From Gemmatimonadota bacterium (GTDB lineage Bacteria; Gemmatimonadota; Gemmatimonadetes; Gemmatimonadales; Gemmatimonadaceae): a stretch of DNA of 64,000 bases. The stretch covers positions 124,001 through 188,000 of the forward strand of contig JAQBPX010000019.1 of assembly GCA_028287305.1 (NCBI GenBank), given 5' to 3'. Positions 1 to 64,000 of the stretch are shown here, in pieces; position 1 is the stretch's first letter; every line of letters starts with the position of its first letter. A program made the position numbers and the translations under genes. The notes beneath the pieces are model-generated. The model did no database searches, was not told the DNA's origin, and saw only the letters and a program-made list of their open reading frames with translations.

Positions 1-241
1 AGCCCACCTTGGCCAGCGCTTCCACGTAGCCCTGGGGCATCGGGTGGCCGAGCAGCGTGATGTCGCCGGCGTCCTGCCTGAGAAGGCCGAGGAGCAGGCG
101 CATGGTGGTGGTCTTTCCGGCGCCGTTGGGTCCGAGGAAGCCGTAGACGGCGCCCTCCGGCACGTGCAGGCTCACGTCGCGGATCTCGAAGGACTTCCCC
201 GCTCGATAGCGCAGCCCGCTGGTCTCGATGGCGTTGCTCAT
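1..241 (-). CDS. ABC transporter ATP-binding protein (N-terminal part only)
   Basis: Only the first 80 codons are inside the window; the rest lies beyond base 1. The start ATG (bases 241-239) overlaps the stop of the upstream GntR gene as ATGA, so the two are translationally coupled. The visible protein has the usual beta-strand start of a nucleotide-binding domain and a clear Walker A motif, GPNGAGKTT, about 37 residues in. It should energise a membrane exporter with an unseen permease. A GntR regulator of the short YtrA type directly coupled to an ABC ATPase is a common arrangement for drug or antimicrobial-peptide exporters. The substrate cannot be read from the sequence. Confidence 0.85.
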   Translation of the reverse strand, partial: MSNAIETSGLRYRAGKSFEIRDVSLHVPEGAVYGFLGPNGAGKTTTMRLLLGLLRQDAGDITLLGHPMPQGYVEALAKVG

Positions 242-621
242 CGGCCGCTGCCCCGCGCGATCTCGTCCTGGAGCGCCTCGTGGATCTCGGCGGCCGACAG
301 TCCCACGCGGGCGCCGTCGGCAAGCATGTCACGCACGAGGCGACGGGCCGCGGCGCGGCGCTCCTGCGCCTTCCGTTCGCCGGCAATTTCCAGCACGGTG
401 GTGCCCGCTCCCTGTCGCGTCGCCACGAGTCCCTCCCCCTCGAGTTCCCGGTATGCCTGCACGACCGTCGCCGGGTTCACCCGGAGCTGCGCGGCCAGCT
501 GCCGCACCGACGGGAGCGATGCCCCGCCCGCCAGCTCGCCCGCCGCGATCGCCATGCGAATGCGCGTGGAGATCTGGGCGTAGAGCGGGGTGGGACTTCG
601 TGGATCGAGCCGATCGAACAT
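238..621 (-). CDS. GntR-family regulator, YtrA-like
   Basis: A 127-residue protein with an N-terminal GntR winged helix (about residues 10-78; motif LPSVRQLAAQLRVNPATVV) and a short C-terminal helical tail in place of a ligand-binding domain. This is the size and layout of the YtrA subfamily, which regulates neighbouring ABC transporters. The ATG at 621 was chosen because it gives the family's usual N-terminus (FDRLDPRSPTPLYAQI) and sits just downstream of an imperfect palindrome at 632-651. A longer open frame upstream runs through repeat DNA and encodes low-complexity residues. It probably represses itself and the coupled ABC ATPase gene. Confidence 0.88.
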   Translation of the reverse strand: MFDRLDPRSPTPLYAQISTRIRMAIAAGELAGGASLPSVRQLAAQLRVNPATVVQAYRELEGEGLVATRQGAGTTVLEIAGERKAQERRAAARRLVRDMLADGARVGLSAAEIHEALQDEIARGSGR

Positions 622-631
622 TGGTCTCAGG

Positions 632-651
632 TGTGTTATTGTTGTGATACA
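632..651. promoter_or_regulatory. Candidate GntR operator (imperfect palindrome)
   Basis: Half-sites TGTGTTA and TGATACA face each other across 6 bases, with 5 of 7 positions complementary. It lies 11 bases upstream of the GntR start codon in an AT-richer patch. Autoregulation is inferred from position only. Confidence 0.45.
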
Positions 652-724
652 GTAGGACTGTGGGGGCGTCGGTGTCAAGAGGGAGTGTCGGTTGGGGGGG
701 ACACTCCACTCAACAGTGCCATGG

Positions 725-1020
725 CCTGCGGGACCGCGGGACCGCAGGACCGCAGGCCCGCGGGATCGCAGGACCGCAGGCCCGCGCGCCAACAGGCCCG
801 CAGGCCCGCAGGCCCGCAGGCTCGAGCAGCGAGAAGGAAGCGCTGCGCGCCTCGTCATTCGTTTGTCCGTCCACATGGAACGGATGACGAAGCAGCGGCC
901 GCAGGCCGCCGCGTACCCTGTCAGTGCTGTAGCCCGCGGGCCTGCGGGCCTGCGGGCCAGCCGCCGCCGTTCTCCCGCGGAGTAGCGAGGCCCGAAGGCC
1001 GGACGGCCGGACGGCCGGAC
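725..1020. repeat. Octamer tandem repeats between two genes
   Basis: The 404-base gap between the GntR start and the acetyltransferase stop holds three blocks of period-8 repeats. Block 1 (about 725-822) is built from variants of CCGCAGGC/ACCGCAGG. Block 2 (932-959) is the same unit in the opposite orientation (CCTGCGGG). Block 3 (997-1020) is three perfect copies of GGCCGGAC. Blocks 1 and 2 are complementary and could form a large stem. Because 8 is not a multiple of 3, open frames here are artefacts giving Arg/Pro/Gly-rich nonsense. I see no gene in this stretch. Confidence 0.7.
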
Positions 1021-1025
1021 CGCCG

Positions 1026-1547
1026 TTAAGCCGCCGCCCGCAGCCCCGGCACCGGCAGGTTCCGCGCGTAGCAGATCTCATTGCACGCAAACCGCCGCGT
1101 GCACGACAGGCAGTCGCGTCGGATCTTCTCCGGGTAACGCGCGCGATCCACGCGCGAGTAGCCGATCGCCTCGAAGAACTCCGGCTGCAGCGTGAGCGCG
1201 AACACGTCGTAGATCCCGCGCTTGATCGCGAGGCGCTCCACCTGCTCCACGATCTTGCGCCCCAGCCCGAGTCCCTGCGCCTCGCGCGCCACGGCGATCG
1301 CCGCCACCTCCGCCACGCTCGGCGAATACTCCTTGAGCGCGCCGCAGGCCAGGATGTTGTTGCGCTCGTCCACCGCCACCACGTAGTCGTCGATCGCCAT
1401 CCCGATCACCTCGGGCGAGCGCGCGAGCATCAGCTTCTCGCCCGCAAAGGTGTTGTTGAGCGCGGAGATCGCCGCCGCCTCGTGCGCCCTGGCGGAGCGC
1501 AGCACCACGCGCGGTGCCACGAGCCGCGGCGTCATGTTCGGCGTCAT
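1026..1547 (-). CDS. GNAT acetyltransferase, probable N-acetylglutamate synthase
   Basis: A 173-residue GNAT-fold protein with the acetyl-CoA loop at about residues 88-100 (REAQGLGLGRKIV). It is the last gene of the leftward argC-argB-argD operon; its ATG overlaps the argD stop by one base. Arginine synthesis needs an enzyme acetylating glutamate, and neither argJ nor a classical argA is in the window, so this is the natural candidate for the first step. The C-terminus is unusual: four cysteines (146, 149, 155, 159) in a CxxC-x5-C-x3-C pattern that could bind a metal. The GNAT assignment is firm; the N-acetylglutamate synthase role is inferred from context. Confidence 0.75.
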   Translation of the reverse strand: MTPNMTPRLVAPRVVLRSARAHEAAAISALNNTFAGEKLMLARSPEVIGMAIDDYVVAVDERNNILACGALKEYSPSVAEVAAIAVAREAQGLGLGRKIVEQVERLAIKRGIYDVFALTLQPEFFEAIGYSRVDRARYPEKIRRDCLSCTRRFACNEICYARNLPVPGLRAAA

Positions 1548-2821
1548 CAGAGCACTTCCTCCAGGATGGCAATGCCGCGCGCCAGCTCGTCGCGCGTCGC
1601 GACGAGCGGCGGCAGCAGCCGCAGCGTGTACTCGCCGGCGGTGCACGTGAGCAGCCCGTTCGCCAGCGCCTCGCTCACCACGTGCCCGGCCGTGCCCATG
1701 ATGTCGAGCCCCCACATGTACCCCATGCCGCGCACCTGGCGGATGCGTCCCGTGCGGCTCGCGAGCTCGCGCAGCTGCTCGCCGAACCACGCGCCATTCT
1801 CCGTGACCTGCGCGAGCAGCGCCGGATCGGACAGGCGCCCGAACACGTGCTGCGCCACCGAGGCCACGAAGGGGCCACCGCCGAAGGTCGTGCCGTGATC
1901 GCCCGGCTTGATCGTCTGCGCAATCTCCTCGGTGAGGAGGATCGCGCCCATCGGCAGCCCGCCCGCGATCGGCTTCGCCAGCGTCATCATGTCCGGCGTC
2001 ACGCCGAACTGCTCATGCGCCCACAGCGTGCCAGTGCGACCGAGGCCGCACTGGATCTCGTCGAAGATCAGCGCGATGCCGCGCTCGGCGGTGAGCGCGC
2101 GAAGCTCGCACACGAAGCCCGCGTCGAGCACCCGCACGCCGCCCTCGCCCTGCACGGGCTCGAGGATCACCGCGCACACGGTCTCCGCATCGAGTGCCGT
2201 CGAGAGGTCCTCGATGTCACGCTCGAATACCGAGATGCCCGGCGCCAGCGGCCGGAACGGCAGACGATACGCCGGACGGTCGGTCGCCGCGAGCGTGGCG
2301 AACAGCCGTCCATGGAAGCCGCCGCGCAGCCCGATGATCTCGTGCTTCGCCTCCCCCACCGTGCGCCCCCAGCGACGCGCGAACTTGAACGCGCCCTCGT
2401 TCGCCTCCGCGCCCGAGTTGCAGAAGAACACGCGGTCGGCGAACGACTTCGACACCAGCGACGCGGCCAGCTCGCGCCCCGGCGCCGTCCAGTAGAGGTT
2501 CGACGTGTGCACCAGCTGGTCCGACGCACGATGCAGTGCGGCCGTGAGGCCCGCGTCACCGTAGCCCAGCGCGTTCACCGCGATCCCGCTCACGAAGTCC
2601 AGGTAGCGATTGCCCGCGGAATCCACGAGGTAGACGCCCTCGCCGCCCGTGAACTCCACCGGCGCGCGCTTGTACGTGCCGAGCAGCGCGTCGCTCTCGA
2701 GCGGCGCGTCGTACGTCGTCGCGGCCACGGCGGCCGCTTCCACCAGCGCCGGCTTCGCGCCGGTGGCGGGTGCGGAGGGGGCGTCGTGTGCCGACAACAC
2801 CTTCAGGGCGGGTACGGTCAT
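1547..2821 (-). CDS. argD: Acetylornithine aminotransferase
   Basis: A 424-residue class-III PLP aminotransferase converting N-acetylglutamate semialdehyde to N-acetylornithine. The family landmarks are present: NSGAEANEGAFKFAR (135-149), EPVQGEGG (221-228), DEIQCGLGRTG (254-264) and the PLP lysine K283 in LAKPIAGGLPMG. The first 35 or so residues are an Ala/Pro-rich extension not usual in the family, and translation might begin further in, but ATG 2821 overlaps the argB stop as ATGA, which supports it. It may also serve lysine synthesis as succinyl-DAP aminotransferase, as known for ArgD elsewhere. Confidence 0.93.
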   Translation of the reverse strand: MTVPALKVLSAHDAPSAPATGAKPALVEAAAVAATTYDAPLESDALLGTYKRAPVEFTGGEGVYLVDSAGNRYLDFVSGIAVNALGYGDAGLTAALHRASDQLVHTSNLYWTAPGRELAASLVSKSFADRVFFCNSGAEANEGAFKFARRWGRTVGEAKHEIIGLRGGFHGRLFATLAATDRPAYRLPFRPLAPGISVFERDIEDLSTALDAETVCAVILEPVQGEGGVRVLDAGFVCELRALTAERGIALIFDEIQCGLGRTGTLWAHEQFGVTPDMMTLAKPIAGGLPMGAILLTEEIAQTIKPGDHGTTFGGGPFVASVAQHVFGRLSDPALLAQVTENGAWFGEQLRELASRTGRIRQVRGMGYMWGLDIMGTAGHVVSEALANGLLTCTAGEYTLRLLPPLVATRDELARGIAILEEVL

Positions 2822-3582
2822 TTGCTGCTCCCTTCGAGCTGGAGTACGGTGCCCCGGGTCGATTCCCTGATCCCCGGAATGTCGGTGATGCGAACGCGAC
2901 GCACGCCGCCCTCGAGCGCGGCGAGCGCCGCGCCGAGCTTGGCGCCCATCCCGCCACTGGCCACGCCCGCGTCGAGCAGCGCGCGTGCTTCGGTCGGGGT
3001 GAGCGACGCGAGGATGTTCCCCTCGCGCATCACGCCTTCCACGTCGCTCACGAGCAGCAGCTCGCGCGACTCCATCGCCACGGCGATCGCGGCGGCCGCG
3101 TCGTCACCGTTCACGTTCAGCGCGGGCCCGAGCTCGAGCCCGATGTTGCGGCTCACCGGGCTGATCACGGGCAGGTAGCCGCCATTCAGCAGGTGCTCCA
3201 GCATCGAAGTGTTGATCTGCTGAGGCGAGCCCACGTAGCCGTACATCTGCGGGTCGAGCGGCACCGCGGCGATGAGCGACGCGTCCTCACCCGACAGGCC
3301 GATGGCACGCACGCCCTCGCGCACCAGCGACGCCACCAGTCGCTTGTTCGCGGCGCCCGACAGCGCCATGCGCACGATCTCCAGGTCCTGCAGCGTGGTC
3401 ACGCGTCGCCCCCCCACGAACTGCGCGGTGGTGCCGAACGCCTTCTGCAGCATGCTCACCTCGTCGCCGCCGCCATGCACGATCACGAGGCCGCCGCGCT
3501 GGGTGTCCCACACCTCGGCGATGACGCCGGGCAGCGAGAGGTCGCTCTGTGCGCGCCCCCCGATCTTGATCACGCGCGTCAT
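2818..3582 (-). CDS. argB: Acetylglutamate kinase
   Basis: A 254-residue amino-acid kinase phosphorylating N-acetylglutamate. It starts with the typical IKIGGR strand, has the substrate loop VIVHGGGDEVS (33-43) and the C-terminal GGMGAKL segment (210-216). At 254 residues it is shorter than the arginine-inhibited hexameric enzymes of about 290-300 residues that carry an extra N-terminal helix. This suggests a dimeric form not feedback-inhibited by arginine, which would leave repression by ArgR as the main control. It overlaps argC and argD by four bases each. Confidence 0.94.
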   Translation of the reverse strand: MTRVIKIGGRAQSDLSLPGVIAEVWDTQRGGLVIVHGGGDEVSMLQKAFGTTAQFVGGRRVTTLQDLEIVRMALSGAANKRLVASLVREGVRAIGLSGEDASLIAAVPLDPQMYGYVGSPQQINTSMLEHLLNGGYLPVISPVSRNIGLELGPALNVNGDDAAAAIAVAMESRELLLVSDVEGVMREGNILASLTPTEARALLDAGVASGGMGAKLGAALAALEGGVRRVRITDIPGIRESTRGTVLQLEGSSK

Positions 3583-4538
3583 GTCGGCAGCCCCATCGTC
3601 TCTTCGAGACCGAGCATCAGGTTGGCGTTCTGGACCGCCTGGCCGGCGGCGCCCTTCACGAGGTTGTCGATCGCGGAAAAGATCATGAGCGTGGGCCGCT
3701 GTGTGCCGGCCATCTCCGTGGCCCAGAGCCGCACCACGTTGCGGTGCGAGACCTCGCGCAGCGAGGGGGGACCCGAGGCGATCTCGATGAACGGCTCCGA
3801 ACCATACGCCGCGCGCCAGAGCGCGAGCGGATCGGGGAGCGGGGCCGCGAGCGTCACGGTGATCGACGCGAGGATGCCGCGCGCCACCGGGAGCAGGTGC
3901 GGCGTGAACAGCAGGTCGTTGCCCGAGCCCATCGCGAGCGCCAGCGCCCGCATCTCGGCCAGGTGACGGTGCGTGTTGCCCACGCCGTAGGCGCGATAGT
4001 CCTCGGCCACCTCGCCGAAGAGCAGCTCGCGCTTCGGCGAATTCCCCGCCCCGGTCACGCCACTCGCCGCGTTCACCACGATCTGCGCGTCGGGCGCCAC
4101 GAGCCCCTGCGCGAAGAGCGGCGCGAGCGCCAGCAGGATGGCCGTGGGATAGCACCCCGGGTTCGACACGAGCTCGGCGCCCTGCACCACGCCCCGCATC
4201 AACTCGGTGAGCCCATAAGGAATGCCCTCTCGGCCATTCCCGGGGCGCAGGTCCGCCGAGAGGTCCACGGCGCGCGCGCCCGCTTCGACCGCGCGCTCGG
4301 CCCACGCGCCGGAGGTGCCGTGCGGGAGCGCCGAGAAGACGAGCGCGACGTCGCCGAGGGGCGCCTCGTCGGTGCCGATGAAGGAGACCTCGCGACCGCC
4401 CGCCATGATCGTGGTCCCCTTCTGGTCGTTCGCCGTGGCGAACGCCAGCTTGAGGCCCGGATGGCGATTGATGAGGGCGCACAATTCCCGGCCGGCATAG
4501 CCCGACGCGCCCAGGACTCCTACGAGCTGCTTATTCAC
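3579..4538 (-). CDS. argC: N-acetyl-gamma-glutamyl-phosphate reductase
   Basis: A 319-residue NADPH-dependent reductase, first gene of the leftward arg operon. It has the N-terminal dinucleotide loop GVLGASGYAGREL and the catalytic cysteine in SNPGCYPTA. The start is the GTG at 4538-4536, giving the family's usual N-terminus; the open frame continues upstream, but through the promoter. The start codon falls exactly where transcription is predicted to begin, so the mRNA is probably leaderless. An ARG box covers the -10 region. Confidence 0.93.
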   Translation of the reverse strand: MNKQLVGVLGASGYAGRELCALINRHPGLKLAFATANDQKGTTIMAGGREVSFIGTDEAPLGDVALVFSALPHGTSGAWAERAVEAGARAVDLSADLRPGNGREGIPYGLTELMRGVVQGAELVSNPGCYPTAILLALAPLFAQGLVAPDAQIVVNAASGVTGAGNSPKRELLFGEVAEDYRAYGVGNTHRHLAEMRALALAMGSGNDLLFTPHLLPVARGILASITVTLAAPLPDPLALWRAAYGSEPFIEIASGPPSLREVSHRNVVRLWATEMAGTQRPTLMIFSAIDNLVKGAAGQAVQNANLMLGLEETMGLPT

Positions 4539-4540
4539 CC

Positions 4541-4554
4541 TGAATGTATAATCA
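4541..4554. promoter_or_regulatory. ARG box (ArgR operator) between argC and argR
   Basis: TGAATGTATAATCA matches the classic ArgR half-operator pattern TGAAT-N4-ATTCA, with one arm perfect and one mismatch in the other. It covers the argC -10 box and the likely argR -10 box, so bound ArgR would block both divergent genes: arginine repression plus autoregulation. Confidence 0.75.
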
Positions 4555-4573
4555 TGCGGAGTTTCTGCGTCAA
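4545..4573 (-). promoter_or_regulatory. argC promoter, sigma70-type
   Basis: Reading leftward, TTGACG (4573-4568), a 17-base spacer and TATACA (4550-4545) form a near-consensus promoter. With the usual 6-base gap after the -10 box, transcription starts at base 4538, the G of the argC GTG codon. The opposite strand of the same segment carries TATAAT (4547-4552), a likely -10 box for argR, although its -35 is weak. Confidence 0.8.
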
Positions 4574-4629
4574 CGTCCTTTCCATGCCGGGGCAGCAATA
4601 CTACCTTGCCTCCATCCACGGGAGGGGTG

Positions 4630-5103
4630 ATGGCGTCGAAGAACGAGCGGCAGCAGGCGATCCTGGAGCTGATCCAGCTGCATGAGGTGGCGAGCCAGGA
4701 GGAGCTCAGGCGCAGGCTGCTCGAGCGGGGTGTCTCGGTCACCCAGGCGACCCTGTCCCGCGACCTTCACGAGCTCGGGGTGGCGCGCGTCCCGACCGAG
4801 GAGGGCGCCCGATATTCCCTTCCGGAGTCCATGTCTGGAGATGAGGATAAACCTAATCTGGGCTTGCTCTTACCCCAGCTCTTCTCGGACGTGGACGGAG
4901 TCGGCGAACTGGTGGTCCTCCACACCGTTGCCAGCGGGGCCCAGCCCATCGCTGAAGCCATCGACGCCGAGGGGTGGCCGGAGGTGCTGGGCACGATCGC
5001 CGGGGAGAACACGATCCTCCTGATCTGCCGCTCGGCCGAGGCACGGATGAAGGTGATCGGGCGGATCCGGTCGTTCGCGCAGCCGGTGCAGGGAACGGGC
5101 TGA
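4630..5103 (+). CDS. argR: Arginine repressor
   Basis: A 157-residue ArgR: N-terminal winged helix (about 1-70; ERQQAILELIQ, then SVTQATLSRDLHELG) and C-terminal arginine-binding hexamer domain (about 80-150) with the GTIAGENTILLI strand. The ATG at 4630 follows GGAGGGG at 4621-4627; an in-frame GTG lies one codon upstream. It is divergent from argC and faces argG-argH downstream. With arginine as co-repressor it should bind the operators at 4541-4554 and in front of argG. Confidence 0.93.
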   Translation: MASKNERQQAILELIQLHEVASQEELRRRLLERGVSVTQATLSRDLHELGVARVPTEEGARYSLPESMSGDEDKPNLGLLLPQLFSDVDGVGELVVLHTVASGAQPIAEAIDAEGWPEVLGTIAGENTILLICRSAEARMKVIGRIRSFAQPVQGTG

Positions 5104-5113
5104 CGCGAGGGGA

Positions 5114-5160
5114 TTGACGCAGCGTTCAAAATGGTTAATTATGCAGTACGCTTGCATAAT
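5114..5160 (+). promoter_or_regulatory. argG promoter with palindromic ArgR-type operator
   Basis: TTGACG (5114-5119) and AATTAT (5137-5142), 17 bases apart, form a plausible promoter. Overlapping and following the -10 is a perfect 8-base inverted repeat, ATTATGCA / TGCATAAT (5138-5145 and 5153-5160, 7-base spacer). Its sequence resembles tandem ARG boxes of the TGCAT type known in actinobacteria. The Shine-Dalgarno AGGAG is at 5171-5175. Confidence 0.7.
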
Positions 5161-5180
5161 GATGCCTTTCAGGAGCTGCC

Positions 5181-6467
<1,287 letters not shown>

Positions 6468-6468
6468 G

Positions 6469-7890
6469 ATGGGATCCACGCTGAACGTTCCGCCGGGCTC
6501 GGAGCCGGCACGGCCGAAGTCCCACAAGCTGTGGGGCGGACGCTTTGCCGGGGGCCCTGCCCCGGAGTTCGAGGCGCTCAACGCGTCCATCGGCATCGAC
6601 TTCAGGCTCTGGCCGCACGACATCCGCCTGTCCAAGGCGTGGGCGGTCGCGCTCTGGGGCGCGAACGTGCTCACGCTCGAGGAGAGCCGGGAGCTCGAGC
6701 GCGGGCTCGATGCGGTGGGCGCGCGCATCGCGGGGGGCGAGAAGCCGGCCGCGGGCGACGAGGACATTCACACGATGATCGACCGCCTGCTGCATGAGGA
6801 GGTCGGCGACGTCGCGTCGAAGCTGCACACGGGACGCTCGCGCAACGACCAGGTGGCCACGGCGGCGCGGCTCTGGACGATGGAGGCGACGACGAAGCTC
6901 GACGTCGCCGTGCGCCTGTTGCAGTCGGTGATGGTGGAGCGCGCGGCGGAGGTCGAGTCGGTGCTCATGCCGAGCTACACGCACCTCCAGCGCGCGCAAC
7001 CGGTGTCGGCCGCGCACTGGCTGCTCTCGCACTTCTGGCCACTCGAGCGCGATCGCGCGCGCCTGAAGGGCGCGGCGCGCAGCGCGGCCGTGCTGCCACT
7101 CGGCTCCGGCGCGGTGGCGGGGTGCGCATACCCGATCAGCCGCACGCTGCTGCAGGGGACGCTCGGCTTCGATGCGATCACGCCGAACTCCATCGACGCG
7201 GTGAGCGATCGCGACTTCGTGGCCGAGCTGCTCTTCACGGTGGCAATGGTCGCGACGCACCTCTCGCGGCTGGCGGAAGACCTGATCATCTACGGCTCGA
7301 GCGAGTTCGGCTTCGTGCAGTACGGCGAGCTGTACTCGAGCGGCTCGAGCATGATGCCGCAGAAGCGCAATCCGGATGCGCTCGAGATTGCGCGCGGCTT
7401 CCCCGCGCGCGCGCTCGGCAACCTCACGACGCTGCTGGCGACGCTGAAGGGATTGCCGTCGAGCTACAACAAGGACCTGCAGGACGACAAGCGCGCGCTG
7501 TTCGACAGCGTGGACACGCTGCTCCTGGTGCTGCCCGCCGTGGCGGGGACGCTCGCGGAGATCGCGTTCCGCCCGGCGCGCATGAAGGCTGCGCTGTCGA
7601 GCGCACTGATGGCGACGGACCTCGCGGACTACCTGGTGCGCCGCGGTGCGACCTTCCGCGAGGCGCACGGCGCGGTGGGCCGCCTGGTGCGCGCGTCGGA
7701 GGAGCAGGGGATCGAGATGCACGCGCTCCCGCGCGCGGCGTTCACGGAGGCGCACGCCCTGTTCGGTGACGACGTGTTCGACGCGCTCTCCGCGCCCGCG
7801 AGCGTGGCGCACCGTGAGGTCGAGGGTGGGACGGGGCCCAAGGCCGTGGCGGTGCAGCTCGCGGCGGCGAGAAAGGCAGTGGAGCAGTAG
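6469..7890 (+). CDS. argH: Argininosuccinate lyase
   Basis: A 473-residue member of the fumarase/aspartase superfamily that releases arginine and fumarate. The N-terminal KLWGGRF, the HTGRSRNDQV segment and the signature loop SSMMPQKRNPD, which carries the catalytic serine, are all present. There is no C-terminal acetyltransferase domain of the ArgH(A) fusion type; in this genome the acetyltransferase is separate. It is coupled to argG (one-base gap). Its stop codon lies inside a strong hairpin that probably ends the transcript. Confidence 0.95.
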   Translation: MGSTLNVPPGSEPARPKSHKLWGGRFAGGPAPEFEALNASIGIDFRLWPHDIRLSKAWAVALWGANVLTLEESRELERGLDAVGARIAGGEKPAAGDEDIHTMIDRLLHEEVGDVASKLHTGRSRNDQVATAARLWTMEATTKLDVAVRLLQSVMVERAAEVESVLMPSYTHLQRAQPVSAAHWLLSHFWPLERDRARLKGAARSAAVLPLGSGAVAGCAYPISRTLLQGTLGFDAITPNSIDAVSDRDFVAELLFTVAMVATHLSRLAEDLIIYGSSEFGFVQYGELYSSGSSMMPQKRNPDALEIARGFPARALGNLTTLLATLKGLPSSYNKDLQDDKRALFDSVDTLLLVLPAVAGTLAEIAFRPARMKAALSSALMATDLADYLVRRGATFREAHGAVGRLVRASEEQGIEMHALPRAAFTEAHALFGDDVFDALSAPASVAHREVEGGTGPKAVAVQLAAARKAVEQ

Positions 7891-7909
7891 TGCGTCACTG
7901 CACTACTGC
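7884..7909. terminator. Hairpin between convergent argH and outer-membrane gene
   Basis: A perfect 10-base stem, GCAGTAGTGC / GCACTACTGC, with a 6-base loop. It includes the argH stop and lies between two convergent genes, as expected for a bidirectional terminator. No T-run follows on either strand, so termination may be weak. Confidence 0.55.
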
Positions 7910-7917
7910 ATCACTCC

Positions 7918-8670
7918 TCAGAACCGCAGCCCGATCTGTGCGCCGAGGCGAAAGGTCCACAGCTCCGCGCGCGACTGGATCGGCGTAAACGCGATCTGGC
8001 CGTTGCCGGTGTCGGTGATGCTGCCCTCGCGCAGGTAGCGCACGTCGCTGTGGGCCAGGTAGCGCGCGCCCACGTCGATGGCGACGGGCGTGGACTTCAC
8101 GTGCAGCGGGAAGAGCAGTCCGCCTCCCCCCGACCACCCGGCGACGCCGTCGCCGTAGTTCTGGGTGGACAGGTTGTTGTTGTAGTTGTTGCCGTCGCTG
8201 CCATCGGCGGACGACTGCGTGTAGAAGTACGACCAGGTGACGCCCGCATTCACGTACGGGCGCACGGGACCGCGCGTGACGGCGAGCTGGGGGCCGATGC
8301 CGGCCGTGACGATGTTGTTGCTGGTGGTGACGTCGAGCTGCACGCGTCCCGTGTACTGGTTGAGCGGGACGCGGATGGTCTCGCTGCCGTACTGCATCCA
8401 CCCGATGTCCGCGCGCAGCTGGAGCGCGCTGAACGATCCGCCGATCGGCTGGATCCACGCGCCACCGATGCCGGCTGCGCCCTTCACGTAGCTGTGGAAG
8501 TCGTGCACGGGCTGGGCGACGATGAGCGACAGGTCGCCGTAGGCGCGCAGCGGCTTCGTGTTGGACTCGGAGAGGTCGGCGGTGATGACCTGGGCATGCG
8601 CGCGATGCACGAGGGAGGCAGTGACGATCGCGGCGAATGCGGTGCGGGCGAGGAAGGAGCGTGTGTTCAT
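7918..8670 (-). CDS. Outer-membrane beta-barrel protein, function unknown
   Basis: A 250-residue secreted protein. The start ATG at 8670 gives a clean signal peptide (basic MNTRSFLARTA, hydrophobic stretch, AHA cleavage site near residue 26). The rest alternates hydrophobic and polar residues with Gly/Tyr/Trp-rich turns and ends in a phenylalanine (GLRF), the usual end of an outer-membrane barrel. No specific family is recognised. A longer frame upstream has no signal-like start and was not used. Confidence 0.75.
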   Translation of the reverse strand: MNTRSFLARTAFAAIVTASLVHRAHAQVITADLSESNTKPLRAYGDLSLIVAQPVHDFHSYVKGAAGIGGAWIQPIGGSFSALQLRADIGWMQYGSETIRVPLNQYTGRVQLDVTTSNNIVTAGIGPQLAVTRGPVRPYVNAGVTWSYFYTQSSADGSDGNNYNNNLSTQNYGDGVAGWSGGGGLLFPLHVKSTPVAIDVGARYLAHSDVRYLREGSITDTGNGQIAFTPIQSRAELWTFRLGAQIGLRF

Positions 8671-8785
8671 GGGGAGGCCTGACCGGGGATGGGGATGCGG
8701 GCAATACGGCAATTGGATACAAAAGGTTCCATGGCCGTTCCGTTCGCCGCGCCGGGGCTCGAACCGCCTTGGCCAGGACAACCTC

Positions 8786-8838
8786 GGAGAACTGCTGGAA
8801 AGGGGCGGCGTGGAGGCGGGTTCACTCCGCCGTTCTCC
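8786..8838 (+). other. tRNA-like hairpin remnant
   Basis: GGAGAAC (8786-8792) pairs perfectly with GTTCTCC (8832-8838). Immediately inside the 3' arm is a 5-bp stem, GGCGG/CCGCC, with a 7-base loop GTTCACT. This is the geometry of a tRNA acceptor arm and T arm. Only 22 bases remain where the D and anticodon arms should be, and the T-loop is shifted by one base, so it cannot be a working tRNA. It may be a decayed tRNA end or a chance hairpin. Confidence 0.3.
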
Positions 8839-8889
8839 ATAAGTGCTCCGTTGTTGTCCCTGCGAATGCTGTTGCGGTCCTCTCCCGCA

Positions 8890-8958
8890 TCACCAATATT
8901 CCTCATGCGTAAGGATTATTAGGTGAATTAATTGTTCTTATTTCAAGAGGATATTTAA
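8890..8958. other. AT-rich island in a GC-rich intergenic region
   Basis: About 70 bases rich in A and T (AATTAATTG, TATTTAAAC and similar), very unlike the surrounding sequence. It directly abuts the reading frame of the HTH protein downstream, where that protein's start codon would be expected. It could be a promoter region or a junction left by an insertion or deletion. Confidence 0.45.
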
Positions 8959-9042
8959 ACGCGCTCCTACGACGTTGCCCTGTCCGCACTTGCGATCGAC
9001 TGCGACCCCAAGTGGCTCGACAATACCCTCTCGCGTTTCGAG

Positions 9043-9351
9043 GTGGCGGGCGTCGTCCAGTCGCGGCAGGGCGTCTCCCGCCGCGTCCCTGAATCAGCGC
9101 TCCTCACCATCGCCATGGCACGCGCCCTCGTCTCGGCGCTCGAGCTTCCACTCGGACGCGCGCTCGGCCTGGCCCATGAGTACCTGCAAGGCGAAGGCGC
9201 CGAGCTGTCGCTCGGCGCAGGGGTGGCCATCTCGATCGACCGGGGCGAGATCGAGCGCCGCATCCGCGAGCGCCTGCTGGCTGGGGCCGAGCTCACCCCG
9301 CCTCGCCGGCGCGGGCGTCCGCCGGGCCGGCCGGCGCGCCCCGGCTCCTGA
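9043..9351 (+). CDS. Small DNA-binding-like protein, probably 5'-truncated
   Basis: The frame is open from 8959 and encodes a coherent helical domain well upstream of the first usable start, the GTG at 9043. The residues before it (SYDVALSALAIDCDPKWLDN) look like the first helices of a winged helix or HTH and are not random. There is no ATG, GTG or TTG in that part and no Shine-Dalgarno before the GTG. The body has two more helical segments and a basic tail (RRRGRPPGRPARPG) of AT-hook type. I do not recognise a named family. It is probably a DNA-binding regulator whose 5' end was lost at the AT-rich junction; a CTG start at 8980 is the alternative. Confidence 0.5.
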   Translation: MAGVVQSRQGVSRRVPESALLTIAMARALVSALELPLGRALGLAHEYLQGEGAELSLGAGVAISIDRGEIERRIRERLLAGAELTPPRRRGRPPGRPARPGS

Positions 9352-9360
9352 AACGACGAA

Positions 9361-9386
9361 GGGGGAGCGCCTCTCGGCGCTCCCCC
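9361..9386. terminator. Terminator between HTH fragment and cold-shock gene
   Basis: A perfect 11-bp stem (GGGGGAGCGCC / GGCGCTCCCCC) with a 4-base TCTC loop. It lies 20 bases past the cold-shock gene's stop and 10 bases past the stop of the rightward frame, so it can serve both. Confidence 0.8.
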
Positions 9387-9406
9387 TCGTCTATCGCGGT
9401 GACGTG

Positions 9407-9619
9407 CTAGTTACCGATGCGCTCGACGTTCGAGGCAGCCGGTCCCTTGTCGCCGTTCACCATCTCGAACGAGACCGGGTCGCCTTCAGCCAGCGTCTTG
9501 AACCCGCTCCCCTGGATCGCGCTGTAGTGGACGAAGCAGTCCTTCTCCCCACTGTCGGGGGTGATGAAGCCGAACCCCTTCGCGTCGTTGAACCACTTCA
9601 CTTTGCCGGTGGTACGCAT
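9407..9619 (-). CDS. Cold-shock protein (CspA family)
   Basis: A 70-residue single cold-shock domain with both RNA-binding motifs intact: KGFGFI (RNP1) and DCFVHY (RNP2). It binds single-stranded RNA or DNA and melts mRNA structure. The ATG at 9619 is preceded by AGGAG (9632-9628) at 8-base spacing. In-frame starts further up would add a non-homologous N-terminus. A gap of 183 bases separates it from the next upstream gene, enough for the long 5' leader typical of such genes. A hairpin terminator follows. Confidence 0.95.
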
Positions 9620-9802
9620 TGCATGCACTCCTGATGATGGCGATGTCCAGGAGCACTGCACTGCCGATCTCCCGACAACCCTGATTGTTCGTGGCGCCAT
9701 GCGCACTCGCGCACGGCCCAGCGGTTCCCGTCGGGGAGGCTCGGCCGCCTACCGACGCGCCGAAAGTAGGAAGCGCCGGCCGGAAGGGCAAGCGCGGAAG
9801 CG

Positions 9803-10240
9803 TCAGGGCTGGACCGAACGAACGCCCGTGACGAAGTATTCGGTCTCCCCAAAGCACACCGAGGGCACCCCCCGGTGCTGCTCGTAGACCAGGGCCACCT
9901 TGTCCCCCATGGACCTGGTCACCAGCGCCGCCACGCTGTCGTTGCGCACCGTGAAGGTCCAGCGCTCCTGCGGCGCGCCCGCCAGGTTCGCCATGGACAG
10001 CTCCCCCTCCCAGGTTTTGCAGAGCCACCCCTTCTTCGAGAACTTCTGGACGTAGCCGGCTCGCTCGCCCTGCGAGTAGGAGTACGAGAGCGCCACCCAG
10101 CCCCAGAGCGCAAAGACGATCCCCGGCACCAGCACGAGGATCGCCAGCACCTTCCACAGCCAGCGCTTCCGTCGGGGGGCGGGGGCGGGAGTCGCCGCCG
10201 GCGCGGCAGCGGGGGTCTCGTCAGGCGTTTCGTCGGCCAT
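9803..10240 (-). CDS. Membrane-anchored protein of unknown function
   Basis: A 145-residue protein: a 25-residue Ala/Pro/Thr-rich cytoplasmic tail, a basic stop (RRKR), one hydrophobic segment (about residues 28-51) and a soluble domain of about 90 residues. The soluble part carries the conserved-looking SKKGWLCKTWEGEL segment, followed by WTFTVRNDSVAALV. It resembles a widespread uncharacterised single-pass family, but I cannot name a function. It is divergent from ispG with a 54-base gap. Confidence 0.7.
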   Translation of the reverse strand: MADETPDETPAAAPAATPAPAPRRKRWLWKVLAILVLVPGIVFALWGWVALSYSYSQGERAGYVQKFSKKGWLCKTWEGELSMANLAGAPQERWTFTVRNDSVAALVTRSMGDKVALVYEQHRGVPSVCFGETEYFVTGVRSVQP

Positions 10241-10294
10241 GTTCCTGGGGTGAGGACGACAGCAAGCTAGGCGCCCCTCCCTTATTTTTCATCC

Positions 10295-11530
10295 ATGTCC
10301 TTCCAGCAGCACCGCCGGCACACGGTCACCGCGCTCATCGGCAACGTCCCGGTAGGGTCGTCGCATCCTGTGGTCGTCCAGTCGATGACCAACACCGACA
10401 CGGCCGACGCCGCCGGCACGGCGGGGCAGGTCGCGGCGCTGGCGAAGGCGGGGTCGCAGCTGGTTCGCATCACGGTGAACAACGACGACTCGGCCGCCGC
10501 CGTCCCCGAGATCGCGCAGCGGCTGGCCGACATGGGCGTGGACGTGCCCATCGTGGGCGACTTCCACTACAACGGCCACCTGCTGCTGACCAGGTACCCC
10601 GAGGCTGCCCGCGCCCTCGCCAAGTACCGGATCAACCCCGGAAACGTGGGCGGCAAGCGACGCGACGAGCATTTCCGGCAGATCGTCCAGGTCGCGGTGG
10701 ACAACGGCAAGCCCGTGCGCATCGGCGTGAACTGGGGCTCGCTCGACCAGGACCTCCTCACGGAGATGATGGACGCGAACGCCAGGGCCGCGGAGCCCAT
10801 CTCGGCCAAGGACGTCTACATCGAGGCGATGCTCGCCAGTGCCCTTCGCTCGGCCGAGATGGCCGAGGAGGCGGGGCTGCCGCATGACCGCATCCTGGTC
10901 TCGGCGAAGGTGAGCGGCGTGCAGGACCTGGTCGAGGTGTACCGCCGCCTGGCCGCGCGCTGCGACTACCCCCTGCACCTGGGCCTCACCGAGGCCGGAA
11001 TGGGCATGAAGGGCATCGTCGCGAGCACGGCGGGCCTCTCCATCCTGCTCGCCGAGGGCATCGGCGACACCATTCGCGTGTCGCTCACGCCGAAGCCGGA
11101 TGGCGACCGCACGGAGGAGGTGCTCGTCGCACAGCAGGTGTTGCAGTCGCTCGAGCTGCGCAGCTTCACGCCGCAGGTCACGGCCTGCCCGGGCTGCGGC
11201 CGCACGACGTCCACCTTCTTCCAGCACATGGCGCAGGACATCCAGGGCTACCTGCGCGAGCAGATGCCGGTGTGGCGCGAGCGCTACCCCGGGGTCGAGG
11301 AGCTCAAGGTGGCGGTGATGGGGTGCGTGGTGAACGGGCCGGGCGAGTCGAAGCATGCGAACATCGGCATCTCGCTGCCGGGCACCTTCGAGGACCCCAA
11401 GGCGCCGGTGTACGTGGATGGCAAGCTGCACGTCACGCTCAAGGGCGATGCGATCGTGCCGGAGTTCCTGGAGCTTCTCGAGCGGTACGTGGAGCGGCGG
11501 TACGGTTCACAGGTGCCGGCTGCAGTCTGA
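10295..11530 (+). CDS. ispG: 4-hydroxy-3-methylbut-2-enyl diphosphate synthase
   Basis: A 411-residue [4Fe-4S] enzyme of the non-mevalonate isoprenoid pathway, reducing MEcPP to HMBPP. It has the TIM-barrel N-terminus (VQSMTNTDT), the substrate segment INPGNVG, and the cluster ligands C298 and C301 (CPGC) and C344 in GCVVNGPGE, with catalytic E351. This is the short bacterial form without the middle domain of plant enzymes. It is a single-gene unit followed by a strong terminator. Confidence 0.96.
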
Positions 11531-11556
11531 GCTGTTACTCGCGCCGCGGCCGAACT

Positions 11557-11729
11557 AACGAATGAGCCACGGTGCAACGCGGTACAACGCTGAACGGCCG
11601 GCAGTTGCAGTTCCCAAAGCAGACAGGACCCCGACCGTCGTCGGAGTCCTGTTTTCTTGTTTGATGCTTCCCGAGGTGCGGTTCAGCGCGGGCCGAAGGC
11701 CCACAGCGTTGCACCGCGGCTCATTCGTT
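11557..11729. repeat. 24-bp inverted repeat enclosing the ispG terminator
   Basis: The 24-base arm at 11557-11580 is matched in inverted orientation by 11706-11729 at 23 of 24 positions. A further pair, GCTGAAC / GTTCAGC (11589-11595, 11681-11687), extends the pairing inward. The direct repeat GAACTAA occurs at 11552-11558 and 11750-11756, just outside. There is no coding potential within. It could be a small non-autonomous element or a very long stem beyond the terminator. Confidence 0.6.
11624..11656 (+). terminator. ispG rho-independent terminator
   Basis: A 12-bp stem (CAGGACCCCGAC / GTCGGAGTCCTG, one mismatch) with a 4-base loop, followed by TTTTCTTGTTT. It lies about 95 bases past the ispG stop. 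Confidence 0.8.
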
Positions 11730-11752
11730 CGTTGCGCTCGTTGCGCAAGGAA

Positions 11753-12361
11753 CTAAGGCGACGCGTACGACTCCAGCACCTGTACAGTGGACTCGAGCTC
11801 CTCGAGGATCTCCCCCGTGAAGCCGAGCGAGCGCAGCCGCTCGAGCACGTCGCGGTACCACCGGATCGTGCCGGCCTTGCCGACCTTGAAGCGTCCCCAC
11901 ACGGAATCCTCTTCCATGGTGCGCTTGAGGTCCGCCACGATCGAGCTCGCGTTGTGCAGCTTGTCCGCCGCGCACACCCAGCGCGCGCTCTCGTTCGCCG
12001 ACGCCAGGCGCGCGAGGTAGTCCTCCTTGCGCTGCTCGCTCGAGAGCTCGTTGCCCTCGTCGTCGCTGTTGCGATGCGTGACTGCGAGCACGGTGTCGAG
12101 CACCTCGGAGCCGAACTTGTCGGCGATGCGCTGCTCGAGCATGTCGCGCGTGAAGCCCTCGCGCACGCAGTCCTCGATCACGTCGTGCAGGATTCCCGCG
12201 ACGATCGTGCTGTCGTCCTGCCCGTAGCGCGTGAGGATGATCGCCACGTTCGCCGGGTGCGTGAGGTAGGGCAGGCGAGTGCCCTTCCGCACCTGCCGGT
12301 CGTGATGCTTCGCCGCGAAGGCGAGCGCGTGGTTGATGCGGTCCGAGTAGCCCGTTGCCAT
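11753..12361 (-). CDS. Small HD-domain hydrolase, SpoT/MESH1-like
   Basis: A 202-residue protein consisting only of an HD phosphohydrolase domain like the hydrolase half of RelA/SpoT. Metal-site signatures are RKGTRLPYLTHP (H35), ILHDVIED (H59, D60) and ADKLHN (D133). There is no synthetase, TGS or ACT domain. Stand-alone proteins of this kind (small alarmone hydrolases) cleave (p)ppGpp; that role is inferred from homology. The ATG at 12361 precedes the HD core; longer frames upstream run through a different gene. Confidence 0.82.
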   Translation of the reverse strand: MATGYSDRINHALAFAAKHHDRQVRKGTRLPYLTHPANVAIILTRYGQDDSTIVAGILHDVIEDCVREGFTRDMLEQRIADKFGSEVLDTVLAVTHRNSDDEGNELSSEQRKEDYLARLASANESARWVCAADKLHNASSIVADLKRTMEEDSVWGRFKVGKAGTIRWYRDVLERLRSLGFTGEILEELESTVQVLESYASP

Positions 12362-12399
12362 CTGCAAAAAAGCTAGCGCGCGACACGCGTCGCCGCGAA

Positions 12400-12828
12400 T
12401 CAGCGCACCACCTGCGTCATGAATCGCGCGTCGAGCACGAGCAGCGCCACGCCCTGGACCGTCACGCCCAGTCCGGCGCCCACCGCTCCCAGTCGCTTGC
12501 CCAGGATCCATCCCGTGCAGGCGAGCGTGACGCCCGCGATGACGTAGCCCACGTCGAGCCCGGCGTTCAGCCAGAGCAGCCGGTCGAGCTGCGTGGCGCT
12601 CGCGAGGTCGCGCAGCTGCAGCTGGGAGCGTGACCACGTCGCGATCGCGAGGTCGATCGCGCCCCAGGCCGCCGATTGCATCGCGAAGTGCCGCAGCAGC
12701 GGGGAATGGAGGCGCCGCACCGCGAGCATCGCGAACAGCGACGTACCCACCACCACGCAGGCCACGCCCCAGACGGTGAGGCGCAGCAGGTGGAGTCGCT
12801 CGGCGTGCAGGAGTGCGTCGGACCACAT
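12400..12828 (-). CDS. Four-helix membrane protein, unknown function
   Basis: A 142-residue integral membrane protein with about four hydrophobic segments (near residues 15-37, 45-62, 85-107 and 113-133). It has no catalytic motif that I recognise. It is separated by short gaps from the alarmone-hydrolase-like gene downstream and the BY-kinase-like gene upstream, all on the same strand, so it may be co-transcribed with them. The start at 12828 gives a plausible first cytoplasmic helix. Confidence 0.65.
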   Translation of the reverse strand: MWSDALLHAERLHLLRLTVWGVACVVVGTSLFAMLAVRRLHSPLLRHFAMQSAAWGAIDLAIATWSRSQLQLRDLASATQLDRLLWLNAGLDVGYVIAGVTLACTGWILGKRLGAVGAGLGVTVQGVALLVLDARFMTQVVR

Positions 12829-12874
12829 GCACGCATCCTAGTCGGCGGCGCGCGACGCAGGTAGCGAGCGAGGC

Positions 12875-14575
12875 TCAGCCGTTCACGCTCGCCGGTTCAG
12901 CGGAGTTCGCGCTACGGCGCGGACCGCTCACGGGGGGCACCTCCGGCACCAGCCCGTCCCAGAGCACGATGCCCACGGGATTGCCGCCGGCCTCGCGCAC
13001 CTGGGCGACGAGTCGCTGGAGGTCGCGCAGCCGTGTGTACCCGATGCGCGCGCAGAGCACCACGGAATGCACCGGCAGGGCGGCCGCCAGCCCGGCGTTC
13101 ACCTGCTGCGGGGACGCCACCACGAAGATGGCATCGTAGTGACGCGACAGTCGCGCGGTCTCGCGCACCACCGCATCGGCCACGGTGGCGGGATCGCGCT
13201 CGCTGCGCCCGGTGCCACTCGTCACCACTTCGATGGCGCGATCGCGACCGGTGGGCGTGCCCTGCGTCACCTCCGCCCATTCCACGCGCCCGGCCGCGGC
13301 ATCCAGCACGCCCGGATCGTTCGGGATGCGCAACGTGCCGGACACCGTGGACGACGCCGGGTCGGCATCGATGAGCAGCGCGTTGCGCGCCTCGTCGGCG
13401 GCGACGGCCGCCAGGTTGGCTGCGATCACGCCCACGATCGGCATGTCGGGACCCACCAGCGTGACCATCAGGAGCCCGGTGCCCGGCGGCACCACGTGCA
13501 GGTACGCGAGCTGGTAGCCGTCGGTGCGCGGCTCGAGGTACGGCGGCGCCAGCCGGTCGGACTCGCGGCGCTGGCGATCCTTCGGCCGCTGCCGCGGGCG
13601 CACCTTCGCCACCACGCGCACCATCGTCAGGCGCTCCGCCTCCCCTGCGTCGGCAATGCGGGGGCGGCGCAACTCGGCGACGAGCGCCGTCCCGAACCCG
13701 ATCACCGCGCCGAACAGGATGGATGCGCCGAGGATCGCCATCACCGGCGTCGCCGCGGTCGCGATGTCGCGCACCTCGGCCTCGCGCTTCGCGATCGCAT
13801 TCACGCTGTCCCGCATCCGCGATAGCTGGCGATTCGCGTCGGCGGCACCGGCGCGCGCCGAGTCCAGCGACAGCAGCCGCGACGCCGTGTCGATGGATGC
13901 GAGGTCCACCGGATGCACCACCGCCGGTGCAAGTGATGCCACGTCACGCTGCAATCCGGCGCGACGCTCGAGCGCGATGGCCTGCATCGCGCGCCCCACC
14001 TCGGTGGCGCGTCCCGTGAGCGCGACGAACACCGGGTCCACGCCCCCGATCGCCCCGAACGCCTCGCGTTCCTTCTCGATCTCGGTGAGTGAATCGCCGA
14101 GCGCGCGCATCCGCGGATCGCCCTTGAGCGCGGCACTCTCGGCGAGCCCGCGATACGATGCCGACAGCGGCGCGTTCTCGGCGCGGGCGATCAGGCGCTC
14201 GAGGTCCAGGATGGCAATGTCGAGCGAGTCCCGGCGAGCGCGGCGCGCGGGGCTCATGGTGTCGACCGCCGCGGGGGACACCTGGGTCGCGCGCGTTCGC
14301 GCGTTGACGAGTGAGCTCTCCGCATCGCTGAGGCGCACGCTCGCCGTGGCGAACGTGATCGCGAAGGGCAGGGTATCCGGCCGCGCGGCGGGGGGCGGGA
14401 GCGCCCGCTCGGCGCGCTGCGCCTGCTGCGTGGTGACCACCGCCACGAGTGCCGTTATCGCGGCGCCGGCGGTGAGGGCGATGACGAAGACGGGCCGGCG
14501 CATGGCGTTCCGCGCCCGCGCTGCCATCCAGGCGGAGCGGGGCACCTGGTGTCGGAACTCGGCGGTCGTCGGCAT
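12875..14575 (-). CDS. Wzz/BY-kinase-like membrane protein with degenerate P-loop
   Basis: A 566-residue protein laid out like a polysaccharide co-polymerase/tyrosine autokinase: TM1 (29-48), a periplasmic helical region, TM2 (277-300), then a cytoplasmic MinD/ParA-like domain. The second Walker motif (ALLIDADP, 399-406) and the following strand-turn pattern are clear. The first Walker motif, normally GxxGxGKST, is replaced by GPDMPIVGV (375-383) with no lysine, and there is no C-terminal tyrosine cluster. ATP hydrolysis and autophosphorylation look impossible. It is probably a structural or regulatory partner for envelope polysaccharide export. ATG 14575 was preferred over a TTG 36 bases upstream. 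Confidence 0.7.
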   Translation of the reverse strand: MPTTAEFRHQVPRSAWMAARARNAMRRPVFVIALTAGAAITALVAVVTTQQAQRAERALPPPAARPDTLPFAITFATASVRLSDAESSLVNARTRATQVSPAAVDTMSPARRARRDSLDIAILDLERLIARAENAPLSASYRGLAESAALKGDPRMRALGDSLTEIEKEREAFGAIGGVDPVFVALTGRATEVGRAMQAIALERRAGLQRDVASLAPAVVHPVDLASIDTASRLLSLDSARAGAADANRQLSRMRDSVNAIAKREAEVRDIATAATPVMAILGASILFGAVIGFGTALVAELRRPRIADAGEAERLTMVRVVAKVRPRQRPKDRQRRESDRLAPPYLEPRTDGYQLAYLHVVPPGTGLLMVTLVGPDMPIVGVIAANLAAVAADEARNALLIDADPASSTVSGTLRIPNDPGVLDAAAGRVEWAEVTQGTPTGRDRAIEVVTSGTGRSERDPATVADAVVRETARLSRHYDAIFVVASPQQVNAGLAAALPVHSVVLCARIGYTRLRDLQRLVAQVREAGGNPVGIVLWDGLVPEVPPVSGPRRSANSAEPASVNG

Positions 14576-14612
14576 GCGGGTGAGGTTCGCAGGAGGTGGG
14601 CCAAAAGACAAT

Positions 14613-14641
14613 GCGGAGCGAGCGCGTAGCGCTCACTCCGC
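14613..14641 (-). terminator. Terminator of the cupredoxin gene
   Basis: A 13-bp stem with one mismatch and a 3-base loop (14613-14625 pairs with 14629-14641). Read leftward it is followed by ATTGTCTTTT. It begins 20 bases past the cupredoxin stop codon. Confidence 0.75.
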
Positions 14642-14661
14642 ACAGGCCCTGCGGGAACGGC

Positions 14662-15174
14662 TTACTGGACCGTGATCGTGCCCTTCATGCCCATCGCAAG
14701 GTGCGGCGTGCAGTGGTAGTCGTACTTGCCGGCCTTCACGTTCGCGAAGGAGATCGTGTAGGTCTCGTTGGCGGCGAGCAGCATCTTGCCGCTGAGCTCC
14801 ATCATCTTCTCGGGCATGTTCGCGTCGATCTGGCCCTTTGCATCGGCCGGGAGCGTCGCGCCGTCGAACGCCACGTTGTGGGGTCCGCCGGAAACCATCG
14901 TCCAGCGAATCGCGTCGCCGGCCTTGATCGTGATGTCGGCCGGATCGAAGTGATAGCCCTTCGCATCCATGACCATCTTGACGTCGTGCGTGGCGCCGGT
15001 GGCCGGGGCCGCCGCAGCTGCACCAGTCGCGGGGGCCGTGGCCGGGGTCGTGGCCGTCGCTGCCGGGGTCGGGGCGGCGGTCGCCGCCGTGTCCGTGGTC
15101 GCAGCCTTTTCACCACCACCGCACGCGCCGAGAACGATCGCGCTGGCAGCGAGCACCAGTCCGTTGAAACGCAT
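14662..15174 (-). CDS. Plastocyanin-like copper lipoprotein
   Basis: A 170-residue lipoprotein: lipobox LGAC with acylated C18, an Ala/Thr/Pro-rich linker (about 20-62) and a cupredoxin domain. Type-1 copper ligands are visible: H99 (GGPHNVAF) and C155, H158 and M163 in YDYHCTPHLAMGMKG. It should sit at the outer face of a membrane or in the periplasm and carry electrons between respiratory complexes. The ATG at 15174 follows GGAGG at about 10-base spacing. It is a monocistronic unit with its own terminator; a CRP-type palindrome lies 71 bases upstream. Confidence 0.9.
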   Translation of the reverse strand: MRFNGLVLAASAIVLGACGGGEKAATTDTAATAAPTPAATATTPATAPATGAAAAAPATGATHDVKMVMDAKGYHFDPADITIKAGDAIRWTMVSGGPHNVAFDGATLPADAKGQIDANMPEKMMELSGKMLLAANETYTISFANVKAGKYDYHCTPHLAMGMKGTITVQ

Positions 15175-15244
15175 TGCTTGAAGCCTCCAGTATTGCCTAG
15201 GTCTGTTTGATGTACGCCCGCCCTTCGGGGATCCCTCCGGGCTT

Positions 15245-15260
15245 TGTGAAACTATTCACA
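15245..15260. promoter_or_regulatory. CRP/FNR-type palindromic site
   Basis: TGTGA-N6-TCACA, a perfect match to the CRP half-site pattern, in the gap between the divergent cupredoxin gene and his operon. It is 71 bases from the cupredoxin start and 63 bases before the his leader peptide. Which gene it controls is not decided by position. The rest of the 329-base gap holds the his leader and attenuator. Confidence 0.55.
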
Positions 15261-15322
15261 AGCCCCCACGTGCGCAACGCAGGGGGGTGCAAGTTGGAGG
15301 CCGTCCAAGGTACCTTTCGACC

Positions 15323-15397
15323 ATGGTCCTTCGCTCCGCCACCCATCACGTGCATCATCACCACGGCTCACGGGCCGGGGCGGTCGCGCACGTATAG
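15323..15397 (+). CDS. hisL: his operon leader peptide
   Basis: A 24-codon frame with ATG at 15323 and TAG at 15395-15397. It encodes seven histidines, six of them within residues 8-14 (HHVHHHH), followed by a short Gly/Ala/Arg tail with one more histidine. Histidine runs of this kind have one known role: stalling the ribosome when charged tRNA-His is scarce. It lies just ahead of a perfect intrinsic terminator and 106 bases ahead of hisG. The ribosome-binding site is weak (AAGG). Confidence 0.9.
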   Translation: MVLRSATHHVHHHHGSRAGAVAHV

Positions 15398-15435
15398 GGG
15401 TGGACTGAAAAGCTCCTGAACGTCCGATTTGCGCC

Positions 15436-15463
15436 GGGCCCGTCGACCAGACGGGCCCTTTTT
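15436..15463 (+). terminator. his operon attenuator
   Basis: A perfect 9-bp GC stem (GGGCCCGTC / GACGGGCCC, 5-base loop) followed by TTTTT, located before hisG. The segment CGGGCC at 15371-15376, in the leader-peptide tail, can pair with GGCCCG at 15437-15442 in the terminator's left arm. A ribosome stalled on the His codons would leave that pairing free and allow read-through; one reaching the stop codon would cover it. Confidence 0.88.
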
Positions 15464-15503
15464 CACGTCCTGGAGCGCTTTTCCCACTCAAGTCGTCGAT
15501 TTC

Positions 15504-16373
15504 ATGCTCAAGATCGCCATTCCAAACAAGGGTCGCCTGGCCGAGGAGGCCCGCGAGCTCTTTGCCGACGCGGGACTCGAGGTGAGGGCGCGAGGTGAGC
15601 GCGCGCTCACCGCCTCCCTGGGCGGGGAGTTCCAGGCCCTCTTCGTTCGTGCGCAGGACATCCCGGAATTCGTGGCTGACGGAGCCGCCGACGTCGGCAT
15701 CACCGGGTGGGACCTGATCGAGGAATCCGGCCGGCCGCTCGAGGTGCTGGCCGACCTTGGCTTCGGACGCTGCCACCTGGCGGTGGCGGCTCGCGAGGAC
15801 AGCGGCATTCGCTCCGTGGCGGACCTGCCGGAGGGCATTCGCGTCGCCACCGTCTTCCCGCGCATCGCGGCGCGCTTCTTCGCCGGGGCCGGTCGTACCG
15901 TGGAACTGGTGCCGATCTCCGGCGCCGCCGAGATCGCGCCGCACATCGGGATCGCGGACGTCATCGTGGACCTCGTCTCCACCGGCAGCACGCTGCGGGT
16001 GAATGGGCTGCGCGAGGTGGGTACGGTGCTCGAGTCCACCTGTCGCCTGGTGGTGGCGCGCGACGGCGTGGTCATGAACGATCCCGCGCGGCGCGTGGCC
16101 GCCGAGGAGCTCACCGCCGCGCTGACGTCGGTGCTGCGTGCGCGCGGCCAGCGCTACCTGATGGCCAACGTGCCGCGCGAGCGGCTGGCGGAGGTGAAGC
16201 GGGTGCTGCCCGGCATCGACGGCCCCACGGTGATCGACATCATGAACGGAGGATCGGTGGTGGCAGTGCACGCCGTCGTCGCGAGCGGGGCGGTCTATCG
16301 CACCATTGCCGACCTCAAGGCGCTTGGCGGAACGGGAATCCTCGTCACGCGCATCGAGCGGCTGATGCCATGA
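15504..16373 (+). CDS. hisG: ATP phosphoribosyltransferase, long form
   Basis: A 289-residue enzyme for the first step of histidine synthesis (ATP + PRPP). MLKIAIPNKGRL is the typical N-terminus; the phosphate-binding segment DLVSTGSTLRVNGL follows. The extra C-terminal domain of about 75 residues marks the long, hexameric form, which is feedback-inhibited by histidine directly and does not need HisZ; no hisZ is present. The first structural gene after the attenuator, it overlaps hisD as ATGA. No obvious Shine-Dalgarno lies close to the ATG. Confidence 0.95.
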   Translation: MLKIAIPNKGRLAEEARELFADAGLEVRARGERALTASLGGEFQALFVRAQDIPEFVADGAADVGITGWDLIEESGRPLEVLADLGFGRCHLAVAAREDSGIRSVADLPEGIRVATVFPRIAARFFAGAGRTVELVPISGAAEIAPHIGIADVIVDLVSTGSTLRVNGLREVGTVLESTCRLVVARDGVVMNDPARRVAAEELTAALTSVLRARGQRYLMANVPRERLAEVKRVLPGIDGPTVIDIMNGGSVVAVHAVVASGAVYRTIADLKALGGTGILVTRIERLMP

Positions 16374-17671
16374 CGGAGCCAGCCCTGCGTTTCACCGGCG
16401 CGCTGTCGCAGCTCTCGCCCTCGGCGCGACGCGCGCTGTTCGATCGATCGACGAGCGCCAACGTCGCGGTGCGCGTGGACACGGCCCGGGTGATCGAGGA
16501 GGTGCGCACCGGTGGCGACGAGGCGCTGCGGGCGCTCGCGTCGAAGTTCGACGGCGTGCGGCTCGATGAGCTGGAAGTCCCTCGCGCGCGCTGGCAGGCG
16601 GCGCTCGACGCCACGCCGGCCCCGTTGCGTCGCGCGCTCGAGCGCGCCCGCGACAACATCGCGTCGGTGCATCGCGCCTTCCTGCCGCAGGCTGCGGAGA
16701 CCTCGCCGGAAGACGGGATCGTGGTCGGGCGTCGTCCCGACCCGCTGGATCGCGTGGGTGTGTACGCGCCGGGGGGGCGTGCGTCGTATCCCAGCAGCGT
16801 GTTGATGGGCGCGGTGCCCGCTCGCGTGGCGGGCGTGCGCGAGGTGGTGGTCTGCTCGCCCCCGTCGGGCACGGGAGCGCCGTCACCGATCGTGCTGGCG
16901 GCGGCAGCGATCGCGGAGGCCGACCGCGTGTTCGCGATCGGCGGCGCGGGCGCGATTGCGGCAATGGCCTTCGGCACGGAGAGCGTGCCACGCGTGGATC
17001 GCATCGTCGGGCCGGGCAACGCCTACGTGGCGGAAGCCAAGCTGCAGCTCGCGGGCGCCGTGGCGATCGATGCGCCCGCGGGCCCGAGTGAGCTCCTCGT
17101 GATCGCCGATGCGTCATCGGACGCTCGCGTGATCGCGCGTGAGCTGGTGGCACAGGCGGAGCACGACCCGCTGGCGTGCTGCGTGGTGGTCGTGATCGGT
17201 GAAGAACTGGAGGTGGGCATCGTCGAGGCGATCGCCAGCGCCGCCGCCACGCAGCCGCGGCGCGAGATCATCGCGGAGGCGCTGCGCAATGCGGGCGGCG
17301 TGCTGTCGGCGCGAGATGAGGACGAGGCGCTGGCATTCGCGTGTGACTACGCGCCGGAGCACCTGCTCTTGCTCACGGGCGATGCCGACCGCCTGCGTTC
17401 TCGCGTGCGCAATGCTGGAACGATCTTCGTGGGAGCATCGAGCTCGGTGGCGTTCGGCGACTACATGACGGGCGCGAATCACGTGCTCCCCACCGGCGGC
17501 CTGGCGCGTTCCTACTCGGGGCTCTCCGTGCTCGACTTCGTGCGCTGGACCACGTGGCAGCGCGTGACGCCGGACGCGGCCGCGCGACTCGCTGCCGACG
17601 TCGCGGTGTTCGCGATGTCAGAGGGATTGGCGGGGCACGCCTCCGCCGCCTCGGCGTGGGGGACTCGATGA
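16370..17671 (+). CDS. hisD: Histidinol dehydrogenase
   Basis: A 433-residue zinc enzyme oxidising histidinol to histidine through the aldehyde in two NAD-dependent steps. Conserved landmarks are YAPGGRASYPSSVLM, the GPGNAYVAEAK loop, PAGPSELLVIAD, the AQAEHDPLA segment with the catalytic histidine, and GANHVLPTGG with a zinc-site histidine. ATG 16370 overlaps the hisG stop, and its own stop overlaps hisC. Confidence 0.95.
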   Translation: MTEPALRFTGALSQLSPSARRALFDRSTSANVAVRVDTARVIEEVRTGGDEALRALASKFDGVRLDELEVPRARWQAALDATPAPLRRALERARDNIASVHRAFLPQAAETSPEDGIVVGRRPDPLDRVGVYAPGGRASYPSSVLMGAVPARVAGVREVVVCSPPSGTGAPSPIVLAAAAIAEADRVFAIGGAGAIAAMAFGTESVPRVDRIVGPGNAYVAEAKLQLAGAVAIDAPAGPSELLVIADASSDARVIARELVAQAEHDPLACCVVVVIGEELEVGIVEAIASAAATQPRREIIAEALRNAGGVLSARDEDEALAFACDYAPEHLLLLTGDADRLRSRVRNAGTIFVGASSSVAFGDYMTGANHVLPTGGLARSYSGLSVLDFVRWTTWQRVTPDAAARLAADVAVFAMSEGLAGHASAASAWGTR

Positions 17672-18705
17672 CGCTCCGGGCGCGCGATGGGGTCGCGGAG
17701 TTGCCGCTCTACTCGGGTGGTGACGCGTGCGCCGTGGACCTGAGCGACAACACCAACCTGTGGGGAGCACCGCCGGGCACGTCGCGCGCATTCGCTGGCG
17801 CAGCGGCGCGAGTGGCGCGCTATCCGAGCGCCGGTGCGGCGGAGCTGTGCGCGGAGGTCGCGCGCTATGCTGGCGTGACGCCACCGATGGTGGTCGCGGG
17901 CTGCGGATCCGATGACGTGATCGACTCGGCGTTCCGGGCGTTCGGCACGCCCGGCTCCTGCGTCGCGTACGTCGAGCCCACGTTCAGCATGGTGCCAGTG
18001 TTGGCGCGGACCAACGGGCTGCGTCCCGTTGCCGTGGCCCACGACGACGACGCCGAGCGACTGCTCGCGAGCCTGCGCGCCAGCGATCCGTCTATCGTGT
18101 ACCTCTGCTCCCCCAACAATCCCACCGGCTCCGCGCTGCCTCGCGCATTCGTGGAGCGCGTGCTCGAATCGATCGACGCACTCGTGATCCTGGACGAGGC
18201 GTACGGGGAATTCACGACGTCGTTCGGCTTCGAGCTGGTGCGCACCTCCGATCGCCTGCTCGTGACCCGCACCTTCTCGAAGGCGTTCGGGCTCGCGGGG
18301 CTGCGCGTGGGTTATGGAGTGGGCGCCGCGTCCGTCGCAGGCACCGTGGCTCGCGCGCGTGGCCCTTACAAGGTGGGCGGAGTCGCCGAGCAGGTGGCGC
18401 TTGCAGCGATGCGCGACGACGTGAGCTGGATGCGCGAGCATGCGAGGCTGGCGATCGAGGAGCGCGAGTGGCTCGCGGCGCAGCTGGTGAATCGCGGCTT
18501 CGAGACGATGCCGAGCGAGGCGAACTTCGTGCTGCTGCCACTCGCCGGCGCGCCTGGCGTGGCGACGGCGCTCCGGTCATGCGGAATCGGCGTGAGGGCG
18601 TTCAGCGCGCTGCCGGGCATCGGCGACGCACTGCGCATCACCGCCGGGCCGCGCCCGATGCTGGAGGCGCTGCTCTCCGCATTCGACAAGGTGGTGCGCC
18701 CGTGA
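17668..18705 (+). CDS. hisC: Histidinol-phosphate aminotransferase
   Basis: A 345-residue fold-type-I PLP aminotransferase. LCSPNNPTG, ILDEAYGEF and the PLP lysine in TFSKAFGLAGLRVGY are all present. It starts with ATG overlapping the hisD stop by four bases and ends overlapping the GTG of hisH. A role in aromatic amino-acid transamination is possible in principle, but the operon position makes histidine synthesis the clear assignment. Confidence 0.94.
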   Translation: MTLRARDGVAELPLYSGGDACAVDLSDNTNLWGAPPGTSRAFAGAAARVARYPSAGAAELCAEVARYAGVTPPMVVAGCGSDDVIDSAFRAFGTPGSCVAYVEPTFSMVPVLARTNGLRPVAVAHDDDAERLLASLRASDPSIVYLCSPNNPTGSALPRAFVERVLESIDALVILDEAYGEFTTSFGFELVRTSDRLLVTRTFSKAFGLAGLRVGYGVGAASVAGTVARARGPYKVGGVAEQVALAAMRDDVSWMREHARLAIEEREWLAAQLVNRGFETMPSEANFVLLPLAGAPGVATALRSCGIGVRAFSALPGIGDALRITAGPRPMLEALLSAFDKVVRP

Positions 18706-19301
18706 GGCTGACGATCTTCGATTACGGCGCGGGCAACCTGCACTCGCTCGCCAAGGCGCTCGTGATGCCGGGCGTCGAGCTCGCCATCGAGACCAATCCA
18801 TCACGGGCGGTGGAGGAGACGGATGCGCTCATCCTCCCCGGCGTGGGCGCCTTCGGCCTTGCCGCCGAGCGCCTGGCGCGTGGCCGCGACGTGATGCTCG
18901 CCGCGCTCCAGGGCGGGTTGCCATGCCTCGGCATCTGCCTCGGCATGCAGCTGCTGTTCGACGGGAGCGAGGAGGGCGCCGGCACGGGCATCGGACTGGT
19001 GCCGGGGCGCGTGCGGCGGCTACGCGCCGAGCGGGTTCCGCAGATGGGCTGGAATTCGCTGGAGGGAGTGCGGGGCGAGCCGCTGCTCGCGCGCGCGGGG
19101 CTCGACACTGTCTATTACGCCAATGGATTCGTCGGCGAGCCGCTCGACAGCTCGGTCGTCACGGCATGGAGCACGCACGAGGAGGACCGGTTTCCGGCGG
19201 CGGTGCGCATCGGGAGCGTGGTCGGCGTGCAGTTCCATCCCGAGAAGAGCTCGGCCCCCGGCGTCCGCTTCATGCATGAATTCCTGAAGGAGCTCTTATG
19301 A
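18702..19301 (+). CDS. hisH: Imidazole glycerol phosphate synthase, glutaminase subunit
   Basis: A 199-residue class-I glutamine amidotransferase. The catalytic triad is visible: C79 in LGICLGMQ, and H179 and E181 in VQFHPEKS. It feeds ammonia through a channel to HisF. It starts with GTG at 18702, overlapping the hisC stop as GTGA. HisF is encoded three genes downstream, so partners are made from one transcript. Confidence 0.95.
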   Translation: MRLTIFDYGAGNLHSLAKALVMPGVELAIETNPSRAVEETDALILPGVGAFGLAAERLARGRDVMLAALQGGLPCLGICLGMQLLFDGSEEGAGTGIGLVPGRVRRLRAERVPQMGWNSLEGVRGEPLLARAGLDTVYYANGFVGEPLDSSVVTAWSTHEEDRFPAAVRIGSVVGVQFHPEKSSAPGVRFMHEFLKELL

Positions 19302-20011
19302 TCGCGATTCCCGCGGTGGACCTGCGCGAGGGCGCCTGCGTCCAGCTGGTAGGCGGAGACCTGGCGCAGGAGCGCATTCGGCTCGACGATCCCGTGGAGG
19401 TGGCGCGGGGCTGGGAACGCGAGGGATTTTCCATGCTGCACGTGGTGGACCTCGACGCAGCGCTCGGCCGCGGCGACAACGCGCGCGTCGTGCGCGAGCT
19501 GATCCGCAACGGCGACCTGCCGATCCAGCTCGGCGGCGGCATCCGGTCCAGCGACCAGGTGGAGGAGTGGCTCGAGGAGGGCGTGACGCGAATCGTCGTC
19601 GGCACGCGCGCGCTCGAGGACCCGGACTGGCTGGCCGAGATCGCGACGGCGCATCCGGGGTCGATCGTGCTGGCCGCCGATGTGCGTGAGCGTCGCGTGG
19701 TCACGCGTGGGTGGGTGCACACGCTGCCCGTGGACATCCTCGACCTCGTGCGCGACCTCGAGGGGCTGCCGCTGGCGGCCATCCTGGTTACGGCCGTGCA
19801 CATGGAAGGGAAGATGGAAGGCACCGACCTCACCCTGATCGAGGACGTGTGCGATGCCTCGCCGGTCCCGGTCATCGCCTCGGGCGGGATCGGTGGCGTG
19901 CAGGACCTCCGGGCACTCGAGCATCGTGGCGCCTCGGCCGCGGTGATCGGCATGGCCCTCTACACCGGCGCCATCGACGCGCGCGCCGTCGCGCAGGAAT
20001 TTTCCGAATGA
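19298..20011 (+). CDS. hisA: ProFAR isomerase
   Basis: A 237-residue (beta/alpha)8 barrel carrying out the Amadori isomerisation of ProFAR to PRFAR. The catalytic aspartate of strand 1 (IPAVDLREG), the phosphate-binding IQLGGGIRS and the C-terminal VIASGGIGG fit HisA and distinguish it from HisF. The start overlaps the hisH stop; the end overlaps hisB. Confidence 0.94.
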   Translation: MIAIPAVDLREGACVQLVGGDLAQERIRLDDPVEVARGWEREGFSMLHVVDLDAALGRGDNARVVRELIRNGDLPIQLGGGIRSSDQVEEWLEEGVTRIVVGTRALEDPDWLAEIATAHPGSIVLAADVRERRVVTRGWVHTLPVDILDLVRDLEGLPLAAILVTAVHMEGKMEGTDLTLIEDVCDASPVPVIASGGIGGVQDLRALEHRGASAAVIGMALYTGAIDARAVAQEFSE

Positions 20012-20547
20012 CCCGACTGATCCGCGAGACGCGCGAGACGCGCGTGCGACTGGAGCTGGTGAGCGACGCCGCCGTAACGCGCATCGACACCTCCATCCCA
20101 TTTCTAGACCACATGCTCACCACCCTCTCGCGCTATGCAGGCGTGGGAATCGTGATCGAGGCGCAGGGTGACCTCCGTCATCACCTGCTGGAGGACGTGG
20201 CGATCACGCTCGGCGCGGCGATCGGTGGGCACGCGCCCGAGGCCTGCGCGCGCTTCGGTGATCGCACCGTGCCCATGGATGACGCGCTGGTGCACTGCGC
20301 GCTGGATCTCGGCGGCCGCGTGTGGTACGAGGGGCCGCTCCCGAGTGACCTGTACGATCACTTCTTCCGCTCGGTCGCGGAGAACGCGAAGGCCACGCTG
20401 CACCTGCGCGTGCTGCGCGGCCGCGACCGGCATCACGTGGTGGAGGCGGCGTTCAAGGCATTCGGCCTCGCGTTGCGCGACGCACTCGTGGTCGGCGATG
20501 GCGTGTTCAGCACGAAGGGCGCGGTGATGCTTCAGGAGGAGTCATAG
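20008..20547 (+). CDS. hisB: Imidazoleglycerol-phosphate dehydratase
   Basis: A 179-residue monofunctional IGPD with manganese-binding histidine motifs: FLDHML near the start, DLRHHLLEDVAITLG, and later DHFF and RHHVVEAAFKA. It lacks the N-terminal phosphatase domain of enterobacterial HisB, so a separate histidinol-phosphate phosphatase is required; the IMPase-type gene downstream fills that role. Its place between hisA and hisF is a less common order. Confidence 0.95.
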   Translation: MTRLIRETRETRVRLELVSDAAVTRIDTSIPFLDHMLTTLSRYAGVGIVIEAQGDLRHHLLEDVAITLGAAIGGHAPEACARFGDRTVPMDDALVHCALDLGGRVWYEGPLPSDLYDHFFRSVAENAKATLHLRVLRGRDRHHVVEAAFKAFGLALRDALVVGDGVFSTKGAVMLQEES

Positions 20548-20550
20548 CAC

Positions 20551-21315
20551 ATGCTCACGCGACGGCTGGTGGTGTGCCTGGACGTGAAGGGCGGGCGCGT
20601 GGTGAAGGGCGTGCAGTTCGAGGCATTGCGCGACGTAGGCGACCCCGTGGCCCTCGCCACTCACTACGAGGCCGAGGGAGCGGACGAGGTGACCTTCCTC
20701 GACATCTCGGCGACCTCCGAGGAGCGCGCGACCGTGTTCACCCTGCTCGAGCGCACGGCGGAGCGGCTGTTCGTGCCGCTGACGCTCGGTGGCGGCGTGC
20801 GGTCGGTGGACGACGTGGGACGCGCACTGCGCGCGGGAGCCGACAAGGTGAGCATCAACTCGGCTGCCGTTGCCGACCCGGCGCTGCTCACGCGCGCCGC
20901 CGAGCGATTCGGGGCGCAATGCGTGGTGGCTAGTATCGATGCGCGTCGCGACGGTACGGGGTGGCGCGTCTTCACTCGCGGAGGGCGCGCGCCCACGGGG
21001 CTCGATGCGGTCGAGTGGGCCGCGGAATGCGCGCGGCGTGGCGCGGGAGAAATCCTCCTCACGAGCATCGATCGCGACGGCGCGCGCAACGGCTATGACC
21101 TGGAGCTCACGCGTGCGGTATCGGCGCGCGTCTCCGTTCCGGTGGTCGCGTCGGGTGGCGCGGGCTCGCCGGAGCACGTGCGAAGCGTGCTGGTGGACGG
21201 TGGCGCCGACGCGGCGCTCGTCGCGGGAATCCTGCACGACGGAGTGACCACGGTGCGCGCGATCAAGCAGCTGCTGGCCGATGAGAGTCTTCCTGTGCGC
21301 CAGGTGGCGGCATGA
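20551..21315 (+). CDS. hisF: Imidazole glycerol phosphate synthase, cyclase subunit
   Basis: A 254-residue barrel subunit converting PRFAR and ammonia to IGP and AICAR. The catalytic acids are in CLDVKGGRVVKG (strand 1) and SIDRDGARNGYD (strand 5); phosphate sites LTLGGGVRS and VASGGAGS match the family. A 3-base gap follows hisB, and the stop overlaps the phosphatase start (ATGA). Confidence 0.95.
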   Translation: MLTRRLVVCLDVKGGRVVKGVQFEALRDVGDPVALATHYEAEGADEVTFLDISATSEERATVFTLLERTAERLFVPLTLGGGVRSVDDVGRALRAGADKVSINSAAVADPALLTRAAERFGAQCVVASIDARRDGTGWRVFTRGGRAPTGLDAVEWAAECARRGAGEILLTSIDRDGARNGYDLELTRAVSARVSVPVVASGGAGSPEHVRSVLVDGGADAALVAGILHDGVTTVRAIKQLLADESLPVRQVAA

Positions 21316-22094
21316 GCAGCGACGCGTTGACGGGAGGATTGCTCCTCGAGGCCATGAGCACTGTGGCGAAGATCGCGGGCGATGCGGCGCTCCGGCACTT
21401 TCGCAGTGCCCTTGCGGTGGAGGTGAAGGGAGATGGCTCTCCAGTCACCCTCGCCGATCGTGAGGCCGAGCGTGCAGTGCGCGACTGGGTCGAGTCGAAA
21501 TTTCCGGAGGATGGCGTGCTGGGTGAGGAGTTCGGCGAAGATCGGGCCGGCGCGAAGCGCCGCTGGATCATCGACCCGATCGACGGCACGAAGACCTTCC
21601 TGAAGGGAGTGCCCCTCTGGGGATCGCTGATCGCGCTCTGCGAAGGGAACGAGGTGCTCGCGGGCGCCGCATACTATCCCGCGGTCGGCGAGCTGGTAGT
21701 GGCCGCGCCGGGCGAGGGTGCGTGGTGGAATGGCGCACGTTGCTCGGTGTCCACGGTGGCCGACATGGACGAGGCCACGGTGTGCACCACCGACGAGCGC
21801 TTCGAGGCGCATCCGCCGCGCCGTGAGGGTTGGGAGTCGCTGGCGGATCACGCGCAGATGAGCCGCAGCTGGGGAGATTGTTACGGCTACCTGCTCGTGG
21901 CCACGGGGCGCGCCGAGGTGATGGTGGATCCCGTGCTCTCGCCCTGGGACGCGGCCGCGCTGCTGCCGGTGATCGAGGAAGCAGGCGGTCGGTTCACCGA
22001 CTGGCACGGCAACCGGACGGCATTCGGCGGCAGCGCCATCGCGACCAATGCCGCACTGGCAACGCGCGCGCGCGAGCTGCTCGGGAGCCGCTGA
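21312..22094 (+). CDS. hisN: Histidinol-phosphatase, inositol-monophosphatase family
   Basis: A 260-residue Mg-dependent phosphatase with the family signatures [31 protein letters not shown] and the C-terminal [17 protein letters not shown]. Inositol-monophosphatase-like enzymes replace the HisB or HisK phosphatases in many bacteria as HisN. Its location inside the his operon, coupled on both sides, is strong support for dephosphorylating histidinol phosphate. Confidence 0.9.
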
Positions 22095-22702
22095 TGCTGG
22101 ACGTGTCGCAGGTGAACTTCGAGAAGGGCGGCGGACTCGCGACGGTCGTGGCGCAGGATGCCCGCACTGGCGCCGTGCTCATGGTGGCACACACCGACCG
22201 TGAGGCGCTCGAGCGCACCATCTCCAGTGGAGAGATGCACTATCGCTCGCGGTCGCGCGGGCCCTGGCACAAGGGCGCGACCAGCGGCAACACGCAGCGG
22301 GTTGTGTCGCTGTCGCTCGACTGCGACGGCGACGCGATCCTCGCTCGCGTCGAGCCGAGAGGACCGGCCTGCCACACGGGCAGCGTGTCCTGCTTCGGTC
22401 CGGACGCACTGGACGTGGAGGAGCTCTCGCGCCTGGCGGCGACGATCGACGCACGCGCCGCGGAGCAGGGCAGTGACGGATACACCAGGAAGCTGCTGGC
22501 CGACCGCAACCTGCGCCTCAAGAAGCTTGGCGAGGAGACGGCCGAGCTCGTGGTGGCGCTATCCGATCGCGACACCGCGCGCGCCGCCGAAGAGGGCGCG
22601 GACCTGTTCTATCACGTGCTCGTCGCGCTGCGCGCCGAGGGCGTGACCCTTGGCGACGTGCGCGCGGTGCTGGCGGCTAGAAGCGCGAAAGCAGGTCGGT
22701 AG
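22094..22702 (+). CDS. hisIE: Bifunctional phosphoribosyl-AMP cyclohydrolase / ATP pyrophosphohydrolase
   Basis: A 202-residue fusion catalysing steps 2 and 3. The N-terminal cyclohydrolase half (about 1-110) has the [15 protein letters not shown] segment and the zinc cysteine motif [12 protein letters not shown]. The C-terminal pyrophosphatase half (about 118-202) has the acidic helix [14 protein letters not shown]. The start overlaps the hisN stop by one base (TGATG). It is the last gene of the operon; its 3' end overlaps the convergent peptidase gene by 26 bases. Confidence 0.95.
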
Positions 22703-24011
22703 GAACGAGCTTCGTGTCGCCCACGTAGGCGAAGCGCATGTCGCGCATGTAGCGCTGCGCCACGCGTCGCACGTCCTCGGGCGACACGCGCCGCAGCGCA
22801 TCCTCGAAGCTCGTGGCCGTCGAGACCTTGCCGGTGAACAGGTACGAGCGGGCGAGGAAGTTCGCCTGGTCGCCGTTCGTCTCGTTCTTCATGAAGTAAT
22901 CGGTGAGGAACTGGAGCACGAGCTGCCGCAGTCCCTCCTCCTCCACGAGCTCCGACTGCAGGCGCTGGATCTCGGTGCGGATCACCACCATCGCCTCCCG
23001 CGGCGCCACGGTGGTGATGAAGATTCCACCCACGCCGATGGCGCGCTCGAGGAAGGGTGCTTCCACCGAGTACGTGAGGTTGCGCTTGGAGCGCACCTCC
23101 GTGAAGAGCCGCCCCCCCAGGATCGCACTCGCGACGCGCATTGCGTCGTAGTCGTGCGTTCCCGCGCGCGGGCCCACGAAGTAGCCGAGCACGTAGTTCG
23201 TGGGAAGCGACTGTCGCTCGATCGCGAGGCGCCCCGGCAATGGCGTGAGGTCCTTCTGTTGCGACCACGCGTACGTGCCCGCGGGCAGGGTCGCCAGCGT
23301 GCCCTGCACCAGGCGCGTGACCGTCGCCCGATCCACGTTGCCCACCACCACGAGCAGCATGCGGGACTTCACCATCTGCCCCTGCTGGTACGCGCGCAAT
23401 TCTCCCCGTGTGATGGATGCGAGCGAGCGCTCGGTGCCGGTGGGGTCGAGCGCGTACGGATGGCCGGCGAACAGCAGGCTGTCGGCCAGCGACTCCACCT
23501 CGGCGTCGGGTGCGGTGCGCGACTGGCGCGCGCCCGCGAGCAGCTGCGAGCGCACGAGCTCCACTTCCATGCTGTCGAGCGTCGGGTTCATCAGGCGGTC
23601 CGCGAACACGGACCAGCTCGAGTCGAGCGTGTTGCGCAGCGCGCGAAGCCCGAACACCGTCCAGTCCACGCCCGGGCCGATCTCGATGGCGCCGCCCGTC
23701 TGCGCGATGGCAAGGCGCGCCTTCTCGCCGGGATACTTGCGCGTGCCGCGCTCCGTCGCGGCGAGCAACAGCACCTCGATGCCCTGCGTCTGCTCGGTGA
23801 GCTGGCGGGTGCCGCCGAGCAGGTAGAGGTTCGCGGCCACCACGTCGTTGGCGGAGTTGCGGCGCAGTAGCACCTTCACCCCACCCACGTCGAACTCGGT
23901 GGTGGTGGTGTCACTCGCCCGCTGCGCAGACAGCGGATGAACCGCGGCCGATGCGAGCAGCGTGGCGATGCCCAGCGCGAGCGCGGCCGAGCGGGACCGG
24001 AGGCGCATCAT
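22677..24011 (-). CDS. M16-family peptidase homologue, inactive subunit
   Basis: A 444-residue secreted protein with a signal peptide ([14 protein letters not shown]..., cleavage near SAQ at about residue 29). It has the M16 two-domain fold, but the zinc motif HxxEH is missing: the matching helix reads [14 protein letters not shown]. The C-terminal half keeps the substrate-binding Arg/Tyr-type segment [10 protein letters not shown]. In bacterial M16 pairs one subunit carries zinc and the other shapes the chamber; this is the second kind. Its start overlaps the active subunit's stop as ATGA. Confidence 0.85.
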
Positions 24012-25432
24012 GGCGTGATCCTCGGCAGCAGGTCGGCGGGAACGAGGCGGAGCGCCTGGTGCGCATCTGCCGGCAGCATCACGCCGACCACGCGAGGCTT
24101 CCCGATGATGTACGTGCGAGCGTAGCGGCGCAGGTCCTCCGCCGACTGCCTCGCCATGGTGTCCACGTAGCCGTAGTAGTACTCGAGGCCCGTCACGGCC
24201 CACCAGAAGCCCACGAGGTGCGCGAAGCCGGAGGCGCGCTCGAGCCCGAACATCGTGCCGGCAATGCGCTGCTGCCTCGCCGTCTCCAGCTCCGCCTCGC
24301 TGAAGTAGCCGGGCTCGGTGACGTGGCGCAGCTCTTCCTCGAGCGCTGCCATCGCCTGCTTGAGGCGCGCGGGATCGGCCTGTCCCGAGATCGTGATCGG
24401 TCCGACTTCATTGAGCGTGTAGTAGTTCACGCCGACCGCCTGCCAGAGTCCGGAGTCCACGAGTTTGCGCTGGAAGCGCGACGTCGGCTGGTTCAGCACG
24501 TCGGAAAAGACGTCGGCGGCATATGTCGCGGCCACGTCACCGCGGGCGCGCGGCCCCTGCCACTGCATCATCATGAACGCGCCCCCGATGGGCTCGTCCA
24601 CGATCAGCGCGGTATCGCGCCTCAGCGGCGGCACCGGAGGGATGGCGCCGGCCGGAAAGGGCTCCGATCCACGATCCCATTTCGAGAAGAGGCGACGTGC
24701 GAGCGCAAACGCGCTGTCGGAGGACACGGCCCCGGCGATGATGAGCGCGGTGTTGTTCGGGATGTAGTACTTCCGCTGGATGGTGCGCATCTGGTCCGGC
24801 GTGGTGCGCAGGATCACCGCGCGCTCGCCGAGCGGGTTCTTGCGGCTCCATGCCGTGCTCCAGAGGGCCAGGCCCATGGTCCGGTTGAAGCGGAAGAACG
24901 GGCTGCTCTCCTTCTGGTCGTACTCGCCGATCACCACCTGCCGCTCCCGCTCCAGTTCGTCGCGCAGGAAGAGCGGGTTCATCAGCGCGTCGGCCAGGAA
25001 GCGCATGCCGGGCGCCACGCTGTCGGCGGGCACGGTGAGGTAATAGTTGACGCGCTCCTCCTCCGTGGTGCCATTGAACACGGCGCCCAGCTCCGACGCG
25101 CGCGAGACGAAGGCGTCCGGCTCGGGATACGAGGTGTTCGCCTTGAAGAACATGTGCTCGTAGAGGTGCGCCAGCCCCTCGAACGTCGAGTCCTGGGTGA
25201 AGGAGCCGTTCCGGACGTTCGCCTCGATGGTCACGAGCGGCACGCCGAAGTTCTCGACGGCGATCACCTCGAGCCCGTTCGGCAGCACGAGGCGCTTGAC
25301 CCGTCGTTCCAGCTCGGCGCGCTGGGCGAGGAGCGGGGTCGCCAGCGCCAGTGCGACGAAGGCCACTCCCGTGGCCTGCACGATCCGGCGTAGCGCGCGC
25401 GCACGCCCCGGTGTTTCATTTCTGCGCATCAT
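24008..25432 (-). CDS. M16-family zinc peptidase, active subunit
   Basis: A 474-residue secreted peptidase: signal peptide ending near residue 36 (PLLAQ), then the N-terminal domain with the inverted zinc motif HLYEH (H89, E92, H93) and a downstream glutamate-rich helix (ELERERQVVIGEYDQ) for the third ligand. It should degrade peptides in the periplasm as a heterodimer with the coupled downstream gene. A second in-frame ATG lies three bases in (25429). The start shares the CATG tetramer with the murB start on the other strand. Confidence 0.87.
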   Translation of the reverse strand: MMRRNETPGRARALRRIVQATGVAFVALALATPLLAQRAELERRVKRLVLPNGLEVIAVENFGVPLVTIEANVRNGSFTQDSTFEGLAHLYEHMFFKANTSYPEPDAFVSRASELGAVFNGTTEEERVNYYLTVPADSVAPGMRFLADALMNPLFLRDELERERQVVIGEYDQKESSPFFRFNRTMGLALWSTAWSRKNPLGERAVILRTTPDQMRTIQRKYYIPNNTALIIAGAVSSDSAFALARRLFSKWDRGSEPFPAGAIPPVPPLRRDTALIVDEPIGGAFMMMQWQGPRARGDVAATYAADVFSDVLNQPTSRFQRKLVDSGLWQAVGVNYYTLNEVGPITISGQADPARLKQAMAALEEELRHVTEPGYFSEAELETARQQRIAGTMFGLERASGFAHLVGFWWAVTGLEYYYGYVDTMARQSAEDLRRYARTYIIGKPRVVGVMLPADAHQALRLVPADLLPRITP

Positions 25433-26384
25433 GCCCAGCGTGATCTCCTCATCGGCACTCGATGCCGTGGCTTCGGCGCTCGACCCGGCGCACCTGCGCC
25501 GCGACGAGCCCCTCGCTCCGTTCACCACCTTCAGGATCGGCGGACCCGCCGACCTGCTCCTTGAAGCTACCTCGGCGGACGAACTCGGCGCCGGGATCAC
25601 GGCCGCACGTGCACATGGGGTGCCGTACTTCGTGCTTGGCCTCGGCGCGAACATCCTGGTCGGCGACCTGGGCGTGCGCGGCCTCGTCATTCGTAACCGC
25701 GCCGACCACTTCGAGTTCCATGAGGACGGGCGGCTCTGGGTGGAAAGCGGCGCCACCATGCAGCAGCTCATCCCCGAAGCCGTGAAGCGGAACTGGTCCG
25801 GGCTCGAACACTACGTGGGCATTCCGAGCACCGTTGGGGGCGCGGTCTGGCAGAACCTGCACTTCCTGTCGCCTGCGCCCGAGCGCGACCGCACCATGTT
25901 CATTGCCGAGGCGTTCGAGAGTGGCGAACTGCTCACCGAGTCCGGCGAGCGAATCCGGGTGAGCCGCGAGGAGATGCGCTTCGCGTACGATGACAGCCGC
26001 CTGCACCACTCGAGGGAGGTCTGTCTCTCCGTCACCTTCCAGCTCCAGCGCGGCGATGCGTTCGTCATGCACCGCATCATCCAGGAGAACCTGTCGTGGC
26101 GCGGGGGCAAGCATCCGTGGCTCGACTGGCACCCGAGCGCCGGCTCCGTGTTCAAGAAGATCGAGGGCGTGGGCGCAGGTCGACTCGTCGACCAGTGCGG
26201 CCTCAAGGGCTTCCGCGTGGGCAACGCGCAGATCTCGCACATCCACGCGAACATCCTCGTGAACCTGGGCGGCGCCACTGCGAAGGACGTCCGCGACCTG
26301 ATCGCCCACGCCCAGGGCGCGGTGCAGGAGAAGTTCAGCCTGCACCTCGAACCCGAGATCGGGTTCATCGGGGAGTTCGCCTAG
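25431..26384 (+). CDS. murB: UDP-N-acetylenolpyruvoylglucosamine reductase
   Basis: A 317-residue FAD enzyme of peptidoglycan precursor synthesis. It shows FTTFRIGGPADLL and GLGANILVGD (FAD binding), VGIPSTVGGAVWQN, the catalytic serine in HPSAGSVFKK, and the C-terminal glutamate segment EPEIGFIGEF. ATG 25431 gives a sensible N-terminus but leaves no room for a ribosome-binding site outside the divergent gene, so the message may be short-leadered or leaderless, or start at GTG 25440. It stands alone, away from the mur/fts cluster where murB often lies. Confidence 0.92.
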   Translation: MPSVISSSALDAVASALDPAHLRRDEPLAPFTTFRIGGPADLLLEATSADELGAGITAARAHGVPYFVLGLGANILVGDLGVRGLVIRNRADHFEFHEDGRLWVESGATMQQLIPEAVKRNWSGLEHYVGIPSTVGGAVWQNLHFLSPAPERDRTMFIAEAFESGELLTESGERIRVSREEMRFAYDDSRLHHSREVCLSVTFQLQRGDAFVMHRIIQENLSWRGGKHPWLDWHPSAGSVFKKIEGVGAGRLVDQCGLKGFRVGNAQISHIHANILVNLGGATAKDVRDLIAHAQGAVQEKFSLHLEPEIGFIGEFA

Positions 26385-26387
26385 CGG

Positions 26388-28529
26388 CTAGGGCGTTCCG
26401 CCGGACCCGATGGTGAATCGCCACGGGGCCTGGTGATCGAGGGGCCTGGCGACGCCGAGGCCAATGCTGCCACCGAAGAACGTGACGAGCGCCTCGACGG
26501 TCGAGCGCATGCCGCCGGTGGTGCGCGCGCCACCGGGAGTGAGTGCCATCAACCGCGCGAGGCTTGCACGCCCCGCATCGCTCGCCAGGCCGGTCCATCC
26601 GCCCTGCATGCCGACCGCGAGCCCGGGACTCAACCCCGGAATCATCCAGCGGCCATGAAGCCTGATCGGCGCCTCGAGCACCCCGAACTGATATCCGCCG
26701 ATCGCGCGAAGCAGCACGGCGCGATCTCCGCCGAATTCCTTGTAGTCGTAGCCCGGCAATCCGTTGTCGCCGCCCAGCTCGAGCATCGCCTGCGGGGCGA
26801 TCCGTGACCCGGTGACCATGTCGCCATCCGCGCGAAGGGCAACGCGAAAGGGGCCGGGGCGGAGGCGCGCCGAGAGGCGAGCTTCCGCGCGCTGCCAGCG
26901 CACGCCCCCGTCGGCGCGATCGAGCAGGAGCGAGAGGCCCACCCCGCGATCCAGGAAGTCACCACTCACTCCCGGGTTGAGCTCGAGTGACACGACCGTG
27001 TGAAGCGCAGTGCCCGCGTCGATGGGGCGATTTGCGCGAAATGTCGAGTCGGACCGAAATGGGTTGTGGAACAGCGCCACCGACAGTGCCCCATCGCGAA
27101 CGACGCCGGCCTCGACTCGCAGCCGCGCTGCCTCGTGCACCCCGAAGCGCTTCCGCACGCCAAGCATTCCGGTGAAGCGGTCGAGATAGTCGGCGTCATC
27201 GCGCGAGCCGAAGAATGCACCCAGCGATTGGTCGCCGTCGCCGTCCTGCAGGGTGAGGAAGTCCGCGGTGTTGACGAGCGCGCGGTCGGCGCGCGCTGTC
27301 AGGCTCCACTGCCCTCGCTCGAGCTCGAGCGAGCTTCCGCCGCGCACGGTTCGTTCCGACCATGCAACCCCGCCCCAGGCACGCGCGGTGAGGCCCGGCA
27401 TTGCATCGCGGAATCGCACGCGCCCCGAGAGGCCCGTGAACAACCCTTCCACGCGGTTGTAGCGCAGGAGCTCCGTCGCTCGCCTCGGCTGGAGCTCGGC
27501 GCGCGGTGCACCGGTCGGCTTCCAGCTGTCGGGCGCCATGTCGTCGAAGTCCGCGGCGCGCGCGTTTGCGGTGAGCGCACCGATCGGGAAGCGCCAGTCG
27601 TGAAAGTGGTCCACGCTGTCGCGCGGCGCATAGGCGAACTCGTGCTTCGGATGTAGCGAGTCGGCGCTGGCGAGCGTCGGTCCCGCGCCGGCCGGCGCGA
27701 CGTCGAGGAACCGTGCGACCACGTGAATCACCGAGCGTCCCTCGCCCATCATCGCGATCGCGGCCTGGTACTCGAGCCGCTGCGTGGAAGGCAGCCAGAA
27801 ACGGCCATCCACCTCCGAGTTCTCGAGCTCCATGTACGCCACGGCGCGAATGCCCACGCGCTGCACGCCGACACCTCCGCCCGCGCGCTCGACCTCGGCG
27901 ACGCGCACGAACGTGCCTCGCATTCGCACCAGCTGCCCGCGCGTGGCATCCAGCTCGATCTCCCCGCTGAAGGCGATCGCCTTGCTCCCGGGCTTCGCGA
28001 TGGGCTCGACGAGGATTCGCACGATCGGGATGTCTCGTGACGCCTCGTGAAGCACCGCCACGGTGTCACCGCCACGAAAGCGGTACACGGTATCTCGGCC
28101 GGTGGCGAGCGGATGCACCGACCACAGCGTATCGATGCCGGTGGCGCCCTTGCCCTTGCGCCTGGTGGCGCCCAGGCTGAGCCGCTGCCTGGAAGGCATC
28201 GGCAATGTCCAGCCCTGGATGAACGAGAGCGCCGAGTAGATGCTCCCGATCGATTCGCTGCGATAGCCGATCACGCGCTCGCGCCAGGTGCCGTCGCTCC
28301 GCCATTCACCGGCGGTGGCGACCTGCTCCACCTGCGCGGTATGCTCGCGCCCCGCCGAGTCGAGCAGCGCCAGCGCGATCTCGCTCTCGACGCGCGTGCG
28401 ATAGCCGCGGACGGAATCCGCCAGCGTGCGATTCACCTCGGCCGCTCGCACCAGCAGGTCGCGCAACGCCGCCGGGGACGCGCTGTCCCGCGGAACCGCG
28501 AGCTGTGCCAGCAGGAGGAGCATTCGCAT
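26388..28529 (-). CDS. Large exported protein with C-terminal beta-barrel
   Basis: A 713-residue protein. A short hydrophobic start (MRMLLLLAQLAV) is probably a signal peptide. The N-terminal 300 residues look like a periplasmic domain with repeated beta-strands. From about residue 340 (YNRVEGLFTGLSGRVRFRD) the sequence has the alternating Gly/Arg/aromatic strands of an outer-membrane barrel. The YNRVEGL motif is reminiscent of barrels in the DUF5686/BamA-like group, but I would not assign it firmly. It converges on murB with a 3-base gap. Substrate or partner unknown. Confidence 0.65.
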   Translation of the reverse strand: MRMLLLLAQLAVPRDSASPAALRDLLVRAAEVNRTLADSVRGYRTRVESEIALALLDSAGREHTAQVEQVATAGEWRSDGTWRERVIGYRSESIGSIYSALSFIQGWTLPMPSRQRLSLGATRRKGKGATGIDTLWSVHPLATGRDTVYRFRGGDTVAVLHEASRDIPIVRILVEPIAKPGSKAIAFSGEIELDATRGQLVRMRGTFVRVAEVERAGGGVGVQRVGIRAVAYMELENSEVDGRFWLPSTQRLEYQAAIAMMGEGRSVIHVVARFLDVAPAGAGPTLASADSLHPKHEFAYAPRDSVDHFHDWRFPIGALTANARAADFDDMAPDSWKPTGAPRAELQPRRATELLRYNRVEGLFTGLSGRVRFRDAMPGLTARAWGGVAWSERTVRGGSSLELERGQWSLTARADRALVNTADFLTLQDGDGDQSLGAFFGSRDDADYLDRFTGMLGVRKRFGVHEAARLRVEAGVVRDGALSVALFHNPFRSDSTFRANRPIDAGTALHTVVSLELNPGVSGDFLDRGVGLSLLLDRADGGVRWQRAEARLSARLRPGPFRVALRADGDMVTGSRIAPQAMLELGGDNGLPGYDYKEFGGDRAVLLRAIGGYQFGVLEAPIRLHGRWMIPGLSPGLAVGMQGGWTGLASDAGRASLARLMALTPGGARTTGGMRSTVEALVTFFGGSIGLGVARPLDHQAPWRFTIGSGGTP

Positions 28530-28578
28530 CTTCTATCCTACGTCATTCTCGCCGCGCCGGTTCCTGCGGGCGCGGAAA

Positions 28579-30522
28579 TCACGCGCTTTCGGCTGCCTCG
28601 GTGGCGCTCTCCCACGCGCCCATGGCTTCCTCGAGCTCCTTCTTCGCGGACGCCAGGTCGCGGCTCATCTCCTCGGCGCGCGCGATTCCCTGCGCGGTTT
28701 CATAGAGCGCCGGCGACTCCAGCAGCGACGACAACTCGGCCACTCGCTTCTCGAGCTGCGCGACGCGCGCCTCGGCCCCCTCGAGCTCGCGCTTGAGCCG
28801 ACGATCATCCCGGCGCTGGCCCTCGCTCTTCTTCTCGCCGCGCTGCTCCGCCTTCAGTGCGGCCTGCTTCTCCTTCGCCTTTCGCTGCCGGCTGTCGTCC
28901 GAGGCGCTGCGCGCCACGTCGTCCCGACGCTCCTCATCCACGATCTCCCACTCCCCGAAATTTCCGGAGAAGACGTGCATGTGCTCATCGCGAAGCTCCC
29001 ACACGCTGGTGGTCAGGCCACGCAGCAGTTCGCGGTCGTGGCTGACGAGCAGCACCGTGCCGCCGTACGCGCCCACCGCATCTTCCAGCGCCTCGATGGA
29101 CTCGACGTCGAGGTGATTGGTGGGCTCGTCGAGGATGAGGAGGTTCGACTGGCCGAGCGTCATCATCGCCAGCGCGACGCGAGCGCGCTCGCCGCCGGAG
29201 AGCGTCTCCGTGCGGCGCATTGCCTCGTCGCCGGAGAAGCCGAAGCGCCCCAGGTGACCCTGCACCATGCGCCGTTCCCAGAGCGGGCGCAGGTCGGCGA
29301 TCGCATCGTACATCGTCTTGCCGAGCGGGACCTGTGCGAGATCCTGCCGATAGTACGCCAAGCTGATGGTGTCGCCGGTGCGCAGGATGCCTGCGTCCAC
29401 CGGTCGCTCACCGGTGATCGCCTTGAGCAGCGTGGACTTGCCGGAGCCATTGGCGCCCACCAGTCCCACCACCTCGCCCCGCATCAGGCGCCCGGTGAAG
29501 CCACGGAGGAGCGTGCGTCCCGGCACTCCCAGCGAGACCTTCTCCGCCACCACCACCTGGTCGCCGCCACGCTCGCCGGACTGGAAGCGCAGTGCCATTA
29601 CGTCCGCCTCGGAGGGAGGCGGGCTCAGTCGGGGCAGGCGCTCCAGCTTCTTGCGACGGCCCTTGGCCTGCCTGGTATTCTGGCCGGCGAGGTTGCGGGC
29701 GATGTAGTCCTGCTCCTTCGCCACGACCTTGGACTGCTTGTCGTACGAGCGCGTGGCGGACAGGCGACGCTCGGCGCGCTGCTGCACGAACGCCGCGTAT
29801 CCGCCCGAGTAGGGGGTGGCCGTTTGCGCCTCGAAGTGCAGCACGTGATCCGCCACGGCCGCCAGGAACGCGCGGTCGTGGCTGATGAGCAGCACCGTCT
29901 GCGTGGATTCCTTCAGCCAGTCCTCGAGCCAGCGCGTGGTCTCGAGGTCGAGGTGGTTGGTCGGCTCATCGAGCAGCAGCACGTCGCCGCCGCGCACGAG
30001 CTGGCGCGCGAGCCCCAGGCGCCCGCGCTCGCCGCCGCTCAACTGCTCCACGCGATCCACGCGCGACTGCTGCGGGTCGAAGCCGAGACCGTGCAGCACC
30101 GCGTCCACGCGCGCGGTAGCCGTGTAGCCGCCCTCACGCTCGAAGCGCTCGAGGTCGTGGCCATACCGCGCCATCGCCTCCTCGCTATGGTCGTGCGCGA
30201 GCGCGTCCGCCTGGTCGTGCAGCGAACGCTCGAGGGTGAAGAGGTCGTGCAGCTCGCCGGCGGCGGCCTCCCAGACCGTCTCGGCGTCGCCGAAGTCGCG
30301 ATGCTGCTCGAGCAGCGTCACCTTCACGCCCGGCTGGATCACCACGATGCCCTTCGACGGCTTCATCTCACCGGTGAGCAGCCGGAAGAGGCTCGTCTTG
30401 CCGGTGCCGTTGCGCCCGATGATCCCCCAGCGCTCGCCGGCGGCGATCGTGATGGTGATGTCCTTCACCACCGTGGTCGCGCCGAACTCGACCGCCACGT
30501 TCGAAATCGAGAGCTGCGTCAC
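28579..30522 (-). CDS. ABC-F ATPase, Uup-like
   Basis: A 647-residue soluble protein with two nucleotide-binding domains and no membrane segment. Walker A motifs are GRNGTGKTS (NBD1) and GANGSGKST (NBD2), each with LSGGE signatures and LLDEPTNHLD boxes; the ABC-F linker lies between. A charged coiled coil of about 80 residues at the C-terminus matches Uup. Members act on the ribosome or on DNA transactions. GTG 30522 was chosen because it overlaps the ArsC-like stop as GTGA and gives the normal N-terminus (TQLSISNV). Confidence 0.9.
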   Translation of the reverse strand: MTQLSISNVAVEFGATTVVKDITITIAAGERWGIIGRNGTGKTSLFRLLTGEMKPSKGIVVIQPGVKVTLLEQHRDFGDAETVWEAAAGELHDLFTLERSLHDQADALAHDHSEEAMARYGHDLERFEREGGYTATARVDAVLHGLGFDPQQSRVDRVEQLSGGERGRLGLARQLVRGGDVLLLDEPTNHLDLETTRWLEDWLKESTQTVLLISHDRAFLAAVADHVLHFEAQTATPYSGGYAAFVQQRAERRLSATRSYDKQSKVVAKEQDYIARNLAGQNTRQAKGRRKKLERLPRLSPPPSEADVMALRFQSGERGGDQVVVAEKVSLGVPGRTLLRGFTGRLMRGEVVGLVGANGSGKSTLLKAITGERPVDAGILRTGDTISLAYYRQDLAQVPLGKTMYDAIADLRPLWERRMVQGHLGRFGFSGDEAMRRTETLSGGERARVALAMMTLGQSNLLILDEPTNHLDVESIEALEDAVGAYGGTVLLVSHDRELLRGLTTSVWELRDEHMHVFSGNFGEWEIVDEERRDDVARSASDDSRQRKAKEKQAALKAEQRGEKKSEGQRRDDRRLKRELEGAEARVAQLEKRVAELSSLLESPALYETAQGIARAEEMSRDLASAKKELEEAMGAWESATEAAESA

Positions 30523-30866
30523 TTCGCCACCCACTCCTTCCACGTGGCTTCTGCATCGCCCACGGTGAGCTTGCCGCCAAAGCGCACCAGGGGCACGCGC
30601 AGCATCATCGGCTCATCCACGAGCTTCTCCATCCAACGCTCCTCACTGGCATTCGCGTAACGCAAGCCGAGCTCCTGATATCGCCTGCTCTCGCGATCGA
30701 GGATCGCGTCGAGGCCGAATTTCTGCTGAAAGCGCCGCAGCTCCCCGAGCGCGGCGGCGCGCTCGGCGAGGTCGACGAAATGGGTCTTTATGCGGCGTTC
30801 GGCGAAGAAGCGGAGCGCCTTGCGGGTTCCCGGGCTCTTGCGCGTGCCGAAGATCTGGACTTCCAT
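30519..30866 (-). CDS. ArsC/Spx-fold protein without catalytic cysteine
   Basis: A 115-residue protein of the ArsC/YffB/Spx thioredoxin-like fold (starts EVQIFGTRKS; later RRYQELGLRYANAS and PMMLRVPLVRFGGKLTVG, the usual RPxVR-type loop). The redox cysteine expected at position 11 is serine (GTRKSPGTRKA), and no cysteine occurs nearby, so it cannot act as a thiol arsenate reductase. A protein-interaction role like Spx is possible. It is coupled to the ABC-F gene by a GTGA overlap and is divergent from the YheT-like hydrolase with 5 bases between start codons. Confidence 0.8.
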   Translation of the reverse strand: MEVQIFGTRKSPGTRKALRFFAERRIKTHFVDLAERAAALGELRRFQQKFGLDAILDRESRRYQELGLRYANASEERWMEKLVDEPMMLRVPLVRFGGKLTVGDAEATWKEWVAK

Positions 30867-30871
30867 GCGGT

Positions 30872-31852
30872 ATGAACGAGGACGACAGGGAGGATACCTA
30901 CCAGCCGGCGTGGTGGGTACCGGGGCCGAACCTTCGCACGCTCTGGCCCTTCTTCTTTCGCGACCGCCGGCTGCCGCCGCACACGCGCTGGGAGCTCGAG
31001 ATGCCCGACGGCGACCGCGTCGAGCTGTACCGCGTCCAGGCCGATCCCCGCGCTCCTCGGTTGATCCTCCTGCACGGCCTCGAGGGCTCGCTGCAGTCGC
31101 ACTACCTGGGGCCGATGCTTGCCGAAGCCTCGCGCGCCGGCTGGGGCGCCGACCTGCTGATGTTCGGGGGGTGTGGCACGCCCCCCAATCGCGCGAAGCG
31201 GTTCTATCACTCGGGCGAGACGTCGGACATCCATGCCGTGGCCGAGCACCTGTACGCCGAGTTCCCGTCTGCCCGCTTCGTGGCCGCCGGCTATTCGCTG
31301 GGGGCGAACGTCCTGCTGAAGTGGCTGGGAGAGCAGGGCCAGCGCGCGTCGGCACGGATCGCCGGCGCGGTGGCCGTCTCCACGCCCTTCGACCTCGCGC
31401 GAGGGGCGCGACACATCCCGCGCATCTACGATCGCCGGTTCGTGAAGAGCCTGCGCGCCAAGGCCCTCGCCAAGCTGGCGCTCCACCCCGGGGCGTTCGA
31501 CGAGGCGCGGCTTCGCGCGGCGCGCACCATCTGGGACTTCGACGACACCGTCACGGCGCCCGTTCACGGCTTCGGCGGCGCGAGCGACTACTACGCGAGG
31601 TCGAGCAGCATCCACTTCCTCTCGGCCGTGCGCGTGCCGACGCTGCTCCTCAGCGCGCGGGACGATCCATTCCTGCCGGAGGAGGTGCTGGCCGAGGTGG
31701 AACAGGTCGCGCGGGGAAATCCCTTCATCACCACCGAGTTTCCGGCCGTGGGTGGTCACGTGGGCTTCGTGAGCGGACGGCGGCCCTGGCGCCCGCAGTA
31801 CTGGGCGGAGCGGCGCGTGCGCCAATTCCTCGAGGTATGTTTGCGAGCATGA
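30872..31852 (+). CDS. Alpha/beta hydrolase, YheT family
   Basis: A 326-residue hydrolase. The nucleophile elbow GYSLGAN, the acid in SARDDPFLP and the histidine in GGHVGFV make a complete triad; the N-terminal GPNLRTLWPFFFRD and LLHGLEGSLQSHY segments are typical of the YheT/ABHD1-3 group of putative esterases. The substrate is unknown. The stop overlaps the start of the dipeptidase gene (ATGA), suggesting co-expression. Confidence 0.88.
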   Translation: MNEDDREDTYQPAWWVPGPNLRTLWPFFFRDRRLPPHTRWELEMPDGDRVELYRVQADPRAPRLILLHGLEGSLQSHYLGPMLAEASRAGWGADLLMFGGCGTPPNRAKRFYHSGETSDIHAVAEHLYAEFPSARFVAAGYSLGANVLLKWLGEQGQRASARIAGAVAVSTPFDLARGARHIPRIYDRRFVKSLRAKALAKLALHPGAFDEARLRAARTIWDFDDTVTAPVHGFGGASDYYARSSSIHFLSAVRVPTLLLSARDDPFLPEEVLAEVEQVARGNPFITTEFPAVGGHVGFVSGRRPWRPQYWAERRVRQFLEVCLRA

Positions 31853-32562
31853 GCATCGATCGGCGGGCCGTCCAATTCATGCTGCTGGCGGCGGTCGCGT
31901 GCGGGCGCTCGACCAGCGTCGCACCCGCGAGCGGGGCAATGGTTGCGCAGGTGGCGCAGCAGCCGAGCGTGGAGGCGCCATTGCTCGCGACGTCACCCGA
32001 TTCCGTGGCGAGTCGCCTTCTGGCCGACGTGCATGCGCTGGATGCGAGCATCCGCGTGGACCTGCGCTACCGCGACGCCGGCAACTTCACCGGCGCGCCG
32101 TTGCCCGGATACGAGGCGAACCGCGCGCTGCTGCGCGTGGAAGCGGCGCGTGCGCTCGTGCTCGCGAGCGCGCGTGTGAGGGCGGCAGGGTACCGCCTGC
32201 TCATCTGGGATGCCTATCGCCCCGCGCGCGCCACGCAGGCCATGATGGACTGGACCGAGCGCGTGCATCGCGAGCAGCTCGTGCGCGACGGGTACATCGC
32301 GCGCAGCAGCCGGCACAATCTCGGCCTTGCCGTGGACCTCACGCTGGTGCACGCCGATGGATCGCCCGTGAACATGGGCACGCCCTTCGACAGCTTCTCC
32401 GACAGCGCGCACACCGTGAACGCCAGCGGTGACGTGGCGCGCAACCGCCAGCTGCTCAAGCGGCTGCTGGAGGCCGAGGGCTTCGTGAACTACGACCAGG
32501 AATGGTGGCACTTCAGCTATGCCGTCACCGACCCGCGCCGCTTCGACCTCGTCATTCGCTGA
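31849..32562 (+). CDS. D-alanyl-D-alanine dipeptidase (VanX/DdpX family), lipoprotein
   Basis: A 237-residue zinc dipeptidase. Zinc ligands H156, D163 and H221 and catalytic base E218 (SRHNLGLAVDLT and EWWHFSY) have the spacing known for VanX. A hydrophobic start ending AVAC (C18) suggests a lipoprotein facing the periplasm, where it would recycle D-Ala-D-Ala from peptidoglycan; it is not evidence of vancomycin resistance. ATG 31849 overlaps the upstream stop; an in-frame ATG 12 bases earlier is possible. Confidence 0.88.
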   Translation: MSIDRRAVQFMLLAAVACGRSTSVAPASGAMVAQVAQQPSVEAPLLATSPDSVASRLLADVHALDASIRVDLRYRDAGNFTGAPLPGYEANRALLRVEAARALVLASARVRAAGYRLLIWDAYRPARATQAMMDWTERVHREQLVRDGYIARSSRHNLGLAVDLTLVHADGSPVNMGTPFDSFSDSAHTVNASGDVARNRQLLKRLLEAEGFVNYDQEWWHFSYAVTDPRRFDLVIR

Positions 32563-32633
32563 TTCGCTGATTCGTTGTTTTGTTGATCATTGATTCGCCC
32601 AGCTCGACCTGACCTCCCCCAGGAGCCACGCCC

Positions 32634-33539
32634 ATGCTTCGTCCCCACCACGCCCTCTTGCTGGTCGCCTCGCTCACCCTCGCCGCCGGCTGTGCGCGAC
32701 ACTCATCGATGGATGAGCACGACCACGGCGACATGTCGTCGAGCTCCACGTCGAGCTCCGCGTCGGTCGCCACGCCTGCGTCCATCGCCGCCGGCGCGGG
32801 GGACGTGGCCTCGCGACTGATGTCGTCGCCGCGCCACCAGGAGTGGGTGTACATCCGCACGGGCGCCGACAGCGTTCGCGCGTACGTGGTCTATCCGGAG
32901 CGCGCCACCAAGGCACCGGTGGTCGTCGTCATTCACGAGATCTTCGGCCTCTCCGGATGGGTGCGCGGCGTGGCCGACCAACTGGCCGCCGACGGCTACA
33001 TCGCCATCGCCCCGGACCTGCTCACCGGCATGGGCAATCGCCAGGGCGACACGCTCACCTGGAACGACGCGCGTGGATTGATCGGCAGCCTGAAGCAGGA
33101 CGACATCCACCGGCAGCTCGCGGCGATCGGCAAGTACGGCATGTCGCTTCCCGCCGCGCAGCAGAAATACGGCATCGTGGGATTCTGCTGGGGGGGCTCG
33201 AATTCGTTTGCACACGCGGTGCGGAGTCCCGAGGGTCTCGGCGCAGCCGTGGTGTACTACGGCGCGTCACCCTCGCGAGCCGACCTCGAGAAGGTGCGCG
33301 TCCCCGTGCTCGGGCTCTACGCGGGCAACGACGCGCGCGTGGACGCGACCATCCCGCCCGCCGACTCGGCCATGAAGCAGATGGGCAAGACCTACGAGCC
33401 GCACATCTTCGCCGGCGCGGGACACGGCTTCCTCCGCGCCCAGACGGACACGGGCGCCACCGGTGCGGCCAACCGCCAGGCGTCGCTGCAGGCGTGGCCG
33501 CTCACCATCGGCTGGTTCCGGCGCTACCTGGGTAGATGA
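32634..33539 (+). CDS. Dienelactone-hydrolase-family lipoprotein
   Basis: A 301-residue exported alpha/beta hydrolase. Lipobox LAAGC (C20) is followed by a His/Asp/Ser-rich linker (about 22-50) and a dienelactone hydrolase fold with HEIFGL (E102), the cysteine nucleophile C185 in GFCWGG, and GHGF near the C-terminus. Cytosolic relatives open dienelactones; the natural substrate of an exported form is not known. AGGAG precedes the ATG. The 71-base gap before it contains short ATTCGCTG direct repeats. The stop overlaps the next gene (ATGA). Confidence 0.85.
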   Translation: MLRPHHALLLVASLTLAAGCARHSSMDEHDHGDMSSSSTSSSASVATPASIAAGAGDVASRLMSSPRHQEWVYIRTGADSVRAYVVYPERATKAPVVVVIHEIFGLSGWVRGVADQLAADGYIAIAPDLLTGMGNRQGDTLTWNDARGLIGSLKQDDIHRQLAAIGKYGMSLPAAQQKYGIVGFCWGGSNSFAHAVRSPEGLGAAVVYYGASPSRADLEKVRVPVLGLYAGNDARVDATIPPADSAMKQMGKTYEPHIFAGAGHGFLRAQTDTGATGAANRQASLQAWPLTIGWFRRYLGR

Positions 33540-34000
33540 CCGGGCTGTTCCTCGTCGCGTTCGTGGCGGGGGTGCTGCTCGGCATCAAGCTGATGGCGAG
33601 TGACGACCCGGCACCCGCGCACCTGGCCGAGCTGGCGTGGTTCCTCGCGCTCTCCGGCGCGGTGGGGTATCTCGCGACGAGGGACGACGCCGGCGTCTCG
33701 GCTGCGGCCCTGGTCCTCGCGCTGGTGCTGGGCGCAGTGGGCGCGCTGCTGGCGCGATGGATCACGCGTCGCCCCGCCGCCGCGGATCCAGCCGCGCGGT
33801 GGCGAGGGCAGGTCGCGCGCGTCTCGCGAACGATCGGGGCCGGCGAGCTGGGAGAAGTGGAGCTCGTGCTCGACGGACGGCCGCAGCACTACCCGGCGCG
33901 AACGCTCGATGGCAGCGCGGTGCCGATCGACGCCCGGGTGATCGTCCAGGGCTTCAGCGACGACGGCGTTGCGATGGTGGAAGCCCCACTCACGCAGTGA
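33536..34000 (+). CDS. NfeD-like membrane protein
   Basis: A 154-residue protein with three probable membrane helices (about 3-20, 30-46 and 54-74), then a C-terminal OB-fold-like domain of about 65 residues (GQVARVSRTIGAGELGEVEL...VIVQGFSDDGVAMVE). This is the layout of short NfeD/YqiJ proteins, which usually accompany flotillins or membrane proteases; neither is adjacent here. It is coupled to the upstream hydrolase. Its 3' end overlaps the convergent gene by 11 bases. Confidence 0.65.
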   Translation: MTGLFLVAFVAGVLLGIKLMASDDPAPAHLAELAWFLALSGAVGYLATRDDAGVSAAALVLALVLGAVGALLARWITRRPAAADPAARWRGQVARVSRTIGAGELGEVELVLDGRPQHYPARTLDGSAVPIDARVIVQGFSDDGVAMVEAPLTQ

Positions 34001-34271
34001 CGTGGAGCGCGAGCCAGGCGGGCCAGTTGCCGCTCAGGTCGAAGAAGTCCTCGTAGTACACGAGTCCCAGCGACTCGAGCTCGGCGATCATCTCGCCGAG
34101 GGCGACGTCGTCGTAGATGGGGCCGATGGCCACGAGGTCGCCCTCCACGCGGAACTCGTCCTCGGTGAGGCCGAGTCGTGCGTCGATGGACGCGCGCGCG
34201 AGCCCCACGCGTTCGTAGCTCGCGCGCCGGATGAGCAGTGACGGTGCGCCGTCGGCAAGTCGCAGTGGCAT
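33990..34271 (-). CDS. Small conserved-looking protein, unknown function
   Basis: A 93-residue acidic soluble protein with alternating helix and strand (LTEDEFRVEGDLVAIGPI, then ALGEMIAELESLGLVYYEDFFDLSGNWPAWL). Dense codon use fits the genome and the frame is fully occupied between mnmG and the NfeD-like gene, so I take it as real. No cysteine pairs or catalytic motifs. It is divergent from mnmG with 16 bases between start codons. Confidence 0.6.
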   Translation of the reverse strand: MPLRLADGAPSLLIRRASYERVGLARASIDARLGLTEDEFRVEGDLVAIGPIYDDVALGEMIAELESLGLVYYEDFFDLSGNWPAWLALHVTA

Positions 34272-34287
34272 TCGTTCACGTTACCTT

Positions 34288-36216
34288 ATGAGAATGCAGA
34301 CGGGAAGCGGCGTCGAGGCGGAGTTCGACGTGCTCGTGATCGGCGCGGGCCACGCGGGCACCGAGGCGGCCGTGGCAGCGGCGAGACTGGGCGCGCGCGT
34401 GGGCATCGTAACCAGCGCGCTGGAGACCATCGGCCAGATGAGCTGCAACCCCGCGATCGGGGGCATCGCGAAGAGCACCGTGGTGCGCGAGGTGGATGCG
34501 ATGGGCGGCATCATGGGCCGCGCCGCCGACCTCGCGACGCTGCAGTTCCGGATGCTCAACCGCAGCAAGGGGCCCGCCGTGTGGGCGCCGCGCGCGCAGT
34601 GTGACCGCGGGCTGTACCGCCGCGCCGTGCGCACGCTGCTCGAGGAGCACGCGCTGCTCTCCACCATCCAGGGCACCGTGCGCGGGCTGCTGATGGAGGA
34701 CGACGGGCATCGCGTGACCGGCGTGGAGACCATCGAGGGCCGGCGGTTCTCGGCGCGCGCGGTGGTGATCACCACCGGCACTTTCCTTCGCGGGCGCATC
34801 CACATCGGCACCGGCACGCGCATCGCGGGAGGTCGCGCGGGCGAATCATCGAGCGTGGACCTGGCCGAGCAGATGGAGCGCGCCGGGCTCGAGGTGGCGC
34901 GCTTCAAGACCGGCACGCCCCCGCGGATCGACGGGCGCTCGGTGGACTACTCCGCGCTCGAGCCGCAGGCGAGCGAGATCGAGGCGTTCGACTACTCGTG
35001 GTCGCACTTCTGGCCCACGCCGCGGCGGGGCGCGAGCGGCGCGACGCGACATCCGTCACAGCTCCCCAACTGGATCACATACCTCGAGGGTGCCGGCAAG
35101 GAGATCATCCAGCGCGAGATCGGGCGGTCGGCCATGTACGGCGGCGCGATCGAGTCGCGCGGCCCGCGCTACTGCCCGAGCGTGGAGGACAAGGTGGTGC
35201 GGTTCCCGAAGGCCGAGCGTCACCAGCTCTTCCTGGAGCCGGAGGGGCACGACACGCATGAGCTGTACGTGAACGGCCTCTCCACGTCGCTGCCCCCTGA
35301 GGTGCAGCTGGACGTGATGCGCACCGTGCCGGGACTCGAGCAGGTGCGCATGACGCGGGCGGGATACGCGATCGAGTACGACTACTATCCGCCGACGCAG
35401 CTCGAGTCGTCGCTGCAGGTGAAGGCCGTGCGCGGGCTGTTCCTGGCGGGGCAGGTGAACGGGACCACGGGCTACGAAGAGGCGGCGGGGCAGGGCGTGA
35501 TGGCGGGGCTCAACGCGGCGCTGCTGGTGCAGGGTCGCGCGCCGCTCGTGCTCGGGCGCGAGACCAGCTACATCGGCGTGCTGGTGGACGACCTCGTGAC
35601 GCGCGGCGTGGATGAGCCCTATCGGCTGTTCACGTCACGCTCGGAGTTCCGGCTGACCGTGCGACAGGACAATGCGCTGCGGCGGCTGGCGCCGATCGTC
35701 GAGGCGCTTGGCGTATTCTCGGCGGATGAGCGCCGAGTGGTGGCGCAGCGGCTGCGTGATGAGGACGTGGCGCGCGAGATCGCCGAGTCCACGAGCATCA
35801 CGCCGGCGCAGGCGGCCGTGGTGCTGGAGCCAGCGGGGAGTGCGGTGCTCGCGCATGCGGTGCGGATCGCGGAGGTGGCGAAGCGGCAGGACGTGACGCT
35901 GCTCTCGCTGTTCGCGGCGGCCGGCGTGGGCGGCGAGCTGTCGCCGGATGCGGTGACGACGGCGGAGCTGGAGCTCAAGTACGCGGGCTACTTCCAGCGG
36001 GAGCGCGTGGCGGCGGAGAAGCTGCGGCGAATGGGCGCGTTCGCGCTGCCGGCGGACGCGCCATACGATGCGATGCGGTCGCTGTCGGTGGAGGCGCGGC
36101 AGAAGCTGGGGGCGTTGCGCCCGTCGACGCTGGCGCAGGCGTCGCGGGTGCCGGGGGTGAGCCCGACGGACCTGCAGAACCTGGTGATCGAGCTGACGAA
36201 GGCGGGGCGGGGGTAG
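34288..36216 (+). CDS. mnmG: tRNA uridine-5-carboxymethylaminomethyl modification enzyme
   Basis: A 642-residue FAD protein which with MnmE modifies the wobble uridine of several tRNAs. The dinucleotide motif VIGAGHAGTEAA is at about residues 17-28. SCNPAIGGIAKS, FKTGTPPRID, GQVNGTTGYEEAAGQG and the C-terminal helical MnmE-binding region are typical. Starts at 34288 or 34294 are equally usable. Close linkage to parAB is common near chromosome origins, although the usual neighbour rsmG is absent here. Confidence 0.95.
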   Translation: MRMQTGSGVEAEFDVLVIGAGHAGTEAAVAAARLGARVGIVTSALETIGQMSCNPAIGGIAKSTVVREVDAMGGIMGRAADLATLQFRMLNRSKGPAVWAPRAQCDRGLYRRAVRTLLEEHALLSTIQGTVRGLLMEDDGHRVTGVETIEGRRFSARAVVITTGTFLRGRIHIGTGTRIAGGRAGESSSVDLAEQMERAGLEVARFKTGTPPRIDGRSVDYSALEPQASEIEAFDYSWSHFWPTPRRGASGATRHPSQLPNWITYLEGAGKEIIQREIGRSAMYGGAIESRGPRYCPSVEDKVVRFPKAERHQLFLEPEGHDTHELYVNGLSTSLPPEVQLDVMRTVPGLEQVRMTRAGYAIEYDYYPPTQLESSLQVKAVRGLFLAGQVNGTTGYEEAAGQGVMAGLNAALLVQGRAPLVLGRETSYIGVLVDDLVTRGVDEPYRLFTSRSEFRLTVRQDNALRRLAPIVEALGVFSADERRVVAQRLRDEDVAREIAESTSITPAQAAVVLEPAGSAVLAHAVRIAEVAKRQDVTLLSLFAAAGVGGELSPDAVTTAELELKYAGYFQRERVAAEKLRRMGAFALPADAPYDAMRSLSVEARQKLGALRPSTLAQASRVPGVSPTDLQNLVIELTKAGRG

Positions 36217-36270
36217 CTGTTCGTGGATGCTGCCCGGTGACGGCGAGTGATTGTTGGTTCATGCTTTTAT

Positions 36271-36349
36271 CCTCGCTCGTCCGCGCTCGTCCGCGGCTGC
36301 GGTTGCCGTTGCAACAGCCTTAGCCGCGGACGAGCGCGGACGAGCGGGG
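36271..36349. repeat. Palindromic repeat element, copy 1
   Basis: Two 28-base arms (36271-36298 and 36322-36349) complementary at 27 positions around a 23-base loop. Each arm contains a doubled CGCTCGTCCG motif. The same element recurs inverted at 37494-37570. The outer flank CTTTTATCC on the left matches the reverse complement of copy 2's right flank. It lies in the 332-base gap between mnmG and the SIMPL gene. Confidence 0.8.
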
Positions 36350-36512
36350 AGCACTGCAGGGATTGATCGTCACGCGCGTCCATCCTTGCGCTGTGCAGGC
36401 CGGCCCTGAAGTTGCGCGTCCGGAACCATGGAGGTGCGCGGGGTTAGGATGGACTGCGCGTTCGCACGTGCGCGGATAATTATTCGCCGAGTGCTACCAA
36501 TACGCTGCATAA

Positions 36513-36529
36513 AGTAACTTTGTGTTACT
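36513..36529. promoter_or_regulatory. Palindrome upstream of SIMPL gene
   Basis: AGTAAC-N5-GTTACT, a perfect 6-base inverted repeat in AT-rich sequence, 19 bases before the SIMPL start codon. Position and symmetry suggest an operator. The cognate regulator is unknown. Confidence 0.45.
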
Positions 36530-36548
36530 AATTCAACTCGAACTCCGG

Positions 36549-37286
36549 ATGCCCATGCGTCGCTCCTCGCTCCTTGCCTTGCTGCTGGTTGCAGCGCCCC
36601 TTGCGATGGGCGGCGCGCAGGCGGCGCCCGCCCCGCAGCCCCCGCCGCAGATCTTCACGACTGCCCAGGGCGAGGCGAAGGTGACGCCGGATCGTGCGAC
36701 CGTGCAGGTGGGCGTGCAGACGCGCGCGAGCACGGCGGCGGCGGCGGCGGCTGAGAACGCCCGGAAGCAGCGGGCGATCATCGATGCGGTGAAGGCGACG
36801 GGCATCCCGGCGGCGCAGATCAGCACCACGGGCTACAGCGTCCAGCCGGAGATGGCGTGGGACAAGACCGCGCAGGTCTCTCGGATCACCGGCTATCAGG
36901 TGGTGAACACCGTGCGCGTCGAGGTCTGGGCGCTGGACCGTGTGGGGGCGGTGCTGGATGCGGCACTCGCCAAGGGGGCGAACCAGGTGAACTCGCTCGA
37001 CTTCTGGATGTCGAACCCCGACTCGGCGCGCCGAGAGGCGCTGGCGATGGCGGTGGCGAAGGCTCGTGGGGATGCGGAGGTCATGGCGCGGGCAGCGGGC
37101 GGCTCGCTGGGAAGCCTGATCGAGCTGACGAGCAGCGAGTACTCGCCGCCGCCGGTCTTTCGCCGTGAGATGGCGATGAAGGCGCAGATGGCTGATGCGG
37201 CGCAGGCGCCGACGCCGATCGAGGTGGGGCAGGAGACCGTGCGAGCCTCGGTGTCGGTCCGCTGGCAGTTCGTGCCCCGCAGCTGA
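36549..37286 (+). CDS. SIMPL-domain (DUF541) secreted protein
   Basis: A 245-residue protein with a signal peptide (MPMRRSSLLALLLVAA..., cleavage near GAQA at about residue 26) and one SIMPL domain: FTTAQGEAKVTPDRATVQVGVQTRA, ISTTGYSVQPE and GYQVVNTVRVEV are typical. Relatives form periplasmic oligomers and are linked to oxidative-stress tolerance in some bacteria; the exact role is unknown. It sits between two inverted copies of a palindromic repeat, in the place where rsmG commonly lies. Confidence 0.85.
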   Translation: MPMRRSSLLALLLVAAPLAMGGAQAAPAPQPPPQIFTTAQGEAKVTPDRATVQVGVQTRASTAAAAAAENARKQRAIIDAVKATGIPAAQISTTGYSVQPEMAWDKTAQVSRITGYQVVNTVRVEVWALDRVGAVLDAALAKGANQVNSLDFWMSNPDSARREALAMAVAKARGDAEVMARAAGGSLGSLIELTSSEYSPPPVFRREMAMKAQMADAAQAPTPIEVGQETVRASVSVRWQFVPRS

Positions 37287-37292
37287 GCTCGG

Positions 37293-37308
37293 CGTTTCAC
37301 GTGAAACG
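37293..37308. promoter_or_regulatory. parS: parS centromere site 1
   Basis: The core GTTTCACGTGAAAC (37294-37307) is a perfect palindrome and matches the universal parS consensus TGTTNCACGTGAAACA at 14 of 16 positions. It lies 7 bases after the SIMPL stop, 517 bases before parA. Confidence 0.9.
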
Positions 37309-37334
37309 GGCTGGGCGTTCCGCAGCCCAGCCCG
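37307..37334 (+). terminator. Hairpin after the SIMPL gene
   Basis: A perfect 10-bp stem (CGGGCTGGGC / GCCCAGCCCG) with an 8-base loop, directly after parS site 1. No T-run follows, so termination strength is uncertain. Confidence 0.5.
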
Positions 37335-37435
37335 CTTGAGGGTCTCGACCGCCGGAGATCATAACGGACTGAACGGCTGCCTCGGGTGACGCCGCACTGC
37401 AACGGCAGGATACCGCACTGCTACTCTGGAGAAGG

Positions 37436-37475
37436 GGCACACCCCATGGGTTCGTCCCCGCGGGTGTGCCTTTTT
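37436..37475 (+). terminator. Intrinsic terminator in the SIMPL-parA gap
   Basis: GGCACACCC pairs with GGGTGTGCC across a loop of about 17 bases and is followed by TTTTT. It is 150 bases beyond the SIMPL stop and after another hairpin, so it could end the SIMPL transcript or a small RNA made from about 37340-37435; no known RNA family is recognisable. The rest of the 538-base gap holds parS sites, a repeat copy and the parA promoter. Confidence 0.7.
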
Positions 37476-37493
37476 CATCGAGGTTACGTTAAT

Positions 37494-37570
37494 CCCCGCT
37501 CGTCCGCGCTCGTCCGCGGCAAGGCTTTTCAGAGACAACTGCAGCCGCGGACGAGCGCGAACGAGCGGGG
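37494..37570. repeat. Palindromic repeat element, copy 2
   Basis: Arms of 27 bases (37494-37520 and 37544-37570) complementary at 26 positions, with the same doubled CGCTCGTCCG motif as copy 1 and a different 23-base loop. Its right flank GGGGATAAAAG is the reverse complement of copy 1's left flank, so the two copies are in opposite orientation around the SIMPL gene. Confidence 0.8.
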
Positions 37571-37730
37571 ATAAAAGCGGGACACCTCCAGCATCGAAAT
37601 CCCTCACGCGCGCTGCCCTTCAGCGGCCATCTGCCGTCGCCGTGCAGCGGCCATCAGCGAGCGTAGTTCCACCCGTTGGGATCCTCGCTTGGCCGGGGTC
37701 TTCGAAGCGGTGACCGGAACCCAACCCAAA

Positions 37731-37746
37731 CGTTCCACGTGAAACA
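37731..37746. promoter_or_regulatory. parS: parS centromere site 2
   Basis: CGTTCCACGTGAAACA matches the parS consensus TGTTNCACGTGAAACA at 15 of 16 positions. It is 79 bases before parA, close to the promoter, so ParB bound here may also influence parAB expression. Confidence 0.9.
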
Positions 37747-37752
37747 ATTCGG

Positions 37753-37782
37753 TTCACTGCCGATCGTCAGGCGACGTATATT
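37753..37782 (+). promoter_or_regulatory. Candidate parA promoter
   Basis: TTCACT (37753-37758) and TATATT (37777-37782) separated by 18 bases, about 40 bases before the parA GTG start and directly downstream of parS site 2. Confidence 0.5.
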
Positions 37783-37824
37783 CCTCCCCCTTGCACTCCC
37801 TGCCGCTGAATCCCGGAAGCTGAC

Positions 37825-38610
37825 GTGACCAGAGTCATCGCCGTCGCCAACCAGAAAGGCGGGGTCGGGAAGACCACGACCGCCGTCAATCTCGCCGCCT
37901 CCCTGGCCGTCGCCGAGCAGCGCACGCTCCTCATCGACGGCGACCCGCAGGGCAACGCGACCAGCGGCGTGGGCCTCGACCGCGACCAGTTCTCCACCAC
38001 GGTCTACGACGTCCTCATCGGCCAGGCCTCCATCGCCGAGGCCACGGTCCGCGCCGTCCAGTTCAAGCACCTCGACGTCGTCCCCGCCACCCCGGACCTC
38101 GCAGGCGCCGAGATCGAGCTCGTCGACGCCGAGCGCCGCGAGCTCCGCATGCGCGAGGCCGTCCGCTCGGTCGCCGGCGAATACGACTACGTCCTCATCG
38201 ACTGCCCTCCCTCCCTCGGCCTCATCACCCTCAACATGCTGGCCGCTGCGGATGCGCTCCTCATCCCGCTCCAGTGCGAGTACTACGCCCTCGAAGGGCT
38301 CTCCCAGCTCCTCAACACGGTCCACCTCGTCCAGCGCAGCGTGAACGAGGGCCTCGTGATCGACGGCGTGCTCCTCACGATGTACGACGCGCGCCTCAAC
38401 CTCTCCCGACAGGTGGCGAGCGAGGCCCGCGAATACTTCGGCAGCCAGGTCTTCGAGACCATCATCCCCCGCAACGTGCGACTCGCCGAGGCGCCAAGCT
38501 TCGGCAAGCCGATCATCCTCTACGACGTGGCTTCCGTCGGCGCCCAGGCCTACGTCGCCGTCGCTCGTGAGCTGATGTCGCGCCTGGCCCCCACACCCGG
38601 CGGACGATGA
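37825..38610 (+). CDS. parA: Chromosome partition ATPase ParA (Soj)
   Basis: A 261-residue Walker-type ATPase with the deviant P-loop KGGVGKTTT (11-19), LLIDGDPQGNAT (35-46) and DCPPSLG. No N-terminal DNA-binding domain is present, which marks the chromosomal Soj type. It starts with GTG at 37825. It forms ATP-dependent gradients on the nucleoid that pull ParB-parS complexes apart. The stop overlaps parB as ATGA. Confidence 0.96.
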   Translation: MTRVIAVANQKGGVGKTTTAVNLAASLAVAEQRTLLIDGDPQGNATSGVGLDRDQFSTTVYDVLIGQASIAEATVRAVQFKHLDVVPATPDLAGAEIELVDAERRELRMREAVRSVAGEYDYVLIDCPPSLGLITLNMLAAADALLIPLQCEYYALEGLSQLLNTVHLVQRSVNEGLVIDGVLLTMYDARLNLSRQVASEAREYFGSQVFETIIPRNVRLAEAPSFGKPIILYDVASVGAQAYVAVARELMSRLAPTPGGR

Positions 38611-39542
38611 CCGAAAAACCCCGCCGCCTCGGTCGCGGACTCGAGGCGCTGATCACCGGCGCACAGTCGCCATCCGACCGCAACCAGGCACCCGCCGCGC
38701 CTCCCAGCGAGCTCCAGCGCATCGCGGTCGCGAGCATCCGGCCCAACCCCTTCCAGCCCCGGAAGAGCTTCGCGGACGGCGAGCTCGCGGACCTCGAGGC
38801 CTCCATCCGGGTCAGCGGGCTGCTGCAACCCGTCACGGTGCGCCACGCGACCAGCGGGACCGGGTACGAGCTCATCGCCGGCGAGCGTCGACTCCGCGCC
38901 GTCACCCGGCTCGGCTGGCCCGAGGTGCCCGCGATCGTTCGGGACTTGGACGATCGAACCGTGGCCACGCTGGCCCTCGTCGAGAACCTGCAACGCAGCG
39001 ACCTGAATCCGGTGGAGGAAGCGCGTGGCTTTCAGCGCCTCATCCAGGACTTCCACCTCAGCCATCAGGACGTGGCGGACGCGGTCGGAAAGGATCGCTC
39101 GACAGTGGCAAACCTGCTGCGCCTCCTCGCCCTGCCGCCCAGCGTGCTCACGATGCTCGAGGGTGGCCAGCTCAGCGCCGGCCACGGCCGCGCGCTGCTC
39201 ACCCTGGATGGCGAGCGCCGCCAGCTCGCGCTGGCCCACGAGATCCTGGCGCACCACCTCAGCGTCCGCGAAGTGGAACGGCGCGCTCGCGAAGCGACTG
39301 GCGCCGCACCGAAGGCAACGAAAGGCAAGCCCGCCGCACCGTCCACGAAAGGGGGGCAGCCAACCTCCCCCGCCGGCGCAGTGAAGCACGTGGAGGAACA
39401 GCTCCGGCGCCGGCTGCAGACCGACGTGAAGGTGGAGGTGACGAGCGGCGAGAAGGGTTCTGTGCAGATCTCCTTCTACTCGGCCGACGACCTGGAGCGG
39501 TTGCTCGACCTGATCGTGGGCGGGGAGCGGGAAGCGTACTAG
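38607..39542 (+). CDS. parB: Chromosome partition protein ParB (Spo0J)
   Basis: A 311-residue protein: N-terminal ParA-interaction end (RRLGRGLEALI), ParB/Srx CTPase domain with GERRLRA and ENLQRSDLNPVEEA, an HTH parS-binding domain (about 145-200), a low-complexity Lys/Pro linker (about 228-255) and a C-terminal dimerisation part. Two parS sites are upstream. It should load as CTP-dependent clamps at parS. Confidence 0.96.
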   Translation: MTEKPRRLGRGLEALITGAQSPSDRNQAPAAPPSELQRIAVASIRPNPFQPRKSFADGELADLEASIRVSGLLQPVTVRHATSGTGYELIAGERRLRAVTRLGWPEVPAIVRDLDDRTVATLALVENLQRSDLNPVEEARGFQRLIQDFHLSHQDVADAVGKDRSTVANLLRLLALPPSVLTMLEGGQLSAGHGRALLTLDGERRQLALAHEILAHHLSVREVERRAREATGAAPKATKGKPAAPSTKGGQPTSPAGAVKHVEEQLRRRLQTDVKVEVTSGEKGSVQISFYSADDLERLLDLIVGGEREAY

Positions 39543-39678
39543 GCAAGCCGGGACATCACATAGATGCTCTGTGCATAACCTGTGTAGACAATTTATGACG
39601 GACACAAACGAACGTTTCCCTCATTTGCATTCAGTGTTGTCAACAGAACAGCAACTACCGTCAAGCACACGACATACA

Positions 39679-40728
39679 ATGCGAGCACATCCATTGCGCC
39701 GTCTGTTTTCCACAGCCGCGGCCCTCGCTCCAGCTTTCCTCATTGCCTGCTCTGCCTCGCAGGAAAAGAACAGCGACTCCGCATCGCCCCCAGCCGCGGG
39801 CAAGCCGTTCCGAGTCGCCCTTCTCACGCCTGGCCCCATCTCCGACCAGTCCTGGAACGGCGGCGCCTATCAGGGGCTGATGCGAATTCGCGACTCCCTG
39901 GGCGCCCAGGTCAGCCACATCCAGACGAAGACCCCCGCTGAGTTCGAGGAGAACTTCCGGCAGTACGGCGCACAGGGATACGACCTCGTGTTCGGTCACG
40001 GCTTCGAGTTCCAGGACGCGGCCGTTCGCGTGGGACCGGAGTTTCCGAAGACCACCTACATCACCACCTCGGGCAACTCGTCCGGCACGAACGTCGGGGG
40101 AATGGTCTTCAGCTTCTCCGACGCCTCCTACCTCGCGGGACTGGTCGCCGGCGCGATGACCAGGTCGAACGTCCTCGGCATGATCGGCGGCACCGAGCTG
40201 CCCCCGGTGAAGGAGAGCTTCCAGGCATTCGCGGCCGGCGTGCACCACGTGAACCCGAACGCGAAGCTTCTCACCGCCTACATCGGCAACTGGGACGACG
40301 TGAGCGCGGGCAAGGAGCAGGCGCTCGCCCAGCTCTCGCGCGGCGCGGACGTCATCTTCCAGAACGCCGACGCCGCCGGGCTCGGGATCTTCCAGGCCGC
40401 GCGCGAGACGAAGAAGGCGCTCGTCTTCGGGACCAACTCGAACCAGAACGCGGTCGCGCCGGAGGTCACCATCGGCTCCGTGGTGATCGACCTGCCGCAT
40501 GCATTCCTCACGGTTGCGCGCGAAGTGAAGCAGGGCGGGTTCGTGGGACACGTGGTGGTGCTCGACTCGAGGACGGGCGTCGTCTCGCTCGTGATGAATC
40601 CCGCGATGAGCGCGCGCGTTCCCGCCGCCACCATGGCCACCGTGGATTCCCTGCGCGTCCTCATGAAGGCGGGACAGTTCACGTCTCCCGTCGCGAGCTG
40701 GCACGACAGCAGCGCGAAGAAGCCGTGA
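39679..40728 (+). CDS. BMP-family nucleoside-binding lipoprotein
   Basis: A 349-residue substrate-binding lipoprotein (lipobox LIAC, C24). The mature part is the BMP/PnrA/Med fold: VALLTPGPISDQSWNGGAYQGL, VFGHGFEFQDAA, YLAGLVAGAMTRSNVLGMIGG, and VIFQNADAAGLGI. Such proteins bind purine nucleosides for ABC import. The matching double ATPase is two genes downstream and the two permeases are at 60.8-62.8 kb. Its 136-base upstream region is AT-rich, with no certain promoter. Confidence 0.9.
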   Translation: MRAHPLRRLFSTAAALAPAFLIACSASQEKNSDSASPPAAGKPFRVALLTPGPISDQSWNGGAYQGLMRIRDSLGAQVSHIQTKTPAEFEENFRQYGAQGYDLVFGHGFEFQDAAVRVGPEFPKTTYITTSGNSSGTNVGGMVFSFSDASYLAGLVAGAMTRSNVLGMIGGTELPPVKESFQAFAAGVHHVNPNAKLLTAYIGNWDDVSAGKEQALAQLSRGADVIFQNADAAGLGIFQAARETKKALVFGTNSNQNAVAPEVTIGSVVIDLPHAFLTVAREVKQGGFVGHVVVLDSRTGVVSLVMNPAMSARVPAATMATVDSLRVLMKAGQFTSPVASWHDSSAKKP

Positions 40729-41504
40729 GCATCGCGCGACTGTCCGACGTCGTCGGCTGGCTGGACGACGTGCTGCGCACGAGCGAGGTGCCCGACTACG
40801 ACGGCGCGCTCAATGGCCTGCAGCTCGCCAACCGGGGCGAGGTGACGCGCGTGGCCGCGGCGGTGGATTTCTCGCGCCGCACGGTGGACCAGGCAATCGC
40901 GTCCGGCGCAGACCTGCTCATCCTCCACCACGGCATGTTCTGGAGCGGCGCCCGACCAATCGTGGGCCCCGTGTACGAGCGCCTCGCACTGCTGATGGCG
41001 CACGGGGTCGCGGTGTATGCGTCACACCTGCCACTCGACCTGCACGCCGAATACGGCAACAACGCCCTGCTCGCCCGTGCACTCGGCCTGCAGCCCACCT
41101 CCGGCTTCGGCGCATGGAAGGGGCTTTCGATAGGCGTGTCCGGCGAGTCGGATCTCCTCACCTCGGAGCTGCTTGCGCGCGCGCGGCAGTTCGCGTCGCA
41201 GTACGGCGGCAGCGTGGTGAGCACGCCCTTCGACGCCGTGCGCCATACGCGACACTGGGGAATGGTCACCGGCGCCGGCGCATCGTCCGGGACGCTGTGC
41301 GAGGCGCAGGCCGCGGGCATCGACACCCTGGTCGTCGGTGAGGGGCCGCACCACACGGCCGTCGATGCCGACGACAGCGGGCTGGTGGTGCTCTATGCGG
41401 GCCACTACGCCACGGAGACCCTGGGCGTGCAGGCGCTCGCTCGCGCGATCGAGTCGCGCTTCGGGCTGCCCTGGTCCTTCCTGCACGCGCCGACCGGGCT
41501 CTGA
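40725..41504 (+). CDS. NIF3-like dinuclear metal-centre protein
   Basis: A 259-residue NIF3/YbgI family protein. Metal-site signatures are ILHHGMFW (His-His), ASHLPLDLH, and GEGPHH with GHYATET at the C-terminal side. Relatives hold two metal ions; a GTP cyclohydrolase I type 2 label is widely used, but a role is not established. It starts with GTG overlapping the BMP gene stop and is placed between the nucleoside-binding protein and its ATPase. Confidence 0.9.
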   Translation: MSIARLSDVVGWLDDVLRTSEVPDYDGALNGLQLANRGEVTRVAAAVDFSRRTVDQAIASGADLLILHHGMFWSGARPIVGPVYERLALLMAHGVAVYASHLPLDLHAEYGNNALLARALGLQPTSGFGAWKGLSIGVSGESDLLTSELLARARQFASQYGGSVVSTPFDAVRHTRHWGMVTGAGASSGTLCEAQAAGIDTLVVGEGPHHTAVDADDSGLVVLYAGHYATETLGVQALARAIESRFGLPWSFLHAPTGL

Positions 41505-41509
41505 GCCGG

Positions 41510-42940
41510 ATGGTCGACGCGCTCATCCTCGTCGACATCGAGAAGCGCTTCGGTGCCGTGCACGCGCTTCGCGGCGCATCCCTGCGCGTGCGCGCCGGCA
41601 CGGTGCACGCCGTGCTCGGCGAGAATGGCGCGGGCAAGAGCACGCTGCTCCGGATCGCGTTCGGGATGTACGCGGCGGACGCGGGTCGCATGGAGCATGA
41701 GGGCCAGCCGTACGCGCCTGCCGCTCCGCGCGACGCGATCGCGCGTGGGCTTGGCATGGTGCACCAGCACTTCACGCAGGTGCCGGCCATGACCGTCGCC
41801 GAGAACGTGGCGCTCGGTGGGCGCGGCCGGTTCTCGAGGCGAGGCGCCGAGGAGCGCGTGCGCACGCTGTCGGTTGCCGCCGGCCTTCCGCTGGATCCCG
41901 CCGCGCGGGTAGCTGCACTGCCCGTGGGCGGCCAGCAGCGGCTCGAGATCGTGAAGTCGCTGGCACACGACGCGCGGCTGCTCATCCTCGATGAGCCCAC
42001 GGCGGTGCTCTCGCCGGGCGAGGCCGACGACCTGCTGCGCTGGCTGCGCCACTTTGCCGATGCGGGCCACAGCGTGGTGCTCGTGACGCACAAGGTTCCC
42101 GAGGCGCTCGCGTACGCCGATGACGTGACCGTGCTGCGCGGCGGGCGCACCGTGCTGGAGACCGCAGCGTCGCGCACCTCGGCTGGCGCGCTCGTGGCGG
42201 CCCTGATGGGCGCCGAGCCGGTGGCGCCGGCAGTGTCGAACGGCAAGCCGCGCGGGCCGCTGCTGGTCGATGCCGCCAGCCTGCAGGTGCGCGACGCGAG
42301 CGGCGCGCTGCGCGTGCGCGACGCGTCGCTGCAGCTGCATGCCGGGGAGATCGTGGGCATTGCCGCGGTGGAAGGGTCGGGACACCATGCGCTGCTGCGC
42401 GCGGTGGCGGGTCGCGTGCCTGTCGAACGTGGGACGCTCCGCGCGCCAGCGGGCGTGGGGTTCGTGCCGGAGGATCGCCATCGCGACGCGCTGGTGCTCG
42501 CCATGTCGCTCACGGAAAACCTGGCGCTGCGGGACGCCGGGCACCGAACGGGCATGATGGACTGGCCGGCGATCGCCTCCGATGCCGCATCGCTGCTCTC
42601 CGATCACGACGTGCGCGCGCAGGACACGACCGTCGAGGCGCGCACGCTCTCGGGCGGCAACCAGCAGAAGTTCGTGCTGGGGCGCGAGCTGGCGGCGCGC
42701 CCGGAAGTGCTCGTGGTCGAGAACCCCACGCGCGGCCTCGACGTGAACGCGACCGCGGCCGTGCACGCGCGCCTGCGCGCCGCGGCGAGCGAGGGCGTGG
42801 GCCTGCTGCTCTATTCCAGCGACGTGGACGAGGTGCTTGCCCTCGCCGACCGCGTCTACGTCATGCACGCCGGGGTGTTGGCGGCGTGCCCGCTCGACCG
42901 CGCAGCCGTGAGCGCGGCCATGCTCTCCGGAGGAAGTTGA
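41510..42940 (+). CDS. Nucleoside ABC transporter, double ATP-binding protein
   Basis: A 476-residue fused pair of ATPase domains as in sugar/nucleoside importers. NBD1 has Walker A GENGAGKST (37-45), LPVGGQQRLEI and LLILDEPTAVLSP. NBD2 has a degenerate Walker A (AVEGSGHHAL), an intact LSGGNQQK signature and VVENPTRGLDV, which is the normal asymmetry of this class. It should work with the BMP lipoprotein upstream and the permeases at 60826 and 61860. The ATG is 5 bases after the NIF3-like stop. Confidence 0.92.
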   Translation: MVDALILVDIEKRFGAVHALRGASLRVRAGTVHAVLGENGAGKSTLLRIAFGMYAADAGRMEHEGQPYAPAAPRDAIARGLGMVHQHFTQVPAMTVAENVALGGRGRFSRRGAEERVRTLSVAAGLPLDPAARVAALPVGGQQRLEIVKSLAHDARLLILDEPTAVLSPGEADDLLRWLRHFADAGHSVVLVTHKVPEALAYADDVTVLRGGRTVLETAASRTSAGALVAALMGAEPVAPAVSNGKPRGPLLVDAASLQVRDASGALRVRDASLQLHAGEIVGIAAVEGSGHHALLRAVAGRVPVERGTLRAPAGVGFVPEDRHRDALVLAMSLTENLALRDAGHRTGMMDWPAIASDAASLLSDHDVRAQDTTVEARTLSGGNQQKFVLGRELAARPEVLVVENPTRGLDVNATAAVHARLRAAASEGVGLLLYSSDVDEVLALADRVYVMHAGVLAACPLDRAAVSAAMLSGGS

Positions 42941-42942
42941 CC

Positions 42943-44106
42943 ATGCTGCCCACCATGTTGCTGGCGCTCGCGCTGTCACTCACGCAGCAACCAGGCGCGC
43001 GGGGCACCGTGTTCCTCGATCGCAATGCCAATCGCACGCAGGACGCGGGAGAGCCCGGCATCGGCGGCGTTGCGGTGTCGAACCAGGATGCGGTGACCGT
43101 GACCGGCGCGGATGGAGCGTACGCGCTTCCGCCGGGAGGCCACGGCGTAGTGTTCGTCTCGGTGCCCGATGGCTATCGCTCCACGGGCTCGTTCTGGCGC
43201 GTGAGCAGTGACACGGCGCCCGTCTCATTCGGGCTGGCCGCGATTCCGCGCGCGCGCGAGTTCACCTTCGTGCACGCCTCGGACACGCACCTCAGCCCCG
43301 CGTCCCTGGCTCGCACACAACGACTGCGGGCCATGACGGACTCGATTCACCCGGCGTTCGTGCTCATCACCGGCGACCTGGTGAAGGATGCGCTGCGCGT
43401 GGGCGAGGCGGAGGCGACGAGCTATTACCAATTGTTCGCGAAGGAGCGCGCGGCGTTCGCGTCGCCCGTGTTCACGGTGCCCGGCAATCACGAGAACTTC
43501 GCGATCGAGCGCATGCACTCGCTCGTGAGCGCGAAGCATCCGCTGTTCGGCAGGGCGATGTACCGCCACTGGTTCGGCCCCGACTACTACTCGTTCACGC
43601 ACGGCGGCGTGCACTTCGTCGGGCTGAACACGGTGGACATCGACGACCTCTGGTACTACGGCCACGTGGACAGCCTGCAACTCGCGTGGCTCGAGCGCGA
43701 CCTGGCCCTCGTGCCACCGTCCATGCCGGTCGTGACGTTCGACCACATACCCTTCTACTCTGTGGCCGTGAGCCTGTCGGGCTTCACCGACGAGCCACCG
43801 GCCCCCACCCTCATCACGGTGAAGGGCAAGACCGACTTTCGTCACGTGGTGTCCAATGCGGGCGACGTGCTCGCGGTGCTCAGGCGACGTCGGCACGTGC
43901 TTGCCCTGGGGGGCCACATCCACCAGGTGGAACGCTTCGACTTCGAGCAGGACGGGCAGCCCCTGCGCTTCGCGACGTCAGCGGCCACGGTCGGCCCGAG
44001 TGAAGTGAACGGGGTCACGTACCCGTCGGGCTTCACGGTCTACACCGTGCGCGACGGCGTGATCGACGCGGGCCGCTTCGTGCGACTCGACCCGCCGCCG
44101 CGCTGA
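42943..44106 (+). CDS. Secreted calcineurin-like phosphoesterase
   Basis: A 387-residue protein: signal peptide (MLPTMLLALALSLTQ), an SdrD-B-like beta domain (about 18-100: FLDRNANRTQDAGEPGIGGV) and a metallophosphoesterase domain with HASDTH, ITGDLVKD, PGNHEN, TFDHIPF and GGHIHQVE, the full set of dinuclear metal ligands. The N-terminal layout is shared with many exported phosphoesterases of Gram-negative bacteria. GGAGGAAG at 42929-42936 precedes the ATG; it lies 2 bases after the ABC ATPase gene and is probably co-transcribed. The substrate is unknown. Confidence 0.88.
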   Translation: MLPTMLLALALSLTQQPGARGTVFLDRNANRTQDAGEPGIGGVAVSNQDAVTVTGADGAYALPPGGHGVVFVSVPDGYRSTGSFWRVSSDTAPVSFGLAAIPRAREFTFVHASDTHLSPASLARTQRLRAMTDSIHPAFVLITGDLVKDALRVGEAEATSYYQLFAKERAAFASPVFTVPGNHENFAIERMHSLVSAKHPLFGRAMYRHWFGPDYYSFTHGGVHFVGLNTVDIDDLWYYGHVDSLQLAWLERDLALVPPSMPVVTFDHIPFYSVAVSLSGFTDEPPAPTLITVKGKTDFRHVVSNAGDVLAVLRRRRHVLALGGHIHQVERFDFEQDGQPLRFATSAATVGPSEVNGVTYPSGFTVYTVRDGVIDAGRFVRLDPPPR

Positions 44107-44107
44107 G

Positions 44108-45199
44108 CTAGACTGGCTGGCGCGTGGAGGCGGGGCGAATGAGGCGGGCCAGCTCCCGCGGAATGTCGTCCAGCGTCAACACGCTCTCGACGCCACCGCG
44201 CGCGATGGCTTCCCTCGGCATCCCGAACACCACGCAGCTGCGCTCGTCCTGGGCGAAGGTGCGCGCACCGTGCAGTCGCATGCGGAGCAGGCCGTCGGCT
44301 CCATCGGCACCCATGCCCGTGAGGATCACGCCCACGGCACGTGCGCCGAGCGCCGTGGCCGCGGAGCGGAACAGGACGTCCACGCTTGGGCAGTGTCCGG
44401 ACACCGGATCCCCGGCGCGGATCCGCACGGTGGTGTTTGTGGCGTGATCGCCGAGCTGGAGCTGCCGGCCGCCGGGGGCGATCAGGGCAACGCCCTGCTG
44501 CAGGACGTCGCCGTCCCGCGCCTCGCGCACGTCCATCGCGCTGAGGGAGTTGAGGCGGTGCGCGAACGCGCCGGTGAACGCGGCGGGCATGTGCTGCACC
44601 ACCACCACCGGAGGCGCATCACCGGGCAAGCCTCGCAGTATGGTGCGAACCGCCTCCGTTCCCCCGGTCGAAGCGCCGATGACGAACACGAGCCCGCGCC
44701 ACACGCGACCGGGTCGCGCGGCGGGATGCGGCGCCGGTGGCGGCCAGGCGGGGGCCGAGGGAAGGGCAACACTTCGAACGCGGGCGGACGCCGCGGCGCG
44801 CACCATCGTCACGAGCGGAGAGCTTTCGGGGTTGAGGAATTCGCGAATGCCGCCCTCCGGCTTGGGGAGGATGTCGATGGCACCCAGCTCGAGTGCGCGC
44901 ACGGCGGCGGCCGCGCCGGGCCGCGCGCTTCCCGAGCAGACGACCACGGGGGTGGGCGTGTGCGCCATGACCGTCTCCAGGAGCACCAGCCCGCTCATGC
45001 CGGGCAGCTCGAGGTCGAGCAGGATGACCTGCGGGCGATGCTGGCGGATTCGCTCGAGCGCGATCGCGCCCGTGGGGGCAGTGATCACCTCGATGAGCGG
45101 ATCGCGTCGAAGTGCCGTGGTGAGCACCTCGCGCGCAACGGCGGAATCATCCACCACGAGCACCCGCAGCGGCGCGGGCGCTGAAGCTTCCTCACTCAC
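44108..45199 (-). CDS. cheB: Chemotaxis methylesterase/deamidase CheB
   Basis: A 363-residue protein: receiver domain with phospho-acceptor D62 (ILLDLELPGMSG), a Pro/Ala-rich linker (about 148-165) and the methylesterase domain with S177 (GASTGG), H203 (QHMP) and D299 (GMGADG). It removes methyl groups from receptors. It starts with GTG at 45199, overlapping the cheR stop. It is the last gene of the operon MCP1-cheW1-cheR-cheB and converges on the phosphoesterase gene with a 1-base gap. Confidence 0.94.
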   Translation of the reverse strand: MSEEASAPAPLRVLVVDDSAVAREVLTTALRRDPLIEVITAPTGAIALERIRQHRPQVILLDLELPGMSGLVLLETVMAHTPTPVVVCSGSARPGAAAAVRALELGAIDILPKPEGGIREFLNPESSPLVTMVRAAASARVRSVALPSAPAWPPPAPHPAARPGRVWRGLVFVIGASTGGTEAVRTILRGLPGDAPPVVVVQHMPAAFTGAFAHRLNSLSAMDVREARDGDVLQQGVALIAPGGRQLQLGDHATNTTVRIRAGDPVSGHCPSVDVLFRSAATALGARAVGVILTGMGADGADGLLRMRLHGARTFAQDERSCVVFGMPREAIARGGVESVLTLDDIPRELARLIRPASTRQPV

Positions 45200-46092
45200 G
45201 GCAGTCGCGTGTAGACGGTGGGGAGGACCGCGCGCAGCCGGGTGCGGTGCTCGTGGAGGGACTCGGCGTGACCGACGAACAGCAATCCGTCAGGCGTGAG
45301 GCGCTGCGTGAGCTTCTCGATGACCTGTGCGCGACCGGCCTGCGTGAAGTAGATCAACACGTTCCGGCAGAACACGATGTCGAACGAGCCGATGACGTCG
45401 AGCGCATCCTCGTTGAGGTTGAGGCGGCGGAAGGTGATCGCGTCGCGAAGCTCCTGCACGGCGCGCATCACGCCGACCTGGGGCCCGGTGCCGCGACGGA
45501 GGAATCGCTTGAGGTATGGCGTCGGGATCTCCTTCGCCTTGTCCACGCTCCAGGTGCCGTGCGCAGCGGCGTCGAGCGCCTGCGTGGAGATGTCCGTCGC
45601 CAGGAGCTCGAACGTCCAGCCTTCGGACGCAGGAAGGTTGGCGAGCAGCAGCATGCCGAGGGTGTACGGCTCCTGTCCAGTGGAACATGCGGCGCTCCAG
45701 ATGCGCACATGCCGCTGCCGCGTGCCCTCGCGGGCCTCGGCCTGCCAGCGCGGAAAGACCTCGCGCTCCAGGTAGTCGAAGTGCGCGGGCTCCCGGAAGA
45801 AGTGTGTTTCGTTCGTGGCGATGAGGTCCAGCAGCTGCACCAGCTCCTGCCCGCTGTCGTCGGCGCGCACGAGGTCGTGATAGTCGCCGAACGACGTCAG
45901 GCCGAGCGACTGCACGTGCGACGACAGGCGTCGCACCATGAGCGCGCGCTTCGACTCGTTCAGCGAGATGCCGGCCACGTCGTGGATGAGCGTGGCGAGC
46001 TGGCGAAACTCCTGGGCGCCGAGCTCCCGCAGCCGGCGACTTCCGCCGGGCTGCGCGAGCTGCGCGACTGAGACTGCGGCGTCAGGACGCAT
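45196..46092 (-). CDS. cheR: Chemotaxis receptor methyltransferase CheR
   Basis: A 298-residue SAM-dependent methyltransferase: N-terminal helical domain (about 22-90), ATNETHFFREP, the SAM loop IWSAACSTGQEPYTL and FDIVFCRNVLIYF. No TPR extension is present. The beta-subdomain that docks pentapeptide tails seems to be there, in keeping with the NFTRF/HFTRF tails of the two MCPs. It overlaps the cheW1 3' end by 11 bases. Confidence 0.94.
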   Translation of the reverse strand: MRPDAAVSVAQLAQPGGSRRLRELGAQEFRQLATLIHDVAGISLNESKRALMVRRLSSHVQSLGLTSFGDYHDLVRADDSGQELVQLLDLIATNETHFFREPAHFDYLEREVFPRWQAEAREGTRQRHVRIWSAACSTGQEPYTLGMLLLANLPASEGWTFELLATDISTQALDAAAHGTWSVDKAKEIPTPYLKRFLRRGTGPQVGVMRAVQELRDAITFRRLNLNEDALDVIGSFDIVFCRNVLIYFTQAGRAQVIEKLTQRLTPDGLLFVGHAESLHEHRTRLRAVLPTVYTRLP

Positions 46093-46597
46093 CGGCCAAC
46101 TCGCTTGTCTCCGACGCGAACGTCGACGTGTCCAGCGCCCGCTCGATGTTCATCAGCAGCACGAACTTCTTGCCCGCCTCGGCCAGTCCATTCAGGTACT
46201 CCGAGCCCACGGCGGTTCCGAACTCCGGCGGGGGCTGGACCTGCTCGGCGGTGAGGTCGAGCACCTCGCTCACCTCGTCGCAGAGGATGCCGACGACGAG
46301 CGACGCGTCTCCATTGGACGTCGCCTGCGCGAGTTCCACCATCACGATGCAGCTCCGCCGGGTGAGCGGACTGGCGGGGAGGCCGAAGCGCAGGGCCAGG
46401 TCGACGACCGGCACCACGCGCCCACGCAGGTTGATGACGCCCCGCACCGCGGCCGGCATGGCCGGCACGCGAGTGAGGCTGTCGTACTCGATGATCTCCT
46501 TCACTCGCAGGATCTCGACGGCGTATTCCTCGCCGGCGAGCACGAAGCTGAGGTACTGCGTGGGCGGCGAGGCCGCGACTGCGTTCGAGGCGCGCAT
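46082..46597 (-). CDS. cheW: Chemotaxis coupling protein CheW (copy 1)
   Basis: A 171-residue CheW joining receptors to CheA. LAGEEYAVEILRVKEII and the arginine region RGVINLRGRVVPVVDLALRFGL are canonical. It is closely similar along its length to copy 2 (49302-49808), differing mostly at the two ends. The ATG at 46597 is 2 bases after the MCP1 stop. Longer frames upstream run inside MCP1. Confidence 0.93.
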   Translation of the reverse strand: MRASNAVAASPPTQYLSFVLAGEEYAVEILRVKEIIEYDSLTRVPAMPAAVRGVINLRGRVVPVVDLALRFGLPASPLTRRSCIVMVELAQATSNGDASLVVGILCDEVSEVLDLTAEQVQPPPEFGTAVGSEYLNGLAEAGKKFVLLMNIERALDTSTFASETSELADAS

Positions 46598-46599
46598 GG

Positions 46600-48276
46600 C
46601 TAGAACCTCGTGAAGTTCTGGTCGTCGTTCGCGCCCGCCGTGGCGCGGCCGGGGCGCGCGCCATTCGCCTTGAACGAATGCGGAAGGGCGTACCACCCCT
46701 TCCTGCTGTCCTGGCTCGCGCGGGAACGCGGTGCGCCTGCGGGAACGGCAGCGGCCGACTGGGGCGAGTGGCCCTTCCATTCCTGCTCACCACCCATCCT
46801 GAAGAAGCTGACGAGCTGCTGGAGCGACTCGGCCTGTGCCGACATCTCCTCGGCGGTCGACGCCAGCTCCTCGGCGGCGGACGCGGTCTGTTGCGTCACC
46901 TGGTCCACCTGGCCCATGGCCTGGTTGATCTGGGCGACACCGGAGGACTGCTCGCGCGAGGCGGCCGCGACTTCCTGCACGAGCTCCGCCGTCTGGCGAA
47001 TCTTGGGCACGAGCGAGGCGAGCAACGCACCGGATCGCTCCGCGACGCTCACGCTGGTCACGGCGAGGCCGCTGATCTCATTCGCCGCCGACTGGCTGCG
47101 CTCGGCGAGCTTGCGGACTTCCGTCGCCACCACGGCGAACCCCTTGCCGTGTTCACCGGCACGCGCCGCCTCGATGGCCGCGTTGAGCGCGAGGAGGTTC
47201 GTCTGGTAGGCGATGTCCTCGATGATGGAGATCTTCTGGGCGATCGTCTTCATCGCCGCGGTGGTCTCCTGCGCCACGTTGCCGCTGTCTTCCGCGTCGC
47301 GGGCGCCCTCGATGGCCATGTGCTCGGTGCGCTTGCTGTTCTCGGCGTTCTGCGTGATCGAAGCGCTCATCTGCTCCAGGCTGGCGGTCGTCTCCTCCAC
47401 GGAGGCGGCCTGCTCGCTGGTTCCCTGCGACAGGCTCTGCGCCGTGGCGGAGAGCTGCGCCGAGGCGCCGGTCACGGCGCCTGCGCCGGTGCGCACTTCG
47501 CGAATGACGCGCTCCATCTCGGCGGCGAAGCCGTTGAAGTGCTCGGCCATCTCGCCGATCTCGTCATTGGCCCCCGCAGCCATGCGGCGGGTGAGGTCGC
47601 CCGTGGCCATTGCCTTCAGGTGGGCTGTCGCCTCGACGATCGGCCGGGCCAGGCCGCGGGCGATCAGGAAGGCGAGCGTGAGGCCAGCGAGCAGGAGGCC
47701 GAGCACGAGCAACATGGTCGTCGTGCGGGCCTGCCGGACGGCGGCCTCACTCCCCGCGAGCGCACTGTCCTTCTGCGCCAGCGTCACGCGCTCCATTTCC
47801 CGCAGGATTGCGTCCTGTCGGTCGCGCGTGGCCATGTACTCCTTCTCGTACTTGGCGCGCGCGTCGTCCACCTTGCCCGTGGCGACCATCTGCATGATGG
47901 CGTCCTCGATCGGGTTCAACGTGTGCTCGTCGAGCTCGGACGCCTCGGTGATCAGCGCGAGCACCTCCTTCGTGGGACCGAGCTGGCGGATGGAGTCCGC
48001 GTCGGCGACGAGCTTGCGATCGGCCGCTTCCTTTGCGGCAAACTCCGACTTGTTCGCGGGGTCGAGCAGGTAGCCACGCATGGCGTTGCTCATCGCCATC
48101 ATGTCGTAGCGCACTTCCAGCGCCTTGAGCGCGATCACGTCATCGGACTCCGCTACGCGCTCGAGGCGCACCACGTTCCGGCTCATCACGACGAGCACGG
48201 AGGCGCAGGCAATCGAGCCGAGGAGCAGCACTCCGGCGAAGCCCGCGCCGATCTTCGTGCGAATGGTCAGCTTCAT
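46600..48276 (-). CDS. Methyl-accepting chemotaxis protein 1
   Basis: A 558-residue receptor: TM1 (about 10-31), a four-helix-bundle-type periplasmic sensor of about 150 residues, TM2 (about 185-206), HAMP and a cytoplasmic signalling hairpin whose tip is [21 protein letters not shown]. The C-terminal tail of about 60 residues is Ala/Pro/Arg-rich and ends DDQNFTRF, matching the x-[HFYW]-x-x-[HFYW] pattern of CheR-binding pentapeptides. The signal is unknown. It is followed immediately by cheW1. Confidence 0.94.
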
Positions 48277-48313
48277 GGTCAGGTTCCGTTTCCGTCGAGG
48301 TGGGTGCGGCCGC

Positions 48314-49123
48314 TTAGTGCGCGAACGGGTGTTCGATGCTCAGGTAGAGAAACAGCGCGTTGGTGCCGCGGCTGGGACCCACGCCGATCGTGTAGGCGAT
48401 GCCGGGGACGACCTGCATCTCGCCCAGGTTGTGCGCCCAGCGGATGCCGGGCGACACGACCCACTGCTTGTCGCTCGCGACCTGGCCCGGGGCGACCACG
48501 GAGCCGATGCGGTTCCAGGAGGTTTCGACCAGCGCGTTGAACGTGGACGTCGCCAGCCAGATCGCGGATGCACCGGCGGTGTAGCTCGTGGTGGTCGCGC
48601 GATCCTCGGCGGCGTTGCGGGCATGTCGCGTGTAGGTGAGCCCGGCGTTGCCGTGCAGCGTGAAGCGGGGGGAGAGCTCGAAGCTCACGGGCAGCATCGT
48701 TTGCAGGCCCGTTGCGCCGGCGCCGAAGCCACGGCGCGAATCACCCGTGGAGAGGACCAGCGAGGCGCGCGGCGAGACATAGAGTCGTCCACCGTTCACG
48801 CCCACGAGCTGCAGGCGGTAGTGCAGGGCGATGTCGCCGATCTCGCCGGCCGAGTTGGCGGCGGCACTCACCGGAATCGTGTAGCTGAGCTGGTGGCGCA
48901 TGCCGGCCACCGGCCATTCCTGGGAGAAGCTGTAGTTCCATCCGGCGCCCGACACCGGCACCGAGAAGGTGTTGATGTGCTGGACGACGCCGCGATCCTG
49001 GTTGTAGGCCTCCTCGATGAGGAAGCTGTTGTCGCGGATCGGCTCGGGAGCGGACTGCGCGTGCACCGCCGCGCTCAGCGCGAGCGACAGGCAACAGGCG
49101 GAGAAAACGGATCGGAGCGACAT
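48314..49123 (-). CDS. Outer-membrane beta-barrel-like protein, first gene of the MCP1 operon
   Basis: A 269-residue exported protein: signal peptide with cleavage near VHAQ (about residue 22), then a chain of amphipathic strands ([48 protein letters not shown]), ending [12 protein letters not shown]. This pattern is common in transporter-like barrels of unknown function. It lies 37 bases ahead of MCP1 on the same strand and has the shared 32-bp element about 110 bases upstream, so it is probably part of the chemosensory operon. Confidence 0.7.
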
Positions 49124-49234
49124 GGGAATACCGATTGGTCAGGGGAGGCACCGTGCGAGTGGGACGAAGAGATTCGCCATGCCACGCGCGCGGCCCCGGG
49201 TTACATGTGCAGGATACCGGTGACCCCTCACCCC

Positions 49235-49266
49235 GGACCAATACTTCACGGCAGGTGAAGTCATGC
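49235..49266 (-). promoter_or_regulatory. Shared chemosensory promoter-like element, copy A
   Basis: Read leftward: GCATG, 14 bases, GAAGTATTGG, then TCC. It is 111 bases before the first gene of the MCP1 operon. Identical blocks with identical spacing occur at 56217-56248 (leftward) and 58276-58307 (rightward). In this copy the spacer also makes a 7-bp inverted repeat (ACTTCAC/GTGAAGT). Confidence 0.65.
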
Positions 49267-49301
49267 CTGGGGCAGGGTCGCGCCCCAGGCATGTCTCCCC
49301 T

Positions 49302-49808
49302 TCAGGCAGCGGCCAGCGTCGCCGCGTCAGGCGCAAAGGTCGAGGTGTCGAGGGCCCGCTCGATGTTCATGAGCAGCACGAACTTCTTGCCCGCCTCGGC
49401 GAGACCCTGCAGGTATTCCGCACCCACGGCCGTGCCGAAGGCAGGAGGTGGCTGTACCTGGTCCGCGGCAAGGTCGAGCACCTCGCTCACCTCGTCGCAG
49501 ATGATGCCGACCACGAGCGAAGAGTCACTCGTGGACGACGCCTGCGCGGCCAGCTCCACCATCACGATGCAGCTGCGGCGGGTGAGCGGGCTCGCGCCGA
49601 GCCCGAAGCGCAGGGCCAGGTCCACGACCGGAACCACCCGGCCGCGGAGGTTGATCACGCCTCGCACCGCGGCCGGCATCGCCGGCACGCGGGTGAGGCT
49701 TTCGTACTCGATGATTTCCTTGACCCGCAGGATCTCCACGGCGTACTCCTCGCCGGCCAGCACGAAGCTGAGATACTGCGTGGGCGCGAGTGTCGCGTTC
49801 GGGGACAT
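49302..49808 (-). CDS. cheW: Chemotaxis coupling protein CheW (copy 2)
   Basis: A 168-residue CheW, nearly identical to copy 1 over the core (LAGEEYAVEILRVKEIIEY, VPVVDLALRFGL, FVLLMNIERALDTSTFA), with different ends and an AAQASSTSD insertion in the loop. The Shine-Dalgarno AGGAG overlaps the MCP2 stop codon. It is the last gene of the cheY-like/cheA operon. Each MCP thus has its own CheW directly behind it. Confidence 0.93.
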   Translation of the reverse strand: MSPNATLAPTQYLSFVLAGEEYAVEILRVKEIIEYESLTRVPAMPAAVRGVINLRGRVVPVVDLALRFGLGASPLTRRSCIVMVELAAQASSTSDSSLVVGIICDEVSEVLDLAADQVQPPPAFGTAVGAEYLQGLAEAGKKFVLLMNIERALDTSTFAPDAATLAAA

Positions 49809-49820
49809 GATTCAATTCTC

Positions 49821-51536
49821 CTAGAAGCGCGTGAAGTGCTGGTCATCATTGGCGGTCGCGCCGGTGCCGACAGCGCGCGCGGGGCGCGTGCCGTTGGCGT
49901 TGAACGAGTGAGGGATGGCGTACCACCCCTTCTTGCCGGACGGCGCCGGCGCGCCGACCGCAGCGCGGGGTGCCTTGACCGGCTCCACGGGGCGCGACCA
50001 GTCGCGTTCCGCAGCACTCACCTGGAAGAAGCTCACGAGCTGCTGGAGGGACTCGGCCTGGGCCGACATCTCCTCAGCCGTGGAGGCCAGCTCCTCGGCG
50101 GCGGACGCCGTCTGCTGCGTGACCTGGTCCACCTGGCCCATGGCCTGGTTGATCTGGATCACGCCCGACGACTGCTCGCGCGAAGCCGCCGCGACTTCCT
50201 GGACCAGCTGGGCGGTCTGGCGGATCTTCGGCACCAGCGACTGCAGGAGCTCTCCCGAGCGCTCCGCGACGCTGACGCTCGACACGGCGAGGCCGCTGAT
50301 CTCGTTGGCTGCCGACTGGCTGCGCTCCGCCAGCTTCCGCACTTCCGTGGCGACCACCGCGAAGCCCTTGCCGTGCTCGCCGGCCCGTGCTGCCTCGATT
50401 GCGGCATTGAGGGCGAGCAGGTTCGTCTGGTAGGCGATGTCCTCGATGATCGAGATCTTCTGGGCGATCGTCTTCATCGCGCTCGTCGTTTCCTGTGCAA
50501 CGCGACCCGAATCCTCGGCGTCGAGCGCGCCCTGATTGGCGACCGCCTCGGTGCGCTTGCTGTTCTCGGCGTTCTGGGTGATCGAAGCGCTCATCTGCTC
50601 CAGGCTCGCGGTGGTCTCCTCGACTGAGGCGGCCTGCTCGCTCGTGCCCTGTGAGAGGCTCTGTGCAGTAGCGGAGAGCTGCGCCGAGGCGCCCGTGAGT
50701 GCCTCAGCGGCGGCGCGGACCTGCGATATGGTCTGGGCAAGCGAGCCTGCCATGTTCTGCATGGCCTTCTGGAGCTGGCCCGTCTCGTCGCCACGCGTCG
50801 TACCGGAGATCTCGCGCAGGTCGCCAGCGGCAATGCGGTCGGCAATCACCACGAGCTCGACGATCGGCACGGTGACCGAGCGGATAGTGGCCCACGCCAG
50901 GCCGAGCGCGATGAACAGCGCGGCCAGGAGCGAGATGAGGAAGGTGATGCGGGCCGTAGCGTAGGAACTGCGGGCGGAGGCCGTCATGGTGCCATAGCGA
51001 CTTTCGGCGGCCTTCTGCACGCTCTCGACCAGGCTGTCGAGTCCCGCGGTCAGTGGGCGATCGAGGCCGCGCACCAGGCTGTCGGTGCGCTGCGTGCTGG
51101 CGAGGCTGGACGGATCGTAATGCTTGAGCGCGTCCATGTAGCGCGCGACGAGCTCCGCATGCTCCTGGAGCAGCGGCTCGACCGGAACGGTCTCGAGTCC
51201 GAGCGCCTTGACGCTGTCACGCGTCATGGCGAGCTGGGTGCGCACGAGGCTGTCCTGGCGCTGGAAGGCCGCGAAGTGCTTGTCGAAGTCCTCCTTCCTG
51301 TGGCCACGGATGAGGAGGTCCTTCCACTCCTTCCACTGCTTCACGAGCTCGCCCTGGGAGTCCCGGGCGTTGTCGACGACTTCCGTGACGCGGGCCGCGG
51401 TGCCGAGGCTGGTCTCGAGCGCGGTGGTGGAGCGGCTGAGCGCGCTGAGCGACATCCAGCCGACGATGAGCATGATGGCGCCGAGCAGGCCGGCCATCGC
51501 GAACAGGCGGGTGCCGATGCGAAGGTTGTTGAACAT
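49821..51536 (-). CDS. Methyl-accepting chemotaxis protein 2
   Basis: A 571-residue receptor: TM1 (about 10-32), a helical periplasmic sensor (about 33-195) unrelated in detail to that of MCP1, TM2 (about 196-217), HAMP and a signalling domain almost identical to MCP1 from [15 protein letters not shown] onward. The tail ends DDQHFTRF, again fitting the CheR-docking pentapeptide. ATG 51536 gives the normal MCP start ([11 protein letters not shown]). It lies between the porin-like gene and cheW2. Confidence 0.94.
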
Positions 51537-51564
51537 GGGATTCACGTAGGGGAAGTGGGCGCGC

Positions 51565-52926
51565 CTACCAGGCGGCCTGCATGTTGAGAAGGACCTGCGA
51601 GCGGGACTTCGTGATGTTGCGCGTGAAGGTCTTGTGCACTGCGGCGAGCTGCAGCTTGAGGCGGGTACCGGCCGGCAGCCACGAGGCGCCGACGAGCGCG
51701 TCACGCTGCGTCACGTCGGCGGCGGCGGCTTCGCGATGCGTGTCGGGATCCCACGAATCGAGGCGAGCCTGGAGCTTCACCGTGGGCGCGATGCCGACAC
51801 TGGCGAGGGCGTAGGCGCCGAAGCGGGTGGTGATGTCGTCCTGGCCATGCATCGCTTCGGCGACGAGCAGCACGCGACCCGTCGAGAAGCGCAGCTCGGC
51901 CCCGGCACGATCTCGCACCGGATTGTCGAGCGAGCCGGCGCCGGCGCTGGCGCCGGATGCGCCGACCTGCAGTCCCTTCACGAACGAGGGACGAACCGCA
52001 ACGCGAGCGACCAGCGACTTTCCGACGTTCTTGTCGACGTCGTTCTGCGCTTCGCCGCTCCCGTCGAACGCGCCGACCTGGAACTCGGCCAACGTCCACT
52101 TGCCGCGCAGTGCGACGCCGACGTCACGCACGTCGCCGAAGCTTCCGCCGCGCGCACGGTCGGAGAACATCAGTGCTCGCTCCACCGTCTCGAGGCTACC
52201 GGACGACGTCATCCCCTCGAGGCCGAGGAAGAGCTTTTGCTGGCCTGCATCGAGCTGCAGGGTGCCGAAGGGCACGCTGATCAAGGCGTCCTGCAGCACG
52301 CGACTCGACTGCGCGACGCTGGGCTGCACGGGGGCAGCGCCGGTGTTCAGTGAGAGCGCCTTGGCGACATCCAGCATCACGATCGCCTTCGCCTTGCGGC
52401 CCAGGTCGCCCACGACCTTGATCTCGGCGCGACGAACGCGGTAGCTGTTGCGGTATCCCGCATCTCCGCCAATGGCCCAGAGCTGCAGCATTGCCGAGAC
52501 CGTAGGCAGGAGTGGCGCTACGGCGGGAGCGGGAGTGATCGTCGCCGGCTTGGCCTGCGGCTTCACGACTTCCGGTATCGCTACGGGCTTCGCCGCGACA
52601 GCGGGCGCCGCCACGACAGCGGGCGCCGCCGGCACGGCAACCTTGACGGTGTCCACGCGCATCTGCGTGACGAGCACCGTCTCAGGCCTGACGGCCGGCG
52701 CGCTGATGGTGCGGGCACGCGCAACGGCAAGGCTGTCGCGCAGCGCCGAGGCAGCGCGCTGGAGCCGTTCGGCATCGGCACGCTGGCGGGCGACGATGCG
52801 GCGCAGCGAGTCGCTGGCGCTCGTCGTCTTGAGCGCGTCGAAGGAGATCGGCGCAGTCGCCTGGGCGGCGCCCAGGGAAGAGAGCACCACGAGCAGCGCA
52901 GCAGCGCGCGCGAGCGGGCGGATCAT
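51565..52926 (-). CDS. Porin-like outer-membrane protein in the cheA operon
   Basis: A 453-residue exported protein: signal peptide ending near AQATA, a probable coiled-coil segment (about 30-70: [25 protein letters not shown] is heptad-like), an Ala/Pro/Val-rich stretch (about 75-140) and a C-terminal barrel similar in style to phosphate-selective porins ([14 protein letters not shown]..., [13 protein letters not shown]). It ends in tryptophan. Its ATG overlaps the cheA stop, so it is translated together with CheA. A porin inside a chemosensory operon is unusual. Confidence 0.75.
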
Positions 52927-54587
52927 GAGGACACCGGCAGTTGAGTGTGGGCGTGCGTGGAGGCGATGGGGAGATGGCAGAGTTCCAGCAGGGCGCCGAC
53001 GTCGAGCATGAGCGAGACCTGGCCATCGCCCATGATCGTGCTCCCCGACACGCCGGCGGCGCGGGCGAGCATTGGAGGAAGCGGCTTGAGCACTGCCTGG
53101 GTCTGGCCGAAGAGGTGATCGACCACGAGGCCCGCCTGGCGACCGCCGTAGTGCACCACGACCACGCTCTCGCGCGCCGCGGGCGCGTTGCCCGGCGCCA
53201 CGTCGAGGAGGTGGCGCAGCCGCACGTACGGAAGTGGGGCGCCTCGAAGTTCCAGCACGCCGAAGGGCGTTTCGGTCTCGGCAAGCGGCAAGGACAGGCA
53301 CTCGACAATGGAGTCGACCGGCACTACGAATCGCTCGCCGCGCACGCCGACCACGAAGCCCTCGACGATCGCGATCGTGAGCGGCACGCGAAGGCACACG
53401 GTGGAACCGCGGCCTTGCTGGCTGCTGATCTCGATGCTGCCGCGAATGGACTCGACGTTGCGGCGCACGACGTCCATGCCCACGCCGCGGCCACTCACCT
53501 CGGTGACCTGTGCGGCCGTGGAGAAGCCAGCCTGCATGGTGAGCGCGAACACCTGCGCGTCCGTCATCGCGCTGCCGTCCTCCACCATGCCACGCTCCCG
53601 CGCCTTGGCGAGAATCGCGTCGCGGTCCATGCCGCGGCCGTCGTCGCTCACCTCGACCACCACCAGCCCGCGATCGTGCCGCGCGCGAATGACGATCGTG
53701 CCGCAGGGGCTCTTGCCCGCATCGCGGCGCGCCGCGGGATATTCCATCCCGTGATCCACGGCGTTGCGCACGAGGTGGGTGAGGGGATCGCGCAGCTGCT
53801 CCACGATCGAGGCATCCACCTCGACGTCCTCGCCCTCCAGCTCCAGCTTGAGCAGCTTGCCCTGCTGGGCCGCGATGTCACGCACGGTGCGGAGGTGCTG
53901 CCGGAAGATCGGGCCCAGGCTCACCAGGCGGAGCTGCATCACGCGCTCGTGCAGCGATGCCAGCAGCCGCTCCATTTCCTCGGCCGCGGAGTCCGCGGCT
54001 TCGTCGCGTCGATCGGCGAGGACCTGCATCAGGCGACCCTTGGCCACCGCGATCTCGCCGCTGAGGTTGAGCAGCACGTCGAGCTTCGACATGTCGACGC
54101 GCAGGCTGCGCAGCCGCGACGAGAGCGCGGTGCCGGGGACCCATGCTTCCACGTCCTCGACGGGTGCCGCGTCGTGCGGGCGCGCTGCCAGGTCCAGGTC
54201 CGCCGGCATCAGCTGCGCCACCAGCGCCAGGTTCGACGTGCGCACGGTGACCTTGCGACCAGCCGCCTCGATGCGGAGCATCTCGCGCATCGCGTCGACG
54301 ATCTGCAGGAGCACGGTCACGCGCGCCGGAGAGAGCGCGACGACCCCATCGCGGATGAGTGACAGCGCATCCTCGACCTTGTGCGAGAACTCGGCGAGGC
54401 CGCTGAACTCGACCATGGCCGCGCCGCCCTTGATCGTGTGGGCGAAGCGGAAGACTTCGTTGAGGAGCTCCGCGTTGTCGGGCTGCTCCTCGAGCGTGAT
54501 GAGTGCCTCCTCCATGGCGGAGAGTGCCTCGTCCGCCTCCTGCACGTACACATGGCGGAACTGGTCGAGGTCGAGTTCGATATTCAC
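52923..54587 (-). CDS. cheA: Chemotaxis histidine kinase CheA
   Basis: A 554-residue kinase: HPt domain with phospho-accepting H50 (RFAHTIKGGAAM), a short linker, dimerisation helices (SLRVDMSKLDVLLNLSGEIAVAKG), the ATPase domain (VRNAVDHGME, VSDDGRGMD, SGRGVGMDVVRRN) and the CheW-like domain (about 415-540). The stretch between HPt and dimerisation domain is only about 50 residues, too short for the usual response-regulator-binding P2 domain. It starts with GTG at 54587, overlapping the cheD stop. Confidence 0.95.
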   Translation of the reverse strand: MNIELDLDQFRHVYVQEADEALSAMEEALITLEEQPDNAELLNEVFRFAHTIKGGAAMVEFSGLAEFSHKVEDALSLIRDGVVALSPARVTVLLQIVDAMREMLRIEAAGRKVTVRTSNLALVAQLMPADLDLAARPHDAAPVEDVEAWVPGTALSSRLRSLRVDMSKLDVLLNLSGEIAVAKGRLMQVLADRRDEAADSAAEEMERLLASLHERVMQLRLVSLGPIFRQHLRTVRDIAAQQGKLLKLELEGEDVEVDASIVEQLRDPLTHLVRNAVDHGMEYPAARRDAGKSPCGTIVIRARHDRGLVVVEVSDDGRGMDRDAILAKARERGMVEDGSAMTDAQVFALTMQAGFSTAAQVTEVSGRGVGMDVVRRNVESIRGSIEISSQQGRGSTVCLRVPLTIAIVEGFVVGVRGERFVVPVDSIVECLSLPLAETETPFGVLELRGAPLPYVRLRHLLDVAPGNAPAARESVVVVHYGGRQAGLVVDHLFGQTQAVLKPLPPMLARAAGVSGSTIMGDGQVSLMLDVGALLELCHLPIASTHAHTQLPVSS

Positions 54588-55147
54588 TGTCCGATCCTCT
54601 GGACCCAGAGGGTCCCCGTTCCGGGCGTGAATACCAGCTTGCGGCCGCGCGTGCCGCCCACGTCCTCGGCGATCACGCGAATGCCCGCGGCCTGCACGAG
54701 CTCGCGCGCGACTTCCACGTTGCGCATGCCCAGGTGCGCCTCGCTGTTGGCGAATGCCGACAGCACGTTGGCACCGCCGACGATGCGCGCATCCATCCGC
54801 GAGAGGTCGGCGCCGAGCGCGAGCATGCGCTCGAGGAGCACGCGCATGGCGCTGGGTGCGTAACGCGTGCTCGCCGTGCCATCGGGCGGCGGACCGGCCA
54901 GGAGGAAGTGATTCATCCCCCCGGCGCGCTTCGCCGAGTCGTGCAGGCAGATGGCCACGCACGACCCGAGGATGGTGGTGATGGTGCAGCGCTCCGCCAG
55001 CGTGGCGTGCAGCTGGCCCGGATGCAGGTAGATGGTGGGGACGTCCTGCGCCACCGCGGGCGCGAAGGCGACGGGCGTGCCCGGGGAAGGGGTGCGAAGC
55101 TCGGCCCGCGAACGGGCCATCGGCATCGCGATCGCGGGGGACCTCAT
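54584..55147 (-). CDS. cheD: Chemoreceptor glutamine deamidase CheD
   Basis: A 187-residue CheD with catalytic C63 in TILGSCVAICL and H80 in GGMNHFLL; GGANVLSAF is also typical. It carries an N-terminal extension of about 30 residues. It deamidates receptor glutamines; in other bacteria it also partners with CheC, which is not seen here. ATGA overlap with the GAF gene upstream and GTGA overlap with cheA downstream. Confidence 0.93.
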   Translation of the reverse strand: MRSPAIAMPMARSRAELRTPSPGTPVAFAPAVAQDVPTIYLHPGQLHATLAERCTITTILGSCVAICLHDSAKRAGGMNHFLLAGPPPDGTASTRYAPSAMRVLLERMLALGADLSRMDARIVGGANVLSAFANSEAHLGMRNVEVARELVQAAGIRVIAEDVGGTRGRKLVFTPGTGTLWVQRIGQ

Positions 55148-55740
55148 ACGTTGCCCAGCGACAGCCCCGACCAGGTCGCGCGCTGCTCGGCGGCGATGAT
55201 CGCGGTGGCTGCGTAGGTGGCGAGCAGCTTGAGCACCTCCTCGTCGCAGGCGTCGAGCGCCTCGCGGTGGGGAAGGAGGCGATGGATGACGATGGCGCCG
55301 ACCACCCGGTCGATGATGGAGAGCGGCAGGCAGGCAGCCATCTCCTGGCCGTCCGGGAGCGGGAAGGCGTGGCGCTGCACGCGTCCCACGATCGACCGGC
55401 CGGCGCGAATCACGAGTGCGAGCTCGTTGCGCGAGGGTGAGCGGCGGCGGGCGTCCAGGTAGCAGTCGCCCATGCCGGCGATGGGCACGAGCGTGTCGTC
55501 GCCGCCGAGCGCGTAGATCACGTATTGCTCGGTGCCGATCACGGACACCAGGATCTCCTGGACACCCGCGAGGACTTCCGCGCCGTCGCGCGACTCGATC
55601 ATGCGGCGCACCGTCGTGAGGAGCTTCATCATCTCCCCATTGCGATGCTCGGCCGCCATGAGCAGCGAGGAGATGTTGCGGCTGGTGGAGGCCAGCTGCT
55701 CGACCTGCTCACGAAGCTTCCGCTCCTCGACGGCGTTCAC
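55144..55740 (-). CDS. GAF-domain protein of the chemosensory operon
   Basis: A 198-residue cytoplasmic protein: an N-terminal helix of about 50 residues with heptad character (VEERKLREQVEQLASTSRNIS) and a GAF domain (about 55-185). It has no kinase, HTH or cyclase domain and no membrane segment. It starts with GTG overlapping the receiver gene's stop and overlaps cheD at its end. It may be a small-molecule input or a scaffold for the CheA complex; the ligand is unknown. Confidence 0.8.
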   Translation of the reverse strand: MNAVEERKLREQVEQLASTSRNISSLLMAAEHRNGEMMKLLTTVRRMIESRDGAEVLAGVQEILVSVIGTEQYVIYALGGDDTLVPIAGMGDCYLDARRRSPSRNELALVIRAGRSIVGRVQRHAFPLPDGQEMAACLPLSIIDRVVGAIVIHRLLPHREALDACDEEVLKLLATYAATAIIAAEQRATWSGLSLGNV

Positions 55741-56120
55741 TGGACCGACTCCGGCGCGAGGTAGCTGCGCACTTTCATCAGGAGCTCGAGGCGGTCGATC
55801 GGCTTCGTGATGTACTCGTTGCAGCCGGCGTCGTAGCCGGCGAGCACGTTGATCATCTCGGAGCGCGTCGTCACCATCAGGATGGGGACGTCGCGCGTCT
55901 CGGGGCATTCACGGATCGCGCGGCAGGCGGCGAAGCCGTCCATGCGCGGCATGATCACGTCCAGCAGCACCAGGTCGGGGCGCTCGACGCGCGCGCGCTC
56001 CACGCCTTCCTGGCCGTCCTTGGCGATGACGATCGCGTAGCGCTCCTGCTCGAGGATCAGGCGCTGCCACATGATGACGGTGGGCGAATCGTCCACCAGG
56101 AGAATCTTCTTCTTGAGCAT
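55737..56120 (-). CDS. CheY-like single-domain response regulator
   Basis: A 127-residue receiver domain: acidic pair D10/D11, phospho-acceptor D54 (VLLDVIMPRMDG), T/S switch in MVTTRS and lysine in EYITKPID. Without an output domain it must act by protein contact. Sequence style (VDDSPTVIMWQRLILEQERY) is nearer to PilH/PatA-type receivers than to flagellar CheY. It is the first gene of the cheA operon, with the shared 32-bp element 97 bases upstream. ATG 56120 gives the normal MLKKKILLVDDSP start. Confidence 0.92.
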   Translation of the reverse strand: MLKKKILLVDDSPTVIMWQRLILEQERYAIVIAKDGQEGVERARVERPDLVLLDVIMPRMDGFAACRAIRECPETRDVPILMVTTRSEMINVLAGYDAGCNEYITKPIDRLELLMKVRSYLAPESVQ

Positions 56121-56216
56121 TGGTCGCGTCGTGAGCGGGGCGGCGCGCAGGGCGCGCCGGCGACCGAGGCGTGAGCCATCGATCACGACGTGACGATATC
56201 AGTTGGCCAGGGAGGC

Positions 56217-56248
56217 GGACCAATACTTCGTGGGTGGCGAAGTCATGC
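56217..56248 (-). promoter_or_regulatory. Shared chemosensory promoter-like element, copy B
   Basis: Read leftward: GCATG, 14 bases, GAAGTATTGG, TCC, located 97 bases before the response-regulator gene that heads the cheA operon. The spacer again makes an inverted repeat (ACTTCG/CGAAGT); compared with copy A one stem pair has changed on both sides together (A-T to G-C). Confidence 0.65.
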
Positions 56249-56277
56249 TTCGTCGCGCGACCCGTGATGCGTGCCGC

Positions 56278-58203
56278 TCAGCGCGCCGGCTGGGCCTCGC
56301 GCGCCGAAGGCACATAGCTGTAGGGGGCCTCCACCTGCGCCGGCGTGCGCACCGCGGCGACGAGGCGCTCGAGCATCATGAGCGTCGAGGTGCGCGATTC
56401 ATCGGCACGGTGCAGCGCATCGAGTCCCCAGGGCAGCGAGAAGTCGTCGAGCTTCACGACGCAAAGCCCGCGCGGCGTATCCTGCCACAACGTGTCAAAT
56501 CCGAGCGACCAGCCAGCCCCCGCGGCGACCATCGTCCAGAGCGTGCCCAGTCCCTCGTACGTTCGCTCCACCACGGGCTGGAAGGCTGCGCGAGCGAAGC
56601 CGTTGAACACCATGTCGTACATGGCCGGCTGGAAGTCGCGCGCCACCCACAGGAAGGGCATGCCTCGCAGGTCGTGAAGCGACAGGCTCGATCGGGATGC
56701 CAGCGGATGCTCGCAGGGCAACAGCACGCAGTTGATGCGGTCGTCGATCAGCGGGGTGCGCACGATCCCCTCATCGTGATGCGTGCTGACGGGGCTCGCG
56801 TGGCAGATGCCGATGTCGAGCGTAGCGGCGCGCAGCGCCGGCGCCTGGCGCGGCGTGACGCATTCCTCGATCACGATCTCCATGTTGGGGAGCTCGCGGC
56901 CGGCGCGGCCAATCAGTTCCGACACGAGTCGCTGGACCAGGGGCGTGGCCACGGTACCGATGACGCAGCGGTCAGCGGCCCCGCGCTGCGCGCGCTCGAG
57001 CTCCGCCGGCAGCGACTGCACCTCGTCGAGGATGTGCCGCACCTCCTCAGCGAGCGCCGCGCCCGCCACCGTGGGAACGACGCCGCGCGATTCGCGCTCG
57101 AGGAGCGGTACGCCCGCCACGCGCTCGAGGTCGCGCAATTGCCGTGACAGCGTGGGCTGGGACAGCTCCAGCCGCTCGGCCGCGCGGCCGATGCTCCCCT
57201 CCTGGATCACGAGCCAGAAGTAGCGCAGGTGACGCAGCTCGATGAGGGTGGAGGCTGGCGGTCCTCCGGTCACGTCCTGGGCGGAGGGTTTTTCCGGCCG
57301 GGCAACTTGCGCGGCCTCGTCGCCGCCCAGGCGGCGGACCAGCGAGAGCACCGTCCTCGTGGCTGGCCGCGGCTCCTCGCGCCGATAGATCACGGCAAGC
57401 GGGATCGGCACCAGCATGTCGCTCAGCGGTAGCATCACAGTGCCGGGCGGCAGCAGCAGCGAGCGGGGGATGATCGTCCACCCTTGCCCCGCGGCCACGG
57501 CGGCGCCGATCGCCGCGATCGTCGGGTATTCGCGCGTCGAAGCAGGCGTCATCCCGAGCCGGGCGAATTCGCTCCGCGTGAGGGCCGCGGCCTGCGGGAT
57601 GAGCGGACGCTCGAACGTGACGAAGCAATCACCCGCCAGTTCCGTGGCAGAAATCTCGGTGCGCGCCGCGAGGGGGTGTCCAGCCCAGACCAAGGCCGCG
57701 TCGAAGTGCTCCTGGTGCAGGGTCTCCGAGGTCAGCTCCGGGTAGTCGGCCGTGGCCGGCAGGCCGAGGCCCAGGTCAGCCACCGCCCCACGCACGGCAT
57801 CCCACTGCGCTCGTAGTGTGCCCTCGGTAATCTCGAGGTGAATCTCCGGGTACTCGCGATGCACGAGCGCCACGAGCTCCGCAATGAATCCGGTGTCGGT
57901 GGGGCGACGGCCGGCGCAGATCACGCACCGTCCCGCCAGCCCGAGGCTCGCCTCCCGCGCCCGCTCGAAGGCGAGGTCCGTGCGCCGCAGGATGAAGCGG
58001 GCGGCGACCACGGCCACCTCACCCGCGGCGGTGAGCGGAGAGCCCTTGGGGCCGCGATCGAAGAGGCTCACGCCCAGGTCCTCTTCCAGGTCGTGGATCT
58101 GGCGGGAGAGCGCGGGTTGCGCGACGCGCAGCTGTTCGGCGGCGGCCACGAAGGTGGACGTCTCGGCGATCGCGACCAGGTACCGCAGGTGCCGCAACTC
58201 CAT
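56278..58203 (-). CDS. Tandem fusion of two LysR-type regulators
   Basis: A 641-residue protein, about twice the normal LysR length. Module 1 has an HTH at 2-60 (ELRHLRYLVAIAETSTFVAAAEQL) and an effector domain (about 88-295). Module 2 starts near 319, repeating ELRHLRYFWLVIQEGSIGRAAERL, followed by its own effector domain (about 405-615). The linker (295-318) is Pro/Ala-rich. No stop or frameshift separates the halves. ATG 58203 has AGGAG four bases upstream. Targets and effectors are unknown. It is divergent from the PAS-EAL gene. Confidence 0.88.
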   Translation of the reverse strand: MELRHLRYLVAIAETSTFVAAAEQLRVAQPALSRQIHDLEEDLGVSLFDRGPKGSPLTAAGEVAVVAARFILRRTDLAFERAREASLGLAGRCVICAGRRPTDTGFIAELVALVHREYPEIHLEITEGTLRAQWDAVRGAVADLGLGLPATADYPELTSETLHQEHFDAALVWAGHPLAARTEISATELAGDCFVTFERPLIPQAAALTRSEFARLGMTPASTREYPTIAAIGAAVAAGQGWTIIPRSLLLPPGTVMLPLSDMLVPIPLAVIYRREEPRPATRTVLSLVRRLGGDEAAQVARPEKPSAQDVTGGPPASTLIELRHLRYFWLVIQEGSIGRAAERLELSQPTLSRQLRDLERVAGVPLLERESRGVVPTVAGAALAEEVRHILDEVQSLPAELERAQRGAADRCVIGTVATPLVQRLVSELIGRAGRELPNMEIVIEECVTPRQAPALRAATLDIGICHASPVSTHHDEGIVRTPLIDDRINCVLLPCEHPLASRSSLSLHDLRGMPFLWVARDFQPAMYDMVFNGFARAAFQPVVERTYEGLGTLWTMVAAGAGWSLGFDTLWQDTPRGLCVVKLDDFSLPWGLDALHRADESRTSTLMMLERLVAAVRTPAQVEAPYSYVPSAREAQPAR

Positions 58204-58275
58204 CCGCTCCTCCCGGCGACATCGGCGCCGCCTCACCCACAATACGACCAAGCGGTCGGAAGCGAAAGCGCGAAG

Positions 58276-58307
58276 GCATGGGTTGGGTGCGCCTGAAGTA
58301 TTGGATC
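58276..58307 (+). promoter_or_regulatory. Shared promoter-like element, copy C
   Basis: GCATG, 14 bases, GAAGTATTGG, then ATC, read rightward, 54 bases before the PAS-EAL start. Blocks and spacing equal copies A and B, while the spacer sequence differs and makes no hairpin. This argues for protein recognition of the two blocks (promoter or operator). Confidence 0.6.
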
Positions 58308-58361
58308 GGTTGTCCCGTCACGGATAACGTGCGCTGCGTCACCACCAGACACGGAGCAACC

Positions 58362-59582
58362 ATGGCAACGATGACTCGCAGCATGCACACCCCCACGCGC
58401 AGCGCCCCCGGCGCCGCCGCCCTCGAGCGCGTGTCGCGCTCAGTGGACGTGGCGTCTGAAGGATATTGGGACTGGAACCTCGTCACGGGCGAAGTCTTCT
58501 ACTCGCGCCGCTGGTGCGAGATGGCCGGCCTGCCCGCCGTCGCGCTGCGCGGCGATTCGCAGCTCTGGTTGGACCGCGTGCACCCGGACGACCGCGCCAT
58601 GGTGCGCTCGGCGATCGAGGGCGCGGGCCGCTGCTGTGCGAGCGTGCAGACCGGCTATCGCCTGCTGCGCGCCGACGGCCTCTATCGCCCCATGCGCGTG
58701 CAGGCCGTGGTGGTCTGCGACGAGTTCGACGTCCCGGTGAGCATTGCCGGCTGGCAGATGGACATGGCGCCGCGCGAAGTGGAGCCGGAAGTCATCACCG
58801 CCGAGGCGGTGTTCGACGCCGAGTTGCGCCGCGCGCTCGCCCGGAACGAGTTCGTGCTGCACTACCAGCCGATCGTGGCTGCCTCGAGCGGCGGCATCGT
58901 GGCCTTCGAGGCGCTCATTCGCTGGCAGCATCCGGTGCGGGGCCTGCTCGCCCCCGACCAGTTCCTCAAGCGGCTGCAGTGCCTCGGCATGATGGTGGAA
59001 GTGGGGCGCTGGGTGATTCGCGAAGCGTGCGAGCACTGCGCCAGCTGGCAGCGCACTGGCGCGCACAACCTCACCGTGAGCATCAACCTCAGCGCGATCC
59101 AGCTCGAGGACCCGGAGTTCGCCGCGGAAGTCGCGCAGATCGTGATGGAGACGAAGGTGGACGCATCCCGGATCATCTTCGAGATCACCGAGGACCTCGT
59201 GATCCACAATACGCGCCAGGCCATCGACGCCCTCACCAGCCTTCGCGCCACCGGCATTCGCCTCTTCATCGACGACTTCGGCACCGGCTACTCGTCGCTC
59301 AGCTACCTCCAGCAGCTGCCGGTGGACGGGCTGAAGATCGACCGCGCGTTCCTGGAGGAGATCGAGCAGGAGAGCGCGCGTCGCGAGATCGTGCGCGCCA
59401 TCATCGACCTGGCGCACGCGCTGGGACTCGAGGTCGTGAGCGAGGGCGTGGAGCGCCCCGAGCAGCTCGAGATGCTCCGCACGCTGGGCTGCGACCGCGT
59501 CCAGGGATTCCTGCTCGCGCCGCCGATGAACTCCGATGCAGCAGACCTGCTGGCCTGCTCGTCGAACCTGAAGGCTAGCTGA
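58362..59582 (+). CDS. PAS-EAL cyclic-di-GMP phosphodiesterase
   Basis: A 406-residue cytoplasmic protein: a PAS domain (about 25-135: GYWDWNLVTGEVFYSRRWCEMAG) and an EAL domain (about 150-395) without GGDEF. Catalytic features look intact: FEALIRW (EAL), FEITED, FIDDFGTGYSS, LKIDRAF and SEGVE. It should hydrolyse c-di-GMP under control of a PAS-bound signal. ATG 58362 follows GGAG. It shares the 32-bp upstream element with the chemosensory operons. The 3' end overlaps the MFS gene by 8 bases. Confidence 0.92.
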   Translation: MATMTRSMHTPTRSAPGAAALERVSRSVDVASEGYWDWNLVTGEVFYSRRWCEMAGLPAVALRGDSQLWLDRVHPDDRAMVRSAIEGAGRCCASVQTGYRLLRADGLYRPMRVQAVVVCDEFDVPVSIAGWQMDMAPREVEPEVITAEAVFDAELRRALARNEFVLHYQPIVAASSGGIVAFEALIRWQHPVRGLLAPDQFLKRLQCLGMMVEVGRWVIREACEHCASWQRTGAHNLTVSINLSAIQLEDPEFAAEVAQIVMETKVDASRIIFEITEDLVIHNTRQAIDALTSLRATGIRLFIDDFGTGYSSLSYLQQLPVDGLKIDRAFLEEIEQESARREIVRAIIDLAHALGLEVVSEGVERPEQLEMLRTLGCDRVQGFLLAPPMNSDAADLLACSSNLKAS

Positions 59583-60801
59583 CGGGCTGCGTCGCCTGCG
59601 CGCGCTGCACCGCGCGCAGGCGACGGATGAATGCGATCCCCACCGCGGGCCCCAGTGCGAGCATCGCGAACGCCCACCGCCATCCAACGAGCGCCACGAC
59701 GGGCGGCACGAGCTGGATGGACACCATCGTGAGCAGGAAGCCGAGCGACGTCTGCACGGTGAGCGCCGTACCGACCGCGTGTGACGGCACCGACTCCGTC
59801 ACGAGCACGCTGAACTGCGCACTGTCGGCGATCACGAAGAATCCCCAGGCCAGCGCCACCGGCACGAGCAGCAGCATGCTGCGCCCGAAGGTGAGGCCGA
59901 TCAGCAGTGCGCACACGGCGCTCGCCGCCATCGCCACGGTCACGAGCCACTCCCGTCCGCGGCGGTCGGCGAGCCGTCCACCCCACACACAGCCTGCACC
60001 GCCGATCGCGATCGCGGAAAAGGCGGTGGCCGACGCAAGCGAATCGCGTCGCGGGCCGGCCGGCATGCCCGCGGCCGCGGTGCTCGCGGCGACGAACACG
60101 GGGATCCACGTCCACGCGCTGTACAGCTCGAACATGTGCCCCAGGTAGCTACCGGTTGCCAATCGCCAGCGTCGCTCGCGAAACACCGAGAGCACCAGCC
60201 CCCACGAGAACGGCCGGGGCGGGAAGGGGAAGGGGCCCTCCTCGTAGCAGCAGAAGACGAGCAGCGCCGACCCCAGGGCGAACGCCGATGCGGTGAGCAC
60301 CACCGGCGTTTCGCCCGCGCCGGGAATGGCATGCACGAGGTATGGAGCCGCCTTGCCCACGGTCAGCGCGCCCACGATGGTGCCGACCGCCATGCCGCGC
60401 TGCGAGCGAAACCAGGTGGAGATCATCTTCATGGCCGGCGGGTACACGCCTGCCAGCGCGAAGCCCGTGAGGAAGCGGCACAATAGCGCGGCGCGGTAAT
60501 CGGGCGCGGCCAGCAGCAGCGCGTTCACCGCCGCACCCGCGAGCGCCGAGAGCGCGAACAGGCGGCGCGACGGCACGATGTCGGCTACGTTCAGCAGCGC
60601 CGAGACAGCCGTGCCGATCACGAACCCCAGCTGCACGATCGCGGTGAGCCACCCGATTTCCGATGCGGAGAGATGCCAGCGGGCGCCGAGTTGCGGCGCC
60701 ACGGCGCTCGCCGCGAACCAGAGCGACATGCCGAGCAGCTCAGCCAGCGCCAGCATCCCGAGCATGCGCCAGCGACGCGGGTCCGAATCAGGCGTCGTCA
60801 T
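59575..60801 (-). CDS. MFS transporter
   Basis: A 408-residue membrane protein with about 12 predicted helices and a major-facilitator loop 2-3 motif of the altered type (ALLNVADIVPSRRLF). ALAELLGMSLWFAASAVAPQL at the start is typical of nitrate/cyanate-like MFS members, but the substrate cannot be inferred. ATG 60801 gives the first helix after a short basic tail. It is divergent from the first permease gene with a 24-base gap. Confidence 0.85.
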   Translation of the reverse strand: MTTPDSDPRRWRMLGMLALAELLGMSLWFAASAVAPQLGARWHLSASEIGWLTAIVQLGFVIGTAVSALLNVADIVPSRRLFALSALAGAAVNALLLAAPDYRAALLCRFLTGFALAGVYPPAMKMISTWFRSQRGMAVGTIVGALTVGKAAPYLVHAIPGAGETPVVLTASAFALGSALLVFCCYEEGPFPFPPRPFSWGLVLSVFRERRWRLATGSYLGHMFELYSAWTWIPVFVAASTAAAGMPAGPRRDSLASATAFSAIAIGGAGCVWGGRLADRRGREWLVTVAMAASAVCALLIGLTFGRSMLLLVPVALAWGFFVIADSAQFSVLVTESVPSHAVGTALTVQTSLGFLLTMVSIQLVPPVVALVGWRWAFAMLALGPAVGIAFIRRLRAVQRAQATQPVS

Positions 60802-60825
60802 CGTCGGAGAGTCTAACGCGTGGCG

Positions 60826-61863
60826 ATGAGCGGCGCCCGTCATGTGTGGCTCCCCACTGCACTCGCGCTCTGCCTGGCAGGGACGATCGCCGCGGTGCTC
60901 TCGAGCGGAAACGCCAGTCCCGGCTTCGCGCTCGCGGCGCTCGCGCGCGGCGCCGCGGGTAGCTGGCATGCCTTCACGTCGGGCACCCTGGTTCGCGCCA
61001 CCCCGCTGCTGTTCACGGGGCTCGGCGTTGCCGTGGCGTTCCGAGCGGGAGTGTTCAACATCGGGGCGGAGGGCCAGTTCCTCACGGGCGCCGCTGCCGC
61101 CGCCGCCGCTTCTGCGGCATTGTCGTCGCACGCGGGAGCCCTGACTCCGTGGCTGGCAATCGTCGCGGGCGCGCTCGCGGGGGCAGCCTGGGCGTCCGTG
61201 GCCGATGCGCTCCGGCGTCGGTTCGAGGTTCCGGAGGTGATCTCGACGATCCTCCTCAACTTCGTGGCGATCTACCTGGTGGGCTACCTGGTGCGCGGGC
61301 CGCTGCAGGAGCCCACGCACATCTATCCGCAAACGAGGACGCTCGAACTGCTGGCGCGCCTGCCGCGAATGAGCAGCGGCACGCGGCTGCACTGGGGCTT
61401 TCCCCTTGGCGTGGCGATCGCCATCGCGCTCGCATTCTGGCTGTCCCGCACCGCATCGGGATTCCGGCTGCGCCTGGTGGGTGCCAATCCGCACGCTGCG
61501 CGCGTGACGGGACGCGTGAACGTGGGGCGCGTGACCACGCTCGCATTCCTCGCCAGCGGCGCGCTCGCCGGGGCCGGCGGCGCCGTGGAGGTGAACGGGG
61601 TGACGTTTGCGCTCTACGAAAACATTTCCCCGGGGTACGGCTACACCGCCATCGCGGTCGCACTGCTGGCTGGACTCGACCCGCGCTGGGTGATCGCGAC
61701 CGCCGTTGGGTTCGGCGCGCTCGAGGCGGGTGCATCGGCCATGCAGCGCGACGCCGGCGTGCCATCGGTGATCGCGGGAATCGTCGAGGCGTCCATCATC
61801 CTCATTGCGATCGCGTGGAGCGCTCGCTCGCGCGGCGATGCGTCGCTGGAGCGCGGCACGTGA
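60826..61863 (+). CDS. Nucleoside ABC transporter permease 1
   Basis: A 345-residue permease of the BPD_transp_2 type, with about 9-10 hydrophobic helices; FRAGVFNIGAEGQFLTGA and VPEVISTILLNFVAIYLVGYL are typical of NupP/YufP-like subunits. It belongs functionally with the BMP lipoprotein (39679) and double ATPase (41510). A GTG two codons upstream (60820) is an alternative start. It overlaps permease 2 as GTGA. Confidence 0.9.
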   Translation: MSGARHVWLPTALALCLAGTIAAVLSSGNASPGFALAALARGAAGSWHAFTSGTLVRATPLLFTGLGVAVAFRAGVFNIGAEGQFLTGAAAAAAASAALSSHAGALTPWLAIVAGALAGAAWASVADALRRRFEVPEVISTILLNFVAIYLVGYLVRGPLQEPTHIYPQTRTLELLARLPRMSSGTRLHWGFPLGVAIAIALAFWLSRTASGFRLRLVGANPHAARVTGRVNVGRVTTLAFLASGALAGAGGAVEVNGVTFALYENISPGYGYTAIAVALLAGLDPRWVIATAVGFGALEAGASAMQRDAGVPSVIAGIVEASIILIAIAWSARSRGDASLERGT

Positions 61864-62759
61864 GCGCCACCAACAGCTTCATCGAGGCTGCAGTGCGCAC
61901 GGGCACGCCGCTCGCCCTCGCGGCGCTGGGCGAGACGCTGGTGGAGCGCGCGGGGATCATCAACATCTCGCTGGAGGGCACCATCATCGCCGGCGCATTC
62001 GGCGCGGCGGTCGGCGCGTCCGCCGGGCAGGCGACCGGGGGCTACGCGCTCGCCGTCGTGGCGGGCGTTCTGGTCGCCGCACTCTTCGCGATGTTCACCG
62101 TCACCCTGCGCACCGACCAGGTCATCACCGGCACCGCGCTCACCATGCTTGCGCTGGGGCTCACGGGTGCGCTCGCGCGCAGCGTGTTCGGCGCGCACGG
62201 CCTCGCGCTCACCATCGCGACCACCGGCCCCCTGCGCCCGGTGCCGGAAGGATGGCTGGTGCTCGGCGCGCTGCTTCACCAGCCGTGGCCGACGTATGCG
62301 GTGTATGCGCTGGCGCCCGCGCTGTGGTGGTGGCTGTACCGCACGCATGCCGGACTCGCGCTGCACGCGATCGGGGAGAATCCCGCCGCGGCGGAAGCCG
62401 CCGGCATCGCCGTGAATCGACATCGCGTGGGAGCGATCCTCGCCGGCGGCGTCATGGGTGGACTGGCCGGCGCCACGCTCGTGCTGGCGCAGGCCGGCAC
62501 GTTCGTGGAGAACATGTCGGCGGGGCGCGGCTTCATGGCGATCGGCATCGTGGTGCTCGGGCGATGGAACCCACTCGGCGTGGCGGGTGCCGCGCTCCTC
62601 TTTGGCGGCGCCACCGCCCTGCAATACCTGTTTCAGGCCGCGGGGCTGAACGTGCGCTACGAGCTCGTGCTCATGCTCCCGTACCTCGCGACGCTCGCCG
62701 CGCTCGCCGGTGTCGCCGGTCGCTCACGCGGTCCGGCAACGCTCGGCCGCAGGCTCTAG
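61860..62759 (+). CDS. Nucleoside ABC transporter permease 2
   Basis: A 299-residue partner permease (NupQ/YufQ-like) with about 8 hydrophobic helices; GETLVERAGIINISLEGTIIAGAFGA and GRGFMAIGIVVLGRWNPLGV are characteristic. It starts with GTG at 61860 overlapping permease 1. Its TAG stop shares the CTAG tetramer with the stop of the convergent lipoprotein gene. Confidence 0.9.
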   Translation: MSATNSFIEAAVRTGTPLALAALGETLVERAGIINISLEGTIIAGAFGAAVGASAGQATGGYALAVVAGVLVAALFAMFTVTLRTDQVITGTALTMLALGLTGALARSVFGAHGLALTIATTGPLRPVPEGWLVLGALLHQPWPTYAVYALAPALWWWLYRTHAGLALHAIGENPAAAEAAGIAVNRHRVGAILAGGVMGGLAGATLVLAQAGTFVENMSAGRGFMAIGIVVLGRWNPLGVAGAALLFGGATALQYLFQAAGLNVRYELVLMLPYLATLAALAGVAGRSRGPATLGRRL

Positions 62760-63640
62760 CGTTCGTCGCAGCCGCTGGTCGCGCTCGTGAAGCGCGCACT
62801 CCAGCGGCGCGCTCCGTCGCGACGCAAGAGCATGTAGCGCAAGCCTTCCGCACCATCACGCGCAACGACCAGTGCGGCAGGGCGACCGGCACTCGGCGCA
62901 ATGCCAGCCAGCACCTCGAACGCGTCCACCGCGTCCTCGGTGCCCTCCACTCGCACGTGCCAGGCGAGCGTGAACGGGGCGTGCAGCGCCCCGCTGTCAC
63001 GCTCGGCGACCAGGAAGAGGGCCTCGACGAGCGGCGACGCTTCCTGGTTCAACCCACGCTCGAGTCGCGCGGCCACCGCCTGCACGCCGGGCGCCGACAT
63101 GAAGCGGTCGGCGGAGCGCACGGCGAACGGCAACCCCGTGAACCGGCTCGCGGGATTCGCCGGGATCGTGAACGCCAGTCGCGTGAGCTCGGCGGCCAGC
63201 GCGACCGAGTCAGCCGCCACGAGCCCCGAGAGCGAATCGAGGGGGAGCGCGCCCGAGACAGTTCCCGCAAGTCCGATGGACCATGGCCTGGCCGGCTTCG
63301 GGAACAGCGTGACGCTCGGTTGCCCACAGCCCGAATCCGCCGCCGACACGCCGGTGATGCGCGCGTGCTCCACCGTGCCGCTTCGCGAGAGCAGCGAGAC
63401 CTCTCGCACGCCCCCCTCGCCTGGCCCCACGATGGCGAGCGCGCCACCATCGTCGGTCGACGCGAGCAGCGCGTCGCCAAAGGCCGTGTCCCATCCACTG
63501 GAAGTCGCCGCGGCCGGCGACGAAGCCGAATCGGGAGCGATCGTGGTGCGCGCACTGTCGGGTACGGGACGCGCGCCTTCCTTCGCGCATCCCACGAGGA
63601 ACGCGGTGAGCATCGCGATGGCCCAGGGTCGGCGCGGCAT
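62756..63640 (-). CDS. Putative lipoprotein, unknown function
   Basis: A 294-residue protein: lipobox LVGC (cysteine at about residue 18), a Ser/Ala/Pro-rich linker, then a soluble domain with no recognised motif. ATG 63640 was chosen because GGAGG sits 6 bases upstream; an ATG at 63646 directly abuts the GGAGG and is less suitable. The body has strand-rich stretches (GALAIVGPGEGGVREVSLL, RYMLLRRDGARRWSARF). It converges on permease 2. Confidence 0.65.
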   Translation of the reverse strand: MPRRPWAIAMLTAFLVGCAKEGARPVPDSARTTIAPDSASSPAAATSSGWDTAFGDALLASTDDGGALAIVGPGEGGVREVSLLSRSGTVEHARITGVSAADSGCGQPSVTLFPKPARPWSIGLAGTVSGALPLDSLSGLVAADSVALAAELTRLAFTIPANPASRFTGLPFAVRSADRFMSAPGVQAVAARLERGLNQEASPLVEALFLVAERDSGALHAPFTLAWHVRVEGTEDAVDAFEVLAGIAPSAGRPAALVVARDGAEGLRYMLLRRDGARRWSARFTSATSGCDER

Positions 63641-63754
63641 GAGCATCCTCCAATCTGGACGCACCGCTTCGCCGCGGCCACCCGCTACGTCACCCTACGT
63701 ATCCCGGGCCGCCCGCCCGGGTGGTACTCTTGGGCGTCACCAGAACGGAGCAGC

Positions 63755-64000
63755 ATGGCCCCACCGCAGCAGGCGGCGCACGCCATTACCATTGAAGGAG
63801 AGATCTCGATCGTGTCGCGCGCGCCCTTCCGCGAACGGTTGAGCTGGGCACTCTACGACTTCTCGAATACGATCTTCTCGATGAACGTCGTGACGCTGTA
63901 CGCGTCCGTCTGGCTCATCAGTGACCTCGGTGCGAGCAGCACCCTGTACGCGAGCGCGAGCGCGATCGCATCGGTGATGGTCATCGCCTCGATCCCCGTG
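63755..64000 (+). CDS. UMF1/Atg22-like MFS transporter (N-terminal part only)
   Basis: The first 82 codons are in the window; the gene runs off the right edge. After a soluble tail the sequence reads RERLSWALYDFSNTIFSMNVVTLYASVWLI, the typical first helix of UMF1/Atg22-type transporters, followed by a second hydrophobic segment. ATG 63755 has GGAG four bases upstream. GTG 63812, with AAGGAGAG before it and closer to the family start, is equally possible. Confidence 0.75.
   Translation, partial: MAPPQQAAHAITIEGEISIVSRAPFRERLSWALYDFSNTIFSMNVVTLYASVWLISDLGASSTLYASASAIASVMVIASIPV

Follow-up and report, generated by a model that had tools for sequence, protein, structure and literature searches.

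What controls the histidine operon of a bacterium of the Gemmatimonadaceae? The stretch of DNA analysed here, 64,000 nucleotides long and referred to as the window, belongs to a genome of 4.37 Mb in total and carries a short, histidine-rich open reading frame ahead of the operon. Attenuation of his transcription is textbook knowledge for enterobacteria, and a first interpretation made from the letters of the window (the sequence-only reading) had proposed a his attenuator at this site. This proposal is supported by the comparisons presented here, as both the His-rich leader and the stems are conserved in relatives.

The leader and its hairpins in the window

The operon is headed by hisG, encoding ATP phosphoribosyltransferase (15504-16373, plus strand; TIGR00070, E 7e-62), and continues on the same strand with hisD, hisC, hisH, hisA, hisB, hisF, hisN and hisIE (16373-22702), assigned by NCBIfam matches. 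For hisC and hisB the scores lie under the model cut-offs, yet these are the top matches. The result is a nine-gene operon, hisGDCHABF-hisN-hisIE, with neighbouring genes that overlap or almost touch.

Upstream of hisG, the leader ORF at 15323-15397 (plus strand) translates to MVLRSATHHVHHHHGSRAGAVAHV followed by a stop codon, with histidines at codons 8, 9, 11-14 and 23. The translation bears out the earlier description of 24 codons with seven histidines, six of which fall within seven residues. These six make up the control region His-His-Val-His-His-His-His (15344-15364, plus strand), whose HHHxHHxH pattern is kept in relatives. The six-His pattern occurs once in the 64-kb window, against 0.01 expected from dinucleotide shuffles, and among the window's ORFs of 7-60 codons a single one has at least five His in eight residues.

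The leader is followed, on the same strand, by an intrinsic terminator at 15436-15463 with the sequence GGGCCCGTC-gacca-GACGGGCCC-TTTTT. Its 5' arm (arm 3, GGGCCCGTC, 15436-15444) and its 3' arm (arm 4, GACGGGCCC, 15450-15458) form nine perfect pairs, eight of them counted as G-C, and the T-run occupies 15459-15463; the perfect 9-bp hairpin with five Ts ahead of hisG is thus found as described before. Two further arms precede it on the plus strand. Arm 1 (GGCT, 15365-15368) sits immediately 3' of the last His codon in the run and pairs with 15373-15376 in a conserved helix, as seen in the fold of 15365-15464. Arm 2 (ACGGGCC, 15370-15376) would be either sequestered by arm 1 or engaged as antiterminator with arm 3. 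The sequence-only reading had placed an antiterminator between the leader tail and the terminator arm; this pairing is present, although its length is 7 bp (ACGGGCC at 15370-15376 with GGCCCGT at 15437-15443) and not the reported 6 bp. Furthermore, the antiterminator also competes with the sequestering 1:2 hairpin, which had been overlooked.

As long as arm 1 is available, 15365-15464 is predicted to fold into the 1:2 hairpin plus the terminator (z -3.2). When the first four bases are hidden, as they would be under a ribosome at the last His codons, 15369-15448 is predicted to fold as the antiterminator (z -2.8), including the 7-bp competing pairing, so that masking arm 1 replaces the terminator by the antiterminator in the prediction. 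The entire region 15300-15470, in comparison with the stretch after the His codons, folds unremarkably (z -1.4 vs -3.2). The 1:2 core of the window strain has just 4 bp, including one G-U. In the predicted fold of the window sequence only, the linker (15377-15435, plus strand) forms a stem by which arms 2 and 3 are drawn close to each other; RNAalifold gave no support for conservation of this stem. The duplex energy between leader and terminator in this GC-rich window sequence is no better than that of shuffles (p = 0.16), and the case therefore rests on conservation.

Conservation across the phylum

Among 148 genomes of the same family, hisG was detected in 107, and the upstream region (at most 600 nt) was examined for 90 of these 107 loci. 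In 87 of the 90, hisG is preceded by a short ORF that packs four or more His into eight residues, commonly with the pattern HHHxHHxHGPTGRG, and the stems are kept as well; the conservation of His codons and stems in close relatives, which had been suggested as a check, is thereby observed. The three exceptions comprise a contig that ends 77 nt upstream, a leader containing undetermined bases, and G030 (L077), which has no leader before hisG and in which the operon may begin with another gene. His-rich leaders are also present at the loci of families f2, f4, f5, f7 and f8 of the phylum. No His leader precedes hisG in the f10 genomes or in several others whose HisG is divergent, and there, too, hisG may not head the operon.

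A covariance model places the window site as the top match in its own genome (E 2.9e-15, the site being part of the training set). A motif scan over one genome per species, covering 84,980 species, returned 32 matches, 31 of which belong to a His-rich leader before hisG; of the 32, which lie in named genomes, 29 bear Gemmatimonadota names. A match in Isoptericola was rejected as chance, being without His codons and without hisG. One matching record, L182, is titled Candidatus Kuenenia stuttgartiensis and carries a Gemmatimonadaceae his attenuator with hisG; it is apparently a metagenome-assembled genome with a wrong label. Another, L186, is titled only 'bacterium'.

A terminator-like hairpin followed by a T-run lies 3' of the leader at 120 of 125 loci, and in this 125-locus set its 5' arm begins 22-53 nt past the leader stop. 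Since T-run hairpins are common, the hairpin could be a plain terminator, constitutive or controlled by a protein, and the His-rich ORF an untranslated coincidence. We regard this as highly improbable: the His codons, their spacing to arm 2 and the complementarity of arms 2 and 3 are kept across families, the divergent upstream neighbour leaves no upstream transcript to terminate, and the same ORF rule applied as a control upstream of trpE and ilvB gave a His-rich leader in 0 of 39 regions. The same T-runs bear on a hairpin that, under the same leader and His codons, would sequester the hisG start and control translation. Some attenuators act in this manner (PMC9413887), and a clear Shine-Dalgarno sequence is mostly missing at hisG (present at 9 of 150), but the T-runs make such control extremely improbable, and so does the position of the hairpin end, which lies 45 nt upstream of the hisG start in the window and varies widely in its distance from that start at other loci.

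Transcription attenuation of the his operon, the reading that we favour, does not extend to a general habit of the family, as searches ahead of trpE and ilvB turned up no Trp or branched-chain leader; none of the 30 trpE loci searched had a convincing Trp leader.

Two variations on the layout were observed. Nine loci (L144, L148, L149, L151, L152, L156, L157, L158 and L163) have a divergent HisG (~32-38% identical, PKGRM start) and yet have His leaders; their terminators are mostly of a different, GCCGGC-type family, which suggests a second attenuator class or an operon swap. At L082 and L086, tandem terminator-like copies with GACGGGCTTTTT...TTTTAGACCACTCATCTACT units occupy the final 100 nt before hisG, between leader and hisG.

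Compensatory changes and the proposed switch

Two alignments were used, A1 with 74 loci and A2 with the 13 loci of family f5. Three helices are conserved: the 1:2 hairpin just 3' of the His codons, the 2:3 antiterminator and the 3:4 terminator. In helix 3:4, 99.8% of the cells are paired and 14 cells are changed on both sides; the four pairs with double changes were matched by 0 of 500 shuffles. Helix 1:2, which lies inside the leader ORF, is 94.2% paired in A1 and 100% paired in A2, where a single pair appears as C-G, G-C, U-A, G-U and A-U and the covariation score was reached by 0 of 500 shuffles. RNAalifold recovers both helices unprompted and lengthens 1:2 into the His codons.

Helix 2:3 is 90.5% paired, compared with 24-47% upon sliding, and its pair-type count was equalled in just 1 of 500 shuffles. 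Double changes occur at two loci (2 of 74 sequences), with GACAGGTC against GGCCTGTC at L106 and GGCGGGCC against GGCCCGCC at L043. Four related loci have U-A in place of U-G/C-G, and the 13 loci of A2 hold no compensatory change for this helix. Compensatory changes are strong for 3:4 and 1:2 and few and thin for 2:3, a scarcity that is due to the near-invariance of arm 2. Because relatedness inflates the counts, the double changes should be read as supporting evidence, not as proof. The duplex energy of leader tail and terminator arm, with a native mean of -19.7 against -16.8 kcal/mol for shuffled sequences, reached p<=0.05 in only 23 of 120 loci; as duplex energy is a weak test in GC-rich RNA, position-specific pairing and compensatory changes were used.

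The leader tail distinguishes between RNA and peptide. Its CGGGYC core is read as TGR or similar at 64 loci, in a second frame (RA/RV) at 8 loci, which include the window strain, and in a third (GSR or similar) at 5. The His run stays in frame, while the tail nucleotides persist and the tail amino acids change. Because the core occurs in all three frames, selection acts on the RNA and not on the peptide tail; a constant tail RNA with changing amino acids is what an attenuator would predict and a functional peptide tail would not. In 55 of 77 loci, 7 nt separate the last His codon from the core, a spacing that would suit a ribosome footprint over arm 1 that spares arm 2.

These data also weigh on the idea that the conserved product is a small His-rich protein with a function of its own, such as metal binding. 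Metals bind His runs, and many relatives have a blue-copper (plastocyanin-like) gene as the divergent neighbour. Such a protein is nevertheless very unlikely, given that the tail is read in three frames with its RNA unchanged, that the residues between the start codon and the His run vary freely among relatives, and that an intrinsic terminator stands between the ORF and hisG nearly everywhere. Alongside attenuation, the leader peptide may have a secondary role in trans, by analogy with peTrpL of S. meliloti.

In the window, the plastocyanin-like gene lies at 14662-15174 on the minus strand, divergent from the his leader. Between the two, at 15244-15261, lies the perfect palindrome TTGTGAA-ACTA-TTCACAA, which is kept in ~43 loci, many of them sharing the divergent plastocyanin-like gene, and fits the Rex operator consensus.

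As a whole, we consider it highly probable that a ribosome-mediated transcription attenuator controls the his operon. From the leader, the arms, their conservation, the compensatory changes and the operon, all of them features of the sequences, we infer the transcription start, the stalling, the termination efficiency, the read-through and the response to histidine as follows. Transcription would start, probably, at or near the leader AUG, and a ribosome would load on the leaderless RNA and trail the polymerase. When charged His-tRNA is scarce, the ribosome would slow at the His codons with its leading edge over arm 1 (15365-15368). With arm 1 covered, arm 2 (15370-15376) could base-pair with arm 3 (15437-15443), which would block the terminator, and hisGDCHABF-N-IE would be transcribed. 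When histidine is plentiful, the ribosome would reach the stop codon (15395-15397), arm 2 would refold with arm 1 behind it, and arm 3 would then pair with arm 4, ending transcription near 15463. Since the 1:2 and 3:4 hairpins would form without translation as well, termination would be the default.

Predicted leaderless initiation and related leaders

A -10-like hexamer, TACCTT (15311-15316, plus strand), lies 6 nt before the leader ATG, at a position that matches the conserved spacing of the relatives. The window strain has no recognisable -35, which in relatives is TTGAC 17 nt upstream, and a promoter scan found none in this strain; with the -10 in place and the -35 unrecognisable, this promoter may be weak or activator-dependent. 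Across the 125 loci, 97 have a TTGAC-N17-TANNNT promoter by rule (TTGAC exact in 96, spacer 17 in 77), compared with 5.6% of shuffled windows that contain such a promoter. The distance from the -10 to the first in-frame start codon is 5-10 nt in 96 of the 97, and none of the 97 has a Shine-Dalgarno-like 5-mer ahead of the leader start. By itself, the missing 5-mer means little, because hisG rarely has one either. Bacterial transcription typically starts ~6-8 nt past the -10. Taken together with the promoter spacing, this would put the leader AUG at the RNA 5' end or no more than a few bases from it, and we predict a leaderless transcript that begins at the start codon.

The enterobacterial his leader has a six-segment layout, in contrast to the four arms (1:2, 2:3, 3:4) of the Gemmatimonadota RNA. 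Rfam RF00514 (His_leader) gave no match at the gathering cut-off in the window, nor in 15200-15520 with E allowed up to 10, and relaxed Rfam thresholds returned chance-level matches only. A His-specific T-box riboswitch is vanishingly improbable: his genes are under T-box control in some Firmicutes and Actinobacteria (PMC9413887), but no T-box or other Rfam family scored above threshold in the window, no T-box sequence with a His specifier was seen there, and a T-box does not need a run of His codons. The attenuator shares with those of E. coli and Salmonella the seven-His leader peptide and the selection, through ribosome stalling, of antiterminator or terminator before hisG (PMC9413887), and differs in its phylum, in an RNA that RF00514 does not match and in being predicted leaderless.

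The sequence-only reading had called his attenuation outside the Proteobacteria notable, should the host be confirmed. The host is of the Gemmatimonadaceae; novelty as such does not hold, since his attenuators had already been predicted in Firmicutes, namely in the B. cereus group, Peptostreptococcaceae and Erysipelotrichales, and before hisS/hisZ in bacilli (PMC9413887, PMC2965389). By description, these resemble the present case in having a His leader peptide, a terminator and an antiterminator before his genes outside the Proteobacteria. Neither article mentions Gemmatimonadota, and no relevant report on leader peptides, attenuation or leaderless transcripts in Gemmatimonadetes or Gemmatimonas was found in the open-access literature, although subscription journals may contain one.

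For leaderless initiation, the closest likeness is trpL of Sinorhizobium meliloti, whose leader peptide is translated from an RNA that starts at its own ATG (PMC7298713). The -10 spacing of 5-10 nt and the missing Shine-Dalgarno sequence are features of this type, whereas trpL concerns Trp in an alphaproteobacterium and has a measured 5' end, which is predicted in Gemmatimonadota. The mycobacterial polycysteine leaderless short ORFs, as summarised in PMC9031893 (citing Canestrari 2020), likewise sense an amino acid with a run of one codon, but they concern Cys in Actinobacteria and are described there as regulating translation of downstream genes. Because a leader and a switchable terminator are conserved across the phylum, Gemmatimonadota very probably sense histidine shortage through a stalling ribosome in the fashion of E. 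coli, with a differently built RNA. This would extend ribosome-mediated his attenuation to Gemmatimonadota, where it is conserved over several families, and we found no earlier report of it. An RNA that the Rfam his-leader model does not recognise and that is probably leaderless fits an independent origin. How many times his attenuation has arisen, and whether leaderless initiation favours attenuation, become comparative questions.

Searching the source genome with the his model also revealed two other leaders. The second-best match (E 6e-4) is a Tyr-run leader, MRLTALCQSYYYATPHTGRGWRRSQR, with the same tail (ACGGGCCGCGG) and a 12-bp terminator, located at L197:1505-1665 (G000:C9, ~67,273-67,433) directly before the gene for phenylalanine 4-monooxygenase (NF008877, E 1e-87). 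Ahead of this gene, Tyr-rich leaders with a GGYCCGT terminator arm occur in most relatives that have the closer type of the enzyme, and in ~15 relatives such leaders have TTGAC-N17 promoters, mostly 5-9 nt before the ATG; the four examined relatives with the more distant type have no Tyr-rich leader. A tyrosine attenuator of phenylalanine hydroxylase is possible on this pattern and, if confirmed, would be one for which our literature search found no precedent. The third match (E 0.006) is a Cys/Met-run leader, MIARTLNCMCMCHHWSLC..., with a terminator at L198:1481-1677 (G000:C24, ~150,193-150,389), before a gene pair encoding an ATP-grasp (RimK-like) protein and an SfnG-like monooxygenase. Similar Cys/Met-rich ORFs, some of the MCCCCMCLMC- or MCMCRMC-type, were found in ~8 of 30 relatives.

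Both leaders were picked up with a model derived from his leaders, so a shared origin of the three is possible. We lean slightly towards a Gemmatimonadota family of leaderless attenuators with a similar tail cassette (ACGGGYC ... GGYCCGT terminator arm), arisen by duplication or convergence, that would serve His at hisG, Tyr at phenylalanine 4-monooxygenase and possibly Cys/Met at a sulfur operon. Upstream of the ATP-grasp gene (L235-L261), many relatives without a Cys/Met leader have a conserved tiny ORF, MV(F/I)CRLLPPRKTTS, near a GCCCGGGC hairpin.
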